Source of the DNA: Prosthecobacter sp.
GTDB taxonomy: Bacteria; Verrucomicrobiota; Verrucomicrobiia; Verrucomicrobiales; Verrucomicrobiaceae
Assembly: GCA_019186985.1 (NCBI GenBank)
Contig: JABARQ010000016.1
Coordinates: 124,001 to 188,000, forward strand
Length of the DNA stretch: 64,000 nt
Direction: 5' to 3'
Shown: positions 1 to 64,000 of the stretch, in pieces
How positions within the stretch are numbered: position 1 is the first letter of the stretch
How the letters are laid out: every line of letters starts with the position of its first letter
Program-made: the position numbers and the translations under genes
Notes under the pieces: model-generated
Database searches by the model: none
What the model was told of the DNA's origin: nothing
The model's input: only the letters and a program-made list of their open reading frames with translations

Positions 1-133
1 GCAGGGACTCCAGCGTCGCTTGCTCGATGCTGCGGAAGATTTCCGCCGCTTCCGGGCTGATTCGACCGGAGAAATTCGGCCAGCGCTTCTGGGCTGTAGG
101 CTGGGTCGTTGGCATGGAAGGCGAAGTGTTCAT
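1..133 (-). CDS. Possible start of a small gene overlapping the MetH-kinase frame; partial
   Basis: In a frame different from the MetH-kinase frame, an ATG at 133 (with a second in-frame ATG at 115) opens a reading frame that runs off the left edge. It reads [18 protein letters not shown], then [18 protein letters not shown]. Over the last 60 or so bases its codons look more like the local style (third positions mostly G or C) than the MetH-kinase frame does there. It could be a small gene overlapping the end of the kinase module, for example a partner of a toxin-like kinase. It could also be the true continuation after a frameshift. Function unknown. Confidence 0.3.
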
Positions 134-3100
134 GGATGCTAGTATGTCCCGTTTGCAGCAGGTTTTCAATGGATTCATTCAGATGAGCAGCCAGCCAGTC
201 GAGCGACTGAACTGCGGGAGGTCGGCAGGAATTGTCCACGACGAGCACTGTGGCGTCTTCGCTGGAAGAAAATTCCTCGGCCAGCGTGAGTGTCGTCCTG
301 GCGGCTTGATAATGACCACCGGCGGCCCGACTCAGCGGGACGATGCGTCCGCCGCCCTCGTCTTTCAAAGCGCGTTTCAGCATGTTGCCGATCGCTTTGG
401 GCCACGGACAGTAAATGAAACGGATTTCCACCCGCAGTGTGGCGGCAAAGCAGCGCTGCAGGTGGGCACGGCTGCGTTTCAGGTTCTGCAAGGTGCCGTC
501 CATGATGAGGATGACACGCGGATCGTCCGGGAGAATGCGGGTGGCCGTCGTCTTCCCGCTGCCCTGGCCTCCGGCATTGAAAACGATCACATCACCGGGT
601 TTGGCGGCGCTCACGATCTTTTCAAACATCCAGTCCACGAACGCACCCGCGGGCTCCAGCGTGGCGACGCTGCACTTTTGACGGCTTTCGCGGGTGGCGG
701 CGTAGTCGGGGCTGAGTTCTTGGACGCTGTTGCGGTCGAGGACGATTTTGAAACGGCGCTTGTACTCGGTGGCAGCGGCTTCGAGGTCGGCGGCGAGTTC
801 GGCGGCGAACTTCACCTCGATGCGGCGCTCTTCGAGGCTGAGGCCGGGATAGGGCGTGTAGGTGAAGCCTTCGACGGCGGTCACGTCGCCGCCGATTTCG
901 AGGGCTTTGACCGTTTTCTCCGCAATCTCGACCAGCAGCTCGCGCTCGCGGGCCTTGCGGGCTTTTTCCGCCTCCATGAAGGGCGCGAGATAGGCGACGC
1001 TCTGCTTCATCACGCGGGCGCTTTTGACGACCTGCGGCAGGAACATCTTCCCAGCGCCGAAGAGGTCGCCGACGACGCTCATGCCGTCCATGAGCGGGCC
1101 TTCGATCACGCTGAGCGGCTTGCCGAGCTTGGCGAGCGCCTCGGAGGTGTCTTCATTGATGAAATCGGTGATGCCCTTGAGCAGCGCATGCTCGAGGCGC
1201 TTCTCGACAGGCGCCTCGCGCCAGCTCAGGTCGATCTCGGCCTTCTTCGCGCCTCCGGCCTGGCCTTTGAACTGCTCGGCGTAGTCGACGAGGATCTCGG
1301 TGGCGTCCGGGCGGCGGTTGAGGATGACGTCCTCGACCTTCACGAGCATCTCCGGCGGGATCTCCTCGTAAACCTCAAGCATGCCGGCGTTCACGATGCC
1401 CATGTCCATGCCGGCCTTGATGGCGTGGTAAAGGAACACGCTGTGCATGGCCTCGCGCACCTTGTTGTTGCCGCGGAAGCTGAAGCTGATGTTGCTGACG
1501 CCGCCGCTGACCTTCGCGTAGGGCAGGTTCGCCTTGATCCAGCGCGTGGCCTCGATGAAGTCGACGGCGTAGTTGTTGTGCTCCTCGATGCCGGTGGCGA
1601 CGGTGAGGATGTTTGGATCGAAGATGATGTCCTCGGGCGGAAATCCGACCTCATCGACGAGGATGCGATACGCTCGCTTGCAGATGCGGATCTTGTCCTC
1701 GTAAGTCGCGGCCTGGCCCTGCTCGTCAAAGGCCATGACGACGGTGGCGGCGCCGTATTGCTTGATCTTCGTCGCGTATTCCTTGAACTTCGCCTCGCCT
1801 TCCTTGAGCGAGATGGAGTTCACGATGCCCTTGCCCTGCAGGCACTTCAGGCCGGCCTCGATGATCTCCCACTTCGAGGAGTCGACCATGATGGGCACGC
1901 GGTTCACCTCCGGCTCGGTCTGCAGGAGCGTCAGGAACTTCGTCATCATCGGCACGCCGTCGATGAGGCCCTCGTCCATGCAGACGTCGATGACGTTCGC
2001 GCCGCTCTCGACCTGCTGACGGGCGATGGCGACGGCCTCCTCAAGCTTGTTCTCCTTGATCAGCTTGGCGAACTTCGGCGAGCCGGCGACGTTCGTGCGC
2101 TCGCCGATCATGAGGTAGTTCGAGCCGGGGCTCAGCACATAGGGCTGCGAGCCGCTGAGGCGCATCGTGTGCGGATCGGCGGGGATTTCGCGCGGCGCGA
2201 TTTTTTCCACCGCCTTCGCGATGGCGGCGATGTGCTCGGGCGTGTTGCCGCAGCAGCCGCCCATGATGTTGACAAAGCCGCTGCTGGCGAAGTCGGTGGC
2301 GTAGCCGGCCATGTCCGGCGGCAGCAGGTCGAAGCCGGTGGGCGCGAGCGGGTTCGGCATGCCCGCGTTCGGGTAGGCGGAGACAAAGCAGTCCGCCTTC
2401 GCGGCAAGCTCGGCGAGGAACGGCCGCATCTTGTCCGGGCCTAACGAACAGTTTAGTCCGATGGACAGCGGCCTCACATGCCGCATGGCGTTCAGGTAGG
2501 CCTCCGTCACCTGGCCGGAGATCATCGTCTCTCCCCCGGGGCCGACGGCGGCGCTGATCTGCACCGGCAGCTCCAGCCCGTCCTCCTCAAACACCTCACG
2601 AATGGCCACGAGCGCGGTTTTTGCGTTCAGCGAGTCGAAAATCGTCTCCACGAGGAGCGTGTCCACACCGCCGGCGATCAAGGCGCGGACCTGGTGCTTG
2701 TAGGCCTGCTTCACCTGGTCGAAGGTGACGTAGCGGAAGCTCAGGTCGTTCAGGTCCGGAAACTGGGAGAGGGAGACCGTGAGCGGCCCGATGGCCCCCG
2801 CGACATAGCGTTTCCGGCCCGTCTGCTCCGCGACGATGTCCGCCCATTTGCGGCACTGGCGCGCGGACTCGAAGTTGATCTCCCAGGCGAGGTCGTTGAG
2901 GAAAGCGTCCTCAATGATGCCCTGGAAGAACTCCGGGTTCTTTTTGCCTTCACGGAAGAACTCCGCCTGGGCGATGCTGGTGGCGGAGAAGGTGTTGGTC
3001 TCGACGATGTCAGCACCGGCCTCAAGGAAGCGCTTGTGGATGTCCTCGATGATGTCCGGGCGAGTGATCGAGAGGATGTCGCCGTTGTTGAGGATGTCCT

Positions 3101-3260
3101 TTTCGTTGTCGCGGAAGCGCTCACCACGGGCGGAGGCCTCGTCGAGCACGCCCTTGGCCTTGTACTGCCGGATCGTCGTTCCCATCGCACCGTCGATGAC
3201 CAGGATGCGCTGACGCATGGCGGCTTCGAGTTCGGATCGGCAATTGGGGCGGGCGGGCAT
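1..3260 (-). CDS. metH: Methionine synthase (MetH) N-terminal modules fused in frame to a zeta-toxin-like P-loop kinase module; partial, runs off left edge
   Basis: The N-terminal part is cobalamin-dependent methionine synthase, which moves a methyl group from methyl-tetrahydrofolate to homocysteine. The homocysteine domain (about residues 1-345) keeps all three zinc cysteines: C271 in NCSLGPDKM, and C336 and C337 in [10 protein letters not shown]. The pterin domain starts at [14 protein letters not shown] and runs to about residue 640. The cobalamin-domain helical cap follows ([20 protein letters not shown]) and ends near residue 767 (FMEAEKA, about position 960). The next segment should be the B12 Rossmann fold with DxHxxG. 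Instead the same frame reads into an unrelated module with a P-loop, GGQGSGKTT (about residues 893-901, near 555-580), then IMDGTL and [14 protein letters not shown], a pattern like zeta-toxin/UDP-GlcNAc kinases. I translated the whole stretch and found no stop. The ATG at 3260 is chosen because the conserved domain begins directly after it. The MetH identity is firm; the kinase identity is inferred from motifs. Whether the B12 domain resumes beyond the edge cannot be seen. Confidence 0.85.
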
Positions 3261-3305
3261 GGCGAAAACTAGCAACGGAGATGGAGAGGTCAACCCTTCC
3301 CATCA

Positions 3306-3329
3306 ACATATCATGATTTGTGGATATGT
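3306..3329. promoter_or_regulatory. Inverted repeat between divergent metH and lipoprotein gene
   Basis: Perfect 7-base arms ACATATC (3306-3312) and GATATGT (3323-3329) are separated by 10 bases. They lie in the 140 bp region between metH (minus, starts 3260) and the lipoprotein gene (plus, starts 3401). The surroundings are richer in A/T than the flanking genes. The position suits an operator for a dimeric repressor or activator. No riboswitch core was recognised here. Confidence 0.4.
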
Positions 3330-3400
3330 GAGCCTTCCAACCTCGGTACGCCTGCTTCTTCCAAGTTGACCACCCCAGTCCGTCGTCCACAGATGGGCGC

Positions 3401-3862
3401 ATGTCCGCCTGCCGCCTTTTCCTCCTCGGCCTGCTTCTGCCGGTCCTGTCTTCCTGCACCGGGCTTGAGATCAAGCCGCTGCTCGGCCAGACGCTGCAGC
3501 TTCCCGCCTCAGACTTCGGGCCGGAAAGCCTCTCAGCCCCGCTGCTGGGGGCGAATGCAGGACAGAAAACCGTCGTAGTTTACCTGGGGTTGTCTGAGAA
3601 GCAGATCGAGGCGCGACATCCATCCTCGCAGTTCTGCCACGTCCCTGTGGTGAAAGGCATCCAGCATCTCAACCGCAACGTCGCCGGGCTGCCCCGTGAC
3701 CCTGCTCATGCGGAGCTTCGGAGCCGGTTGATCACCACGCGCAGCAGGCTGATGGACTACTACGACACCCGCCGCATCGCCTTCAACTCGGTGCCGCCCT
3801 TCACGGGCCGCGGCTTCATGTCGCGGCGGGCGATGATGCCGCCCCTTGGCACGACCCGCTGA
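3401..3862 (+). CDS. Small hypothetical lipoprotein
   Basis: This 153-residue protein begins with a lipoprotein signal: MSACRLFLLGLLLPVLSSC, with a hydrophobic stretch and a lipobox ending in Cys19. It should be attached to a membrane after processing. The mature part contains a stretch with many Arg residues (about 100-125) and a C-terminal segment GRGFMSRRAMMPP. No catalytic motif or known family was recognised. It is transcribed away from metH and convergent with the D,D-carboxypeptidase gene that ends at 3880. The ATG at 3401 is favoured because it directly precedes the signal peptide. Confidence 0.65.
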   Translation: MSACRLFLLGLLLPVLSSCTGLEIKPLLGQTLQLPASDFGPESLSAPLLGANAGQKTVVVYLGLSEKQIEARHPSSQFCHVPVVKGIQHLNRNVAGLPRDPAHAELRSRLITTRSRLMDYYDTRRIAFNSVPPFTGRGFMSRRAMMPPLGTTR

Positions 3863-3879
3863 GCCAGCCCTGCCGAAGA

Positions 3880-4836
3880 TCACCAGTTGGCGGCGATTCC
3901 GGCGCCCTTGGCGCGCTGAAGGCCCCAGTACATCATGGTGCGTGCATCTTCCCAGATGTATTTGGTCTTCGTGCCAAGCTGGACCAGGATGACGTTCCTG
4001 CCCCGGCTGCTGGCGGTGGAGATGAGGCAGCGGCCGCTGGCGTTGGTGTAGCCGGTCTTCATGCCGTTGCATTCGGGCATGACACCAAGCAGCTCGTTGG
4101 TGTTCTTGAGGGTGACCGAACGGCCGTCCCGACGGGTGAAGGTGTAGTATTTCCGCCGCACGGCGTCGCGGATGACCGGGTTTCGATAGGCTGCCATGGC
4201 GATGCGGGCCATGTCCCGGGCCGTGGAATGCTGACCACCGACGGTCAGGCCGTGCGGATTGCGGAAGCTGCTGTGGGTGCAGCCCAGGGAGCGGGCCTTG
4301 GCGGTCATTTTTGCGGCGAAGGCGCTGATGCTGCCGGCGTTGTCCCGGGCCAGCACGTTGGCGACATCGTTGCAGCTCTTGATGAGGAAGGCGTAGAGAA
4401 GGTGACGCCGGGTGTAGGTGTCGCCCGGGCGCAGGCCGAGAACCGTCGGTTCCACCCGGACATCGGAGGCCTGGACGGTGACTTTTTTGTCCAGGTTGCC
4501 TGCGTCCATCACCACCAGGGCGGTGAGGATCTTTTGCGTGCTGGCCACGGCACGGGGCGTCTCGGAGGCACGTCCGGCGAGGTGGCGGCCGGTATTGGCG
4601 TCGATCAGCAGGTAGGAAGCCGCACGGATGGGCGGGCCTGATGCCACCGCCAGCGTGGGTTCCACATCCATGGCAAAACCCGGGGCATAAGCCACCGGAC
4701 TGGCCACGGGATAGCCGTTCATCGACCCAAGGCTCATGTCTCCGGAAGCAGTCCGGCGCGGTTCGGAGACTGCACAGGAAGCCATTGAAAGGACAACCAT
4801 CAGCAGGGCAAGGGACGCTGGAAACCGGAGCAGCAT
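3880..4836 (-). CDS. D-alanyl-D-alanine carboxypeptidase (peptidase S11), predicted lipoprotein
   Basis: This is a penicillin-binding, serine-type D,D-carboxypeptidase that would trim the terminal D-Ala of peptidoglycan stem peptides in the periplasm. All three active-site motifs are present in order: S99-x-x-K102 (ASTQKILTAL), S154-C-N156 (IKSCNDVANV) and K260-T-G262 (NGMKTGYTN). The 318-residue length covers the catalytic domain only, and the extra C-terminal domain and membrane-binding helix of E. coli PBP5 are missing. The N-terminus (LALLMVVLSMASC) looks like a lipoprotein signal, so membrane attachment may be by lipid. The ATG at 4836 gives that signal. It is separated from coaX upstream by about 140 bp and may be co-transcribed with it. 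Confidence 0.9.
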   Translation of the reverse strand: MLLRFPASLALLMVVLSMASCAVSEPRRTASGDMSLGSMNGYPVASPVAYAPGFAMDVEPTLAVASGPPIRAASYLLIDANTGRHLAGRASETPRAVASTQKILTALVVMDAGNLDKKVTVQASDVRVEPTVLGLRPGDTYTRRHLLYAFLIKSCNDVANVLARDNAGSISAFAAKMTAKARSLGCTHSSFRNPHGLTVGGQHSTARDMARIAMAAYRNPVIRDAVRRKYYTFTRRDGRSVTLKNTNELLGVMPECNGMKTGYTNASGRCLISTASSRGRNVILVQLGTKTKYIWEDARTMMYWGLQRAKGAGIAANW

Positions 4837-4976
4837 GAGAAAATCTTGGGGGAGGAGGGAACGCAGCTTTGATGCCGGATCCTATCTTTCCAAGTAGGCC
4901 AGGACGCCTCATGGTGTCAACACGGGCCGACTTTCGCCTGACAGACCAGGGGGGAAGGATGGCCGTGGACCCGCCT

Positions 4977-5711
4977 TCAGAAGTGGAGGTTCGCCACGAT
5001 GCGCAGGCCATGAAGGGTCAGGTCCGGATCCACGGGAATGTCCTCCTTCATGCCCGACATGATCCACCCGGCATCACCACCGGTCGCCACCACATGCACC
5101 GGCAATCCAGGGGGCATCTCTTTTTTCAAGGCTTCCAGGATGCCCTGGACCATGCCGCGGTAGCCGATGGCGGCCCCGGCCTGGATCGCCCCGACCGTGG
5201 ATTGACCAATGGCGCTGGACGGCTCGCACAGGTCGACCCGGGGCAGCAGGGCCGTCCGCTCATGCAGGTAGTCGGTCATCAACCGCAGGCCGGGGGCGAT
5301 CACGCCGCCAATATAATGACGGTCGGCGGAGAGGATGTCGAAGGTCACCGCCGTGCCGAAGTCGATGACAATGCCTGGCGCGCCGTAAAGATGCGCCAGG
5401 GCCACGGCATTGGCCAGACGGTCCTGACCGATGGTCTCCGGCTGTGGATAGCGGACACCGATGCCCATGGGGGTGTCGTGACGCAGCTCCAGCAGGTCGG
5501 GAAACACCTCCCGCCAGACCGGCACGACCGCCGGGACGACGCTGGCAATCACCGCCCGGCGAAACTGCCAGCCGGAAACCGCCGCCCGGACGGCCTCGGG
5601 AGTCACCCCAACGGAGGGCAGATCCCGGCGGTCAATCAGGTGCTCGGAGGTGGACAGGCCGAGCTTGGTCCGGCCGTTGCCCACATCGATCAGGAGAAAA
5701 TCGGCGGTCAT
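4977..5711 (-). CDS. coaX: Type III pantothenate kinase
   Basis: CoaX phosphorylates pantothenate, the first step of coenzyme A synthesis, in the cytoplasm. The 244-residue protein has the ASKHA-fold signatures of the family: [15 protein letters not shown] near the N-terminus (phosphate-1 loop), [19 protein letters not shown] in the middle (pantothenate site and G-x-D-R), and [12 protein letters not shown] (phosphate-2 loop). [10 protein letters not shown] near the C-terminus fits the adenosine region. The frame extends upstream to a TTG at 5747, but the ATG at 5711 sits immediately before the conserved first strand (MTADFLLID) and is preferred. It is divergent from rplS. Confidence 0.92.
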
Positions 5712-5858
5712 GGGGGCGTTTATGGAGGCGGGCAGGGGTGGCGGCAAGACCGGAAAAACAGGTTGCGAATCCCCGGATCACCTCCACTATGCGCGCCCCT
5801 TGCCCGGTTCGGCCCCTCCAGGGAACCGCGAGGCGAAGGGATAATCCTGACTGTCACC

Positions 5859-6218
5859 ATGAGCAACATCATCTCCAAAATCGAAGCCGAGCAGGTCAAA
5901 AAGGACGTGGCGTCCTTCAATGTAGGCGACACCGTCAAAGTTCACACCCGAGTCATCGAAGGTGACAAGGAGCGTATCCAGATTTTCGCCGGCATCGTCA
6001 TCGCCCGCAAAGGCAGCAGCCTGAACGAGGCCTTCACCGTCCGCAAGATCTCCTACGGCGAAGGTGTTGAGCGTGTTTTCCCCCTCCACAGCCCAAAAGT
6101 GGCCAAGATCGAGGTCACCAAGCCCGGCCGCGTCCGCCGCGCCCGCCTGCATTACCTCCGTGGTCGTCAGGGCAAGGAAGCCATGACCGTGAAGGAAGTC
6201 AGCCACAACGAGGCTTGA
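5859..6218 (+). CDS. rplS: 50S ribosomal protein L19
   Basis: This 119-residue protein is L19, which sits at the interface of the large and small ribosomal subunits. Recognisable family segments are [20 protein letters not shown] near the N-terminus, [35 protein letters not shown], and the basic tail [19 protein letters not shown]. The length matches the family. The ATG at 5859 is chosen because it gives the usual N-terminus ([12 protein letters not shown]); the frame is open further upstream without conserved sequence. In many bacteria rplS follows rpsP-rimM-trmD, but here it stands alone, divergent from coaX and followed by a terminator. Confidence 0.97.
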
Positions 6219-6285
6219 TCCGACAGATTTCCGACGGCGGCATGGCTCCTTAAGCCGGCTGTGGTTGGTTTGTTGACGTTCAGAG

Positions 6286-6322
6286 CACCTCCGCGAAGCA
6301 ACTCGCGGGGGTGTTTTGTTTT
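6286..6322 (+). terminator. Rho-independent terminator after rplS
   Basis: A 10-base stem pairs CACCTCCGCG (6286-6295) with CGCGGGGGTG (6304-6313), with one G-U pair and an 8-base loop, followed directly by a T-rich run. It lies about 70 bp after the rplS stop and before the leucine-rich-repeat gene, so the two are probably separate transcription units. Confidence 0.85.
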
Positions 6323-6412
6323 CAGGCCAAGGCTTAAACACCGCAAGATTCGCCATAAAAAGCAGCGTCACACCGTCGTACATTCCCCCTCCCATCCTGC
6401 CCCCTACCAGAC

Positions 6413-7591
6413 ATGAAGCATCTCCCAGCCCTGTTCCTCCTCCTGTCTGCCTCCGCAGCGTCCGCCCAGGAAAACAAACCCGCCGCAGCTCCCGCACCGG
6501 CCCCGGCTCCCGCCGCGAGCAAGCCCGCATCGCCACCTGCCCCGGCCAAAACCGAGGCTCCGGCACCTGCAAAACCCGCTCCGACACCTGCCCCGAAGCC
6601 CGCCGCCGCACCCCCGGCACCCGCTGCGACAGCCAAGCCCGCCACGGCTGCCGCCCCTGCTCCTGCTCCCGCCAAACCGGCAACGCCTCCCCCGGCTCCC
6701 CCCACCCCGGCCAAAACCGCCGCCAAGCCTGAAACCAAGCCGGCTCCTGCTCCCACTCCGGCACCCGCCAAGCCTGCCACCCCGGCACCCACTGCCGCCA
6801 AGCCCGCAGCTCCTCCCCCCCCGCCAAAACCCGTGGCCGTGTTCAAGGACAAGGCCCTCGAAGCCGCCGTGCGCAAGCAGGTCTTCGCCAAACGCGACAA
6901 CCAGGAGGTCATCACCGCCGAGGACGTCGCCACCGTCTCCATCATCGAAGGCAAGGGGGCCGGGATCACCGACCTGAGCGGCCTGGAAAAATGCACCGCC
7001 CTCGCCTCCCTGACCCTGTCCGACAACAAGATCACCAGCCTCGCCGCGATCAAGGGCCTGGAACGCCTCCAGTTCCTCGACGTCGCCAACAACCAGATCA
7101 CCGACATCTCGCCGCTCGCCACCTGCAAGATGCTTCAGTACATCGAGCTCACCAACAACAAGGTCGCCGACGTCTCCGCCCTCGGCGGCATCACCTCGCT
7201 CAACTCCCTCTACCTCGCCGGCAACCAGATCTCCGATGTCAGCGCCCTCTTCAAGCTGCCCAAGGTGTGGACCCTCTACCTCGACGGCAACAAGATATCC
7301 AAGCTCGACGGCATCGGCCAGCTCAAGTGGCTCTCCATGCTCTCCCTGAAGGGCAACCAGGTCAGCGACCTCACCCCCGTCGAGGCTCTCACCGACCTGC
7401 AGTTCCTCTTCCTCGACAAAAACCCGGTGGCCGACCTCGCGCCGCTGCACCGTGCCTGGAAGAAGGACAACGACGGCCCCCGCGAGTGGGCGCCCTACTG
7501 CCAGATTTTCCTCAACGACTGCCCCCTCAACGACGCCTCCAAAAAGCTCGTGGAGGAAATGAAGAAGGCCGGTGCCCGGATCACCCCCTGA
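6413..7591 (+). CDS. Secreted leucine-rich-repeat protein with a Pro/Ala/Lys linker
   Basis: This 392-residue protein has a Sec signal peptide (MKHLPALFLLLSASAASAQ) and then a low-complexity linker made almost only of Pro, Ala and Lys (about residues 20-140), which resembles wall- or envelope-spanning linkers. From about residue 184 to 342 there are successive 22-residue leucine-rich repeats of the SDS22/internalin type; examples are LTLSDNKITSLAAIKGLERL and LYLDGNKISKLDGIGQL. The C-terminal part is a capping segment with two cysteines. Such proteins usually bind other proteins; no enzyme motif is present. It is preceded by the rplS terminator and is convergent with the cytochrome/DUF1553 gene. 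Signal and repeats are clear; the partner is unknown. Confidence 0.85.
   Translation: MKHLPALFLLLSASAASAQENKPAAAPAPAPAPAASKPASPPAPAKTEAPAPAKPAPTPAPKPAAAPPAPAATAKPATAAAPAPAPAKPATPPPAPPTPAKTAAKPETKPAPAPTPAPAKPATPAPTAAKPAAPPPPPKPVAVFKDKALEAAVRKQVFAKRDNQEVITAEDVATVSIIEGKGAGITDLSGLEKCTALASLTLSDNKITSLAAIKGLERLQFLDVANNQITDISPLATCKMLQYIELTNNKVADVSALGGITSLNSLYLAGNQISDVSALFKLPKVWTLYLDGNKISKLDGIGQLKWLSMLSLKGNQVSDLTPVEALTDLQFLFLDKNPVADLAPLHRAWKKDNDGPREWAPYCQIFLNDCPLNDASKKLVEEMKKAGARITP
6476..6835 (+). repeat. Low-complexity Pro/Ala/Lys coding repeat
   Basis: About 360 bases of C-rich, degenerate short repeats code for the Pro-Ala-Lys linker of the leucine-rich-repeat protein (units like PAPAPA, AKPA and PAKP). 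Such tracts readily change length by slippage or recombination. Confidence 0.8.
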
Positions 7592-7603
7592 TCCAGGCCG
7601 GGC

Positions 7604-9982
7604 TCAGTCAACCAGACGGAACTCCGCACTCGCAAGCAGGGCCTGGCAGAACGCAGCCAGGCCCTTCTCCTGATCACCGGCATCCTCCAGAAACCTCCGC
7701 ACCATCCGGCGCTCCTGCTCGTCAGGCGAACGGTTGAAGCAGAGCTGAAAGGCCTCCTGAACCGGATCCTGCGCCTTTTGAACCCGCCGCGCCAGGGCCC
7801 GGGCCTGCTCCTGCACGAACGGCCCGTTCATCACATACAAGGCCTGCAGCGGCACGTTCGTCACATCCCGGTCCCCGGTGACCAGGCTTGGGTTCGCCAC
7901 ATCAAACTGCTCCAGAACATCCGGCAGATGATCCCGGATCACCGGCAGGTAGACGGATCTGTGCCTGGAACCGTCGAGGTCCGGTGGCAGCTTCGCATTG
8001 AAGCCGATCAACGACACCGACTGTCCGTCGAGTTCAGCGACCAGCGAGCCAGGCCGTCGCGAAAGGTCAAGCAGCCCGGAAACCGAAAGCATGGCATCCC
8101 GGATCGCCTCCGCATCCAGCCTGCGGCGGCTCGCATGGCTCAGCAGGCGGTTGTCAGGATCCACCTTGGAAGCCCGTCCGGGATCCCTCAGCCCGGCCCG
8201 GCGGTACGTCTCCGACATCACGATCTCCCTGATCATCTTCTTCACCGACCAGCCGCCCTCCATGAAGCGCAGCGCCAGGTAGTCGAGCAGTTCCGGATGG
8301 CTCGGCGCCTCACCGGTCGCGCCGAAGTCATCCACGGTGCGGACAAGCCCCGTGCCGAACAAATGATGCCAGATCCGGTTCACCATCACCCGCGCCGCCA
8401 GCGGGTTGTCACGACCTGTCAGCCAGCGGGCCAGCTCCAGGCGCCCGCTTTGATCTTTCGGCACCTGCACCCCGGAATCCCAGACCTTCGGAAAGCCGCG
8501 CGGCACCGCGTCGCGCGGATGACTGATCTCGCCTCGTTCATAAAGCGGCGAGTCCATGACCTCCGCATCCTTCACCCCCATGCACAGCGGCAGCGGGCGG
8601 CCTTTGTCATCCACCGCCTCCAGCGCCCCTTCGACGCCACCCCGCGACCAGAGGATGCGCAGCGCGTTGGTCAGAAGCTTGTGCGCCTCGCCGCCCAGGT
8701 CACGCCCCTCGGCCCGGGCCCTGGCGATGTATTCCTGCTGCGCCTTCTCGTCCGCGTTCAGCTTCGCCAGATCGGCCTTCAGCTGCCGGACCCGCTCCTC
8801 AGGCAGAGTCTTCCCGACGATCACCTGACCCGGAAGCTGCGGCAGGCGGATGAGGTGCCCGTGGTTGTTGTTCTCGGAATCGATCCAGTTCCCGTAAAAC
8901 GTCTGCGTGCTTTTGAAGATGCCCGCCAGCCCGTAGTAATCCTCCATCGTGAAAGGATCCGTCTTGTGGTCATGGCAGCGCGCACAGGCGATGCTGCTGG
9001 CCAGCACGGCCCGCGTCACCGCATCCAGCTGTTCGTCCGCCACGTCGGCGGCAAACTGCGCCTTGTTCTGTTCATTGAGCCCCTTGGCCCCGATCGCCAG
9101 GAAGCCCGTCGCCGTCAGCAGCCTCGCACGTTCCGCCTCATCCTTCGCGGGCAGCAGGTCACCCGCCACCTGCTCCGTGATGAAGCGGTCATAGGGCATG
9201 TCCGCGTTCACCGCATCAATCACATAGTCGCGATAACGCCAGGCATGGGGAAAGGCCAGGTTGGACTCCCTCCCGTTGGATTCGGCATAACGCGCCACAT
9301 CCAGCCAGTGCCTTCCCCAGCGAACGCCAAACTCACGCGAGGCCAGCAGCGCATCCACCCTGGCCTCCAGGTCCGCGATCTTGAAAGTGGCCGCCTCCTC
9401 CGGCGTGGGCGGCAGGCCGGTGAGGTCAAAGTGAAGCCGGCGCAGCAGGATGACCGGATCGGCTTCAGGCGCAGGCTCTAGCCCGTGCTCCGCCAGCTTC
9501 TCACGAATCATCCCGTCAATGCCCGCCTCAGCACTGGGCGGCATCACCGGCTTCCGATGGCTCCAGAAGTTCCGCCCCGCCGCACCTGGACTGCCGGAGG
9601 CAGCCTTCCCCGCCTCACGCGGATCCACGGCCCCGGCCTTGATCCAGGCCTCCAGGTCGGAGATCACCGCCGCAGCCAGCCTCGGCTTCTTCGGCGGCAT
9701 CTCCAGGTCCTGCTCATGCCTCACCGCCGCCAGCAGCAGGCTTCCGCCCGGATCACCGGGAACCACCGCAGGCCCGGTGTCACCGCCCTTCCTCAGGCCC
9801 TCCCGGCTGTCCAGCAGCAGGCCTCCCTTTGACTTCCCGGACTCCGCCGAATGGCATTCATAACAATGTTTGATCAAAACAGGGCGCACCTTCGCCTCGA
9901 AGAAGGCCTTCCCGTCCTCGGCCGCCGCAGCGGCGGCGGGCGGGGTCAGCAGCACGGCAAGAAGGCGTCGGTTCATGGTCAT
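7604..9982 (-). CDS. Exported cytochrome-c-like / DUF1549 / DUF1553 protein
   Basis: This 792-residue protein carries the layout typical of planctomycetes and verrucomicrobia: a signal peptide, a PSCyt1 cytochrome domain with one haem site (HCYECHSAE, C40-x-x-C43-H44), a DUF1549 region (from FDLTGLPPTPEEAATF through LDVARYAESNGRES and VAGDLLPAKDEAERA), and a C-terminal DUF1553 region (LARWLTGRDNPLAARVMVNR). It would act outside the cytoplasm. The biochemical role of the family is not established; links to sulfated polysaccharide use have been proposed. It starts 18 bp after the end of the DUF1501 gene and is clearly in the same operon. Two in-frame ATGs (9982 and 9976) are possible starts. 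Confidence 0.88.
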   Translation of the reverse strand: MTMNRRLLAVLLTPPAAAAAAEDGKAFFEAKVRPVLIKHCYECHSAESGKSKGGLLLDSREGLRKGGDTGPAVVPGDPGGSLLLAAVRHEQDLEMPPKKPRLAAAVISDLEAWIKAGAVDPREAGKAASGSPGAAGRNFWSHRKPVMPPSAEAGIDGMIREKLAEHGLEPAPEADPVILLRRLHFDLTGLPPTPEEAATFKIADLEARVDALLASREFGVRWGRHWLDVARYAESNGRESNLAFPHAWRYRDYVIDAVNADMPYDRFITEQVAGDLLPAKDEAERARLLTATGFLAIGAKGLNEQNKAQFAADVADEQLDAVTRAVLASSIACARCHDHKTDPFTMEDYYGLAGIFKSTQTFYGNWIDSENNNHGHLIRLPQLPGQVIVGKTLPEERVRQLKADLAKLNADEKAQQEYIARARAEGRDLGGEAHKLLTNALRILWSRGGVEGALEAVDDKGRPLPLCMGVKDAEVMDSPLYERGEISHPRDAVPRGFPKVWDSGVQVPKDQSGRLELARWLTGRDNPLAARVMVNRIWHHLFGTGLVRTVDDFGATGEAPSHPELLDYLALRFMEGGWSVKKMIREIVMSETYRRAGLRDPGRASKVDPDNRLLSHASRRRLDAEAIRDAMLSVSGLLDLSRRPGSLVAELDGQSVSLIGFNAKLPPDLDGSRHRSVYLPVIRDHLPDVLEQFDVANPSLVTGDRDVTNVPLQALYVMNGPFVQEQARALARRVQKAQDPVQEAFQLCFNRSPDEQERRMVRRFLEDAGDQEKGLAAFCQALLASAEFRLVD

Positions 9983-10000
9983 GACGCCCGGAAGTGTCCC

Positions 10001-11362
10001 TCAGGCGACGACGCGGGTCAAGACATCCCCGTGCACGTCGGTCAGGCGGAAGTCACGCCCGGCGTAGCGGTAGGTCAGCTCCTCGTGGTTGATGCCTAAC
10101 AAATGAAGCATGGTCGCATGCAGGTCGTGCACGCTCACCGGATCCTGCTGCGCCGCAAAGCCGAACTCATCCGTGGCGCCGTGCACCGTCCCGCCCTTCA
10201 CGCCACCGCCCGCCATCCAGACGCTGAAGCCGTAGTGGTTGTGGTCGCGGCCAAGCTTCGACTGCGTGCCGCTCATCTCCACGGTCGGCGTGCGCCCGAA
10301 CTCGCCGCCCCACAGCACGATGGTGTCCTCCAGCATGCCCCGCTGCTTCAGGTCCGTCAGCAGCGCCGCGATCGGCTGGTCGATCTCCGCCGACAGCTTC
10401 CGGTGGTTCTTCTCGATGCTGTCATGGTTGTCCCAGGGCTGCCCCGCCCCGTGCCAGAGCTGCACCATGCGCACCCCGCGCTCCAGCAGCCGCCGGGCGA
10501 TCAGCGTCTGCCGGCCGTGGACGCCATCGCCATACATCCGGCGCACATGCGCGGGCTCCTTCGACACGTCAAAAGCATCCGCCGCCTCCATCTGCATGCG
10601 GAACGCCAGCTCAAAGCTCTGAATCCGCGCCTCCAGCCTTGGATCTGAGCGCCCGGCCAGGTGCGCCGCATTGATCCGCCGCAGCAGCTCCAGCTGACGC
10701 AGCTGCACCCGTTCATCCGCATGAGGGCTGCGGATGTTCTCAATCAGGCGCTCCACCGCCTCGTGCTTCGAATCGACATACGTTCCCTGGTAGGCCCCGG
10801 GCAGGAACGCCGCCTGCCAGTTCTCCGCACCCTTGATCGGCAGGCCGCCCGGACACATCGCGATGAAGCCGGGCAGGTTCGCATTCTCGCTGCCCAGCCC
10901 GTAGGTCAGCCAGGCCCCGAGGCTGGGGCGCGGCTGGATCGAGTCGCCGCAGTTCATCAGCATCAGCGACGGCTCATGATTGGGCACCTGCGCCTGCATC
11001 GAACGGATCACCGCGATGTCGTCGATGTGCGCCGCCGTCTTCTCAAAAAGCTCGCTCACCTCGATGCCGCTCTGTCCATGCCGCCTGAACTTGAACGGCG
11101 AGGGAAACGCCGCGCCGGTCTTGCGCTCGGTGATGCGATGGCCCGGCACAGGCCGGCCCGCGTAGCGCTCCAGCGCCGGCTTGGGGTCAAAGGTGTCCAC
11201 ATGCGAAGGCCCGCCGTTGAGGAAGAAGTGGACCACCCGCTTCGCCTTCGGCGCATGATGAGGCCTCGCTCCCGGTGCAGCCATCACGTCGCCCAGCCCG
11301 AGCATGGCCAGCCCCATGCCGGATCGGCGGAGGAGGTCGCGGCGGCTCAGGACGGCTTGCAT
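10001..11362 (-). CDS. DUF1501 family exported protein (Tat signal)
   Basis: This 453-residue protein has a twin-arginine-type N-terminus (LSRRDLLRRSGMGLAMLGLG), so it is likely exported folded by Tat. The DUF1501 family has an alkaline-phosphatase/sulfatase-like fold. Visible family segments are VVHFFLNGGPSHVDTFDPKP near the N-terminus, VLWGGEFGRTPTVEMSG, and GRDHNHYGFSVWMAGGGVKG toward the C-terminus, with metal-binding-like Asp and His residues. It is the first gene of a two-gene operon with the cytochrome/DUF1553 gene (18 bp apart). A GTG at 11380 lies upstream in frame, but the ATG at 11362 directly precedes the signal. The substrate is unknown. Confidence 0.88.
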   Translation of the reverse strand: MQAVLSRRDLLRRSGMGLAMLGLGDVMAAPGARPHHAPKAKRVVHFFLNGGPSHVDTFDPKPALERYAGRPVPGHRITERKTGAAFPSPFKFRRHGQSGIEVSELFEKTAAHIDDIAVIRSMQAQVPNHEPSLMLMNCGDSIQPRPSLGAWLTYGLGSENANLPGFIAMCPGGLPIKGAENWQAAFLPGAYQGTYVDSKHEAVERLIENIRSPHADERVQLRQLELLRRINAAHLAGRSDPRLEARIQSFELAFRMQMEAADAFDVSKEPAHVRRMYGDGVHGRQTLIARRLLERGVRMVQLWHGAGQPWDNHDSIEKNHRKLSAEIDQPIAALLTDLKQRGMLEDTIVLWGGEFGRTPTVEMSGTQSKLGRDHNHYGFSVWMAGGGVKGGTVHGATDEFGFAAQQDPVSVHDLHATMLHLLGINHEELTYRYAGRDFRLTDVHGDVLTRVVA

Positions 11363-11471
11363 GACTGAACCAGTACGCACCTCGCGGGCCGGGCCTTTGC
11401 GAAACGTCCGATTTCACGCCCGGCGGTTTCTGCTTGGCGGCCCGGCTCCGCACCGCTCATCATCACGACCC

Positions 11472-12458
11472 ATGCCGCAGCCACACATCGCCATCATCGA
11501 CTGGCGCACCGCCCCGCAGGGCGACGCCGAGTCCGCCATTGAAAAACACATCATCGGCCGGGCCGCCCGGGTCACCCGGCATCTCTGCGACACCGATGCG
11601 GACATGGACGACGAGCTCGCGTCCGCCGACGCCGTCATCATCTGGCACAACATGCCGCTGTCCGCCCGCGGCATCGCCCGCCTGAAAAACTGCCGCGCCA
11701 TCATCCGCAACGGCGTCGGCTTCGACAGTGTTGACGTCCAGGCGGCACGCGAACGCGGCATCGCCGTCTGCAACGTGCCCGACTACGGCACCGAGGAGGT
11801 CGCGGACCACGCCATCGCCCTGGCCCTCGCGCTCTGCCGTCAGATCCTGCCGCTCGACGCCGAGGCCAAGGCCCTCGGCTGGAACATCCGCGTCACGCCG
11901 AGGCTGCGCCGCCTGAGCACGCTGACCTTTGGCATCGTCGGCCTCGGACGCATCGGCACCGCCACCGCCCTGCGCGCCAAGGCCCTCGGATTCAAGGTCG
12001 GTTTTTTCGACCCCTATCTCCCGAACGGCGCGGACAAGGCGGTGGGCGTCACACGGGCGAGGTCGCTCGACGAACTGCTCGCGCAGACCGACGTGCTTTC
12101 CCTGCACTGCCCGCTGAACGAGGAGACGCACCACCTCATCGGTGATCGTGAGCTTGCCCTGCTGAAGCCGGGCGCGTTTGTCGTCAACACCGCCCGGGGA
12201 GCCATCATCCGCAAGGCATCCATCCTTCAGGCGCTGCGCAAAGGCCGGCTTGCCGGCGCCGGGCTGGACGTCATCGAGGATGAGCCCCTGCGTACTCCGG
12301 AGGAGGCGGAAACACCCAACCTCATCGCCACCTGCCACGCCGCCTTCTGCAGCGTCGAGTCCAAGGTCGAGATGCGCAGCACCTCCGCCCGCATCGCCCT
12401 CGCCGCCGTCACCGGGCAGCCGCTGGAAAACGTTGTCAACGGCGTCACCGGCCTGTGA
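11472..12458 (+). CDS. D-isomer specific 2-hydroxyacid dehydrogenase
   Basis: This 328-residue cytoplasmic NAD(P)-dependent dehydrogenase would interconvert a D-2-hydroxyacid and a 2-ketoacid. It has the NAD-binding Rossmann motif (FGIVGLGRIGTATALRAKAL), the substrate-binding region CRAIIRNGVGFDSVDVQAA, the catalytic Arg in VVNTARGAIIRK, the acidic residue in LDVIEDEPL, and the catalytic His in ATCHAAFCSVES. The arrangement is closest to the CtBP/phosphoglycerate dehydrogenase branch, with no C-terminal ACT domain. The ATG at 11472 is chosen because conserved sequence begins there (MPQPHIAIIDW). It is divergent from the DUF1501 gene and followed 48 bp later by the beta-lactamase-like gene. 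The exact substrate cannot be told. Confidence 0.88.
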   Translation: MPQPHIAIIDWRTAPQGDAESAIEKHIIGRAARVTRHLCDTDADMDDELASADAVIIWHNMPLSARGIARLKNCRAIIRNGVGFDSVDVQAARERGIAVCNVPDYGTEEVADHAIALALALCRQILPLDAEAKALGWNIRVTPRLRRLSTLTFGIVGLGRIGTATALRAKALGFKVGFFDPYLPNGADKAVGVTRARSLDELLAQTDVLSLHCPLNEETHHLIGDRELALLKPGAFVVNTARGAIIRKASILQALRKGRLAGAGLDVIEDEPLRTPEEAETPNLIATCHAAFCSVESKVEMRSTSARIALAAVTGQPLENVVNGVTGL

Positions 12459-12506
12459 ATGGATGAAATGTGACGGAGCATTCCTGCGAAATGCTCGGTT
12501 AGACTT

Positions 12507-13592
12507 ATGAACCGCCGCGACACCCTCGCCCTCACCCTCGCCAGCCTCGGCATGGCTCCCCGCGCCCGGGCCGCCCTTTCCTCCATGCAGACCGTGAACA
12601 CGATCATCCAGGCCCAGGTGGACAACGGCACGCTTCACTCCGCCGTGCTGCATGTCCAGTGTGGGGCCGAAGTGACTCAGCAGGCTTACGGGAAGGCGGA
12701 GGCAAGTTCCATGTTCCTGCTCGGCTCCATCACCAAGCCCCTGACGGCAGCCGCCGTCATGATCCTGGCCGACCGGGGCGCGCTGAAGCTTTCGGATCCC
12801 GCCGTGAAACACCTGCCCGAGTTCAGCGAAGGCGCCCGGCGGGACATCACCCTCGAGCATCTTCTGACCCACAGCTCCGGCCTGCCCGACCAGCTGGAGG
12901 ACAACAACGCCCTGCGCGCCCGTCACGCACCTCTGTCGGAATTTGTGAAGGGTGCGATGCGCACGCCCCTGCTCTTCAAGCCGGGCACGAAGTATCATTA
13001 TCAAAGCATGGGTATCCTGCTCGCGGCGGAGATCGTCGAACGCGTGTCGGGCATGCCCCTGCCCCGGTTTCTCCAGCAGCACCTCTTCACACCGATCGGC
13101 ATGTCTCGCTCCGTGCTCGGTCTCGGGTCCCATGCAAAGTCGGAGATGGTCTCGATGCAGACGGAACATGCCGCGCCAGAGGCCGGTGCCGGCGATCCGT
13201 CCGCCCGAAGCTGGGACTGGAACAGCGACTACTGGCGGAACCTCGCCGCACCCTGGGGCGGAGCACACAGCTCGGCTGCGGACGTCGCCGCCTTCCTGCG
13301 CAGCTTCCTGCATCCCGACGGCCGCGTGCTGCGCGAGGAAACCGCCAGGCTGATGGTCCGGGACCATACCCCCGGCCTTGAGGCGCACCGCGGCGTCGGG
13401 TTCATGAGCGGCCCCATCGGTCTCGGCAAAGGTTGTTCGGCACGCGCCTTCGGCCACAGCGGCTCCACCGGCACCCTGGCCTGGGCCGACCCCGCGACGG
13501 ACACCAGCTTCGTGCTGCTCACCTCCCTGCCCAAGAATGTGTCCGGGGCGCTGCTGCTCTATCCCGCCTCCGACCAGGTGTCAGCCGCCTAG
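12507..13592 (+). CDS. Class C beta-lactamase-like serine hydrolase
   Basis: This 361-residue protein belongs to the beta-lactamase/D-aminopeptidase/esterase family. The nucleophile motif is S74-x-x-K77 (LLGSITKPLT). The second motif appears as YHYQS near residue 163, where family members have Y-x-N or Y-x-S. The third is HSG (FGHSGSTGTLAW, about residue 316) in place of KTG, as in many esterase-like members. LEHLLTHSSGLPD is a typical family segment. The N-terminus (MNRRDTLALTLASLG) looks like a twin-arginine signal, so it probably acts in the periplasm. The substrate could be an ester, a peptide or a D-amino-acid amide. It may be co-transcribed with the preceding dehydrogenase. Confidence 0.88.
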   Translation: MNRRDTLALTLASLGMAPRARAALSSMQTVNTIIQAQVDNGTLHSAVLHVQCGAEVTQQAYGKAEASSMFLLGSITKPLTAAAVMILADRGALKLSDPAVKHLPEFSEGARRDITLEHLLTHSSGLPDQLEDNNALRARHAPLSEFVKGAMRTPLLFKPGTKYHYQSMGILLAAEIVERVSGMPLPRFLQQHLFTPIGMSRSVLGLGSHAKSEMVSMQTEHAAPEAGAGDPSARSWDWNSDYWRNLAAPWGGAHSSAADVAAFLRSFLHPDGRVLREETARLMVRDHTPGLEAHRGVGFMSGPIGLGKGCSARAFGHSGSTGTLAWADPATDTSFVLLTSLPKNVSGALLLYPASDQVSAA

Positions 13593-13712
13593 CGGAGCTT
13601 GAAGACCTGCAGGCGGCGCCGGGCGCAGCAAGGCGCCCCCCTGGACCCGCCCGGATCAAGATTTGACCTGGTCCTTCAAGATTCACGGGTTCCGCCGCGT
13701 AGGTTTGCAGTC

Positions 13713-15887
13713 ATGATCCCGCGCAGCCTCTGCCTACTCGCCCTGTTCTCCACCTCCTCCCTCGTCGCACAGCAGGTCACCCTGCCGCTGCCGCGCCTGC
13801 TGACGATGATGCCGATGGGCGGCCAGGCCGGACAGCAGGTCCAGGTGACGATCACCGGGGAGAACATCGAGGACGTCACCGAACTCACCTTCTCCACGCC
13901 GAAGATCAGCGCGAAGCCCGTGGCAGGAGCCGCAAACCAATTCCTTGTCAGCATCGCAGCCGACGCCCCGACGGGCGTTTATGACGCCCGCGTGATGTCC
14001 CGCCTTGGAGTCTCCTCAGCCCGTGCGTTTTCCGTGAACCGCCTGCCCGAGGTGGTGCGCACGAAGCCGAACAACACGCTCGAGACCGCCCTGCCCCTCG
14101 CCGTCGGATCCATCTGCAACGCCACCATGACGAAGCGCGCCGTGGACTACTACTCCTTCCAGGGCGTCAAGGGCCAGGCCGTGGCCGTCGACTGCGCGGC
14201 GGTGGGCATCGACTCACGCCTCACCCCGGTGCTCGTGCTGGCCGACGCCAGGGGCGCCGACCTGAAGGTGAACCGCACCGGCGGCATGATCGACTTCACG
14301 CCCCCCGCCGACGGCGCCTACATCATCAAGGTGAGCGACCTCACCTACCAGGGCGGCGAGCGGCACTTCTACCGTCTCGCAATTCAGAAGGGTCCTGCGG
14401 AGCCGCAGCCGCACACCCGGATGGTCAGCGCCATGTCATGGCCGCCGGAGGGCCTGGCCGCCAGGGCAGCCGCCAGCGAGGCCGAGCCTAACAACAAGGA
14501 TGCCCAGAAGATCAGCCTGCCCTGCGACATCGCCGGCGCCTTCTACCCCGCCGCCGACGTGGACACCTATGAGTTCAGCGCGAAGAAGGGCGAGACCTGG
14601 TGGGTGGAGGTGGCCAGCGAGCGCCTCGGCCTCAACACCGATCCCTTCGTGCTCGTGCAGCAGGTCAAGGACGGCAGGTTCACCGACGTGGCCGAGCTCT
14701 ATGACATCGCACCGCCGATGAAGGTCACCAGCAACGGCTACTCCTACGACGGCCCGCCCTATGACGCCGGCTCTCCCGACGTGCTTGGCAGGTTCGAGGC
14801 GAAGGAGGACGGCACCTACCGCCTCCAGGTGCGCGACCTCTTCGGCGGCACGCGCAGCAATCCGCACAACCTCTACCGCCTCATCGTCCGCCAGGCCGCG
14901 CCGGACTTCTCCCTGGCCGCCTGGGCCGTTCACATGACCCTGCGCAACGGTGACCGCGCCGCGCTCTCCAAGCCAATGGCCCTTCGTCAGGGTGACGCAC
15001 GCGCCTTCGAAGTCGTCGTGCAGCGCCGTGACGGCTTTGACGGCGAGATCGACATCCGGATGGAAAACCTGCCCCCGGGCGTGAGCGCCGCCGGCCTGAA
15101 GATCGGCAAGGGCAAAACCTACGGCCACCTCATCCTCACCGCCGATGACAAGTCCCCCCGAGGCTTCTCGCTGGCGAAGGTCACCGGCAGGGCCGTCATC
15201 AACGGCAGGGAGGTCGTCCGCCCCGTCCATCTGGCTGGCATGGAATGGCCGGTGAAGGATGCCAAGGGCGAGATCCCCGCCCCGCGCCTCATGGCCGACG
15301 TGCCCGTCTCCGTGACCGACTCCGAACAGGCGCCGCTGACGATCGCCGCCGCCGAGGACAAGGTCCACGAGGCCGTGGCCGGCTCCACGCTGAAGATCCC
15401 GCTCAAGCTGACCTGGCGTAACGAATTCAATGGCACTTCCATCAAGGTGAAGGCCTACGGCGAAGGCTTCAGCTCCCTCAAGGAGTTCGACATCCCGCTC
15501 AAGGCAGCCACGCATGAGCTGGTGCTCGACCTCGCCGCCCTCAAGATCGCGCCGGGCGACCACACCTTCGCCCTGCAGAGCCTTGGCATCTGCAAATACA
15601 GCTACAACCCGGCCGCCGTGCCCCTGGCCGAGGCCGAGCAGAAGAAGGCCGAGGCGATCCTGGCCGCCGCAGCCGCCGAGGCGAAGAAGGTCGCCGCCAC
15701 CGACGCCGAGGCCGCGAAGAAGGCGGCCGAGAAACAGAAGGCCGCGGAGGCCGCCATGACCGCCGCCACCAGCCGGATGAAGTCCGTGACCACCGCCGCG
15801 AGCCCGACCGACACCGTGGAGATCCTGATCTCCAAACCCATCCGCGTGCACGTCAAGCCCGCCGCGCCGACCACTGCTGCGAAGTAA
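13713..15887 (+). CDS. Exported PPC-domain protein with Ala/Lys-rich coiled segment
   Basis: This 724-residue protein starts with a signal peptide (MIPRSLCLLALFSTSSLVAQ), then an IPT/TIG-like beta-sandwich (about residues 30-110: GQAGQQVQVTITGENIEDV). Two PPC-type (pre-peptidase C-terminal) domains follow; the segments VDYYSFQGVKGQAVAVDCAA and VDTYEFSAKKGETWWVEVAS mark them. A late part (about 640-700) is almost only Ala, Lys and Glu and is likely helical or coiled coil. Proteins like this occur near DUF1549/DUF1553 genes in verrucomicrobia and planctomycetes, and such a pair lies 4 kb away. The ATG at 13713 directly precedes the signal. No enzyme motif was seen. Confidence 0.8.
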   Translation: MIPRSLCLLALFSTSSLVAQQVTLPLPRLLTMMPMGGQAGQQVQVTITGENIEDVTELTFSTPKISAKPVAGAANQFLVSIAADAPTGVYDARVMSRLGVSSARAFSVNRLPEVVRTKPNNTLETALPLAVGSICNATMTKRAVDYYSFQGVKGQAVAVDCAAVGIDSRLTPVLVLADARGADLKVNRTGGMIDFTPPADGAYIIKVSDLTYQGGERHFYRLAIQKGPAEPQPHTRMVSAMSWPPEGLAARAAASEAEPNNKDAQKISLPCDIAGAFYPAADVDTYEFSAKKGETWWVEVASERLGLNTDPFVLVQQVKDGRFTDVAELYDIAPPMKVTSNGYSYDGPPYDAGSPDVLGRFEAKEDGTYRLQVRDLFGGTRSNPHNLYRLIVRQAAPDFSLAAWAVHMTLRNGDRAALSKPMALRQGDARAFEVVVQRRDGFDGEIDIRMENLPPGVSAAGLKIGKGKTYGHLILTADDKSPRGFSLAKVTGRAVINGREVVRPVHLAGMEWPVKDAKGEIPAPRLMADVPVSVTDSEQAPLTIAAAEDKVHEAVAGSTLKIPLKLTWRNEFNGTSIKVKAYGEGFSSLKEFDIPLKAATHELVLDLAALKIAPGDHTFALQSLGICKYSYNPAAVPLAEAEQKKAEAILAAAAAEAKKVAATDAEAAKKAAEKQKAAEAAMTAATSRMKSVTTAASPTDTVEILISKPIRVHVKPAAPTTAAK

Positions 15888-15906
15888 GGTCCCCCCGTGC
15901 TCCGGC

Positions 15907-16944
15907 TCATCCCTCCGCCACACAGGTGACGCCCTGGTGCCAGGTGCCCTGGATGAGGGTGAGGCGCGGAGTTTCCGGAAGCCCGAAGCGCCCCTGCTCA
16001 ACGCTGGCGACCAGCGTGTCGATGATCACGGCGGCGATGAGGTCCTCACGCTGCCAGATGCCCGAGTTGCTGCCGTGCGGGTTGACACCCTGGTAGGCCA
16101 GGCCGAGGTCAGCAGGAATTCTGCGGCCGGTAGCTTCCAGCATCTCCTTCATGCCGCGCACCTGGGAGATGACGGCATCAATCCGGTGCTGCTTCAGCCA
16201 GCGGCCCGCCGCAGCCGCGGAGTGCGGACCCAGGTCGGGAAGCAGGCAGGGCGGGATCCTGGGGATGCCGGGGTTCAGCAGAGAGAAGCGCGCCTCGGCC
16301 GTGCAGAGGCTGTAGCTGGTGGCGGCCTCGATGGCCAGCGTGGTGCAGATGCCGATGCGGCGGTGGCCGCGCCGGACCAGCGCGGTGAACACCTGGACGC
16401 AGTTCGCCACATCATCGGCATCGACGCTGTCGAGCGCCTGGATGATCTGGCTGGAGCCATTGTGGATGATGGCGAAATGCCGCCAGTTCAGCCGCCAGTC
16501 AGGCAGGTGAAAGGCGGCCTTGAACTGCTGGATGACCATGCCGCGGATGCCCTGCGCGCGCAGCCTTCGCTCAAGCCTCGGCGCGTCCGAGGGGCGCACA
16601 TGGTCAAAGCGCTCCAGCTTGTAGCCAAGCTCCTCGGCGCGCTGTGCGGCAGACAGCCAGTAGAGTTCATGCGGAGCCTTTTCCGCCGGCAGGGAGAGGT
16701 CGTGGTCGGTGATCCAGGCCAGCGTGCCCTGATGGGCGCGCGCCCTTCCGGCCCGGACGTGGCTCATCAGCTCGGCAAGCCGTGGATCGCGCCTGTAGCC
16801 AAGCCTGGCGGCGGCCTTCAGGACGCTGAGACGCACGGCCTCGGTGATGCGCGGGTCGTTGCGCAGCGCACGGGAGACGGTCGCGTGGGAGACGCCGAGG
16901 TGGGCGGCCACATCACGCATGGTGCAGGATGGCTTGCGGTTCAT
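15907..16944 (-). CDS. LacI family transcriptional regulator
   Basis: This 345-residue DNA-binding regulator has an N-terminal LacI helix-turn-helix (about residues 8-28: TMRDVAAHLGVSHATVSRAL) with the hinge helix region LSVLKAAARLGYRRDP. The rest is a periplasmic-binding-protein-like sensor domain, which in this family usually binds a sugar. It is divergent from the 1849-residue secreted protein across only 82 bp, so it may control that gene and itself. It is convergent with the PPC-domain gene. The effector cannot be told from sequence. Confidence 0.93.
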   Translation of the reverse strand: MNRKPSCTMRDVAAHLGVSHATVSRALRNDPRITEAVRLSVLKAAARLGYRRDPRLAELMSHVRAGRARAHQGTLAWITDHDLSLPAEKAPHELYWLSAAQRAEELGYKLERFDHVRPSDAPRLERRLRAQGIRGMVIQQFKAAFHLPDWRLNWRHFAIIHNGSSQIIQALDSVDADDVANCVQVFTALVRRGHRRIGICTTLAIEAATSYSLCTAEARFSLLNPGIPRIPPCLLPDLGPHSAAAAGRWLKQHRIDAVISQVRGMKEMLEATGRRIPADLGLAYQGVNPHGSNSGIWQREDLIAAVIIDTLVASVEQGRFGLPETPRLTLIQGTWHQGVTCVAEG

Positions 16945-16976
16945 GGACGGCCCTCAGGATGGGCCGGGGCCGCCGG

Positions 16977-16992
16977 TGGTGCAACTGGTGCA
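16977..16992. promoter_or_regulatory. Candidate operator in LacI-regulator divergent region
   Basis: Two copies of TGGTGCA (16977-16983 and 16986-16992), two bases apart, form a direct repeat. The TGCA cores also make it symmetric (TGCA-5-TGCA). It lies in the 82 bp between the LacI-type gene and the large secreted protein gene, where an autoregulatory operator is expected. It lacks the usual central CG of LacI operators, so this is tentative. Confidence 0.3.
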
Positions 16993-17026
16993 TGATTTTC
17001 GGCTCCTAACCCGAGGCAGCACCGTC

Positions 17027-20000
17027 ATGATCCCCTTCCCCAAGCCGCCCATGAACAAGCCCGTCCTCAGCGCCCTGATCACAGCCCTCAGCATCGCCAC
17101 CATGCTTTCCGCCGCCGTGCCGCGTGACTTTGCCGTGGACCTGAAGGCCGCGATTTCGGACGTCGCCCCGCACATCACCCTCACCTGGACCCAGCGGGTG
17201 CAGGGCAGCATCACCGCCCAGAAGATCCACCGTCGCCTCAAGGGCGAGACGGCCTGGGTGAAGCTGGCCGACCTGACGACGACGCAGACGAGCTACACCG
17301 ACGGCACCGCGCTGCCCAGCGTGGAGTATGAATACTGGATGGAACGCACGTTCACCGGCCTGACGCCAGGCACGGCCATGGGCTACCTGAGCGCGGGGGT
17401 GAAGGTGGCGGAGGTTCACGCACGGGGAACGCTGCTGCTGGTGGTGGATGACACGATGGTGACCGCGCTGTCCCCGGAAATCGAGCAGCTGAAGCTGGAT
17501 CTCGCCGGCGACGGCTGGACGGTGCAGCAGATCACCGCGCCAAGAAGCGGCACGGCGGCAGGCACCAAGGCGCTCATCACCAGCGCCTACAACGCAGACC
17601 CGGCGAACGTGAAGGCCTTGTTTCTTCTGGGCCATGTGCCGGTGCCCTACTCGGGCAACCAGGCGCCGGACGGCCATGCCGACCACGTCGGCGCCTGGCC
17701 TGCCGACGGCTACTACGGTGACATGGACGGCAGCTGGACGGACACCTCGGTGAACAACACCTCCGCCTCACGAAACCAGAACGACAACATCCCTGGCGAC
17801 GGCAAGTTTGACCAGGCCAGCTTCCCAGGCCTTGTCGAACTTCAGGTTGGGCGTGTGGACCTGCACACCCTGAACCGCTCGCCCGCCGCCGGCGTGACGG
17901 AGGCGGCGCGGCTGAGGCGCTACCTGCGCCGTGCCCACGACTTCAGGCACAAGCAGGGCGCGTATGCCGCCATTCCAAGGCGGACGCTGATCCGCGACGG
18001 CTTCGGGCATGCCTTCACCTCCGAGCCCTTTGCGGTCACCGCCTGGATGGGCGCCTTCGCCTGCGTCGGCCAGCCGCCGGACGGGACCATTGAGGAGGCA
18101 CCGAGCGGGCAGTGGTTTTCCGCCTCCTATGCAGGTGGCAAGGACTATCTCTGGGGTCATGGCTGCGGCGGTGGCAGCCACGAGTCGGCGGCCAGCTTCG
18201 GCACCTCGACGGACATCGGCCATCTTCCCAGCCGGGTCGTGTTCACCAGTTTGTTCGGCAGCTATCACGGAGACTGGGACGCGGACAACAACCTGATGCG
18301 CACGATGATCGCCGGCAACGCCGCGGGCGACTCGCTCGGCCTGACCTGCTTCTGGGCAGGCCGGCCGAACTGGTTCCCCCATCACCCCGGCATGGGTGAG
18401 ACCCTGGGCTTCATGACGCGTGTCTCCATGAACGGCGGCCTCACCGGAGGCGGTTCTTACACGCCCGGAGGCTCCTCCTACAGGGGCGTGCACATCGGCC
18501 TCATGGGTGACCCGGCCCTGCGAATGCATGCCGTGGAACCGCCGCGCCGACTGGCGGGAACCAGCGCCTCCGGCCAGGTCAGCCTGAGCTGGGCGGCCAG
18601 CACCGAAAGCGCCCTGCAGGGCTATCATGTCTACCGAGCGCCTGCTCCATCGGGGCCGTTTGTGAAGCTCACCACGGCCCCGCTGGTCACGACGGCTTAT
18701 GCGGATTCCACGGTCACGACGGGCAGCAGCCACACCTATCTGGTCCGCACCCTGAAGCTGGAAAACGTGCCGGGCGGCTCCTACTACAACCTCAGCGTCG
18801 GCTCACCGCTGACGCTGACCGTCTCGGGAGCTGGCAGCGCAGCGCCGCTGAACGCGACCGAGCTGACCGTCACGCCCGTCAGCGCGACCAGCGCCAGCCT
18901 GGCCTGGCAGGACAACGCCTCGGATGAAACAGGCTTCCGCATCGAACGGAAGACGAACGCCGGCGGCTCCTGGAGCACGGTGGCAACCCTGGCCGCAAGT
19001 TCGGCCAGCCACACGGACAGCGGACCGTTCACCCAGGGGAACGTCTACTACTACCGCGTCATCGCCACCGGCGCCTCGGGTGACTCCGCCAGCTCCAATG
19101 AGGCTTCGTTTGAAGCCGTGGCCGGGTTTGTCGAATTTACGGCGACCAAGGTGAAGGTGAACAAAAACGCCGGCACCGTGGCGCTGAGCGTGCCGCGCAT
19201 CGGCGGGGCCGTCGGCGCGGTGTCCGTCAGCTATGCGACCAGCGGCTCGAGCGCCGTCGCAGGCACGCACTTCACCACCACCAGCGGCACCCTGAGCTGG
19301 GCGGACGGGGATTCCTCCGCCAAGACGATCAACGTGCCGGTGACCAACACCGGCTCGCCGCAGCTGCCGAGGCAGTTCAAGGTCGCGCTCAGCAGCCCGA
19401 CCAACGGTTTGCTCATCGGCCAGTGGCTGAGCGTGGCCGTGCAGATCGAGGATCCGACCGCCACCCTGGATGCGCCCTGGACCTCCGCGATGATCAGCAC
19501 GGTCACTGACAGCTCGCCCGCCGTCAGCGCCGAGGGCATGATCGGCGACAGCATCATGGGAGGTTCTGGAGTCACCAGCGGCGCCACCTCGGAGGCGGGG
19601 CGCTTCATTTATCAGTCCAGGACCGGTGACGGTGTCATCACGATGCAGGTGCCCACGCCGACGCCCGCCCAGGGAAGCGCGCGCTTCGCCGTCATGGTGC
19701 GGGCGTCAACCGGCAACACGGCAGTCGCCGCCGCGACGGTCGGCGCCAGCTCCGCCGCAGCACACGGCACCAAGCTCGCCTACCGCAGCACGGTGGGGGG
19801 AGGCATGACGGTGACGCCTTCTGCGGACAACAACATGGACACGCCGCAGTGGCTGCGCCTCACCCGCGCTGGCAGCACCTTCATTTCAGAATCCTCGCCC
19901 GACGGCGTCGAATGGACCCTGCTTGGCAGCACGTCGATTTCCACCATGCCCGCCACGGCCCTTTGGGGTGTCTTCCATTATTCGGCGGACTGGTCGGGCA

Positions 20001-22576
20001 GCAGCACCTACCTGGCGGACTACCAGCTCGCCACCTACCAGAACCTCAGCGTGGCCTCGCTGCCGGTGCCGGAAAGCCCCACCAACCTGGACACGCCCAC
20101 GGTGACCAACACCTCGATCACGCTCACCTGGGCAGCGACCTCCTATGCCGGAGGCTTCCGCATTGAAAGACGCGGGGATGACGGCTCGCTGGACATCGTC
20201 GCGGATGTCAGCGGGGCAACGCTCACCTACAACGACATCACCGTGCGCTCCGACACGGCCTACGAGTACCGCATCATGGCCTACAACGGCACCGGCGGCA
20301 GTCCCTGGAGCAACGCCGTGCAGACCATGACACCGGCGGGCGACCTGGTTTACACCGTCACCACGGATGACACGGGCGGCGCCGACGCCACGCTGCGTTA
20401 TGACAGCCAGGCCGCGAACTTCGGCGCCACGACCACCCTGCCGGTGACGGACACCGCCGTGGCCGACGGCTCCATGACGCCGGTGACGAAAAGCTGGCTG
20501 CGATTCAACCTCGGCTCCATTCCGACGATCAAGTCGGCGAAGCTTCGGCTGGCCTATGTGGGCGGCGAAAACCTCGACGCCGCGTTTGCCGCATCCAGCT
20601 ACTACTGGATGACCGGCCGTCTGCTGGCGGAGGCCTCCGACACCTGGGACGAGGCCGCCGTCACCTGGAGCAGCGCGCCGCAGAACAACACCACCACGGC
20701 TGGAGTGACGGGGATCAGCCAGCAGGTCATCAGCTACTTCCATTTTGACGCCTCCACGCTGCCCGCAGCGGGAAGCGTGGTGGACTTCAACCTCATCGCC
20801 AGCACGCTGAACACCAGCCGCGGCGCCAACAACCTGCTCACTTTCGCCCTGCTTCCCAGCGCCACCTTCAGCGGTGCCATGATCTGGGCGTCACGAGAGC
20901 ATGCCACCCTGCCCCCGCCCACCCTGGAGATCACCGCCGCAAGCACGCAGCCGAAACGGCCCGGCTTCCTCACCCGCAGCGCCGGAGCAGGCAGCAATGT
21001 CGTGCTGACCTGGCTGGACACCACCTCGGATGAAACAGGCTTCCAGATCGAACGACGGGTCGCCAACGGCGAGTGGACCCTGCTCCAGACGACGGCGGCG
21101 GGCAGCACGACCTTCACCGACACCGGCACACTGCCCGGGGTGATCTATGAATACCGGATCCGCGCCGTGACCCCTGCGGGCAGCTCCTCCTGGGCCACCG
21201 TGCCCTCCGTCGTCCACAGCGGCTCCTTCAACATCACCGGCGCGGTGTTTTCCCCCAATGGCACCTTCTTCACCAGGACCGACGCACCGGAACAGAACAC
21301 CCATGTGCCGACCAGCCTCATGTTCTACACACCGCCGGCCAGCTTTGTGTCCAGCGTGACCCTCAGCACCTCGGCGCTGCGCAACAACTTCAACGGCTGG
21401 CTCGGCATGAAGATCACCACCGGCACCTCGCCCGTGGTGGTCCGTGAACTGGCACGCTGGGTGCTCACCGGCAACACGGGCACCCACACCGTGAAGATCG
21501 TCAATGCCGCCACCAGCCTCGACGTGCCGGGCGCATCGGCCGTGGTGAACACGAGCGGCGCCCCCGCAGGCGCCTTTGCCTACACGCCGCTGGCGGTGCC
21601 GGTGACGCTGGCCGCCAACACCACCTATCATGTGGTGAGCCAGGAAGTGAGCGGCGGCGACCAGTGGTATGAGGGCAACAACACACTCACCTACGCCGGC
21701 ATCGCCACCGTCGACCAGTCCGTGTATTCCAGCAACGGCACCACCTACACCACGGGCTACAGTGCGAACAACAGCTACATCCCCGTGAACTTCCGCTACT
21801 CAAACGCCTCCACAGCGCTGGTCAGCGGCCACAGCATGACACGCCTGCGCAACGATTACACCGGCTGGCTGGGCATGGAGTTCACCACCGGAGCCTCCGT
21901 CCTCACGATCTCCGAACTCGGCCGCTGGGTGGTGGCGGGCAATTCCGGCACGCATCCCGTGAAGCTGATCGAAAAGGCCACCGGGACCGAGATCGCCTCG
22001 GCCAGCATCGCCACAAGCGGGGCTCCGGCCGGACAGGTCCAGTATGCCGCCCTGCCCTCCGTGGCCACCCTGGCCGCCGGCACCAGCTACTACCTTGTCA
22101 GCCAGGAGACGGCGGGAGGAGACCAGTGGTACGACTTTTCCAAACCGGCACCCGGCACCGCGACAGGCTACCAGGACTGGCTGCTCAGCAACGGCCTGCC
22201 CATGGATGAAAGCGGCCAGGGCAGCGCCAGCGCCACGCCCGCTGATGACGGCCTGCAGAACCTGGTCAAATACGCCCTGGGCCTGGCCCCGGCAACACGC
22301 GGCCATCAGGGCAGGCTGGGCTACGGACAGGTGAATGAGAGCGGTTCCAACTACCTCACCTTCACCTATGTCCGCCCCGAGCCAGCCCCTTCGGGAATCA
22401 GCTACATGGTCGAAGGCAACGCCATCATGAGCCCGGCCGGCTGGTCCGGCACGGGCATCCTGCCGGTGAGCAGCGCCGTCAACGGCGCCATCCGAACCAT
22501 CACCGTGCGCGACAGCAACGCACCGATGACCGGCGGCAACCGCCGCTTCATGCGCCTGCGCGTGACACAGCCCTGA
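17027..22576 (+). CDS. Large secreted multidomain protein with gingipain-like region, FN3, Calx-beta and DNRLRE-like domains
   Basis: This 1849-residue protein has a signal peptide (LSALITALSIATMLSAAVP) and a mosaic of domains. Residues about 128-504 resemble C25 (gingipain) caspase-like folds, with LLVVDDTMVTALSPEIEQLK and a GHG at residue 378, but the position of the catalytic Cys reads VVFTSLFGSYHG. Then come two fibronectin type III domains (505-698), a Calx-beta domain (702-811), a concanavalin-like domain (815-1008), a third FN3 domain, a DNRLRE-like domain (1105-1303), a fourth FN3 domain, and two related repeats containing GWLGM and GGDQWY (1402-1703). The C-terminal domain (VKYALGLAP) is common in verrucomicrobial secreted proteins. 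The ATG at 17027 has a GAGG upstream; the ATG at 17051 is an alternative. A surface or secreted carbohydrate- or protein-binding role is inferred. Confidence 0.82.
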   Translation: MIPFPKPPMNKPVLSALITALSIATMLSAAVPRDFAVDLKAAISDVAPHITLTWTQRVQGSITAQKIHRRLKGETAWVKLADLTTTQTSYTDGTALPSVEYEYWMERTFTGLTPGTAMGYLSAGVKVAEVHARGTLLLVVDDTMVTALSPEIEQLKLDLAGDGWTVQQITAPRSGTAAGTKALITSAYNADPANVKALFLLGHVPVPYSGNQAPDGHADHVGAWPADGYYGDMDGSWTDTSVNNTSASRNQNDNIPGDGKFDQASFPGLVELQVGRVDLHTLNRSPAAGVTEAARLRRYLRRAHDFRHKQGAYAAIPRRTLIRDGFGHAFTSEPFAVTAWMGAFACVGQPPDGTIEEAPSGQWFSASYAGGKDYLWGHGCGGGSHESAASFGTSTDIGHLPSRVVFTSLFGSYHGDWDADNNLMRTMIAGNAAGDSLGLTCFWAGRPNWFPHHPGMGETLGFMTRVSMNGGLTGGGSYTPGGSSYRGVHIGLMGDPALRMHAVEPPRRLAGTSASGQVSLSWAASTESALQGYHVYRAPAPSGPFVKLTTAPLVTTAYADSTVTTGSSHTYLVRTLKLENVPGGSYYNLSVGSPLTLTVSGAGSAAPLNATELTVTPVSATSASLAWQDNASDETGFRIERKTNAGGSWSTVATLAASSASHTDSGPFTQGNVYYYRVIATGASGDSASSNEASFEAVAGFVEFTATKVKVNKNAGTVALSVPRIGGAVGAVSVSYATSGSSAVAGTHFTTTSGTLSWADGDSSAKTINVPVTNTGSPQLPRQFKVALSSPTNGLLIGQWLSVAVQIEDPTATLDAPWTSAMISTVTDSSPAVSAEGMIGDSIMGGSGVTSGATSEAGRFIYQSRTGDGVITMQVPTPTPAQGSARFAVMVRASTGNTAVAAATVGASSAAAHGTKLAYRSTVGGGMTVTPSADNNMDTPQWLRLTRAGSTFISESSPDGVEWTLLGSTSISTMPATALWGVFHYSADWSGSSTYLADYQLATYQNLSVASLPVPESPTNLDTPTVTNTSITLTWAATSYAGGFRIERRGDDGSLDIVADVSGATLTYNDITVRSDTAYEYRIMAYNGTGGSPWSNAVQTMTPAGDLVYTVTTDDTGGADATLRYDSQAANFGATTTLPVTDTAVADGSMTPVTKSWLRFNLGSIPTIKSAKLRLAYVGGENLDAAFAASSYYWMTGRLLAEASDTWDEAAVTWSSAPQNNTTTAGVTGISQQVISYFHFDASTLPAAGSVVDFNLIASTLNTSRGANNLLTFALLPSATFSGAMIWASREHATLPPPTLEITAASTQPKRPGFLTRSAGAGSNVVLTWLDTTSDETGFQIERRVANGEWTLLQTTAAGSTTFTDTGTLPGVIYEYRIRAVTPAGSSSWATVPSVVHSGSFNITGAVFSPNGTFFTRTDAPEQNTHVPTSLMFYTPPASFVSSVTLSTSALRNNFNGWLGMKITTGTSPVVVRELARWVLTGNTGTHTVKIVNAATSLDVPGASAVVNTSGAPAGAFAYTPLAVPVTLAANTTYHVVSQEVSGGDQWYEGNNTLTYAGIATVDQSVYSSNGTTYTTGYSANNSYIPVNFRYSNASTALVSGHSMTRLRNDYTGWLGMEFTTGASVLTISELGRWVVAGNSGTHPVKLIEKATGTEIASASIATSGAPAGQVQYAALPSVATLAAGTSYYLVSQETAGGDQWYDFSKPAPGTATGYQDWLLSNGLPMDESGQGSASATPADDGLQNLVKYALGLAPATRGHQGRLGYGQVNESGSNYLTFTYVRPEPAPSGISYMVEGNAIMSPAGWSGTGILPVSSAVNGAIRTITVRDSNAPMTGGNRRFMRLRVTQP

Positions 22577-22632
22577 GCCACGTTCATCCCGGCGTTCGAC
22601 AGGCGGCGTCATCTCGACTATGCAGGTTCCGG

Positions 22633-24951
22633 ATGCCGCCGGACCAGCTCAGCCTTTTTGCCCATGACGCCCCTTCACCAGGGTCGTCCGACGAGGCCAT
22701 GGAGCCTGGTGCAGGGGTGGCGAGGGTGCAGCTGGAAGGGGCGGCGGCCCTGGAGCTGGACTATGCCGTTCCTGAAAAATGGGCTGGGCGCGTCAGCGTC
22801 GGCACACGCGTGACCGTGCCCCTGCAAAACCAGCGGGTGCCGGCGGTTGTCATCGAACTGCTCGAATCCTCCCCGCACCGGCACCGGCTGAAGGAGATCG
22901 CCGGCATCGTGGGTTCGCGCCCCATGTTCACGCCCGGCCTGCTGCGGCTCGCCGACTGGGTGGCGGAGTATTACCTCGTGCCCGTCCACCGCGTGCTGCG
23001 GGCCATGCTTCCCCAGGCCGTGCGCGACCGGCCGGAAACCTTCCTCAAGGACAGCCACCTCAAGCTGGTCAGGGAGCCGGCACCCGAGGTGCTGGACAAG
23101 ATGACAACGCGCGCGCCGCTGCAGGCCAGGCTGCTGGAGGAGCTGCGAAGGCGCGGGGGCGAGGCGACGCTGAGCGACCTGCGCCGCGACCTGCCGAGCG
23201 CCACCACGGTGATCAAGAGCCTTCTCAAGAACGGCTGGATCACACGCGCCGAGATCCGGGTGACACGCGACCCCTTTCAAACCGAGGAGTTCCTGCCGTC
23301 GCAGCCGCTGACGCTGACCGAGGAGCAGCAGGCCGCCTATGACGCAGTGATCGAAGCCGTCCGGAAACCGGCGGATGCGAAGCCGCTGCTGCTGCACGGC
23401 GTCACCGGCAGCGGCAAGACGGAGGTTTACCTGCAGGCGATCACCGACGTGCTGAAGGCGGGAAAAACCGCCCTGGTGCTGGTGCCGGAGATCAGCCTGA
23501 CACCGCAGACCATCGAACGTTTCAAGGCGCGTTTTTCCGAACGCAAGGACAGCATCGCCGTGCTGCACAGCCACCTGAGCGACGGCGAGCGTCATGACGA
23601 ATGGTTCAAGGTGCAGGAGGGCCGCGCGGACATCGTCATCGGCGCCCGCAGCGCCATCTTTGCGCCGCTGGAGCGGCTCGGGCTGATCATCGTCGACGAG
23701 GAGCATGAGCCGAGCTACAAGCAGGAGGACGCGCCTCGTTATCATGCGCGTGACCTCGCCGTCGTGCGCGGCCGGCTGGAGGGCTGCGCCGTGCTGCTCG
23801 GCTCCGCCACGCCGAGCCTGGAGTCGTTTCAAAACGCGCTGACGGGAAAATATGAGCTGCTGCGCATGACGCGGCGCACGGACGGCAAGTCCATGCCGCT
23901 GATCCGCATCATCGACATGCGGCTGCAGCGGCGGAAGGGCACGGGCACCAGCATCGGCAACGCCATGATCCTCTCCGAGCGCCTGCGGACGGCGGTCACC
24001 GCGCGGCTGGAACGGCGCGAACAAACGATTCTCTTCCTCAACCGCCGCGGCTTCCACACCACGCTCGACTGCACCGCCTGCGGCGAGGTCGTGCAGTGCC
24101 AGGACTGCGCCGTGCCGATGACGCTGCACAAGGCGGACAACCGCCTCGTCTGCCACATCTGCGGCGCAAGGCGCGTGCCGCCGACCAAGTGCCCGAGCTG
24201 CAAGGAGCCCGGCCTGAAGTACGGCGGCTTCGGCACCGAACGGGTCGAGGCGGCGGTGCGTGAGGTGTTCCCCCAGGCCCGCATCGCCCGCGTGGACACC
24301 GACACGATGCAGCGGAAGAACCAGCTCCGCGACACCCTGAAGGACTTCCGCGCGCAGAAGCTGGACATCCTCATCGGCACGCAGATGATCGCCAAGGGGC
24401 TCGACTTCCCCAACGTCACGCTCGTCGGCGTGCTGAACGCGGACACCGCCCTGAACCTGCCGGACTTCCGCGCGGCGGAGCGCACGCTGCAGCTGCTGAT
24501 CCAGGTGGCCGGACGCGCCGGGCGCGGCGAGCTGAAGGGCGAGGTGTTCGTGCAGACCTACGCACCGCACAGCCCGGCGATCCAGTTTGCGCGGCATAAC
24601 AACTTCGAAGGATTCGCGGAGCAGGAGCTGGAGCACCGCCAGGCCTTCAAGTACCCGCCCTACGGCCACATGGTGCTCATCAGCAGCCGCGGAAAGCATC
24701 AGACCCAGGCCGAGTTCACCCTGCAGACCCTGCACAAGCGGCTGGAGCAGGGACTTCCGGAAGGAGCGGTCATGGGCGAGCCCTCGCCCTCCTCCCTGGC
24801 GAAGGCGCACGGCCAGTACCGATTTCAACTTCTGCTGCGCACGGAACGCATCCGTCCGCTGGCCCGGCACCTGGGCAAGGTCATGGCCTCCATCACCCTG
24901 CCGCCGGAGATCCTGGTGACCTGGGACGTGGATCCGGTGAGCCTGGGCTAG
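22633..24951 (+). CDS. priA: Primosomal replication protein N' (PriA helicase)
   Basis: PriA recognises stalled or repaired replication forks and reloads the replicative helicase. The 772-residue protein has the N-terminal DNA-binding region, a Walker A motif (LHGVTGSGKTEVYLQ, about 256-263), the DEEH Walker B (IIVDEEHEPSYKQED), the cysteine-rich zinc-binding insert (CTACGEVVQCQDC, then CHICGARRVPPTKCPSC), and helicase C-terminal motifs such as IGTQMIAKGLDFP and QVAGRAGRG. Length and motif order match the family. Residues 5-9 read QLSLF, which equals the consensus motif for binding the DNA polymerase sliding clamp. The ATG at 22633 is the start that includes it. It is convergent with the FAD oxidoreductase gene. 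Confidence 0.96.
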   Translation: MPPDQLSLFAHDAPSPGSSDEAMEPGAGVARVQLEGAAALELDYAVPEKWAGRVSVGTRVTVPLQNQRVPAVVIELLESSPHRHRLKEIAGIVGSRPMFTPGLLRLADWVAEYYLVPVHRVLRAMLPQAVRDRPETFLKDSHLKLVREPAPEVLDKMTTRAPLQARLLEELRRRGGEATLSDLRRDLPSATTVIKSLLKNGWITRAEIRVTRDPFQTEEFLPSQPLTLTEEQQAAYDAVIEAVRKPADAKPLLLHGVTGSGKTEVYLQAITDVLKAGKTALVLVPEISLTPQTIERFKARFSERKDSIAVLHSHLSDGERHDEWFKVQEGRADIVIGARSAIFAPLERLGLIIVDEEHEPSYKQEDAPRYHARDLAVVRGRLEGCAVLLGSATPSLESFQNALTGKYELLRMTRRTDGKSMPLIRIIDMRLQRRKGTGTSIGNAMILSERLRTAVTARLERREQTILFLNRRGFHTTLDCTACGEVVQCQDCAVPMTLHKADNRLVCHICGARRVPPTKCPSCKEPGLKYGGFGTERVEAAVREVFPQARIARVDTDTMQRKNQLRDTLKDFRAQKLDILIGTQMIAKGLDFPNVTLVGVLNADTALNLPDFRAAERTLQLLIQVAGRAGRGELKGEVFVQTYAPHSPAIQFARHNNFEGFAEQELEHRQAFKYPPYGHMVLISSRGKHQTQAEFTLQTLHKRLEQGLPEGAVMGEPSPSSLAKAHGQYRFQLLLRTERIRPLARHLGKVMASITLPPEILVTWDVDPVSLG

Positions 24952-24961
24952 AGCCCATGAA

Positions 24962-26383
24962 TCAGACGGGCTTGCGCAGCGCCTCCAGCTTCGCCGAGAC
25001 CTCGCTCCAGGCGACGTCGTGAGGAAGACGCCCGGACTTTGCGGCCAGGGCGGCGGTGACGCCTGCGGACTCGCCCATGGCGACGGAGTTTCCGGTGACG
25101 CGGTAGCTGGCGTGGGAGATGAAGTCGCCGCTGATGTTGCGCCCGGCCATCATGAGGCCGTCCACGTCCTTCGCGATGAGGGCTCGCAGGGGGATGTCAT
25201 AAGGCTTGGTCTTGATGCCGGCGTTGTGGTAGGCGGCCTTCTTGTTGTTCTCGGCACTGAGTGCGTGGATGTCCACGCTGAAGGTCGCACGCACCACGGC
25301 GTCCTCATGGCGCGCGCCGTCGATGACGTCCTGCTTTCCGACGACATACCTGCCCCGGATGCGGCGGCCGTCACGCACGCCGATCTGTTCGGCGGTGGCG
25401 GCGATCTGAAGCCCGTCCCAGGGGCCTCCGAGCCCGCGCAGGCCGTTGACGATCTTGTGCAGCTCGGAACGCGCCTGCACGGTGGCCTCGGTGATCCTGG
25501 CGGCATCAAAGCAGGGCACGCCATACTGATGGTTCGTCATCACCAGCAGCAGGTTGTCGCGGATCTGCCAGAGGGTGGGCTTGGCATAGCTGGGGAAATG
25601 ACCGGTGCTCCTGATGGCGGCCAGGAGCCTGTCCTTGGCATTGCCGTCCGCCCTGCTTGGATCGGACCCGTGGATGAATCCGGCCAGGGCTGCGGCGTCC
25701 TTGCAGACAAGCAGGGCGTTCAGGGACATGGGCTGGCAGGGGCAGGCCTCGGATTCGCCAAATTCATAGCTGCATCCCGCCAGGGCGCCGAGGTCGCCGT
25801 CGCCGGTGGTGTCGATGAAGACCGGCGCCTTCCAGGCCTGGCGCCCGGACTTGGACTCGGTGACGATGGTGGTCAGGCGAGGGCCCTCCTTGTAGGCGGC
25901 GGCGACACGGGTGTGAAGCTGGAAGGTGACGCCGGCCTCGACGAACATCTCCTCCAGCAGCAGCTTCATTCCCTCGGGTTCATAACAAACACTTTGTCTG
26001 CTGCTGCCCCGGCGCATGCCGCGCCCGTCGAGGCGCTTCAGCAGCTCCTGGTTGAAGCCGGGCTTGTCGAAGTCGAGCAGGTAGCCGAGCAGGCCGGCCG
26101 TCCAGACGCCGCCGAGGCAGCCGCGCCATTCAAACACGCGGACCCTGGCCCCGGCACGCGCGGCCAGGATCGCGGCGGCGATGCCCGCCGGACCGGCGCC
26201 GCAGACGATGACGTCGGCGTCCTGGTTCAGCGGCAGGTCACGGGCCTCCTCATGAAAGGCGCCTGCCCGGGGCATGGCGGGCTTCGCTTCTTCAGCAGCG
26301 GAAACCAGGGCGGGGCTGACGGCGGCGCCGGAAAAGGCGGCACGCAGGAAGGAACGGCGTTTGAGTTCGGAGGCGGGGTTCAT
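24962..26383 (-). CDS. Exported FAD-dependent oxidoreductase
   Basis: This 473-residue flavoprotein has an N-terminal export signal (RRSFLRAAFSGAAVSPALVSA) of Tat type and the FAD-binding Rossmann motif (DADVIVCGAGPAGIAAAILAARAG, with an acidic end to the second strand: FEWRG). A second conserved part, VFIDTTGDGDLGALAGC, and the C-terminal GMMAGRNISGDFISHASYR-type segment place it in the pfam FAD_oxidored family, common in planctomycetes and verrucomicrobia and often called xanthan-lyase-like or glucose-inhibited-like. The substrate is unknown, possibly a sugar derivative. The ATG at 26383 is chosen because the signal follows it; an in-frame TTG lies at 26431. It is divergent from the secreted protein gene at 26507. 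Confidence 0.88.
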   Translation of the reverse strand: MNPASELKRRSFLRAAFSGAAVSPALVSAAEEAKPAMPRAGAFHEEARDLPLNQDADVIVCGAGPAGIAAAILAARAGARVRVFEWRGCLGGVWTAGLLGYLLDFDKPGFNQELLKRLDGRGMRRGSSRQSVCYEPEGMKLLLEEMFVEAGVTFQLHTRVAAAYKEGPRLTTIVTESKSGRQAWKAPVFIDTTGDGDLGALAGCSYEFGESEACPCQPMSLNALLVCKDAAALAGFIHGSDPSRADGNAKDRLLAAIRSTGHFPSYAKPTLWQIRDNLLLVMTNHQYGVPCFDAARITEATVQARSELHKIVNGLRGLGGPWDGLQIAATAEQIGVRDGRRIRGRYVVGKQDVIDGARHEDAVVRATFSVDIHALSAENNKKAAYHNAGIKTKPYDIPLRALIAKDVDGLMMAGRNISGDFISHASYRVTGNSVAMGESAGVTAALAAKSGRLPHDVAWSEVSAKLEALRKPV

Positions 26384-26506
26384 CACGGGTCGGGGACGGG
26401 TGATCTTCCCTTTTCTCCAGAACTGAGACAAGCAGGAAACGAGCTTGAATAAGATGCACCGGCAAACAGTTTAAGGATGCCTCCCGTCCTCCGGCACGGA
26501 TTTCCC

Positions 26507-27370
26507 ATGAAGACCCCCCACCTGCTGCTCTGCCTGCTTATCGTCCTGCCCCTGCATGCCGCGGTCGAGATTGATGTGGAGACGTTCGGCGAAAGCCTGG
26601 GCGGCTGGAAGGCGCGCAAGGGCAAGGCTGCGGAGTATGAGATCTCCGAGGCCACCTACCGCACCTACCAGCCCGAGTCCTCGCCCTCGCCGGACGGCGG
26701 CATCTTTGTGTCGATACGCATCGACCATGTGCGCGGCTTCATGGCGAGCGACGACCATGCCAGCCTGGAGCTGAGCTTTGCCTCCGACGGCACCCTGGTG
26801 ACCGCGCAAAGCAGCCTCGCGCTGCAGGGCCGGACGATCAGCAGCGAGCTGATCAAGGGCGGCGCCTCGGCCTCGACCTCCGTCGCGGCGCCCTATGTGG
26901 ACCGGGCGGTGAAGATCGGCACCGACCTCGTCGCGGACCTGTCGTCCAAGCTGCTGCGGGAGAAGATCGTCGAGCCTGGCCGGGTGTCGTTTCCGGCCGC
27001 GATCCGGCATAACTACAACCTGATCTTCCAGGCCGTGCGGGCAAAGCCGGACATGGGGAGGACGACGGACGCCAAGTCGCCCGAGGCGCTGCCGGAGAAG
27101 AAGCCTGAAGCAGCTCCCGCCAAGCCGGAGGGCACGGGTGAAAGCAAGCCTGCCGAGCCCGCCAAGGAGGAGCCGAAGCCGGCGTCGAGCACGATGATCG
27201 ACGCCAGGACCGGCAAGACCGTGCCGCTGCCTGAGGTGCGTCCCTACAACGGCGGCACGGCGCCCGCCACGCCGCTGCCTGACAAAAAGTCTGACCAGAA
27301 GGTGCTGATCCAGACGGGTGGAGAGGCCCTGAAGCTGGCCCGGGAGGTGATCAAGGAAGGCCTGAAATAA
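26507..27370 (+). CDS. Secreted hypothetical protein
   Basis: This 287-residue protein has a short signal peptide (MKTPHLLLCLLIVLPLHAAV), then a globular part of about 160 residues. That part includes FGESLGGWKARKGKAAEYEI and SFASDGTLVTAQSSLAL. The second half (about residues 185-240) is rich in Pro, Lys, Glu and Ala, suggesting a flexible spacer, and the end (LIQTGGEALKLAREVIKEGL) may form a helix. I do not recognise the family. An upstream in-frame ATG at 26477 lacks a signal peptide just after it, so 26507 is preferred. It is convergent with the second DUF1501 gene. Confidence 0.7.
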   Translation: MKTPHLLLCLLIVLPLHAAVEIDVETFGESLGGWKARKGKAAEYEISEATYRTYQPESSPSPDGGIFVSIRIDHVRGFMASDDHASLELSFASDGTLVTAQSSLALQGRTISSELIKGGASASTSVAAPYVDRAVKIGTDLVADLSSKLLREKIVEPGRVSFPAAIRHNYNLIFQAVRAKPDMGRTTDAKSPEALPEKKPEAAPAKPEGTGESKPAEPAKEEPKPASSTMIDARTGKTVPLPEVRPYNGGTAPATPLPDKKSDQKVLIQTGGEALKLAREVIKEGLK

Positions 27371-27388
27371 GCACTTCCTGCAGCAGCC

Positions 27389-28786
27389 TCAGGCGAGAAT
27401 GCCGCGGGCAACCTGACCGCTGACATTGGTCAGGCGGAAGTCGCGGCCGCCGTGGTTGAAGGTGAGGCGCGTGTGGTCAAGGCCGAGCAGGTGCAGCATC
27501 GTGGCGTGCCAGTCATGGATGTGCATGGGAGCCTGGACCGCCTTGTAACCGACCTCGTCGGTGGCTCCATGCGTGATGCCGCCCTTCACGCCGCCGCCGG
27601 CCATCCAGATGCTGTAACCCTTGTGGTTATGGTCGCGGCCGTCGCCGCCCTGGGCATAGGGCGTTCGGCCGAACTCGCCGGCCCAGACCACCAGGGTGTC
27701 CTTGAGCATGCCGCGCGCCTTCAGGTCGGTGAGCAGCGCGGCGATGGGCTGGTCGGTGGCGCCGCAGCAGGTGGAGAGCTGCTCACGCAGGCGGTTGTGA
27801 TGATCCCACTGGACGGGGGAGGCGATCTCGATGAAGCGCACGCCGGCCTCGGCCAGCCGCCTTGCCAGCAGGCACTGGCGGGCAAACTGGTCCTTGCCAT
27901 GACCGATGCCGTAGAGCTTCAGGACATGCGCGGGCTCGCCACGCAGGTCGAGCACCTCCGGCACCTCGGCCTGCATCCGGAACGCGAGCTCGAAGGACTC
28001 GATCATGCCCTCGATTTCAGCGTCGTGTCCGTTCCGCGCCATCTTGCGTTCATTGAGGCCGCGGATGAGGTCGATCTGGGCGCGCTGGAAATCACGAGGC
28101 AACGCCGGATTTTCGATGTTCTTCATCGGCGGGCCCGGAGCAACGTCCTTTTTCAGCAGGGCCGCATAGAGGTCGGGGAGCTGCGAGCCGCCGATCCTGG
28201 TGCCCTGGCAGACGGCGGGCAGGAAGGAGCTGCCGTAGTTCTGGGCGCCGCCGTTGTCCGCAGGCGGGTTGAGCGTGATGAAGCCGGGAAGGTTTTCATT
28301 GGCCGTGCCGAGGCCGTAGAGCGTCCAGGCGCCGACGGATGGCCTGACAAACTGGAAGCTTCCCGTGTGCATCTGGACAAAGGCCTGCGCATGGTTGGGC
28401 AGGTCGGTGTGCATCGAATTGATGATGCACAGGTCATCCGCATGACGGGCAAGATGTGGCAGCAGCGGGCTCATCCACTGGCCGGACTGGCCGGCACGAA
28501 TAAAGGGCTGCACCGGCCCGAGGAATTTCGCACCGTTGGAATCTCGCCCCAGGCCCGCGGCACGTCCGCTTCTCGCGGCCAGCTCCGGCTTGTGATCAAA
28601 CAGGTCCACATGCGAGGGGCCGCCGCGCATGGTCAGGAAGATCACGCGCCTGGCCCTGGCTGGAAAATGCGGCTGCCGGGGGGAAAGCCCTCCTGCGCCG
28701 CCAGCCTGGGCCAGCGCTGAAAAGGCCAGCCAGCCGATGCCGGATGACATCGCCGTGAGCATCTGCCGGCGCGGGAAGGAATGCAT
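27389..28786 (-). CDS. Second DUF1501 family exported protein
   Basis: This 465-residue protein is a paralogue of the DUF1501 gene at 10-11.4 kb. It shares RVIFLTMRGGPSHVDLFDHK at the start of the domain, VVWAGEFGRTPYAQGGDG and GRDHNHKGYSIWMAGGGVKG near the C-terminus, and the closing segment LTFNHGGRDFRLTNVSG. The N-terminus (MHSFPRRQMLTAMSSGIG) is a Tat-like signal with PRR. Unlike the other copy it has no cytochrome/DUF1553 partner next to it; the neighbours are a secreted hypothetical gene and mtnA. Function outside the cytoplasm, with an alkaline-phosphatase-like fold; the substrate is unknown. Confidence 0.88.
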   Translation of the reverse strand: MHSFPRRQMLTAMSSGIGWLAFSALAQAGGAGGLSPRQPHFPARARRVIFLTMRGGPSHVDLFDHKPELAARSGRAAGLGRDSNGAKFLGPVQPFIRAGQSGQWMSPLLPHLARHADDLCIINSMHTDLPNHAQAFVQMHTGSFQFVRPSVGAWTLYGLGTANENLPGFITLNPPADNGGAQNYGSSFLPAVCQGTRIGGSQLPDLYAALLKKDVAPGPPMKNIENPALPRDFQRAQIDLIRGLNERKMARNGHDAEIEGMIESFELAFRMQAEVPEVLDLRGEPAHVLKLYGIGHGKDQFARQCLLARRLAEAGVRFIEIASPVQWDHHNRLREQLSTCCGATDQPIAALLTDLKARGMLKDTLVVWAGEFGRTPYAQGGDGRDHNHKGYSIWMAGGGVKGGITHGATDEVGYKAVQAPMHIHDWHATMLHLLGLDHTRLTFNHGGRDFRLTNVSGQVARGILA

Positions 28787-28825
28787 GGGGACGGTGCTGA
28801 AACGATCCGTCGGACAAATTCTTTG

Positions 28826-29893
28826 TTATTCCGGCCCGGGAAGGCCGGGTGCTGTGATCCCCCGCTCCGTGATCAGGCCGGTGACGAGCCGGGCGGGGGT
28901 GACGTCAAAGCCGTAGTTTGCCGCAGGTGAGCCTTCCGGGACAATCCTCACGGTCTGCACGGAGCCGTCGGCGGCGACGCCTTCGAGGTGGGTCACCTCG
29001 TCCTCGCCGCGCTGCTCGATGGGGATCTCGCGCAGGCCGTCGGTCAGCGTGTCGTCGAAGGTGGAGGAGGGCAGCGCGACATAAAACGGGATGCCGTTGT
29101 CACGCGCGGCGAGGGCCTTCAGATAGGTGCCGATCTTGTTGGCGACATCGCCGCCGCGCGTCACACGGTCGGCGCCGGTGATGACGAGGTCGACGAGGCC
29201 GTGCTGCATGAGGTGGCCGCCGGTGTTGTCAGGGATCACGGTGTGGGGGACGCCCTGCTGGCCAAGCTCCCAGGCGGTGAGCCGGGCGCCCTGGCTGCGC
29301 GGCCGGGTTTCATCGACCCAGACATGGACGGGAATGCCTGCGGCGTGGGCGGCATAGACCGGAGAAGTGGCGGAGCCGTGGTCGACAAAGGCCAGCCAGC
29401 CGGCGTTGCAGTGGGTGAGGACGTTCACCACCCTGCCAGGCTTTTGGTTCGCGATGCCGCGGATGACCTCCAGTCCGTGCCTGCCGATGGCCGCGCACAT
29501 GGCGGCATCCTCATCGGCAACCCGGCGCGCCTCGGCCAGCGTGACGGCGACCCGTTTTTCAAAGCCGGCGGCCGCCACGGCGGCGAGTTGACGGTTCACG
29601 GCCCAGGCCAGGTTGACGGCGGTGGGGCGTGTGGCGGTGAGCTCAAGGGCGAGCCTTTGCAGCTCGGCGGGCGAGGCGGCCTCACGCGCCGCCAGGGCCA
29701 TGCCGTGGGCGGCGGTGGCGCCGATCAGGCCCGCCCCGCGCACGGCCATGTCACGGATGGCATGGGCGACGTCGGCGACGCTGCGAAGGTCGAGCAGCTC
29801 AAAGCTCCAGGGCAGGCGGCGCTGGTCGATGATGCGCACGGTGGCGTCATCGGTCATCCAGAGGGTTCGGTAGGGCTGGCCGTGGACTAGCAT
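28826..29893 (-). CDS. mtnA: S-methyl-5-thioribose-1-phosphate isomerase
   Basis: MtnA converts methylthioribose 1-phosphate to methylthioribulose 1-phosphate in the methionine salvage pathway, in the cytoplasm. The 355-residue protein carries the family segments RDMAVRGAGLIGATAAHGMA, the catalytic Cys in NVLTHCNAGWLA, and the catalytic Asp in VITGADRVTRGGDVANKIGT. FYVALPSSTFDDTL is also typical of the eIF2B-like fold. The ATG at 29893 is chosen because the family N-terminus (RTLWM, then LPWSFELLDL) follows; the frame extends to 29986 without conserved sequence. It is divergent from the nagA-like gene. Other salvage genes are not adjacent, though an aminotransferase of a methionine-using group lies at 52-53 kb. 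Confidence 0.94.
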   Translation of the reverse strand: MLVHGQPYRTLWMTDDATVRIIDQRRLPWSFELLDLRSVADVAHAIRDMAVRGAGLIGATAAHGMALAAREAASPAELQRLALELTATRPTAVNLAWAVNRQLAAVAAAGFEKRVAVTLAEARRVADEDAAMCAAIGRHGLEVIRGIANQKPGRVVNVLTHCNAGWLAFVDHGSATSPVYAAHAAGIPVHVWVDETRPRSQGARLTAWELGQQGVPHTVIPDNTGGHLMQHGLVDLVITGADRVTRGGDVANKIGTYLKALAARDNGIPFYVALPSSTFDDTLTDGLREIPIEQRGEDEVTHLEGVAADGSVQTVRIVPEGSPAANYGFDVTPARLVTGLITERGITAPGLPGPE

Positions 29894-30018
29894 GGGGTTA
29901 TGTCGGCGGGAATGGGAAGATTGAAATTCAAAACCCGCAGCCCGAAGAATGAAGGCTGAACCCTGGAGATGGAGGGGTGGCGGCAAACTGGCCGGGCCGG
30001 TTGACGTTCCTAAACGCC

Positions 30019-31203
30019 ATGAGTTCCCTTTGTTTCATCAATGGTACGGCCGTGCTTCCGGGCGGGCTGGTGGAGGATGCCGTCGTCGAGTGTGCCGGGG
30101 GCCGGATCGTGAGGGTGGGCAGGGCCGGGCGCAGGGTGCCGAAGGCGGCGCAGGTGGTGGATGCACAGGGCGGCTACATCTCACCGGGATTCATTGACAT
30201 CCATGTGCATGGCGGCGCCGGGGCCGACTTCATGGACGGCACGGCGGAGGCGGTGCGCAGGGTCTGCGCCGCCCATGCCCGGCATGGCACCACGACCATC
30301 TTTCCAACCACGACCACGGGTCGGCCTGCGCAGATCCTGGCCATGCTGGAGAGCTGCGCCCAGGTCATGAAGGAGAAGGGGCGCGCAGGATCCCGGATCG
30401 CTGGCGTGCATCTTTACGGCCCGTTTTTTGCCGAGGACAAGGTCGGCTGCCATTCCGCGGAGGGGCGGCGTTCGCCCAGCTTTGCGGAATATGAGGGCTA
30501 CTTCGCCACGGGCGTGGTGAAGGTGGCGACCTGTGCGGCTGAGCTGCCCGGGGCGCAGGCGTTTTACCGTGCCGCACGGAAGCGCCGCTGCCTGGTGACC
30601 TGCGGGCATTCAAACGCGAGCTGGGGCGAGATGGCGGCGGCCTTCAAGGCGGGCATGCGGCATGTGGACCACTTCTGGTGCGCGATGAGCTCGGTGGCCT
30701 CGGTGCGGCAGCGGCTGGGCGTGCCGATGCAGGGCAGCATGGCGGAGTTTGTGCTGGCGCAGCCGGAGATGAGCACGGAGGTGATCGCCGACGGCTGCCA
30801 CCTGTCGCCGGAGCTGCTGGAGTTTGCCTGGCGGATGAAGGGAGCGTCACGCCTGCTGCTGGTGACGGACGCCAACCGCGCCCTGGACATGCCGGCGGGA
30901 AGGTATCGTTTTGGCAGCGGGGAGGACGGCTCCTGGTTCACCAGTGACGGCAAAGTTGGCTGGGCGCCGAACGGCAGCCTGGCCAGTTCGATCATGGGCA
31001 TGGACCACATGGTCCGGCAGATGATGAAGCGCACGCGCGCGCCGCTGTGGGACGTCATCCGCATGGCGAGCCTGACACCGGCGGAGCGGACCGGCATCGC
31101 CCGCAGGACGGGCAGCCTGGAGGCAGGGAAACTGGCGGACGTGCTGGTGCTGGACCGGCGGCTGCGGGTGAGGCGGGTGTTTGCCGGCGGGCGGCCTGTT
31201 TGA
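30019..31203 (+). CDS. nagA: N-acetylglucosamine-6-phosphate deacetylase-like amidohydrolase
   Basis: This 394-residue amidohydrolase resembles NagA, which removes acetate from N-acetylglucosamine 6-phosphate during amino-sugar catabolism. It has the HxH motif (FIDIHVHGGAGADFMDG), the loop with GTTTIFPTTTT, the metal- or substrate-binding His in VTCGHSNASWGEM and in HVDHFWCAMS, and the catalytic Asp in LLLVTDANRAL. The usual HLEGP motif, whose Glu binds metal, reads HLYGP here (Tyr133). The start at 30019 is chosen because the beta-sandwich N-terminus begins there (SLCFINGTAV); a GTG at 29977 lies upstream. The gene is divergent from mtnA and convergent with the giant adhesin gene. Substrate specificity may differ from classical NagA. 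Confidence 0.82.
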   Translation: MSSLCFINGTAVLPGGLVEDAVVECAGGRIVRVGRAGRRVPKAAQVVDAQGGYISPGFIDIHVHGGAGADFMDGTAEAVRRVCAAHARHGTTTIFPTTTTGRPAQILAMLESCAQVMKEKGRAGSRIAGVHLYGPFFAEDKVGCHSAEGRRSPSFAEYEGYFATGVVKVATCAAELPGAQAFYRAARKRRCLVTCGHSNASWGEMAAAFKAGMRHVDHFWCAMSSVASVRQRLGVPMQGSMAEFVLAQPEMSTEVIADGCHLSPELLEFAWRMKGASRLLLVTDANRALDMPAGRYRFGSGEDGSWFTSDGKVGWAPNGSLASSIMGMDHMVRQMMKRTRAPLWDVIRMASLTPAERTGIARRTGSLEAGKLADVLVLDRRLRVRRVFAGGRPV

Positions 31204-31244
31204 AAAGCGAGGGCTGTCAAGACAGGCCGGGCCGCCGGAGAGGA

Positions 31245-34200
31245 TCACGGGACATGACTTAGAATCACGGCCTGGGAGGCATCGGCAAAGGTGACCCGGA
31301 TGGCGAGCGTGCGCTGGCTGTTGAAGCTGCGGGTCGTGCCCAGGCTGCCGACGACGCTGCTGAGCACCGTGAACGACTGAACCCTCTTGCCGCCGATGAC
31401 CTGTCCTTCACGCAGGATCATCTGCAGCACGCCCGAGCTGTCGAGCGCCCACACGCCGGTGTCATTGGCTGCGGTGACGACGCCTGGCTTGGCCTGAAGG
31501 GTGGCGGTGAAGACCGGGCCCATGCCGTCGGGGAGCGCAAAGGAGGTGAAGGTGTTGAACGTGCCGCCGGAGATGCCAGGCGCTGCTCCGGTCTTGTAGG
31601 CGACCAGCCGGTTTGTGCCTTCAGCGTCACGATAACCGATGGCCGGAAGCGTGGCGGTGGTCTTCACGCTGCCTGACCAGGCCAGGGCGCCCACGTTGTT
31701 CAGGACGGGATCATTCAAGGCCGTCCAGGTGCCGCTCGGAGTGCCCTGAAGCGGCGTTCCCTTGCGAACGGCCATCTCCCAGCCATCCACGCCATGAAGG
31801 ACAATGCCGGCGTTGTTCTGGCTGGTGACGCTGCCGGCCTTGATCGCAAAGGTCTGCAGGAAGGCCACCTGGCCCAGGTTGTTTTCAGCGGGCACCCCGA
31901 TGCTCAGGGGCTTCATGCCCGGGAACAGCTCGAGTCCGTTCTGAGCCACGGGGGCCAGCACGCCTTCCGCGCTGGTCATGAGGGTGAGCTGGGTGCCGTC
32001 CGTGCAGGCGACTCGTGCGGCATAGATGCCCTGGCCGGGGTGGCTTCTTCCCTGGCCGGGACTGCCGGTGACGGTGGCCAGCATGTCGATGCGGCTGATG
32101 GTCTTGGTCCTGCCAAGGGTGCAGGAGACCTGCTCGCCCTTGCGGACCAGAAGATAAGCTCCATCGGAGTCGTTCCAGGCCCAGGCGCCCTGGTTGTTGG
32201 CTGCATTCACAGAGCCGCTGAGGGTGGCAGTGAAGACGATTTCGTCCTCCGCCAGGTTGATGGAGGTGAAGTCCTTGAAGTAGCCACCATCGACCTCAGG
32301 CGCGGCACCTCCCTTGACGGCCACCAGCCGGAGTTCACCCCCGACGTTGGTCCAGAGGCCGGTCGCGCCCGTCGACACCTTCGCAAGGAAGGCGATGGAG
32401 GGCGTGGATTCAGCCCCCTGGTTGATGCATGGGTCGAAGAATGAAGTGAACCTGGCGCCTTCCAGTCCTGGGGCGGGAGTTCCCGAGGCGACGACGAGCT
32501 GGGGGGTCGTGCCGACGAAAACACCGGTCATCTGGGCGCTTCCACGGGCAAAGGTTGCCGTGAAGGCGACGGTGCCGGAGTCGTGGACGGCGGGCACTCC
32601 GAACTTCGTGAACACATAACCCGAAGGGGCGCCGTAGAGGCTTGCGTCAGCACCGCTGGCCGCAAGGCTGGAGATGCCCACCTCGCCGGTTTCGGTGGAG
32701 GCGCCGCTGGCGGTGAGGTCAAAGCATTGCACGCGGACGTTGTTGGAGGCATCAGAGGCGGTCAGGGTGATCCTGTTGACGCCGGCGTTGACGATGGTTC
32801 CCGGGGGCGGCTGCTGGGTGACCTTGGTGACGCCGACGTTGTCGGTGATGACCGCAGTCGTGGTGTAATCAGGCAGGGCCTGGGCGCTGCTCAAGGCGGT
32901 GAAGCCACCTTCTGGCACCGCAATGGTGGGGGCGGTCTTGTCGAGCACCACCAGGTCAAAGCCCAGAGGAGCGGTCTGGCCGTCGGTGGTGGTGAGAAGC
33001 AGGCTCACATAATGACCACCGACGTCAAGGAGCGTGCCAGGGGCCGGGGTCTGGGTCACCACGCCCGTGACGCCTGCATTGCGGGTGGTCTGGGACCGGT
33101 AGTCCGGAATGGGCGCCTTGCCTGATTCATCCGTGCTGAGGGTGATCGGGGTGAAGTTGCCGGCGAAGCCAAAGGCCCCCGGGTTGCCAACCAGATGGGT
33201 CAGCATGACCGAACCTGCGGATGACGAGCGCTTCCGGATGCTGAACTCGATGCCGCTGACGGCGATGCCGGCGAGGTTGACACGGATCCAGCGGCCGCTC
33301 TGGGTCTTGCCGATCAGGGGAGCGGTGTTTTCCACGGCCGAGTTGCCGTTGCTGTAGAGCGGCGTGTGGCTGTAGGTGAACACCGGACTGGTCCAGAGCA
33401 GCGGCACCTTGGTGCCGTCCGCCGTCCAGTAGCTGAAGTTGGACAGCTCCTCGTAGCTCTCGGCATCCTCGATGCTGAAGCTGATGGACGTCACATGCTT
33501 TGGATCATCGGTGCCAGGACGATAGAAGCGCATGGACACCGTCGAACGGGAGGAGCTGTTGTAGCCGTTCAGGTACCAGCAGACTTCACCGCCCATCATG
33601 GCCAGGCCGTTGCCGGAGAGTCCGTTGGTGCTGATGCGGACGTCAAATCGGCCGCCGTTCGTGCCCGGGTAGTTGACGGGGCTGGACGTCGTGTTGGGGA
33701 TGATGGTGGTGTCAAGCAGGCTGTCGGCCGGATCGGCTCCAGCAACAGCCCATTTGAGCATCACAGGACGGTCGTCATCCAGGATCTGGTCGGGATCAGG
33801 CGTGTCGGTCGTGTTCTCCGGCAGGAAGTAGTCGCCGGTCTCGTCATCGTGGATGGTTCCCACGCCGCCGCTGCTGGGCGCGCCGCCGGTGTTGCTCACC
33901 ACCATGACAAAGGTTTCGCCATTGTCATAAGGCGTGTCCTGCTCCGGAGACAGGGCGACACGCAGGAGCATGGTGGTGTCGGCGAAGGTCACCAGGCCGG
34001 TGGTGTAGTTCGTCCAGGTGCCGCCATCGAGATACTGGATCGTGGACAGGCCGGTGGTGGTCGTGTTGGTGACGCTCAGGCTGACCTTCTGGCCGGTGAC
34101 GGCGGTGGCGGTGAAGACGGCGTAGGGCGAGCCTTCGTTGACCGAGAGGCTGGTGACGCTGACCGGGCGGTCGTCATCGAGCACCAGGCCGGAGTCAGGC

Positions 34201-37200
34201 GTGCTGGTCAGGTTGGCAGCCAGGAACCAGTCGCCGGTGGCGTCGTCATGCAGGGTGCCGCTGCCGCCGGTGCTGGGGGTGCCGCCGGTGTTGGTGGCGA
34301 CGAGCTTGAAGGTCTCGCCATCATCAACGGCCTGCTCCTGCTCGGGGCTCAGAGCGACGCGGACCAGCAGGGTGGTGTCAGGCAGCGTCACCAGGCCGCC
34401 GGTGTAGTCGGTCCACACTCCGGCCAGGAGATACTGGATGGTGACCAGGCCCGTGGTGCTTTCATTGACGATGCTGAGGGCCGCCTTCTGGCCCAGTGCT
34501 CCCGTGACGGTGAACACGGCGTAGGGAGAGCCTTCGTTGACCACGACATCGGTCACGGTCATGAGGCGGTCGTCATCCTGGATGGCGGCGCCATTGACTG
34601 TGCCGTCATTGTCATGAATGACGCCCGTGCCGTCATCAAGGATGGAGCTGTCGGCGGTGGCGGACCTGCCGCCGCTCACCGCTGCGGTGAAGGTGAAGGT
34701 CTCCTCGTCTTCAAAGTCCGTGTCGGATTCGGTGGTGATGTTCACGCGGACGAGGACGGCGCCGGCGCTGCCGGAGGAGCCGGGCAGGGTCGGGCGGTCA
34801 CCCGTGACGCCGTTCCAGGTGTAGGGGATCCAGGAGCCGGCGCCGATCTTATACTCCATCGTGAAGCCGGCGATGGTGGCGTCCTGGTCAAGAGGATCGA
34901 CGGTGCTGGCCAGGGTCAGGGTCACGGCCTCGCCCGCCGTTCCTTCGACGGTGTAGAAGGCGTAGGTGGAGCCTTCGTTGACCGGCGTGGAGGTGGTGAC
35001 GGTCACGTCGATGACGCGGACGGTGCTGACGGCGGTGTTGCTGTCGGCCACGCCGTCATTAGCCACGACCTGGATGAGCCTGTCGCCAAGCGTGGGTGCC
35101 GGGCTGCTGTTGCCATACTGGACCAGCTTCAGGGCGGTGGCAAAGTCATCCGGAGAGGCCGGACCGGTCAGGGTGAGCGTCCTCGTGGCCGGATTGTAGG
35201 CGCCGGCGGTGATGCCTCCGGGAAGGACGCCGGAGATGCTGAGGCCTTCCGCGACTCCGTCGGGGGCGCTGGTGATCAGCATGGTCAGGGTCTGCAGTTC
35301 CGGATGATCGACATCCGTCAGGCTGGCGTCCGCATCGGCGATGGCGACTTCCGATCCGCCGGTGATGAAGACGGTGCGGTAGTCGGCAAGCACGGCGCCG
35401 GAGGAGTTGTCACCGTCGAGATCGAGGACGGGGACGTCATTTTCATCGGTGAGGTTCAGCGTGCCGCTGAGGGAGGCGGTGAGCGCGGTGGTGCTGGAGC
35501 TGGCGTCCTTGGTGTTGGCGCCGTCGTTGAAGACGACTTCAAAGGCGCGCGTGGGCTCCGCCCCCTTCACCGTGGGGTCATCGCCGGTGTTGCTGAAGCG
35601 CAGCGCGGCGAGAAGGGCCTGCACGGCGGAGGGCGTGGCGGCGTTGGAGGTGAAGGTGATGACGAGGTCGCTGCCGCTGCCTCCGGTGAAGGTGGCGAAG
35701 GCGCTGCCGCCATAGCTGATCGTGGCGCCGCTGACGCCGATCTGCCCGGCTCCGGAGCCCACGTTCGCCACGGTGAACAGGTCACCCGGATGATAGGCGG
35801 CCAGGGAGACGGCGAGACCGCCGACGGAGCTGCCGCTGTTGTAGAAGTTGGCGGGGGAGTCGGAGTCGGTCACGCTGATGGTGCCGCTGATGAAGGCCGC
35901 TGCGGGATCATCCTCCACATAGGTGGCCCCCAGCACGCTGGCGGCCAGCACGGGCTCATCATTTTCAAGACGGATGGTGACGCCGATCGTGGACGGCAGG
36001 GCGGGATTGGCGCCGCCATCATTGAGGGTGTAGGTCAGGGTGCGGACAAGTGTCGGATTGTCGGAGGTGTTGGCGAAGGTGAGGTTTTCAAGAACCCGTT
36101 CCGCGATGGTGCGGTCGGCGTCGGCGTTGAAGGTGACGATGAAACTGGCGCCGCTGCCGCCGGAGGCGGTGCCGATGACGGTCCAGCCGGCGCCATCATG
36201 ATGCTCGACGTTGGCGCCATTGAGCTGGATGCTGCCGAGGACCGCTGCCGAGGAGGAAGGCAGGGAGACGACATCCTGGCCGCTGACCAGGCCGGAGACC
36301 GTCAGCGTGCCGCCGTCATAGGTCGGGCTGTCGATGTCGGTGACCGTGATGTCGGCGTCGATGATCGCGGCGGCGGCGTTGATGGCGTTCTCCATGAACA
36401 CGGCGCTGGTCAGGCCGGCGATGACGGGCTGGTCATTGTTAGGCGTGACCTGGACCGTGAAGGCGGAGGGCGTGCCGTCCTGGCCGTCCACACCATCGTC
36501 GGCCAGCCCTGCGTCGGTCAGGGTGACGGTGAAGACGCGTGCGCCTGCGGTGGGGTTGTCAGTGCTGTTGTTGTAGGTGATGCCCTGGAGCAGCGCCTGG
36601 AAGGCGGCGAGCGACGCCGTGGCGCTGCCATCCGGCGCAATGGTGAAGACACCGGTGGCGGCGTTGTAGCTGACCAGGAAGCTGCCGACATCAACGGCGA
36701 CGCCGGAGGTGCCGAGGAGGAAGTCGGTGCCGGAGATGCGCAGCACTTCGGAATCGCCGTCGAGCAGGCCGGCGGCGGCGATGCTGAGGCTGGCGACCTG
36801 GGCGTTGTCAGGATCGGTGACGGTGGTGGAGGGAGCGACGCTGACGGCGAGGTGCGTGCTGTTGGCGGCCTCGGTCCAGGTCACGCTGCGGTCATTGCCC
36901 GCAGAACCGCCGTTGAGGTCGGCGATGATGCTGTCGTTGTCAGGCGTGATGGTGATGACGCCGCCGGAGACGAGGTTGGAGTTCAGGGCGGTGAGGCCGC
37001 CGGCGAGGGCGTTGTTGTTGCCGTCGTTGGCGATGACGCTGTAGGAGCGCGTGGCTGCGGAACCGTTCTGCGTCGGGTTGTCGGCGGTGCTGTGGTAACG
37101 GACGGCGTTCAGGATGGCGCCCGCATTGGCCTCGTCAGCGGTGGCGTTGAGGTTGATGACAAGCGCCCTGGCGAGGCCGTTGCTGGTGGCGTCAACGGTG

Positions 37201-40200
37201 CCGACCGTGGTCCAGGAGGAGCCGTCGAGGCTGATCTGGACGCTGGAGCCGCTGACGCGCACGGCATTGACCGCCAGCGTGGTGGCGGTGTCAATGTCGA
37301 GCACGTCACCGGTGACATAGGAGGCGAAGCTGATGGTGAGGCTGCCGCCGCCGAAGCTGGCGGTGGTGAAGTCCACGTCACTGAGGGAGGAGGCGGAGAA
37401 GAGCGGCACGATGCTGGTGCCGGTCAGGGCGCCGCCCTGCTCGACCGCCGTAGGGCTGGTGAGGGTGGAGGCCAGGACCGGGGCGTCATTCCTCGGCTGC
37501 AGCGTGACCGTGGAGGCGGCGACCCCCAGGCTGGTGTTGGTGTCCTCACCGCCGTTGTCCGTGCCACCGTCATCCTGCATGTAAGTCAGGGTGACGACGC
37601 GGGTGGTGCCGACGAAGGCATCACTGCTGTTATGATAGCGCAGGCCGTTGATCAGGGCCTGGACCTCGGAGGCGGTCAGGCCGCCTGCCTTGACATAGGA
37701 AACCGTGGCGGTGGCGCCGGTGACGCTGACGGAAATGTCACCGCCGAAGCCGGTGGTTCCATCAATGAAGGCGGCGGTCGCTGTGGTGCCGTCGGTGAGG
37801 CTGACAAGCTGGCCGTCGATGCGAAGGACTTCATCCGAACCATTGCCAAGGTTGCCGACCGTCAGGCGGACATCGATGATCTTCTGACCCGAGCCGGTGA
37901 CATTCACGGAGGAGCCGGAGAAGAGCGTGCCGCCGCTGTTGCTCGCCGGAGGCGCGGCCGTGTCTTCCGTGAAGGTCGGATTCAAGGCCGTGCTGGTGAC
38001 GAGCGGCGGGTCGTTCAGCTCGACGATGGTGATGTCGCCGCCGAGCTGGACGCTGAGGGCGGCGGGGCCGCCGGCATTGGCCGCACCGGTGGTGAGGTTG
38101 TTGTTGTCGTTCACGGTCACCGTGTAGCTGCGCAGGCCGGCGGGGGGATAGTCCGTGGTGTGTTCAAAGCGGACGGCCTCCAGGATCGCGTTCAGCTGGG
38201 CGAAGGTGGTGGTGTTGGTGAGGTTGATGACCAGGCTCGTGCCATTGGTGCCGCCGCTCTGGCTGCCGATCCCCGCCGGACTGCCGGTGACAAAGAAGCG
38301 GTCGCCGGTGACGCCGCCGCCGATGGCCACGGTGACCGTGCCGGCCCCGAAGACGGTGGAGCTGAGCGTGGCGGTGGTGGCAGGGTCCACGTCGCCGATG
38401 GAGACGCTGCTGAGAAGCTGCTGGGCCGGGCTGGTGCCAATGCCGTTGACAGGCGACTCGATGAGCGTGCCGGTCCAGGCTGTGCCGCTGGCAAACAGCG
38501 GGGTGTCGTTACGCGCGCTGATGACCGTGTCAACGGTGACGGAGGCGCCGGCGACGCGGGACTCCAGCGGATTGGCCGTGGTGTCATAGGTCTGCGGAGC
38601 GCCGAGGTCGCTGCTGAAGGTGACCGGGCCTGCGGCCTGGCCGGCACCGCTGTTCAGCGCACCGGCGGGAACCGAGGCCTCCACCGGATGAACGGCGAGG
38701 GAGGGTTTCGTCACGGAGCCAGCGGTGTTGGCGTTGGCGGAGGGGACAAAGCGCACCTGGGTGGCGGCGTTGAGCAGGAGCGCCTGCGTGGTGGAGATGC
38801 CGCCGGCGACGCTGCCGTTGAGGGTGGAGAGAGCCACCCAGTCCGTGCCGTTCAGCGAAACCTGCCACTCGCCCAGCCCGGCGTTGTTGAAGGCGGAGAT
38901 GGCGACGCCGTCGAAGTCATTTTCAGCAGGGATGGTGAGTTCGTCCGGATCCTGGAAGTAGGCGGCGAGCAGGCTGTCGAAGGAGGCGGCCGTGGTGGTG
39001 GCATCCTCCGTGGTGGTGAGGGTGGTGCCCTGGGTCAGCACGGGGGAGTCGTTCCTCGGGACGAGGTTCATGTTCACCGTCGCGGTGGTGCTCAGCTCAC
39101 CGCCCGTGCCCTGGCTGTTGCCGGAGCTGCCGTTGCCATCGTGGAAGGTGATGTCGATGGGCTTGATGGACAGGCTCAGGGAGGGGTCGTTGTTGGAGTA
39201 GGCCAGGTTCTGGAGAATGGCGTCCACCGCCGCCTTGGTGGCGCTGGAATTGAAGGTGATGACAAGCTCACCGGTCACGGAGCTGTTGTCCGTCAGCGTG
39301 CCGATGGTGACGCTGTTGTAGCGGATGAGGGAGCCGTTGTTGAAGAGGACGATGCCGGGGCCCGGGTTGGTGAAGGAGCCGCTCAGGGAGATGCCGCCCG
39401 CGATCTGCGGCAGGAAGAAGTCAAAGCTGTCCACGGTCTGGGCCTTCACGACGAGACGCGCGCCGTTGTAGGTGGTCTCCTCGCGCAGGCTGAGGTCGAT
39501 GTCGCTCATGGAGGCGGCCCCGCTCAGGAGGTCATCCAGAAGCACGGCGGGACCGGCGACGTTGACGCCCACGGCCTCGGTGAAGGTGCTGTCGTCATCA
39601 AGGTTGGCGATCACCGGCTGGTCGTTGGCCTGGGTGACGCTGACGTTGACCAGCGCGGCTCCTGCGGAACCGAGGTCGGAGATGTCGTTCCAGCCCGTCA
39701 CCGTGTCGGTGAACTGCTTGAGCACATTGGTCGTCCAGGTGCGGCCGCCGCTGTTGTCCACGGCCACCACGGTGAGCGCGCCGGCCGGGGCGTTCGCCTG
39801 CTGGTAGCGGTCGTTGAAGTTGGCGACGGGGATGAAGCGCAGGAGGCTGTCCTTGTCCAGCAGCAGCGCATGCGTGGTGGTGGTGTGGTCGGCCGACGTG
39901 CCAAGCGGTGTCACGTCATGCCAGTCGGTGCCGTTGACGGAGAACTGCCAGCGGCCCTGGGTGGACTGGTTGCTTGCATCCGCCGTGATGGCGATGCCGG
40001 CGAACTTCCCGGCCTCAAGCGCCGCGGGATCCGGGTCGCTGAAGAGCGCCCCCATGAGGGAGCTGACGCTGGCCCCGGCAGGGACGGCGGTGTCCTCGGA
40101 GACGGTGAACAGGCCGTTGGCGGCGAAGGAGGGCGCGTCGTTGACGTTGCTGATGTTGACCGTGAAGCTGATGTTGTTGCTGTTGAGGCTGCCGCCGGCG

Positions 40201-43200
40201 CCCTGCTCGGTGTCGTTGCCGTCATTGAAGGTCATCTGGGCGGTGATGCTGCCGTAAAGGTCGTTCGCGACGCTGGCGAAGGCGGTGTTGCGCATGATGG
40301 TCTGCACATGCGCCTGGGTGGCGGCGGCGTTGAAGGTGATGACCAGCAGGCCGGCCGAACCGTCGGTGGTGATCACGGCGCGTGTCGAGCCGCCGATGAT
40401 GATGCTGCTGCCGCTGAGGCTGATGCCGTCCTGCTCAAGGACCAGGAAGCGGTCCGTGGCCACGGCTCCGCCGGAGCGCCGCACGGTCATCGTCGCGCCG
40501 TTGAAGTCGTCCTCGCCCTGCACGGTGACCTCGACGTCGGTGACGGCGAGGTTTCCGGCGGCGTTGAGGACCACGGCGGAGCCCATGAGGCTGAGGCCGC
40601 TGCCTTCGGTGTAGGAGACGCTGTCGCCGCCGCCGGCAAGCACCGGGGCGTCATTGATGGCGTCCACCGTGAAGCCTGCCTCGGCGACATCGCTCTTGGA
40701 CGTGCCGGCATAGTCCGCGCCGAGGACGTCAATGGCACGGAATTCAAAGCGGCTGCGCCAGTCGTCACCAGCCACGGGCACGGTGCTGTTGAAATGCAGC
40801 CCCGGGGCGTAGGTCATGTCCGTGGCCTGGGCGGCGGTGATGATGTGCTGGCCGGCCGGCAGGGCGGCGAATCCCGGCGGCGTGACGGAGCTGGAGGCGC
40901 TGAGCAGGATGTTGTCGCTGGTGCGCAGCTCACCGGAGAAGCCGGCCGTCACAGGCGCGTTATCGGCACGAACCTGGATGAAGTAATGGGTGACCAGGGC
41001 GTCATCCGCAGGATCCGTGCCCGTGTCCACCTCGGTCGACTCCAGGGAGAAGGTGATGCTGTCATCCTCGTCGAGCCCGAAGTCCTGGGCGGCGACGACA
41101 GGCACGTCATTCACAGGATTGACAGTGAGGGAGAGCATCTCCGTGTCGGACATGGAGCCGCCGAAGGTGCCGGTGTTGCCGAGGTCGTTGACCGAGATCG
41201 TCAGGGTGTCGGAGCCATGATAGTCCTGGCTGCCGCGGTAGATGAGCCCGTCGAGCGCCGCATTGACGGCGGCCTGGGTGCCGGTGAGGCTGACGCTGGC
41301 GGTGCCGTCACCGCTGACTGAGACGAGGCCGGCGACGCTTCCGAGCGTCAGCTTGCCATGGAGGACCGAAAGGGTGGCGCTGGCATTGCCGCCGCCGATG
41401 TCCGGATCGCTGAAGGAGACGGCGTTGCCGTTCAGGCTGGAGAGGACGAGGTCGGTGTCTTCATCCACGGACTGGGCGGCGGGCTTGCTCACAACCGGCG
41501 GGTTGTTGACGCCGAGCATGATGATCGAAAGGACTTCGACATCGCTGAGCGGGCCTCCCGAGCCGCTGTGGCCCTGGTCGTTGATCTGAACCGTCAGGCT
41601 GTCGCTGCCGGTGGCGGCCGCCACCGCCCCGGCCTCATAGACCAGGCTGGCGAGGGTGTCGTTGATCTGGCCGAGCGTGCCCTCGACGGTCACGAGGTCC
41701 GAGCCCGAACCGGTGACCGTGGCAAGGTCTTCACGAACGCTGATGACGCCGCCGTTGACGCTGAGGGTGAGAAGCAGCGGCCCGAAGGAGGTGTCCACCG
41801 CGAAGGTGACGGGATTGATGCTGTCGTTGTCGCCGACCACGATGCCCCGCACATCGGTCTCCTGGGCCTCGACGGCATTGATGGAGGCGGCGGGCAGGGT
41901 GACGACCGGGGCGTCGTTAACGGCATGAATGATGATGTCAAAGGTGTCCGCAGGCTCGTTGCCGCCACCGCCGTCGGACAGGGTGAAGTTGAAGCTGTCG
42001 GAGGTGGATTCCGAACCGTCGTGCTGGTAGCTGATGAGGCCGTCCCTGAGGTTCTGCTGGGTGAACTTGCTGCCCACGCCGAGGGCCTCGGCGCCGTTCA
42101 GCCAGAGGGTGCCAAACTGCGGCATGGAGGTCAGGCGGAACTGAAGCTGGACGTCATCGTTGTCCGGGTCCTCGCCCTGGAGATGACCGGCGAAGGTGAT
42201 GGCGGCGCTGGCGCCCTCATCGAGCTCCAGGGCGTCATTCTTGACGATGACCGGATCGTCGTTCACCGGCACGACGCCGATGTTCAGCACGGCGGTGGCC
42301 GTGGCGTTCGGAGCGCCGCTGTTGTCATCCAGGGTGACGGTGATGCTGTCCGCCGTGGTTTCAGTGCCGTCATGCAGGTAACGCACCTGCCCGGCGGCCA
42401 CCTGCGCTGCGGTGAAGTCCTCGCCGGCGCCCAGGTCCGTCCAGGACATGCCGTTGAAGCGCTGCAGGCTGCCATGAAGGGGAAGATGACCGGCCTCGGC
42501 CATGGAATAGGTCAGGGTGTTCACGGTGGCAAAACCAACGCCGGCCTTGTCGCTCGAAACGCCGTCCACGTCGGAGGCCCCAAGCTGCACCGGCGTCAGG
42601 ACGAACGAACTGTTCTCCGAGACGATGAAGTCCTCGGCGGTGATGACCGGCGTGTCGTTCACCGGCGTGGCGTCAATGGTGAAGGTGGCCACGGCCGGCT
42701 CCAGCGGCACGGAGGGGTTGGCGCCGTCCGTGACACGGAAGGTGAAGGTCGACACAAAGGTCTCATGGCCGTCGTGGCCGAACTTGATGCGGCCGGCGTT
42801 GATGTCCGCCTGGGTGAAGGTGTCACCGGCGGCAAGCTCCACGGCGTTGATGATGCCGTCACCGGGGGTGGTGTCGAAGTAGAGGTCCCCGTTGCCCGGC
42901 ATGGAGAGCAGGGTGTAGGCCAGGCTCGCGGCCGCATCGTCGATGTCCTCGGCTTCAAGCAGGGCCTGGGTGATGGCGGCCTGGGCGCCTTCATCCAGCG
43001 TCAGGGCCACGTTGGTGGAGATCACCGGCGGGTAGTTCACGTAGTAGACGGTGACGAAGACATCCGCCGTGGCGCTGCGGCCAAGGGCGTCCTCCATGGT
43101 GTATTCAAAACGGGTGATGCCGGAGAAGTTCAGCGTCGGAACGAAGGTCACCTCCTTGCTGCCGTTGTCGAAGCTGACGGTGCCGTCGGCGGTGAACCCG

Positions 43201-46200
43201 GCCTTCATCTGGACGGAGGTGATGTTGAACGGCGTGATGCCGCCGTCGTTGGCGAGCAGGTCCGCCTGGTCGATGACCAGGGTGATGTTCTTGTTGGTCT
43301 CCACGGAATCATTGAAGGCCACGGCCGGGAAAAGGCCGCCGTCGCCCGGATTGCCGGAGCTTCCGCCGCTTCCAGGGCTGCTGCCGCCGCCGGGGATGGT
43401 GACGTTCACCGTGTGTTCCAGCAGCGTGGTGCTGGAAGTGTCCGGATAAACGCCGCCCGGGCGGTTGTAACGGATGTTGTATCCCTGGTCGCGCAGGGTG
43501 ACCTTGAAGGAGTCCGTCGTGGTGGCCGTGCCGCGGTGCACATAGGTCACGCGGCCTTCATTGACATCATCCTGCGTGAAGGTGCCTCCCACTCCGAGCG
43601 GAATGCCGCCCAGGAGCAGCGTGCCGTTCGCCGGGCGGACCGTGACACGATAAAGCAGCGTCGTGTCCGGCGTGTCCACGTCCTGGCCGTCGAGCTCGGC
43701 ACTGGTCAGGGCCACCGTGGCGCCGGCGGCTGGAAGGACGATGTCGTCAACGGCCAGCGTGGGCTCGTCATCCACCGGACGCACGAGGACGAGCACGGTC
43801 GCGTCCGTGGAGGCGGGAATGATTCCGTCGTCCGTGACGCGGATGCCAAAGCTGAAGGCGGGCGGATCCACGCGGTTGGCTGAAACGTGGTTCACGAGCA
43901 GCAGGGAGAGCTGGGAGCCCGGGAAGCTGAAGCCGCCCGGGGCGTCCAGCATGGCCTGGGTCACCGTGACGCCGTTGAACTTCAGGACGGCGTCCGTGGC
44001 GGCCGGCAGGGTGAGGATCTTCACCACCAGGTCGGCGGCGGCGGTTTCCTCATCGGCGATGCCGAGGGCAAACGGGGCGTTCTGGGCGTGCTCCAGGATC
44101 CGGGTCTGCGCGTTGCTGATCGTCGGCGGATGATTGTAGGGGACGATCGTCAGGGCGACCTGGACCGGAGTCGCAGGCGTGCCGCCCGCGGCGCCCACGA
44201 TGCCGCCGGCGCCGTCACGAAGGCTGATGCTGAAGGCGTCGGAGACCGTGGCCGTGCCGTCATGGGTGTAGGTGAAGAGGCCCAGGCTGGCATAACTAAA
44301 AACACTGCCAACGGCGACCGGGGCGTTGTTGAACTCAAGGGTGCCGTTCACGGGCAGGCTCTCAAGGCGGAGGATGAGCTGGACGTCGAGGTTGTCAGAA
44401 TCCACCACGCGAAGGTTGGAGGTGCTGAAGTTGAGCGTGGAGTTGAAGGCGACGTTGCCGTTCAGCGCCACCATGTCTCCGGGAGGCGTCTGGCCGGGGA
44501 CATAGAGGGCCGGGGCGTCGTTGACCGGCGTGACAAGGATGCTGAGCACGCGGCTTGAAGCCGAGCCGCCCGCGCCCGCCACCAGGTCGGTGACGGAGTA
44601 GGCCAGCGTCTGGGCCGTGACGGGCTCGTTGCCGTCATGCACGAAGCGGAGACGTCCGGCGTTGACCTGGGCCTGGGTGAAGGTGTCGTCGGCAGCCAGG
44701 GGCGTCCAGGCGCCGGAGCCGGTGGTGTCGAGCTGGAAGCTGCCCTCGGTCAGGACCGTCCCGGCGGCGAGCACGGTGTAGACGATCTGCGCCGCGCCGG
44801 CCTCGACGTCGGTGATTGAAAGGCGCGAGGAGCCAAGCACCGCGGTTCCGCCCTCATCCACGAGGAGGGGGTAGTCATTGACGATGGTGAAGGGGTCGTT
44901 CACCGAGGTGACGGAGGTGCCAAGCAGGGCGCCGGTGGCGTCATAGTCGTCGCCAGCCACGCTGACGTTCAGGGTCTGGCGAACGTTCGGGTTCGAGGTG
45001 AAGGTGCGCGAGCCGCTGTTGTCGACGGCATGCAGCCGGAGGCCTGCGGGAGTTCCGTAATAATGCAGGACGGGCAGGAAGCGCAGCTTGGCGGCGCTGT
45101 TGACCAGCAGGGCCGAGGTGGCGTCCACGACGCCGATGTTGCTCCAGCTGACGCCGTTGTTCACCGAATACTGCCAGCGCCCCTCGGTCGAGGCATTGGC
45201 CGTGTTGACGCTGATCGCGACGCCCGCCAGGGCGTTTCCGTCCAGGTCGGAGAAGCCGGTGAGCAGGGAGGCGACCGAGGCTCCCGAGGGAGAGATCGTG
45301 TCCTCGTTCACGGCGGCCAGCGTGGCGGCTCCGGTGACGGGGATGTCCGGAGTGTTGTTGACGGTGATGCTGATGACCTCGGCATCCTCCTTCGCCGGGC
45401 TGCCGGTGTTGCCCAGGTCGTTGACGGTGACGGACACCTCCGCCGCTCCAAAGTAGTTGGCGTCGGGCGTGTAGCGCAGGTTTGACATCGCGGCGTTGAT
45501 GTTCGCCATCGTGCCGTAGAAGGTGAGGCTGGTGAAGGCGCCGCCGGAGATCGCCGCACCGCCGCTGGCGGCGTCCATGAGGCCGGTGACCTGATGCAGG
45601 GTGACCGTGCCGTGCGTGGCGGTGACGACGGCGCGAAGGATGCCGGAGCCGGCGTCAGGATCAGCCACGGAGGCGCTTCCGACGGAGGTCAGCGAGCTGT
45701 CCTCATTGACGCTGGCCGGACCGCTGGTCGTGACCGCGGGCGGCTCGTTGAAGGGCTGAACGTCAATGCTGGCCGTGCTGGTGACGCTCAGGGCGCCCGC
45801 GGCGTCGAGGGCGCGGAAGGTGAAGCTGCTGGCGCCGACATAATTGGTTGCCGGCGTGAAGGTCATGTCCGTCGCCTGGGCAATGGTGATGTCGGTGTTC
45901 GGCGCGCTGATGATCACGCCGGTGCCGGTCCTCAGGGTGCCGTTCGCCGGCAGCGTCACGATGCGGTAGTGGGTGACGACCGCGTCCGTCGTGCCGTTGG
46001 TGCCGCCGTCGTCATCCGTCGAGACCAGGGTGAAGGTTGCAGACAGGTTCTTGGTGACATCGATGTCAAAACCTGCCGTCACCGGGTTGTCGTTCACAGC
46101 GTTCACGCTGGTGGAAAGGGACACCGTCGCCGAGGAATATACCGTGCTGCCGCCGTAGCTCGCCCCTCCCGACAGGTCGGGCCCGGTCCCGCGCGTGACG

Positions 46201-47567
46201 GCGCCGGAGGAGCTGTCGATCAGACGGACGCTCAGGCTGGACGGCGTTCCAAACCAGTTGGCCGCCGGCAGGAAGCGCAGGCTGTCGCCCGCAGGAAGGA
46301 GCAGCGTGGAAGCAGCGGTGCGGGTCCCCACGTTCACCCAGGAGCTGCCGTCGTAATACTGCCACTGGCCCTGGGCGGCGTTGACCGTGCTGCCGATGAT
46401 GGCGACCCCGGCCAGGCTGTTGGCCGAGGAGCCGCCCGCGACGGTGTCAGCGCTGTCATTGAAGCGCGCGGAGAACAGGGCGGAAACCGTGCCGCCCGCC
46501 GGGCTGGCGGTGTCTTCATCCACGGCGGCAAGCGACGAGGAGCCGCTGGCGACGGGTGCGTCATTCACCGCGTTCACGGTCATGTTGAAGGTGAAGGTGG
46601 TCGTGTTGCCGGCCGTGCGGTTGTTGAAGTCGGAGGTCACCGTCACCTCGACCTGCCCGGACCCGTTCCAGTTGGCGGCAGGCACCAGGGCGAGGCTGCT
46701 GAGGAAGCTGTTCAGCCCGTCCTTGGAGCCCTGGGAGGCGAGCTCCGTGTCGGAAATCTCACCATCGCTCAGCACGGCGTTGCCGGAGAGAACCCTGACC
46801 ACCACCTCCATGCGGTCGCTGCCGGGATCCTGCACCACGACATGACTCCCGAAGGAATAGTTCGTGTCCTCATTGGTGCTCTGCGCCCCGGGGTCGGTGA
46901 CGTTCGGCTTGTCGGTGTAACCAAGAACGCCGGGCAGACGGGACAGGCATTCGAGCAGGCTCGCATCAGCCGCGTCGACATCGCCTTCAATGACTTCGAG
47001 GCGGGTGTCGCCGCCAAGACGGGCGGGGCCGGTCAGGTTGCTGCTGGCCGCCACGTCCAGCCCGGTGGTGCGGGCCAGCTCACGAACCAGCCTCAGGCCA
47101 TCCCGGCCCTGGCCGACACTGCAGCCGTAGATCAGCAGGTCCGCGCCTTCGGCAAAACTTTTCCTCCAGCTGCGCAGGATGCCTGCCCGTGACGGCAGGG
47201 TCTCCAGGTTCAGCGAGCCCGAGGAAAACTGGATTTCCGAGGGCCGGCCTTCGGAAAGGATCGTCAGGCGGCTGAGGTTTTTTGCCTCGGCCAGGATGGC
47301 CGTGATCTGCTCAAGGGCATCCTGGTCGGCACGAAGCACATGCGTGTCGGCACCCAGCTGCCCGGCAAAAGGAAGCCCACCCGGGATCCCAGGATCCAGG
47401 ATGACCAACTGCCCTTTGGAAGCTTCCTGCGCCCCCTCAAGCTTGGATGGGGTCATCCAGCAAGAACAAGCGAGAAGCCAGCTCCAAACCAGCGCACAGC
47501 TGAATTTGGACGTTCTACTTTTGAAAGTGCCAGGGAACTGTCTTTCAAGGAGTGGGTTCGTTTTCAT
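31245..47567 (-). CDS. Giant adhesin-like protein (DUF4347, cadherin-like/CSPG repeats, Calx-beta, HYR-like and repetitive C-terminal region)
   Basis: This 5440-residue protein is one uninterrupted frame. After an unusually long charged N-region there is a hydrophobic export signal (about residues 24-45, ALVWSWLLAC). A DUF4347 domain follows (about 50-200; LLIYGCSVGQGRDGL and LTGPARLGGDTRLEV). Residues about 205-4185 are tens of cadherin-like and CSPG-type repeats; hallmarks are NDAPV linkers and segments like FTQADINAGRIKFGHDGHET. Calx-beta-type repeats cover about 4185-4600 (VNEGSPYAVFT). A unique domain and two HYR-like repeats (TPAPGTLLDVGGHY) lead to a repetitive C-terminal region from about 4955, similar to DUF7453-type sequences. 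No RTX, T9SS or autotransporter end was seen. Cell-surface adhesion is inferred. The ATG at 47567 directly precedes the signal. Confidence 0.88.
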   Translation of the reverse strand: MKTNPLLERQFPGTFKSRTSKFSCALVWSWLLACSCWMTPSKLEGAQEASKGQLVILDPGIPGGLPFAGQLGADTHVLRADQDALEQITAILAEAKNLSRLTILSEGRPSEIQFSSGSLNLETLPSRAGILRSWRKSFAEGADLLIYGCSVGQGRDGLRLVRELARTTGLDVAASSNLTGPARLGGDTRLEVIEGDVDAADASLLECLSRLPGVLGYTDKPNVTDPGAQSTNEDTNYSFGSHVVVQDPGSDRMEVVVRVLSGNAVLSDGEISDTELASQGSKDGLNSFLSSLALVPAANWNGSGQVEVTVTSDFNNRTAGNTTTFTFNMTVNAVNDAPVASGSSSLAAVDEDTASPAGGTVSALFSARFNDSADTVAGGSSANSLAGVAIIGSTVNAAQGQWQYYDGSSWVNVGTRTAASTLLLPAGDSLRFLPAANWFGTPSSLSVRLIDSSSGAVTRGTGPDLSGGASYGGSTVYSSATVSLSTSVNAVNDNPVTAGFDIDVTKNLSATFTLVSTDDDGGTNGTTDAVVTHYRIVTLPANGTLRTGTGVIISAPNTDITIAQATDMTFTPATNYVGASSFTFRALDAAGALSVTSTASIDVQPFNEPPAVTTSGPASVNEDSSLTSVGSASVADPDAGSGILRAVVTATHGTVTLHQVTGLMDAASGGAAISGGAFTSLTFYGTMANINAAMSNLRYTPDANYFGAAEVSVTVNDLGNTGSPAKEDAEVISITVNNTPDIPVTGAATLAAVNEDTISPSGASVASLLTGFSDLDGNALAGVAISVNTANASTEGRWQYSVNNGVSWSNIGVVDATSALLVNSAAKLRFLPVLHYYGTPAGLRLHAVDNSGSRTFTSNPNVRQTLNVSVAGDDYDATGALLGTSVTSVNDPFTIVNDYPLLVDEGGTAVLGSSRLSITDVEAGAAQIVYTVLAAGTVLTEGSFQLDTTGSGAWTPLAADDTFTQAQVNAGRLRFVHDGNEPVTAQTLAYSVTDLVAGAGGSASSRVLSILVTPVNDAPALYVPGQTPPGDMVALNGNVAFNSTLNFSTSNLRVVDSDNLDVQLILRLESLPVNGTLEFNNAPVAVGSVFSYASLGLFTYTHDGTATVSDAFSISLRDGAGGIVGAAGGTPATPVQVALTIVPYNHPPTISNAQTRILEHAQNAPFALGIADEETAAADLVVKILTLPAATDAVLKFNGVTVTQAMLDAPGGFSFPGSQLSLLLVNHVSANRVDPPAFSFGIRVTDDGIIPASTDATVLVLVRPVDDEPTLAVDDIVLPAAGATVALTSAELDGQDVDTPDTTLLYRVTVRPANGTLLLGGIPLGVGGTFTQDDVNEGRVTYVHRGTATTTDSFKVTLRDQGYNIRYNRPGGVYPDTSSTTLLEHTVNVTIPGGGSSPGSGGSSGNPGDGGLFPAVAFNDSVETNKNITLVIDQADLLANDGGITPFNITSVQMKAGFTADGTVSFDNGSKEVTFVPTLNFSGITRFEYTMEDALGRSATADVFVTVYYVNYPPVISTNVALTLDEGAQAAITQALLEAEDIDDAAASLAYTLLSMPGNGDLYFDTTPGDGIINAVELAAGDTFTQADINAGRIKFGHDGHETFVSTFTFRVTDGANPSVPLEPAVATFTIDATPVNDTPVITAEDFIVSENSSFVLTPVQLGASDVDGVSSDKAGVGFATVNTLTYSMAEAGHLPLHGSLQRFNGMSWTDLGAGEDFTAAQVAAGQVRYLHDGTETTADSITVTLDDNSGAPNATATAVLNIGVVPVNDDPVIVKNDALELDEGASAAITFAGHLQGEDPDNDDVQLQFRLTSMPQFGTLWLNGAEALGVGSKFTQQNLRDGLISYQHDGSESTSDSFNFTLSDGGGGNEPADTFDIIIHAVNDAPVVTLPAASINAVEAQETDVRGIVVGDNDSINPVTFAVDTSFGPLLLTLSVNGGVISVREDLATVTGSGSDLVTVEGTLGQINDTLASLVYEAGAVAAATGSDSLTVQINDQGHSGSGGPLSDVEVLSIIMLGVNNPPVVSKPAAQSVDEDTDLVLSSLNGNAVSFSDPDIGGGNASATLSVLHGKLTLGSVAGLVSVSGDGTASVSLTGTQAAVNAALDGLIYRGSQDYHGSDTLTISVNDLGNTGTFGGSMSDTEMLSLTVNPVNDVPVVAAQDFGLDEDDSITFSLESTEVDTGTDPADDALVTHYFIQVRADNAPVTAGFSGELRTSDNILLSASSSVTPPGFAALPAGQHIITAAQATDMTYAPGLHFNSTVPVAGDDWRSRFEFRAIDVLGADYAGTSKSDVAEAGFTVDAINDAPVLAGGGDSVSYTEGSGLSLMGSAVVLNAAGNLAVTDVEVTVQGEDDFNGATMTVRRSGGAVATDRFLVLEQDGISLSGSSIIIGGSTRAVITTDGSAGLLVITFNAAATQAHVQTIMRNTAFASVANDLYGSITAQMTFNDGNDTEQGAGGSLNSNNISFTVNISNVNDAPSFAANGLFTVSEDTAVPAGASVSSLMGALFSDPDPAALEAGKFAGIAITADASNQSTQGRWQFSVNGTDWHDVTPLGTSADHTTTTHALLLDKDSLLRFIPVANFNDRYQQANAPAGALTVVAVDNSGGRTWTTNVLKQFTDTVTGWNDISDLGSAGAALVNVSVTQANDQPVIANLDDDSTFTEAVGVNVAGPAVLLDDLLSGAASMSDIDLSLREETTYNGARLVVKAQTVDSFDFFLPQIAGGISLSGSFTNPGPGIVLFNNGSLIRYNSVTIGTLTDNSSVTGELVITFNSSATKAAVDAILQNLAYSNNDPSLSLSIKPIDITFHDGNGSSGNSQGTGGELSTTATVNMNLVPRNDSPVLTQGTTLTTTEDATTTAASFDSLLAAYFQDPDELTIPAENDFDGVAISAFNNAGLGEWQVSLNGTDWVALSTLNGSVAGGISTTQALLLNAATQVRFVPSANANTAGSVTKPSLAVHPVEASVPAGALNSGAGQAAGPVTFSSDLGAPQTYDTTANPLESRVAGASVTVDTVISARNDTPLFASGTAWTGTLIESPVNGIGTSPAQQLLSSVSIGDVDPATTATLSSTVFGAGTVTVAIGGGVTGDRFFVTGSPAGIGSQSGGTNGTSLVINLTNTTTFAQLNAILEAVRFEHTTDYPPAGLRSYTVTVNDNNNLTTGAANAGGPAALSVQLGGDITIVELNDPPLVTSTALNPTFTEDTAAPPASNSGGTLFSGSSVNVTGSGQKIIDVRLTVGNLGNGSDEVLRIDGQLVSLTDGTTATAAFIDGTTGFGGDISVSVTGATATVSYVKAGGLTASEVQALINGLRYHNSSDAFVGTTRVVTLTYMQDDGGTDNGGEDTNTSLGVAASTVTLQPRNDAPVLASTLTSPTAVEQGGALTGTSIVPLFSASSLSDVDFTTASFGGGSLTISFASYVTGDVLDIDTATTLAVNAVRVSGSSVQISLDGSSWTTVGTVDATSNGLARALVINLNATADEANAGAILNAVRYHSTADNPTQNGSAATRSYSVIANDGNNNALAGGLTALNSNLVSGGVITITPDNDSIIADLNGGSAGNDRSVTWTEAANSTHLAVSVAPSTTVTDPDNAQVASLSIAAAGLLDGDSEVLRISGTDFLLGTSGVAVDVGSFLVSYNAATGVFTIAPDGSATASLAAFQALLQGITYNNSTDNPTAGARVFTVTLTDAGLADDGVDGQDGTPSAFTVQVTPNNDQPVIAGLTSAVFMENAINAAAAIIDADITVTDIDSPTYDGGTLTVSGLVSGQDVVSLPSSSAAVLGSIQLNGANVEHHDGAGWTVIGTASGGSGASFIVTFNADADRTIAERVLENLTFANTSDNPTLVRTLTYTLNDGGANPALPSTIGVTIRLENDEPVLAASVLGATYVEDDPAAAFISGTISVTDSDSPANFYNSGSSVGGLAVSLAAYHPGDLFTVANVGSGAGQIGVSGATISYGGSAFATFTGGSGSDLVITFTSNAATPSAVQALLAALRFSNTGDDPTVKGAEPTRAFEVVFNDGANTKDASSSTTALTASLSGTLNLTDENDVPVLDLDGDNSSGAVLADYRTVFITGGSEVAIADADASLTDVDHPELQTLTMLITSAPDGVAEGLSISGVLPGGITAGAYNPATRTLTLTGPASPDDFATALKLVQYGNSSPAPTLGDRLIQVVANDGVADSNTAVSTVRVIDVTVTTSTPVNEGSTYAFYTVEGTAGEAVTLTLASTVDPLDQDATIAGFTMEYKIGAGSWIPYTWNGVTGDRPTLPGSSGSAGAVLVRVNITTESDTDFEDEETFTFTAAVSGGRSATADSSILDDGTGVIHDNDGTVNGAAIQDDDRLMTVTDVVVNEGSPYAVFTVTGALGQKAALSIVNESTTGLVTIQYLLAGVWTDYTGGLVTLPDTTLLVRVALSPEQEQAVDDGETFKLVATNTGGTPSTGGSGTLHDDATGDWFLAANLTSTPDSGLVLDDDRPVSVTSLSVNEGSPYAVFTATAVTGQKVSLSVTNTTTTGLSTIQYLDGGTWTNYTTGLVTFADTTMLLRVALSPEQDTPYDNGETFVMVVSNTGGAPSSGGVGTIHDDETGDYFLPENTTDTPDPDQILDDDRPVMLKWAVAGADPADSLLDTTIIPNTTSSPVNYPGTNGGRFDVRISTNGLSGNGLAMMGGEVCWYLNGYNSSSRSTVSMRFYRPGTDDPKHVTSISFSIEDAESYEELSNFSYWTADGTKVPLLWTSPVFTYSHTPLYSNGNSAVENTAPLIGKTQSGRWIRVNLAGIAVSGIEFSIRKRSSSAGSVMLTHLVGNPGAFGFAGNFTPITLSTDESGKAPIPDYRSQTTRNAGVTGVVTQTPAPGTLLDVGGHYVSLLLTTTDGQTAPLGFDLVVLDKTAPTIAVPEGGFTALSSAQALPDYTTTAVITDNVGVTKVTQQPPPGTIVNAGVNRITLTASDASNNVRVQCFDLTASGASTETGEVGISSLAASGADASLYGAPSGYVFTKFGVPAVHDSGTVAFTATFARGSAQMTGVFVGTTPQLVVASGTPAPGLEGARFTSFFDPCINQGAESTPSIAFLAKVSTGATGLWTNVGGELRLVAVKGGAAPEVDGGYFKDFTSINLAEDEIVFTATLSGSVNAANNQGAWAWNDSDGAYLLVRKGEQVSCTLGRTKTISRIDMLATVTGSPGQGRSHPGQGIYAARVACTDGTQLTLMTSAEGVLAPVAQNGLELFPGMKPLSIGVPAENNLGQVAFLQTFAIKAGSVTSQNNAGIVLHGVDGWEMAVRKGTPLQGTPSGTWTALNDPVLNNVGALAWSGSVKTTATLPAIGYRDAEGTNRLVAYKTGAAPGISGGTFNTFTSFALPDGMGPVFTATLQAKPGVVTAANDTGVWALDSSGVLQMILREGQVIGGKRVQSFTVLSSVVGSLGTTRSFNSQRTLAIRVTFADASQAVILSHVP
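33770..34575 (-). repeat. Two tandem Calx-beta-type units of about 400 bp in the adhesin gene
   Basis: Two adjacent units of about 133 residues each start with VNEGSPYAVFT and end with LDDDRP. They share ALSPEQ, GETF, NTGG and HDD-TGD segments at the same spacing. A third, more divergent unit lies upstream (to about 35000). They look like a recent duplication within the gene. Confidence 0.7.
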
Positions 47568-47606
47568 GGGATCGTTGTTTTTTTGTAACTACTGTTATTT
47601 GTGAAA

Positions 47607-47612
47607 ATTATA
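47607..47612 (-). promoter_or_regulatory. Candidate -10 element for the giant adhesin gene
   Basis: On the minus strand a perfect TATAAT sits about 40 bases upstream of the adhesin start, in AT-rich DNA. No good -35 hexamer is visible at the standard spacing, and no Shine-Dalgarno-like sequence precedes the ATG. Confidence 0.35.
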
Positions 47613-47692
47613 TTTTGCAGGCTATCGCTTCCCAGTGACTGGCTTGGGTTTATTTGGGCTCGATAACTTGCCAAATTCCCCCAGGGCTACGA

Positions 47693-47726
47693 TTAGGCGT
47701 CAGTGTTCATGATAACATGCGCCTAA
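47693..47726. repeat. Inverted repeat TTAGGCG...CGCCTAA
   Basis: Perfect 7-base arms (47693-47699 and 47720-47726) enclose 20 bases that contain an inner TGTT/AACA pair. It lies about 125 bp upstream of the adhesin start and could be an operator or a hairpin. Confidence 0.45.
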
Positions 47727-48069
47727 GACGCTCACTTGGCATAAGCCTCATACCCCAGTGCAATTGCCTGACAGTGACATCATTCAACATCTCGAAATAG
47801 GTCGAGCTTCCTGGCAGGCCCTGCTTAGAGGTGAGATTTGCTTCCATAAAAAGGCTCCGAAATGGGGGTTGTCAGAGAGATGTCAGATAATTGTCATAAC
47901 AAATATAACAATTTCGAGAAACTGAAAGCAAAATCCTTGGATTTTTATAATTACTATATTGACATCACCTAACCATTTATTGCGGGAGACACAGCAAATG
48001 CTCTGTAAACCTCTCATTGCCAGCCACTTTGCAGCACTCACATCGTGCGCAAAGCGTGACAAATAAAAA

Positions 48070-48087
48070 AATTAGCCGATCCTAATT
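48070..48087. repeat. Inverted repeat AATTAG...CTAATT
   Basis: Perfect 6-base arms around a 6-base centre (48076-48081), in the same AT-rich gap. Confidence 0.35.
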
Positions 48088-48127
48088 AATCGAAAGCGGC
48101 GGGCTCATAGATGTTTATGAATCACAC

Positions 48128-48146
48128 GCCTAAATAAATTTTAGGC
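48128..48146. repeat. Perfect palindrome GCCTAAA-5-TTTAGGC
   Basis: Perfect 7-base arms around TAAAT. The GCCTAA core is the same as in the repeat at 47693-47726 but in the opposite relative orientation, which suggests a shared binding protein or related hairpins. Confidence 0.45.
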
Positions 48147-48352
48147 ACTCTTGCCGCTCCTTTCAGAAAATTATTGAATGCCCCAAAAGGCTATCTCTCA
48201 GCACCTTCAAAGTCGGCGAACCTCAAGCGCCAGTTCAAGCCATCCATTCCCCTTTTCCACATTTTCCACGCCGTCAGCTGTTCACGGCTCATCTTGAATT
48301 CCCATCTCTCGCCCGTTTCCGGCCAAACAATGGTTCACACGCCTTCCCAAGG

Positions 48353-49411
48353 TTAAGCGGGTTCAGCCCTCGTGGAGCCGGATGTGGCCGCCGCCTCCGG
48401 GGGCAGCGGCGGAGGCGTGGCGGGGGGAAGGACAGCTCCCGCCTCCTGCTCCATCCGTCCCAGCATGTCGATGAAGGCGTCCTCAAGACGGCGCTCCTCC
48501 TTGTGAAAATCAGTGACCGGCAGGCCGTCGAGGATCATGCGCCGCAAGGTGGCTGCGATCACGGCTTCATCGGCGGATTCGATGCAGAGCCGGGCGCCTT
48601 TTTTCGTTTCATCCAACAGCCGGACCTGCGGAGCCGTAAGCGCCCACTCCGTCAGCCGGGCCCTGTCGCCGGCCACCTGCACGTTCATCAGGGTCTCCTG
48701 CCTGGCGGACGGCCGTGTCATCGACTCGGCGTCGCCATGATGCACGATGCGGCCCTTGTCGATGAACAGCAGGCTGTCGCACATCTCGGCAAGCTCCGAG
48801 AGGATGTGGGAGCTGATCAGGATGGTCTTGCCCTCCTCGGCGAGAATGCGGATGAGGTTCTTCAACTCGACCCGCGCCTTTGGATCGAGTCCGGCTGCCG
48901 GCTCGTCCATGATGAGGACCTGCGGATCGTGCAAAAGCGCGCGCCCCAGGCAGAGCCGCTGCGTCTGGCCCTTGGACAGCTTGTTGCTCAGCCGGCCGGC
49001 CAGCGGGCCGAGGTCGGTGAAGTCCATGACCTCCTGGACGCGCTGCTCGCGGCCCGTCCCCTGGTAGCCGAGGGCGCGGGCGTAGAAGTCGAGGTATTCC
49101 AGCACCGTCATGTTTTCATAGGTGCCGAAGCTGTCCGGCATCCAGCCGAGCAGGCCGCGCACACGGTCCGGATAGTTCACCACGTCATGCCCGCCGACCT
49201 TTGCGAAACCGCCGTCCGGATGATCAAGCGTGGCGAGGATGCGCATGGTGGTGGTCTTGCCGGCGCCGTTGGCACCGACGAAGCCGACCACGCGGCCGTG
49301 CTCGATGCTGAAGGAGACGCCGTCCACCGCCTTCAGCGCGCCGAACGAACGATGCAGATCCTCGACCAGGATGGCCGGCTGGGAGGTGTCGAACTCAACG
49401 CGGAAGGACAT
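48353..49411 (-). CDS. ABC transporter ATP-binding protein (GldA/NatA-like)
   Basis: This 352-residue ATPase has Walker A (GANGAGKTT, residues 46-54), the signature LSKGQTQRLCLGRALLHD, Walker B (VLIMDEPAAGLDP) and the switch His (ILISSHILSE). It belongs to the drug/lipid/gliding-type export group (ABC-2) and would need a membrane permease. No permease gene lies downstream; the gene is followed by the AT-rich gap. After the nucleotide-binding domain comes an accessory C-terminal domain (about 230-320) and a Pro/Ala-rich tail. It starts 23 bp after the membrane protein gene, in an operon with MoxR. The transported substrate is unknown. Confidence 0.92.
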   Translation of the reverse strand: MSFRVEFDTSQPAILVEDLHRSFGALKAVDGVSFSIEHGRVVGFVGANGAGKTTTMRILATLDHPDGGFAKVGGHDVVNYPDRVRGLLGWMPDSFGTYENMTVLEYLDFYARALGYQGTGREQRVQEVMDFTDLGPLAGRLSNKLSKGQTQRLCLGRALLHDPQVLIMDEPAAGLDPKARVELKNLIRILAEEGKTILISSHILSELAEMCDSLLFIDKGRIVHHGDAESMTRPSARQETLMNVQVAGDRARLTEWALTAPQVRLLDETKKGARLCIESADEAVIAATLRRMILDGLPVTDFHKEERRLEDAFIDMLGRMEQEAGAVLPPATPPPLPPEAAATSGSTRAEPA

Positions 49412-49434
49412 GGAAAAGAGTGTGTCGAAACGGA

Positions 49435-51246
49435 CTAGGGCCGTGCCAGACTGCCGAAGAGCAGCACGCGGTCCTCCTTCCAGTCGATGGAAGGCAGCGT
49501 GTCCAGGGTGAAGCCGGGCGCCCTCGGGGCAGTCGCCACAAAGGTGTTTCTGGGCGGCGCTGAAAGCAGCAGGTCATCCAGCCGTTTGCGCACCTGGCCC
49601 ACGGCTAGGTCCGCCTGTTCGGACACCCGTCTTTTCAACTCCTGGACCTGGGAGGCCGAAAGCTTCACCGAGCGGCCCGAATCCAGCGCGTGCTCCGCCT
49701 TCCAGACAGCGCCGGCCTCATCCACATAGAAGAGGTTCTCGATGCTGAAGCCGAGGCTGGAGACGACCTCTGGCGCGGCGCCAGGAGCCAGGCCTGTCTT
49801 CATTTCCAGCCGGGCGCGTCCCGGCACCACCGCTCGCAGGGCGTGGGCCTGCTCGACCCGGCTTTGAAAATAAGTTCCACCATGCCGCCCGCCTTCGAGG
49901 TAAAGCCGCGGGGCCTGGAAGCCGGGCTTGTTCTTCAGCTTCACCCAGGGCGAATCCGCCAGGGCCAGCGGCTCGATGAGCACAGGGTGCGCAATTTCAA
50001 ACTCACCGCCCAGCAGCACCCCGGTACGGCAGACCTGCTCCTGGGTGACATAGGCGGCGGTCTCGGCAGGCTCGATGTCCACCAGCACCATGCGCACGCC
50101 CGTGCCGCCGACGCCGTCCTGAACCACCACCACGACCAGCATCACCAGGCTCATGCCGCCTGAAAGCAGCGGCGTGGTGACGAACAAACGATGACGTCGC
50201 CCGGGCGGCGCGAGCAGGAAGAGGTTCACCGGCCCCACGAGAATTCCGAACACCACCAGGAACACCACCACCTGCCACGAGGAAAAGCTGCGCCTGCCCA
50301 GAAGGTTGTGCAGGCCCCAGCCGCTCGCCGCCTCGCCGCCGCCGGCGACTGCATGACCGGAGACGAGATCGGCGCGCCGCGCCGCCCTTCCCCAGAGACG
50401 CTCCACGGCGGCCTTGGCATCCAGCGTGCGGCCGTCCCAGGCCAGCCGCTCCACGCTTCCGAACGAATGCCGTCTGGTTCCGTCTTCCAAACCATCGGGC
50501 AGCCCCAGTCCGCTGACGGACGATCCGGCTTCGGCATAGACATCCAGAAAGCCGTAGAGCCGCACCCACTGCTGCACTGCCTGACGCTGGCCCGGCTTCA
50601 GCCGCTGCCACTCCTGCCAGGTGATCATCATGCCGTCAAAACCGCTCAGCCCCCGCCAGTCCTCAGCCAGGTCGGCGGGATCAAAGGTGCTGCCAAAAAC
50701 CGCGTCGCCCACTCGGGACGACGACTTGGACTTTGCCAGGAGGCTTTCGACCTCCTCCTCCAGCCGGGTCAGGTTGGCGGACGCCAGGCTCTTGCTGATG
50801 GCGATGGCCGGAAACGACTTGGTGCGGGCATGATATTCCGGGAAGCTTCGTGAGGAATGTCCCGTGGAATCGACCCCCAGGCTGAACTCATGCTGATTGA
50901 CGAAGCTCAGGGCGCCCGTCGAATCATAATCCACCGTCATCGGCGCCATGAAGACGCCTGACTGCATGCTCTGCGGCGGCGTCAGCAGGACCATCCGGCC
51001 ACGGTGCTCGCTGTCCTTCTGAAATCGCTGGGTGCGCGAAATTGAAGCCAGGTCCCACTGCATGAAGCCGTCGGTCTTGTTCTCCGCGTCAACCCGCAGA
51101 GGCGCGAAGCCGGTGGGCGGCATGGGGTCAAACACGCTCCGGACCTTCAGCGACCGAGCCTCTTCCTCCAGGGCGCAGACGGAGTTCTGCGCCTGCGCCG
51201 CCGAACCGAGGGTCAAGAAGGCAAGAACGACCGGCAGCGATTTCAA
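49435..51246 (-). CDS. Membrane-anchored hypothetical protein of a MoxR-ABC operon
   Basis: This 603-residue protein has a signal peptide (MKSLPVVLAFLTLGSAAQAQ), an N-terminal extracytoplasmic part of about 300 residues, two predicted membrane helices (about 323-345 VVVFLVVFGILVGPVNLFLL and 355-378 GGMSLVMLVVVVVQ), and a further soluble region of about 220 residues. I do not recognise an enzyme motif. Its start overlaps the MoxR stop by four bases (ATGA), showing translational coupling, and the ABC ATPase follows 23 bp later. In other bacteria, membrane proteins of such operons are thought to act with MoxR in maturation of envelope complexes; that is an inference here. Confidence 0.75.
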   Translation of the reverse strand: MKSLPVVLAFLTLGSAAQAQNSVCALEEEARSLKVRSVFDPMPPTGFAPLRVDAENKTDGFMQWDLASISRTQRFQKDSEHRGRMVLLTPPQSMQSGVFMAPMTVDYDSTGALSFVNQHEFSLGVDSTGHSSRSFPEYHARTKSFPAIAISKSLASANLTRLEEEVESLLAKSKSSSRVGDAVFGSTFDPADLAEDWRGLSGFDGMMITWQEWQRLKPGQRQAVQQWVRLYGFLDVYAEAGSSVSGLGLPDGLEDGTRRHSFGSVERLAWDGRTLDAKAAVERLWGRAARRADLVSGHAVAGGGEAASGWGLHNLLGRRSFSSWQVVVFLVVFGILVGPVNLFLLAPPGRRHRLFVTTPLLSGGMSLVMLVVVVVQDGVGGTGVRMVLVDIEPAETAAYVTQEQVCRTGVLLGGEFEIAHPVLIEPLALADSPWVKLKNKPGFQAPRLYLEGGRHGGTYFQSRVEQAHALRAVVPGRARLEMKTGLAPGAAPEVVSSLGFSIENLFYVDEAGAVWKAEHALDSGRSVKLSASQVQELKRRVSEQADLAVGQVRKRLDDLLLSAPPRNTFVATAPRAPGFTLDTLPSIDWKEDRVLLFGSLARP

Positions 51247-52265
51247 GCAGCCACCTCCCGGAGCGTCTTGGGCAGGGCCAGGTTGTGCGCCGGCACTTCG
51301 GCGACCACCGCGCGAACGACGTCCACGCTCGTCCTTCCGTCCATCCTCGCCGCGTAGTCGAGCTGGATGCGGTGGTTCAGCACCGGCAGCGCCAGCGCCT
51401 GCACGTCCTCGAAGCTGGCGTTCGGCCGTCCATGCATCAACGCGCGCGCCTTGGCCGCCGAGGCGAGGCTCAGCGCGGCACGCGGGCTGGCTCCGTATCG
51501 AACGCCCTCGGAAGCCTTCGACTGGCCGGGATGCGTGGCGTCCACGAGCCGTGCGATGTAGTCTGCAACGACCTCCGGAAGATAGATCCGCCGCGCCATC
51601 GACTGCAGGTGGACAAACTCATCCCGGGAAAGGATCACCGGCACCTGCGGCTCGGCGCCGAGCTCGCGATGAGTCACAATCTTGGCCAGAACGGCGGCGC
51701 TGTTGCGCGGCACGTCCAGCTTGAACAGAAAACGGTCCACCTGCGCCTCCGGCAGCGGATAGGTGCCTTCCAGGTCGATGGGGTTCTGCGTGGCGAGCAC
51801 AAAAAACGGGTCGGGCAGCGAATGCGTCCGGCCGAGCACGGTCACGCAGCGTTCCTGCATCGCCTCCAGCAGGGCGGACTGCGTCTTGGGCGAGGCGCGG
51901 TTGATCTCGTCCGCCAGCAGCAGGTTGGCAAACACCGGCCCCGGCTGGAAGACGAACTCACGGCGTCCTTCCTGCTCCTGAAGCACCGGATTGCCCGTGA
52001 TGTCCCCGGGCAGCAGGTCGGGCGTGAACTGCACACGGCGGGTCGTCAGGTTGAGGGCCTTCGCCAGCCCCTTCACCAGCTCCGTCTTGCCCAGGCCGGG
52101 CAGGCCTTCCAGCAGCACATGGCCGCGGGCGAGCACGCCGCAGAGCGTCATCTCCACCAGCCCCTCCTGGCCGAACAAAACGTTGTTCAACGCCTGCCGC
52201 AGGGCGTTGACGGATGTTGCGGCGGCAAGCAGCTCGGATTCGGAAACAATCGCGTCGGCGGACAT
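51243..52265 (-). CDS. MoxR family AAA+ ATPase
   Basis: This 340-residue AAA+ protein of the MoxR family is a chaperone-like ATPase often needed to assemble or activate protein complexes, with metal-loading roles in some cases. It has Walker A (LLEGLPGLGKTELVKGLAKA, about 54-61), the family segment QFTPDLLPGDITGNPVL, Walker B (LLLADEINRASPKTQSALLEAMQER), sensor 1 (FVLATQNPIDLEGTYPLPEAQVDRF, starting near residue 156) and the C-terminal lid. It is the first gene of an operon with the membrane protein and the ABC ATPase. The DUF58 gene that often accompanies MoxR is not here. Confidence 0.94.
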   Translation of the reverse strand: MSADAIVSESELLAAATSVNALRQALNNVLFGQEGLVEMTLCGVLARGHVLLEGLPGLGKTELVKGLAKALNLTTRRVQFTPDLLPGDITGNPVLQEQEGRREFVFQPGPVFANLLLADEINRASPKTQSALLEAMQERCVTVLGRTHSLPDPFFVLATQNPIDLEGTYPLPEAQVDRFLFKLDVPRNSAAVLAKIVTHRELGAEPQVPVILSRDEFVHLQSMARRIYLPEVVADYIARLVDATHPGQSKASEGVRYGASPRAALSLASAAKARALMHGRPNASFEDVQALALPVLNHRIQLDYAARMDGRTSVDVVRAVVAEVPAHNLALPKTLREVAA

Positions 52266-52323
52266 TGCGGGCAGTTAAACAGCGGGCCTGTCCGGGCGTC
52301 GAGAGGAAAAACACCCGCCAGGC

Positions 52324-53484
52324 TCAGGCGCGGCGGCGCAGGCCTTCGACCAGCTTTTCGCCGGCCGCGCGCAGCGTCTCCTCCTTCTTGGCGAAGTGAA
52401 GGCGGATGTAGCGGTGCTCGGGTTCGCGGAAAAAGCTGCTGCCGGGAACGCCCGTCACGCCCACCTCGCGCGTCATCCATCCGGCGGCCTCGGTGTCCGT
52501 GCTGAAGCCGAGCGGCGAGATGTCGAGCAGCGTGTAATACGCTCCCTGCGGCTCCGTGAACTTCAGGCCCGTCTGCTTCAGACAACCCAGGAACTGCAGC
52601 TTCTTGCGGTCATAGGCCTGCTGAAGCTCCGCATAATAGGCGTCCGCAAACTCCAGCGCGGTGACCGCAGCCTCCTGCAGCGGCGCGGCGGCGCCCACGG
52701 TGAGGAAGTCATGCACCTTGCGCGCCCGTGAAATCAGGTTTTCCGGGGCGATGACATGCCCCAGCCTCCAGCCGGTGATGGAGTAGGTCTTGGAAAGCGA
52801 GCCGCAGCTCAGCGTCCGCTCCCACATGCCGGGCAGCGTGGCAAAACAGGTGTGCCGGTGCGGGGCGTAGACGATGTGTTCATAGACCTCGTCCATGAGC
52901 ACGAAGGCGTCGAACTCCTCCGCAAGCCCGGCGATGAACAGCAGCTCGTCCCGTGTGAAGACCTTGCCGCTCGGGTTCGACGGATTGCAGATCACGATCG
53001 CCTTGGCGCCCGCGGCAAAGGCACGGCGCAGCTCGTCGCGGTCAAAGGTGAAGCCGGGCGCATGCAGCGGCACATGCACCGGCACCGCGCCCGACAGGAT
53101 GGCGTCGGCGGCGTAGTTTTCGTAGAAGGGCGAAAACACGATGACCTTGTCGCCGGGATCACAGGCGGTCATCATGGACACCATCATCGCCTCCGTGCTG
53201 CCGCAGGTCACCACCAGGTGACGGTCGGGATCGACATCGAGCCCGGTGAACCGCTGATGCTTGCGGGCCAGCGCCTGGCGGAACCTCGGCGCGCCCCAGG
53301 TCACCGCATACTGGTGAAACGGCCCGCGGATGGCCGTGGCGAGCGCGTCCACCAGCTCGGCCGGCGGATCAAAGTCGGGGAAGCCCTGCGCCAGGTTGAT
53401 CGAGCCATGGCGGTTGGACAGGCGCGTCATCTCCCGGATGACGGACTCGGTGAAGACTTCCAGGCGTCGTGCAGGCTGCGGCAT
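52324..53484 (-). CDS. Pyridoxal-phosphate aminotransferase, class I/II (methionine/kynurenine aminotransferase-like)
   Basis: This 386-residue fold-type I aminotransferase has the catalytic Lys in SLSKTYSITGWRLGHVIAPE, the cofactor-binding Asn in VICNPSNPSGKVFTRDEL, the Asp in FVLMDEVYEHIVY, and the C-terminal substrate Arg in HRYIRLHFAKKEE. INLAQGFPDFDPPAEL near the N-terminus is typical of the group that includes methionine aminotransferase YbdL and kynurenine aminotransferases. It may supply the last step of methionine salvage (ketomethylthiobutyrate to methionine), which would match mtnA in the same window, but this is an inference. It ends 58 bp before the MoxR gene's start region and is probably a separate transcript. 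Confidence 0.88.
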   Translation of the reverse strand: MPQPARRLEVFTESVIREMTRLSNRHGSINLAQGFPDFDPPAELVDALATAIRGPFHQYAVTWGAPRFRQALARKHQRFTGLDVDPDRHLVVTCGSTEAMMVSMMTACDPGDKVIVFSPFYENYAADAILSGAVPVHVPLHAPGFTFDRDELRRAFAAGAKAIVICNPSNPSGKVFTRDELLFIAGLAEEFDAFVLMDEVYEHIVYAPHRHTCFATLPGMWERTLSCGSLSKTYSITGWRLGHVIAPENLISRARKVHDFLTVGAAAPLQEAAVTALEFADAYYAELQQAYDRKKLQFLGCLKQTGLKFTEPQGAYYTLLDISPLGFSTDTEAAGWMTREVGVTGVPGSSFFREPEHRYIRLHFAKKEETLRAAGEKLVEGLRRRA

Positions 53485-53502
53485 GTGGGGGGCGTCAAGG
53501 GT

Positions 53503-54273
53503 TCAGGAAGCCGGCTTCTTCTCCGCCTTCGTCTTCATCCGGATGTTCAGCATCTCGACAAAGACCGAGAAGGCCATCGCGAAGTAAACGAAGCCCTTCT
53601 GGAAATGAACGTGGAAGCCCTCGGCGATCAGCGTCGTGCCGATGAGCAGCAGGAAGGAAAGCGCCAGCACCTTCACCGTCGGGTGACGGCTGATGAAGTC
53701 GCTCACCGAACCGGCGAAGATCATCATGAAGCCCACGGCGATCATCACCGCGATGACCATCACCATGATGTCGTCCACCATGCCAACGGCGGTGATGACG
53801 GAGTCGAGTGAGAAGACGATGTCGAGGATGGCGATCTGGACCAGGATGGCGCCGAGGGCCGCACGACCACGGCCCGAAGAATGCCCTTCCTCCTCCACCC
53901 CCTCAACCTTGTGGTGCAGCTCCTTGGTGCTTTTCCAGAGCAGGAAGAGGCCGCCGAGGATGAGGATGAGGTCCTTGCCGGAGATGTCGTGGCCGAGCAC
54001 CGCGAACAACGGTTCCTTCAACTGCATGACCCAGGTGATGCAGAGCAGCAGCAGGATGCGGGTGACCATGGCAAAGGCCAGGCCGAGGAACCGGGCGCGC
54101 GGCCGCTCCGCCGCCGGCAGCCTGTCGACCAGGATCGAGATGAACACGATGTTGTCGATCCCCAGCACCACCTCCATCACCGTCAGCGTCAGCAGCGCGA
54201 TCCAGGCCTCGGGCGAGGCGATCCAGGACATGTCAAAGGGATTCAGGGCCAGCAGGGAGGGCAGGTCAGTCAT
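53503..54273 (-). CDS. TerC family integral membrane protein
   Basis: This 256-residue inner-membrane protein belongs to the TerC/YkoY/YoaE family, implicated in metal (manganese, calcium) handling and tellurite resistance. Family hallmarks are VMEVVLGIDNIVFISILV near the N-terminus and IVFSLDSVITAVGM in the second half, both with membrane Asp residues, plus at least six hydrophobic segments. A charged loop (about 120-140, VEGVEEEGHSS) separates two halves. The ATG at 54273 is chosen because it gives the family N-terminus; the frame runs to 54324 without it. I looked for a yybP-ykoY manganese riboswitch upstream and did not find one. Confidence 0.9.
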   Translation of the reverse strand: MTDLPSLLALNPFDMSWIASPEAWIALLTLTVMEVVLGIDNIVFISILVDRLPAAERPRARFLGLAFAMVTRILLLLCITWVMQLKEPLFAVLGHDISGKDLILILGGLFLLWKSTKELHHKVEGVEEEGHSSGRGRAALGAILVQIAILDIVFSLDSVITAVGMVDDIMVMVIAVMIAVGFMMIFAGSVSDFISRHPTVKVLALSFLLLIGTTLIAEGFHVHFQKGFVYFAMAFSVFVEMLNIRMKTKAEKKPAS

Positions 54274-54408
54274 GAGAGGCCGCCAGCAATAGAGGAGAGC
54301 CGCACGCGTGCAACCTCCCTTCAATGCAATCCGGGTGGAAAATCCCGCGCATTTTCCAGACGCTGATTTCGCCGACCGCCGGCCCGGGATGACCTCCCTT
54401 CACCTTCC

Positions 54409-55137
54409 TCAGCCCCACAAGGCCTGGTAAACCTGCGCACCAATGACACCGCCGATGAGCGGCCCGGCCACGGGGACCCACGCGTAGCCCCAGTCGCAGC
54501 CGCCCTTGCCGGCGATGGGCAGGACAAAGTGCGCCAGGCGCGGGCCGAGGTCGCGGGCCGGATTGATCGCATATCCCGTCGGGCCGCCCAGTGAAAGGCC
54601 GATGGCCCAGACGACCAGGCCGACCAGGGCGGGGGCCAGCGCCTTGTCGAAACCGGAGTCGGGAACCAGGTTGGCAGGAGCCAGCAGGGCCTGGACGGCA
54701 AGCACCAGAAGCGCGGTCCCGATGATTTCACAAACCAGGTTGGAGGTGCTGTGACGGATGGCGGGCGCGGTGCAGAAGACGGCCAGCTTGGCATCCGGAT
54801 CCTCCGTGGCACGCCAGTGCGGCAGATAGGCCAGCCAGACCAGCACGGCGCCGGTGAAGGCCCCGGCCATCTGCGCACCGATGAAGGCCGGCACGCTGGC
54901 CCAGGCGAACTTGCCGATGCTGGCCATGCCCAGGGTGACCGCCGGATTCAGGTGCGCGCCGCTCGCCGCCAGAGTGGCATAAACCGCCACGGCCACCGCA
55001 CAGGCCCAGCCGGCGGTGATGACAATCCAGCCTCCGCCATGCCCCTTCGTCTGCTTCAGGACGACGTTGGCCACCACGCCGTCGCCCAGCAGGACGAGGA
55101 TCAGGGTGCCCAGGAATTCAGCAAGGGGTGCGTTCAT
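54409..55137 (-). CDS. glpF: Aquaporin family protein, glycerol-facilitator type
   Basis: This 242-residue channel of the MIP family passes water or small neutral solutes such as glycerol across the inner membrane. Both NPA boxes are present: GAHLNPAVTLGMA and YAINPARDLGPRLAH. The Asp after the second NPA-Arg and the longer loop before it fit glycerol facilitators rather than strict water channels. Six hydrophobic segments are visible, and the length is usual. No glycerol kinase gene lies next to it. It is upstream of the TerC gene in the same orientation (135 bp gap). Confidence 0.9.
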   Translation of the reverse strand: MNAPLAEFLGTLILVLLGDGVVANVVLKQTKGHGGGWIVITAGWACAVAVAVYATLAASGAHLNPAVTLGMASIGKFAWASVPAFIGAQMAGAFTGAVLVWLAYLPHWRATEDPDAKLAVFCTAPAIRHSTSNLVCEIIGTALLVLAVQALLAPANLVPDSGFDKALAPALVGLVVWAIGLSLGGPTGYAINPARDLGPRLAHFVLPIAGKGGCDWGYAWVPVAGPLIGGVIGAQVYQALWG

Positions 55138-55299
55138 GACTTTGTCAGGTTATGTTTTTGGTTGGGAAAATCACCGCAGGCTACCGGGCCGCCCGTTTCA
55201 GGGCAAGATTGCATCCCGGACGGCCGCAAAAAGCGCCGCAAACCCAGGCTGCGCCTTGACACGACCGCCTCATGGCCGTGAACGTACACAGATCATCGC

Positions 55300-55857
55300 G
55301 TGACCCAGGAATACTACATCTCCAAGAAAGGCAAGACCGCAGGCCCGTGCAGCCTCGACGACCTGCGCAACTACCTGGCCTACGGCTCCCTGCGCAGCAA
55401 CGACCTGGTGATGCGCGCCGGGGACAGCTCCTGGACCCCGCTGCGGATGCTTCCTGAGTTTCAAAACGAGGATGAGGAGGCCCTGGTGAGCCAGGTGACC
55501 CAGCGCCGCCGCGTGGCGCGCTACCGCGATTATCACAAGGTCCCGCCCGCCCTGCGCTCAGGAGTCGTGATCCGGCGGCTGCTTGGCGGCTTCCTGTTCT
55601 TCCCGCCGCTGCTCTGGCAGGCCGCCTCCTCCGTGTTCCAGGAGAGGATCTTCCGCAAGGTCACCGACGAGCACGGCTTCCTGAAGACCTGGCCGCGCTG
55701 GGTCGAAAAGCTGGTTTATCCCATGCTCGTGCTGAACGCCGCCGTCTGGCTCATCCTGATCTGGACGCTCACCAGCCGCTTCATGCCCGTCCTCAGGGAG
55801 CTGGCAGGCGTCTTCAGGGACGGCATGACCGACCTGCGGAGCTGGATGGGCGAGTAG
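55300..55857 (+). CDS. GYF_2 domain membrane protein
   Basis: This 185-residue protein begins with a GYF_2 domain (about residues 3-52: YYISKKGKTAGPCSLDDLRN, then SWTPLRMLPEF), a small fold that binds proline-rich peptides and is common at the N-terminus of verrucomicrobial membrane proteins. The rest has a basic region and hydrophobic segments (about 90-110 and 140-160, LVYPMLVLNAAVWLILIWTL). The start is a GTG at 55300; the conserved GYF sequence begins at residue 4, so no upstream start is needed. It is divergent from the aquaporin gene. Confidence 0.82.
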   Translation: MTQEYYISKKGKTAGPCSLDDLRNYLAYGSLRSNDLVMRAGDSSWTPLRMLPEFQNEDEEALVSQVTQRRRVARYRDYHKVPPALRSGVVIRRLLGGFLFFPPLLWQAASSVFQERIFRKVTDEHGFLKTWPRWVEKLVYPMLVLNAAVWLILIWTLTSRFMPVLRELAGVFRDGMTDLRSWMGE

Positions 55858-55926
55858 CAGGCCTCCACAAAGCCCGGGGCGGATTTGGTTTGCAGCGCGC
55901 CGCCCGCAGCGCTTGTCTGCGCCCCC

Positions 55927-58011
55927 ATGAAATCCCGGTGCCTCCTTTCCTGCCTTGCCCTGAGCGCGCTCACCCATGCCGCGGACAGCCGCCATGACGT
56001 CGTCATCTATGGAGGCACCTGCGCCGCCGTAACCGCCGCCGTTCAGGTAAAACAAATGGGCGGAAGCGTCATCATTGTCAGCCCTGACAAGCACCTGGGC
56101 GGCCTCAGCAGCGGCGGCCTCGGCTTCACCGACACCGGCAACAAGGCAGTCATCGGCGGACTCGCGCGCGACTTCTACCACCGCATCTGGAAGCACTATC
56201 AAAAGCAGGAGGCCTGGACCTGGCAGAAGCAGTCCGAATACGGCAACAAGGGCCAGGGCACGCCCGCCATGGACGGTGAAAACCGCACCATGTGGATCTT
56301 TGAGCCGCACGCCGCCGAGCAGGTCTTCGAGGACTACGTCCGCGAGTTCGGCCTCGATGTAGTGCGGGATGAATGGCTGGCCCGCGAAAAGGGCGTGAAG
56401 AAGGATGCGGGCAGGATCACCTCCATCACCACCCTCAGCGGCAAAACCTATGCCGGAGGCATGTTCATCGACGCCACCTATGAAGGCGACCTGATGGCCG
56501 CCGCCGGCTGCGACTACCATGTCGGCCGCGAAGCCAACAGCGTGTATGGCGAGGAGCACAACGGCGTGCAGGTGGGCGTGCTGCATCACCGCCATCACTT
56601 CGGCGCCGTGAAGGAAAACATCAGCCCCTACAAGGTCCCCGGCGACCCGAAGAGTGGTGTTCTGGCGCGCGTCAGCACCGAGTTTGTCGGCAAGTTCGGC
56701 GAGGGTGACAAACGCGTGCAGGCCTACTGCTTCCGCAGCTGCTACACCAACGTTCCGGAAAACCGCGTCCCCTTCCCCCGCCCCGAAGGCTATGACGCCG
56801 CCCAGTACGAGCTGCTGCTGCGCGTGCTCGACACCGGCTGGGGCGAGTTCTTCGAGAAGTTCGACCCCATCCCGAACCACAAGACCGACACGAACAACCA
56901 CGGCCCGTTCAGCTTCGACAACATTGGTTATAACTACGACTACCCCGAGGCCGGCTACGAACGCCGCAGGGAGATCATCGCCGAGCACCGCCGCTACCAG
57001 CAGGGCCTGCTCTGGTTTGTCGCCAACGACCCGCGCGTCCCGAAGAAGGTGCAGGAGGAGCTGCGCCAGTGGGGCCTGCCCAAGGATGAGTTCAAGGACA
57101 ACGGCCACTGGAGCCACCAGCTCTACATCCGCGAGGCGCGCCGGATGATCGGCAGCTTCGTCATGACGGAAAACGAGCTGCGCAAGAAGAAGCCCACCCC
57201 GGACTCCGTCGGCATGGGCAGCTACACCATCGACAGCCACAACGTGCAGCGCTACATCACGCCCGAGGGTTTTGTGCAGAACGAGGGCGACATCGGCGTC
57301 AGCACCAACGGCCCTTATGAGATCGCCTACGGCTCGCTCGTTCCAAAGAAAGGCCAGGGAGCCAACCTGCTCGTGCCCGTCGCCATGTCGGCCAGCCACA
57401 TCGCCTACGGCTCGATCCGCATGGAACCCGTGTTCATGATCCTCGGGCAGTCCGCCGCCACCGCCGCCGTGCTCGCGCTGGGCCGCAGCCTGGACGTGCA
57501 GGACCTGCCCTATGAAAAGCTGCGTGAACGCCTGCTCAAGGACGGCCAGATCCTGCACTACACCGGTCCGAAGACCTCACGCGGCACCGACCCCGGGAAG
57601 ATCGAGGGCATCGTCATGGACGACATGGACGCCAAGGTCACCGGCCACTGGCAGGAAAGCGGCGCCGCCAGGACCTACATCGGCGACGGCTACCGGCACG
57701 ACGGCAACGCCAGGGACGGCCGGTGCAGCCTGAGCTTCGAGCCCAAGCTGGAGAAGCCCGGCCGCTACCGCCTCCAGCTCGCCGCGCCGCCTAACAACAA
57801 CCGCGCCACCAACGCCTCCGTCGAGATTCAGCACCAGGGCGGTGTGGAGAAGCTGAAGGTGGACTTGAAGTCACCGAAGTCCGGCGACGGTGTCACCTGG
57901 ATCGACCTTGGTGAGTTCGACTGCGGCAACGACACCGCCATCACGGTTGGCAATGCCGGCGCCGACGGTTATGTCGTTGTGGACGGCGTGCGCTGGCTTC
58001 CCGTGAAGTGA
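55927..58011 (+). CDS. Exported FAD-dependent oxidoreductase with C-terminal golvesin/xanthan-lyase-like domain
   Basis: This 694-residue flavoprotein has a signal peptide (MKSRCLLSCLALSALTHAAD), the FAD-binding motif (HDVVIYGGTCAAVTAAVQVK), and the second conserved segment MFIDATYEGDLMAAAGCDYH. Toward the end of the catalytic part, NLLVPVAMSASHIAYGSIRM and MILGQSAATAAVLAL complete the FAD_oxidored fold. The C-terminal 120 or so residues (after MDDMDAKVTGHWQESGAART) form a golvesin/xanthan-lyase-like beta-sandwich, likely carbohydrate binding. It is in the same family as the gene at 25-26.4 kb but longer. The ATG at 55927 directly precedes the signal. The substrate is unknown. Confidence 0.9.
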   Translation: MKSRCLLSCLALSALTHAADSRHDVVIYGGTCAAVTAAVQVKQMGGSVIIVSPDKHLGGLSSGGLGFTDTGNKAVIGGLARDFYHRIWKHYQKQEAWTWQKQSEYGNKGQGTPAMDGENRTMWIFEPHAAEQVFEDYVREFGLDVVRDEWLAREKGVKKDAGRITSITTLSGKTYAGGMFIDATYEGDLMAAAGCDYHVGREANSVYGEEHNGVQVGVLHHRHHFGAVKENISPYKVPGDPKSGVLARVSTEFVGKFGEGDKRVQAYCFRSCYTNVPENRVPFPRPEGYDAAQYELLLRVLDTGWGEFFEKFDPIPNHKTDTNNHGPFSFDNIGYNYDYPEAGYERRREIIAEHRRYQQGLLWFVANDPRVPKKVQEELRQWGLPKDEFKDNGHWSHQLYIREARRMIGSFVMTENELRKKKPTPDSVGMGSYTIDSHNVQRYITPEGFVQNEGDIGVSTNGPYEIAYGSLVPKKGQGANLLVPVAMSASHIAYGSIRMEPVFMILGQSAATAAVLALGRSLDVQDLPYEKLRERLLKDGQILHYTGPKTSRGTDPGKIEGIVMDDMDAKVTGHWQESGAARTYIGDGYRHDGNARDGRCSLSFEPKLEKPGRYRLQLAAPPNNNRATNASVEIQHQGGVEKLKVDLKSPKSGDGVTWIDLGEFDCGNDTAITVGNAGADGYVVVDGVRWLPVK

Positions 58012-58038
58012 AGAAAGTCCATCTGTCCGCGCCGCTCT

Positions 58039-58314
58039 ATGAAAAAGCTGTTCTACCTGCTGGCCGCCATTGCTGTGGTGCTGTTCCTCACCAACCCGGA
58101 TGAGGCGGAGTTCCGCGAGCACATCCGCCAGAAGCAGGGCATTGCCGGGACCATCGGCATGGCCGTGGCCGACCTGATCTCAGGCGGCAAGAGGGGCGGC
58201 ATCCAGCGCGACAACTACTTCGTCGCCAGCCTCTTCTATGTCGGCGGCGACGGCGTGCTGCCGCGTGAAGACGTCGCCTGGGGCGTCGCAGGACACTTCT
58301 TTGAGCTGAAATGA
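58039..58314 (+). CDS. Small secreted or membrane-anchored hypothetical protein (DUF4359-like)
   Basis: This 91-residue protein has an N-terminal hydrophobic signal (MKKLFYLLAAIAVVLFLTNP), followed by a conserved-looking stretch DEAEFREHIRQKQGI and ending with GHFFELK. It resembles the small DUF4359 group, though I cannot confirm this. It lies 27 bp after the FAD oxidoreductase gene and its stop overlaps the next start by four bases (ATGA), so the three genes are probably one operon. Confidence 0.65.
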   Translation: MKKLFYLLAAIAVVLFLTNPDEAEFREHIRQKQGIAGTIGMAVADLISGGKRGGIQRDNYFVASLFYVGGDGVLPREDVAWGVAGHFFELK

Positions 58315-58703
58315 CCACCGCCCTTTTCATCGCCACCGCCGCGGCATCCGACGAAATCGACCCGGCCTTCCACAAGCTGGCCTTGTTCAGCTTCACCACG
58401 GCCGGCCTCTGCGTGCTGGTGGCGGGCGGCCTGAAGCTGTTTCAGGAACGCCGCAACCGCCTGGGTGCCGCCGTCGCAGCCCTGGGCCTCGCGCTCGCCC
58501 TGGTGGAGTTCAGCTTCGCCTGGTATGTCCGGCACATCGACTTCCAGCCGGTGGCGGGTGACGGCACGCCTGCGAGCCCCTCCATCCTGAAGTCGCTCTT
58601 CGTGCCCTTCATGCCGCTGCTGCTCAACGCCGCGCTGCTGCTGGCGCACCTCAGGAGCCGGCCCGAGGACGCAGACGCAAGCCCGAGCAGCAGCGGCCGT
58701 TAG
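58311..58703 (+). CDS. Small membrane protein, unknown function
   Basis: This 130-residue protein has three hydrophobic segments (about residues 22-42, 52-72 and 95-113) and a Ser/Pro-rich tail. Its start overlaps the stop of the preceding gene (ATGA), indicating translational coupling. I do not recognise the family. Confidence 0.65.
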   Translation: MTTALFIATAAASDEIDPAFHKLALFSFTTAGLCVLVAGGLKLFQERRNRLGAAVAALGLALALVEFSFAWYVRHIDFQPVAGDGTPASPSILKSLFVPFMPLLLNAALLLAHLRSRPEDADASPSSSGR

Positions 58704-58710
58704 GAGAACT

Positions 58711-58923
58711 GGGAATGAAGGCCCAATGTCCACGGGCCAATGACCAGGGAAATCCCAGGGTTCAATGCGCAGGGGCTGGTTTCTCGAGCCGGCTCATTTC
58801 TTGCATGCGTTCACAGGCGGCCTAACTATCAATGTCGTCAAATCAACGGATCCGAGGGTGACATTGAACCATGGCAAACCGGGCCATTGATCGGTCATTG
58901 GAGCTCGGGCGTTGGTCATTCCC
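58711..58923. repeat. Nested inverted repeats with CCAATGACC units
   Basis: GGGAATGA (58711-58718) pairs with TCATTCCC (58916-58923), and inside it CCAATGACC (58737-58745) pairs with GGTCATTGG (58893-58901). Further CCAATG or CATTGA units are scattered in between. The element fills the gap between two convergent genes. Confidence 0.55.
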
Positions 58924-58930
58924 ACAAGGC

Positions 58931-59692
58931 CTAATGAACTGTGCCACCGCGAGCGATGATCTTTTCACGTGCCACCTCCGCCGGGACATGACGCGGCGTG
59001 TTCGCGGCGACGCCCTGGGGCCGCGCCCAGCGGATGCCGTTGGCAATCACGCGCCGCACGTCCGGATGATGGTAGATCGGATACACCTCATGACCGGGGC
59101 TGAAATAAAAGATGCGCCCGCTGCCTCGCGTCCAGGTGGCGCCGCTGCGAAAGACCTCGCCGCCCTGGAACCAGGAGACAAACACCAGCTCCTCCGGTGA
59201 CGGAATTCCAAAAGGCTCGCCATACATCTCCGACTGCTCGATCTCGATGCAGTCGCCAATCCCCTGGGCGATGGGATGGCCTGGGTTGACGACCCAGACC
59301 CGTTCACGCTCGCCGGCCTCGCGCCAGCAGAGGGCGCAGCTGGAGCCCATGAGCCGTTTGAAGACCTTGGACCAGTGGCCGGAGTGCAGCACGATCAGGC
59401 CCATGCCGGCGATCACCCGCTGCTGGACACGGCTGACCAGGTCGTCACTCACCGCGTCATGCGCCGCATGGCCCCACCAGAGCAGAACATCGGTGTCCTC
59501 CAGAACGGAATCCGGCAGCCCCTGCTCCGGTTCGTCCAGCGTAGCCGTCCGAACCCGCATGTCCGGATGCACGGACAGCGCCTCCTGAATGGCGCCATGA
59601 ATGCCCCGGGGATAAATCTCCGCCACGGCGGCATTCTGACGCTCGTGGACGAACTCGTTCCAGACAGTGACACGGATCGGGGCGGTGTTCAT
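58931..59692 (-). CDS. ThuA domain protein
   Basis: This 253-residue protein has a ThuA-type (trehalose utilisation, class I glutamine-amidotransferase-like) fold. Visible segments are [20 protein letters not shown] at the N-terminus, [40 protein letters not shown] and [20 protein letters not shown]. The role of ThuA proteins is carbohydrate-linked but poorly defined. The ATG at 59692 lies 13 bp after the heparinase-like gene stop, so the two form an operon and may act on the same polysaccharide. No signal peptide, so it is cytoplasmic. Confidence 0.9.
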
Positions 59693-59705
59693 GGCAGCCG
59701 GGGAT

Positions 59706-61577
59706 TCAGGCGCGGCTGAGACGCGTGACAAGCCCGGAGCGGATGTTTTCAACGCTGATCACCGGCGCAGTTTCCAGACGCCCATAGACCGGGGAGGCCC
59801 GGCATTCCTCCAGGGCGATCACGGTTTCTCCCGGTGCCTGAAGGGTGATCAGCCAGCTCCTGCCGGCGCGCCGGAGGCGCAGGGTCGTGCCCTGGACTCC
59901 CGGCACCTCCCGGACCTCCGTGCCCGGGGCAAGAATCCAGCGCACGGCAAACGGACGCTGTTTCGCCTCCGAATCATGGATTTCCAGCACCTCCTCCATG
60001 CGCCGGACCTGACGCTTGAAAACATGCCCCTCATGCTCCAGGCCCGCCGAGGCGGCGCTTCCATCCACGGTCAGTCGCGGGGCCGCATGATGCGCGACCT
60101 GCAGGAAGGGCCCCAGGCGGCGCGGCGTACGAAATCCGGCGGGATGTGGCCGCGGGCCGTTGTGGGCGTTCCAGGCGGCGAGTTCGGCGCGCAGTTCAGG
60201 ATGACCGTGGTAGCCGCCGGTTCCCGGATCAATGAGCAGGGCGAGATCGCCATCCCAGACAGAAACGTGCAGCGCATCGGCATGGCCATGCGCGGCCAGG
60301 GGGCCAAAGCCCAGCGGAGAGGCATCAAGGCGCGCCACCCAGCCATGGCTGCGCAGCACCGCCAGACCGGAGGAGGGAAAGGCCTGCCATTCCGGCACGG
60401 ACAGCCCGGTGGTGAAGATGCGCGAGGCGGGCATGGGCGGAGGGCCCAGCCACCAGTTCATCACGCCAGCATCCCCGAGCAGCCAGGCCCGCATCTCCTC
60501 CATGCCGTTTGCCCGGACCAGGGCCAGTGGCAGGACGGCCGCGTCATCACTGTCGCCAAAGTCCCAGGCCTCGCGTCCCTGGCCCAGGGCCAGCATGAAG
60601 CGTGCGGCCAGGGCCAGCCGGTCATGCACCTCACCGGCACGGCAGCCGACGGCACGCACGGCCTGCCAGGCCAGCTCAAAGGCGAACGCATGATAATGCA
60701 AAGCTTGTTCGCGCGAGCCGCCGTCCGGGGCGAACTGGCGCAGCACCTCGCGCCCGAGCATCTCCCAGGCGGCCTCGGCCGTGCAGGTCAGGCGGGCCAG
60801 GGCGGGCCAGCGGGAAACCGCCAGCACCAGGGCGGCAAGCTCTCCCAGCAGATGGTTGTTGGCCGAAGATCCCCGTGAGCGATGACGCCAGATCCAGCCT
60901 GCATGAACGGCCACGACACGGCGGCGCAGCGCCGCCTGATGATCCCGCATCGAATGCCCCTTCGCCACCTGGCCTGCGGACCAGGCGCCGACGAGGGCGT
61001 CAAACCACACAAAATTGATCAGACGCAGCGCAGCCTCGAGGGGGCTGGTCCAGTTGATGCCCGTGCCCGGTGGATTGCGCTCGCACCAGTCCTCGATCCA
61101 GAGCTGCGAGGTGCGGATCGCGTTCGCGTCATCATTGAGCCAGCCATGCATGGCCAGGCGCGTCATTTCCGTCCAGCGGTTGATCTCCCAGATGCTGCGT
61201 GCGTCCGCACCATCGGGAAGACGGCGGTGGTTGATCAGGCGTGAAGGCGTGTCGTGGGCGATGACCACGCCGCAGAAAGGGTCACGATGCCAGCAGGGCG
61301 GCGCGCCAACCTCCGCCTCGCGCCAGCCGAAGAGCTGCCAATGACCGGCCAGCAGGCGCTTCGCATCCTCCGCAAGCTGGATGCGCAGGACCGCAGGCGC
61401 GGCGGCCTTGTCGGGCAGGCGCGGAACACGGTCATCCGCGTTGCCGATGTCGAGCGTGGCGCAGCGCCTGATAAAGCCGGCATCGTTGAGCCCCTTCCAA
61501 CGGTCGGCGAGCCTGTGGGCCACCTCCCCGGGGCTCATGGCCCGGAGCCGGTGGACATACCATGCAAGCTGCGACAT
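59706..61577 (-). CDS. Heparinase II/III-like protein
   Basis: This 623-residue protein has the heparinase II/III layout: an N-terminal alpha-barrel (with [17 protein letters not shown] and [19 protein letters not shown], typical NNH-x-x-GE motif), then the C-terminal beta-sandwich part beginning around [20 protein letters not shown] with a [13 protein letters not shown]-like stretch ([13 protein letters not shown]). Family members cleave acidic polysaccharides by elimination. There is no obvious signal peptide at the start ([20 protein letters not shown]), as in the group found in polysaccharide biosynthesis clusters. It is the first gene of an operon with the ThuA gene. The substrate is unknown. 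Confidence 0.9.
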
Positions 61578-61766
61578 CCGGCCCTTTGTAGGCCGTGTTT
61601 AGGAACAGGCAAGGCGCTCTATGTGCTTCCATGTGTCGCAACTCTGATAATGCCGGGACTTCCAGGCCGATGTGTCGATTGACGCAGGACAAGGTTGTTG
61701 GTTAAAGCTGCCGCCTGCTGCCGGGAACGGTCCGTGTTCCGAACCCGCATGCCATTCCGTCCTGCC

Positions 61767-62936
61767 ATGAAAGCACTCCTGATTGCCTGCCGGTGGTTCG
61801 CCCTTGCGCTGATGGTTTCCGGCCTGACCGGCTGCCGCCTGCCCCCGGACATGACCCCGCAGGGCACGACGGTCAGGCGTGCTGAATCCGCCACGGGCGG
61901 CAGCCTGTTCGCCGGCGCCTGGGAGCTGGGGCTTTCATCCAAATCCTCCTCCATCAACAACGTGGCGCGCATGTTCGCCGGGCTGCCCGGCTCCTCCGCC
62001 TCCCTGCATCATCAGCAGCAGATGGAATCCCTCTGGCGCACCCATGAATGGTCTCGCGGTGCCAAAGTGCGCGCCTGGGCCGCCTCGGAAATCGCCGATC
62101 TGCAGGGGCATCGCGCCCTGTTCTATCCCTTCAGCGGACCGGACTACCTCTTTGCCCACGAACTCTTTCCTCATGCCGAAACCTACGTGCTCTGCGGCCT
62201 GGAGCCCGCCGAACCCCTGCCCGACCTGCAAAGCCTGTCCGATGGAGAAGTCGCCGCCGGCCTCGACTCCCTCCGCCGCGCCTTGGACAGCATCATGAAC
62301 GCCGGCTACTTCATCACCGTGGACATGCGCCGCGACCTGCAGTCGAGCCGGTTCCGCGGGGTGCTCCCCGTGCTGCTCACCTTCCTGGCCCGCACGGGCG
62401 CCACGGTGGAAAGCGTGGACATCGTGCGCATCGACGCCTCGGGCAACGCCGTCCTGGCCGGCACCTACCAGGGCGCGGCCCCAGGCTTGATGATCCGTTT
62501 TCACCAGGGCTTTGGCGGCATGAAGCGGCTGTTTTACTTCCGCCAGGACCTGTCCAACTCCGGCACGCGCCCCGGCGGCCCCTTCCTGACCTTCGTGTCC
62601 AAGCAGGGCTATCCACCCGCCCTGGTCAAAAGCGCGTCCTACCTGATGCACGACGACGCTTTTTCCACCATCCGCAACCACCTTGTGCGCAGCACCAGCG
62701 GCCTGGTGCAGGATCCTTCCGGAGTACCCTGGCGGACGCTCGCTGGCAGCGGCCTGTCGCTTTCCCTCTATGGCAGCTACCAGGGCACCATCGGCATCTT
62801 CTCCCAGCAGCAGCCGGATCTGGTCAGCGCCTACCGCAGCGGTCACTACCGGGTGCAGCCCGTGGACTTTGGCTTTGGCTACCTCTACCAGCCGGAACGC
62901 ACCAGCATCCTCGTCGCCAGGCCCCGGCCCAGGTGA
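61767..62936 (+). CDS. Hypothetical lipoprotein
   Basis: This 389-residue protein has a lipoprotein signal (MKALLIACRW, then ALALMVSGLTGC) with a lipobox LTGC. The mature part has no family I recognise; notable segments are SGPDYLFAHELFPHAETYVL and FLARTGATVESVDIVRIDAS. An in-frame ATG at 61749 is an alternative start. It lies between the divergent heparinase-like gene and pfkA. Confidence 0.7.
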   Translation: MKALLIACRWFALALMVSGLTGCRLPPDMTPQGTTVRRAESATGGSLFAGAWELGLSSKSSSINNVARMFAGLPGSSASLHHQQQMESLWRTHEWSRGAKVRAWAASEIADLQGHRALFYPFSGPDYLFAHELFPHAETYVLCGLEPAEPLPDLQSLSDGEVAAGLDSLRRALDSIMNAGYFITVDMRRDLQSSRFRGVLPVLLTFLARTGATVESVDIVRIDASGNAVLAGTYQGAAPGLMIRFHQGFGGMKRLFYFRQDLSNSGTRPGGPFLTFVSKQGYPPALVKSASYLMHDDAFSTIRNHLVRSTSGLVQDPSGVPWRTLAGSGLSLSLYGSYQGTIGIFSQQQPDLVSAYRSGHYRVQPVDFGFGYLYQPERTSILVARPRPR

Positions 62937-63073
62937 TCTGCCTTTGGAGAGGAGTTCTGCATCCTTTCAAAACTTCCCCGAGAGCGTGGCTTGCCACCCC
63001 CGCGCAGCCCGCTATGACTGGCGGCCCGCCGGACAGGTTTCCCGAAAATCCTGCCGACGGGTCTCCCCCAACC

Positions 63074-64000
63074 ATGTCCCTCTCCCCCGAAAGCCCCGTG
63101 GCCGTCCTTTGCAGTGGCGGCGATGCCCCTGGTATGAACGCCTTCCTGCGCGCCGTGGTGCGCCTGGGGCTGAACAGGCACCAGATCCCGGTCTATGGCA
63201 TCCGTGACGGCTACCGCGGCCTGGTCCGCGCCGCCCGTCAGGTCAACAGTGACGCCGACGCCCTCTACCGCCTGAAGCAGGAGATCGAGCGCAACATCGG
63301 CAACCGCGGCCTCATCGACGCCCAGCAGTGCATCATCCAGATGGACCATGCCAGCGTCTCCGGCATCATGGGCAAGGGCGGCACCATCCTCGGCTCCGCA
63401 CGCTGCCTCGACTTCCACAAGCCTGAAGTCCGCCGCGAAGTCATCGAGCTCCTGGAAAAACTCGGCGTCCGCGCCCTCATTGTCAGCGGCGGCGACGGCT
63501 CACTGACCGGCGCCCGGCTGCTCGCCGAGGAAAGCGACCTGCGCATCATCGGCGTGCCCGCCACCATCGACAACGACCTGCAGTTCACCGAAATGTCCCT
63601 CGGCGTCGACACCGCCGTGCACACCCTGGTCTGGGCCGTCGACCACTTCATCGACACCGCACGCAGCCATCGCCGCGTCATGGTCCTGGAGACCATGGGC
63701 CGTGAGAGCGGCGACCTCGCCCGCATGGCCGCCCTGGCCTCTGGCGCGGAAATGGTCATCACCCCGGAGAGCGGCGCCCTCACCGAGGAGCGCATGCGCG
63801 GCCTTGCCGAAAAAATCGAAGGCGCCATGACCCGCGGCCGCGGCCATGTCATCGTCCTCATCGCCGAAGGCGTGAAGTTTGAGCCCGAGCAGAAGCGCAA
63901 TGGCGCCTATGTCCTGCGCGACGCCTTCCAGGCCTACTTCCAGCGTGAAGGTGCCCCCTTCCCCGACCTCGAGGTCCGCCCCTCCGTCCTGGGCCACCTT
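63074..64000 (+). CDS. pfkA: 6-phosphofructokinase; partial, runs off right edge
   Basis: PfkA phosphorylates fructose 6-phosphate in glycolysis. The visible 309 residues have the nucleotide-binding start VAVLCSGGDAPGMNAFLRAV, the loop LIVSGGDGSLTGARLLAE, the catalytic PATIDND (IGVPATIDNDLQFTEMSLGV), and VMVLETMGRESGDLARMAAL. At the position that separates donors, GGDGS is of the ATP type, and the following P-A-T-IDND lacks the Lys typical of pyrophosphate enzymes, so ATP use is more likely. The frame is open to the window end. The ATG at 63074 gives the usual N-terminus. Confidence 0.92.
   Translation, partial: MSLSPESPVAVLCSGGDAPGMNAFLRAVVRLGLNRHQIPVYGIRDGYRGLVRAARQVNSDADALYRLKQEIERNIGNRGLIDAQQCIIQMDHASVSGIMGKGGTILGSARCLDFHKPEVRREVIELLEKLGVRALIVSGGDGSLTGARLLAEESDLRIIGVPATIDNDLQFTEMSLGVDTAVHTLVWAVDHFIDTARSHRRVMVLETMGRESGDLARMAALASGAEMVITPESGALTEERMRGLAEKIEGAMTRGRGHVIVLIAEGVKFEPEQKRNGAYVLRDAFQAYFQREGAPFPDLEVRPSVLGHL

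Follow-up and report, generated by a model that had tools for sequence, protein, structure and literature searches.

A clamp-binding-motif-like pentapeptide in the N-terminal tail of the replication restart helicase PriA of Verrucomicrobiaceae

The question raised by this locus is whether the replication restart helicase PriA of a Prosthecobacter species carries, ahead of its DNA-binding domain, a short motif with which it could bind the sliding clamp. The window, by which we mean the whole stretch of 64,000 nucleotides that was analyzed, lies on contig 5 of the genome (5.88 Mb in 55 contigs). The original prediction placed a QLSLF pentapeptide at residues 5-9 of PriA, within a short tail that precedes the DNA-binding domain, and described it as a match to the clamp-binding consensus; for the window protein both statements are borne out. 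In passages of two papers this consensus is given as QL[S/D]LF (PMC13254535; PMC11139829), and a passage of the first of them revises it to Q-phi-x-[LM]-[FL] (PMC13254535); the QLSLF of the window fits both forms. Passages of the same papers describe the motif of the clamp loader delta subunit, AMSLF, which lacks the Gln at position 1, and name LF as the critical part (PMC11139829, PMC13254535). A passage of PMC11139829 regards the roster of bacterial clamp partners as incomplete, and RecF and RecBCD joined it only recently, according to a passage of PMC13254535.

The gene was assigned to priA by two profiles, TIGR00595 (E=1.4e-194) and NF004066, both above their cut-offs, and the protein is 40% identical to E. 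coli PriA. Its Pfam domains are PriA_3primeBD, DEAD, Helicase_C, Zn_ribbon_PriA and PriA_C, and all the parts that define a PriA helicase (3'-DNA-binding domain, helicase, Cys-rich zinc region and C-terminal domain) are present. It is the single full-length PriA match in the whole genome; three other matches are partial and 24-39% identical. The features are collected in Table 1. On the opposite strand an antisense open frame of 731 aa (window 22675-24870, -) spans nearly all of priA and is probably an artefact of codon bias.

Table 1. Features of priA and of its product, in window coordinates
Feature	Position	Strand	Basis or remark
priA, replication restart helicase, 772 aa + stop	22633..24951	+	Profile, domain and E. 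coli matches
N-terminal extension, residues 1-28, predicted disordered	22633..22716	+	E. coli alignment, AlphaFold2
QLSLF, residues 5-9, clamp-binding-motif-like pentapeptide	22645..22659	+	Codons CAG CTC AGC CTT TTT
Alternative in-frame ATG (Met23), 3' of the motif; unlikely to be the true start	22699..22701	+	Upstream motif conserved
PriA 3'-DNA-binding domain (PF17764), residues 39-127	22747..23013	+	Pfam
DEAD/DEAH helicase domain, residues 232-399	23326..23829	+	Pfam
PriA zinc-ribbon (Cys-rich region), residues 489-514	24097..24174	+	Pfam
PriA C-terminal domain (PF18074), residues 676-768	24658..24936	+	Pfam

The N-terminus of the window PriA reads MPPDQLSLFAHDAPSPGSSDEAMEPGAGVARV, its first nine residues being MPPDQLSLF. 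E. coli PriA begins MPVAHV and its third residue aligns with window residue 29, and the alignments to full-length PriA chains of solved structure (PDB 8fak, 4nl4 and others) begin at window residues 29-31. Because E. coli PriA and the solved chains align only from residues 29-31 onward, the window PriA has a 28-residue extension. We used AlphaFold2 on the window PriA and 22 relatives (23 sequences). In the resulting prediction (mean pLDDT 77), residues 1-26 have a pLDDT <50 and the first predicted strand starts at residue 29, and the low pLDDT is consistent with a flexible, accessible tail that would carry QLSLF. Genome-wide, the motif's degenerate DNA pattern was counted 22 times and the reversed pattern 10 times. 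The exact QLSLF is encoded at four places, in PriA and in three other frames, of 505 aa (with a hydrophobic look), 37 aa and 260 aa, the last lacking an upstream start.

The strength of the case lies in the relatives of this protein. The sample for the family Verrucomicrobiaceae (f1) comprised 68 genomes, 67 with a PriA match at E<=1e-60 and 66 with a readable N-terminus; G015, in which the PriA match was absent, and G056, whose match is a fragment without the N-terminus, were left out. Within <=45 residues before the core, Qxx[LM]F was found in 45/66 N-termini, [QED]xx[LM]F in 53/66, LF in 63/66 and a pentapeptide with a final LF or FF ([LMF]F) in 65/66. The absence of the extension or the motif from close relatives, which would have spoken against the original prediction, is thereby contradicted. 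In 500 composition-preserving shuffles of the family tails, which ignore the relatedness of the sequences, the corresponding means were 0.67 for Qxx[LM]F (maximum 4), 1.9 for [QED]xx[LM]F and 8.1 for LF, and a chance origin of the family motif was rejected on the observed 45/66 vs the shuffle mean and maximum. When a uniform start rule was imposed (the 5'-most ATG in the 45 residues that precede the core or, failing an ATG, GTG/TTG), the family counts were 41/66 for Qxx[LM]F and 62/66 for any [LMF]F; they are lower because in some tails started by GTG or TTG the first ATG comes later than the motif. The pentapeptides seen include QLSLF, QLNLF, QLDLF, QSDLF, QTDLF, QVDLF, QPSLF, QASLF, QGMLF and QPNLF. 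The 21/66 N-termini without Qxx[LM]F carry AQSLF (5), EPSLF (3), ERDLF (3), LPDLF (3), DPSLF (2) or the single cases ATDLF, NLGLF, QLSFF and AQSFF, and one (L069) is without any [LMF]F.

The presumed partner is encoded in the same genome, where one DnaN was found, at G000:C17:73452-74537 and 36% identical to E. coli DnaN. At V344, S346 and V361, which we take to be further pocket positions of the E. coli clamp, the organism's own DnaN has V344I, S346P and V361L. At the clamp pocket residues named in a passage of PMC11139829 (R152, H175, P242, R246, V247, M362), it keeps R152, P242, V247 and M362 and is changed at H175R and R246Q. The replicative DnaE has QGGLF aligned exactly with the E. coli QADMF clamp site (920-924), and a Y-family polymerase of the genome carries QMELF (in QMELFPELD). 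PriA is known to have SSB as a partner, as given in a table of PMC3290774 and, for B. subtilis, in a passage of PMC13220808. The acidic tail of the SSB of this genome is kept and ends in DDIPF, so the recruitment of PriA by SSB is probably retained here and a clamp motif would be an addition to it.

Taken from the sequences, the reading that we find likely is that the PriA tail serves as an N-terminal clamp tether resembling that of Hda; binding, leash and role in restart are all putative. A disordered tail would have been gained by the PriA of the family, or kept from an ancestor of the order, and within it a Qx[S/D]LF-type motif for beta-clamp binding would be the best-conserved element. By docking into the peptide pocket of DnaN, the tail could tether PriA to DNA-bound clamps in the way that the Hda tail does. 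The 19 residues between the motif and the folded core would then act as a flexible leash, letting PriA bind branched DNA while it is held by the clamp at a stalled or abandoned fork. The clamp, having two pockets, could be shared between PriA and a polymerase. Such tethering would supplement recruitment by SSB rather than replace SSB, and PriA would be brought to clamps at forks whose replisome was lost.

Binding to the clamp could instead serve regulation, with PriA as a rival of DnaE or of other clients for the pocket; the competition might, for instance, free a stalled polymerase ahead of restart or hold PriA in a parked state. The clamp dimer offers two binding sites to many partners, according to a passage of PMC11139829, and the QLSLF of PriA is nearer to the consensus than the QGGLF of the replicase, so PriA could outcompete DnaE. 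In most members of the family, however, the motif is less ideal than in the window PriA, and the evidence fits competition and tethering alike; we regard this regulatory reading as unlikely.

The fine composition of the motif bears on whether the clamp is the partner at all. The tails were aligned in a profile of 65 rows, which omits the motif-less L069, and identical rows were merged to give 61 distinct ones; the rows were anchored only on the final [LMF]F, so that the conservation of positions 4 and 5 follows from the anchoring itself. Q occupies position 1 in 44/61 distinct tails and S or D occupies position 3 in 48/61, where the background composition of the tails is 4.0% for Q and 15.3% for S+D. 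Binomial p-values computed for this enrichment assume independence of sequences that share ancestry and are not to be read at face value. The entropy is 1.40 bits at position 1 and 2.09 bits at position 3, and 2.3-3.5 bits in the flanking columns. The form Qx[SD][LM]F is fitted by 31/61 distinct rows, and among the 27 distinct pentapeptides 19 have Q at position 1 and 17 have S or D at position 3. Since Q1 and S/D3 are enriched even though the anchoring does not fix them, they point to the clamp motif QL[SD]LF. The flanks are partly conserved, with P at -2 in 32/61 and G at +6 in 27/61, and these two residues are largely confined to a QSDLFG subgroup, which indicates that part of the conservation reflects shared descent.

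Position 2 is a poor fit, being S or P in 30/61 and aliphatic in only 13/61 distinct rows, and the full form Q-phi-x-[LM]-[FL] is found in only 11/61. Together with the 17/61 rows in which position 1 is not Q, and with tails in which the Q comes one residue late (AAQSLF; MQELF and MQDLF in the family f2), this favors a short linear motif for some other partner, such as a helicase loader or another replisome protein of this lineage, that merely looks clamp-like. The two columns that are free of anchoring nevertheless agree with the clamp consensus, and the organism's own DnaE has a motif of this form. The delta subunit, as described in the passages cited above, tolerates the loss of Gln at position 1 with LF as the critical part. 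We consider another partner improbable, slightly more so than a regulatory use of clamp binding, and retain tethering to the clamp as the preferred reading.

A mis-set start of the gene would remove the tail altogether, and the original prediction had named a true start downstream of the motif as grounds for dropping it. Upstream of the motif the sole in-frame ATG, GTG or TTG is the ATG at 22633, the first start codon of the open frame. Possible later starts in the window priA are the ATG of Met23 and the GTG codons at Val29 and Val32, the first residues of the core, and because these later codons are present the true start is not settled by start codons alone. Of the 65 motif-bearing tails of the family relatives, 14 lack a start codon in the stretch from motif to core, a count that drops to 3/65 (L048, L064, L065) once the first four core residues are also scanned for GTG/TTG. 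An in-frame stop lies <=25 codons 5' of the motif in 33/65 tails; a close upstream stop is seen, for instance, in L010 (stop-DLARHFQMPTDQLSLF) and L063 (stop-ISAMPDQPSLF). Both frame and pentapeptide persist among the relatives while the codons of the motif vary synonymously. A start 3' of the motif, at Met23 or at the GTG of Val29, was judged unlikely because motif and frame are conserved, which is a stronger argument than the insufficient one from the start codons.

To see how far the tail extends, we turned to the rest of the order and the phylum. A PriA match was present in 236/240 genomes of the phylum and 183/190 genomes of the order, and N-termini were read from part of these: outside the family, 36 in the sister family f2, 18 in the sister family f57, 6 in f58, 1 in f59, 2 in f60 and 80 in the rest of the phylum. 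Under the uniform start rule given above, any [LMF]F in the tail was found in 62/66 of f1, 9/36 of f2, 1/18 of f57, 1/6 of f58, 1/1 of f59, 1/2 of f60 and 4/80 of the rest of the phylum. Under the same rule Qxx[LM]F was counted in 41 N-termini of f1, 2 of f2 and 1 of f58, and in 0 of f57, f59, f60 and the rest. A motif ending in [LM]F occurs in 0/18 of f57 and 7/36 of f2; being missing from f57 and most of f2, the motif is dispensable there. Eight of the nine f2 cases fall in one genus, g12 (e.g. MQQALFQDE, MQELFSSA, MELFGQS), and the ninth, L272, is ambiguous. In g12 the PriA of L084, L090, L094, L096 and L203-L206 open with MQQALF, MQELF, MQDLF, MELF or a similar sequence that runs straight into the core, and several other PriA of the genus begin with plain MQA; these short N-terminal motifs are possibly remnants or independent gains. 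In the rest of the phylum the motif of L134 looks like chance in a hydrophobic stretch, and a tail of >=10 residues is present in only 24/80 PriA (uniform rule). Phylum-wide conservation of the motif was sought in the 80 PriA from the rest of the phylum and not found. E. coli PriA, the sole PriA of another phylum that was aligned whole, is without N-terminal extension or motif. The clamp-like PriA tail thus characterizes one family, turns up patchily elsewhere in its order and is not a trait of the phylum. The expectation of conservation across Verrucomicrobiota, which accompanied the original prediction, therefore holds within the family (45/66 with Qxx[LM]F), is patchy in the order and fails in the rest of the phylum (0/80).

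That the tail is a short unstructured addition or the product of a mis-set start, with a motif arising by coincidence or surviving as a relic, is very improbable. In its favor, E. coli PriA and most of the other PriA sampled across the phylum outside the order's families listed above have no such tail, GTG stands at the first core residues of the window protein and just 3/65 tails are start-less through the first four of them. Against it stand the shuffles (mean 0.67 vs 45/66), the upstream stops within 25 codons in 33/65 tails and a pentapeptide held in frame despite synonymous codon changes.

A side observation concerns other polymerases and repair proteins of the genome, on contigs outside the window. 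An open reading frame of 1417 aa (L287 1785-6038, G000:C16) combines in one chain a Y-family Pol IV (IMS, IMS_C) and a C-family polymerase of the DnaE2 type, the latter with PHP, Pol III alpha, finger, HHH_6 and OB domains. A second copy of 1397 aa (L288 1463-5656, G000:C17) aligns with the first end to end at 79% identity; the Y-family motif is SIDECYLD in the first copy and SIEECYMD in the second. The fusion was matched at E<=1e-100 in 10/38 genomes of the order that were searched, the other 28 giving no match. Single-frame matches over approximately residues 1-1410 occur elsewhere, in G013, G018, G019 and G059 (f1) and in G302 and G314 (f58), and these end-to-end copies in other genomes make an assembly error unlikely. 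In the part of a 2026 survey of bacterial polymerases that we covered (PMC12926913), such a fusion is not mentioned at 'fused', and words beginning 'fusion' are absent. The end of the first fusion gene is overlapped by the gene of a GIY-YIG protein (L287 6035-6787) whose N-terminus is MSEEVTRAATSRQLKLFHLEN; its QLKLF makes this the second N-terminal clamp-motif-like tail of the genome. Beside each fusion polymerase lies an SRAP-type gene (L287 198-1304, L288 6143-7231), assigned by Pfam for the L287 gene and as a look-alike sequence for the L288 gene, and their C-termini, MPGLKLF (L287) and TPLLNMF (L288), resemble C-terminal clamp motifs.

Among known systems the closest in arrangement is Hda of E. 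coli, which, as described in a passage of PMC11139829, also has its clamp motif in a disordered N-terminus before a folded core. Hda is a DnaA-related regulator of initiation whereas PriA is a fork-restarting helicase, and we claim no homology between the cores. RecB is alike in belonging to a helicase complex of fork repair for which a short motif, QVEMEF, was recently shown to mediate binding to the clamp pocket (a passage of PMC13254535). By the same passage the RecB motif is hexameric and lies inside the nuclease domain of the E. coli protein, whereas that of PriA is pentameric, lies in a terminal tail and is lineage-specific, with putative binding. DnaE (Pol III alpha), with QADMF or QGGLF, has the same pentapeptide form but as an internal site of the replicative polymerase, and the solved PriA proteins and E. 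coli PriA are of the same protein family but have no N-terminal extension. Among the titles and openings of abstracts listed by searches of the open-access literature, a report of PriA binding to the clamp was not found, and the word PriA is absent from the main text of a 2024 clamp review (PMC11139829). A clamp motif in a terminal tail is of a known kind; a PriA that bears one is, as far as we have seen, new.

If PriA binds the clamp, restart would be linked directly to the ring left behind by recent synthesis. The presence of the tail in Verrucomicrobiaceae and its absence from f57 and most of f2 provide a natural comparison among relatives. We suggest tentatively, as an idea that may well be right but that we hold less firmly than the tether itself, that restart in Verrucomicrobiaceae is clamp-directed, PriA being held on nascent-strand clamps by its terminal tag as a second, SSB-independent route to abandoned forks, and that this tag may be part of a wider habit of the lineage, of which the ends of the GIY-YIG and SRAP-type proteins near the fusion polymerases would be further cases, of placing clamp tags at the ends of its DNA repair proteins.
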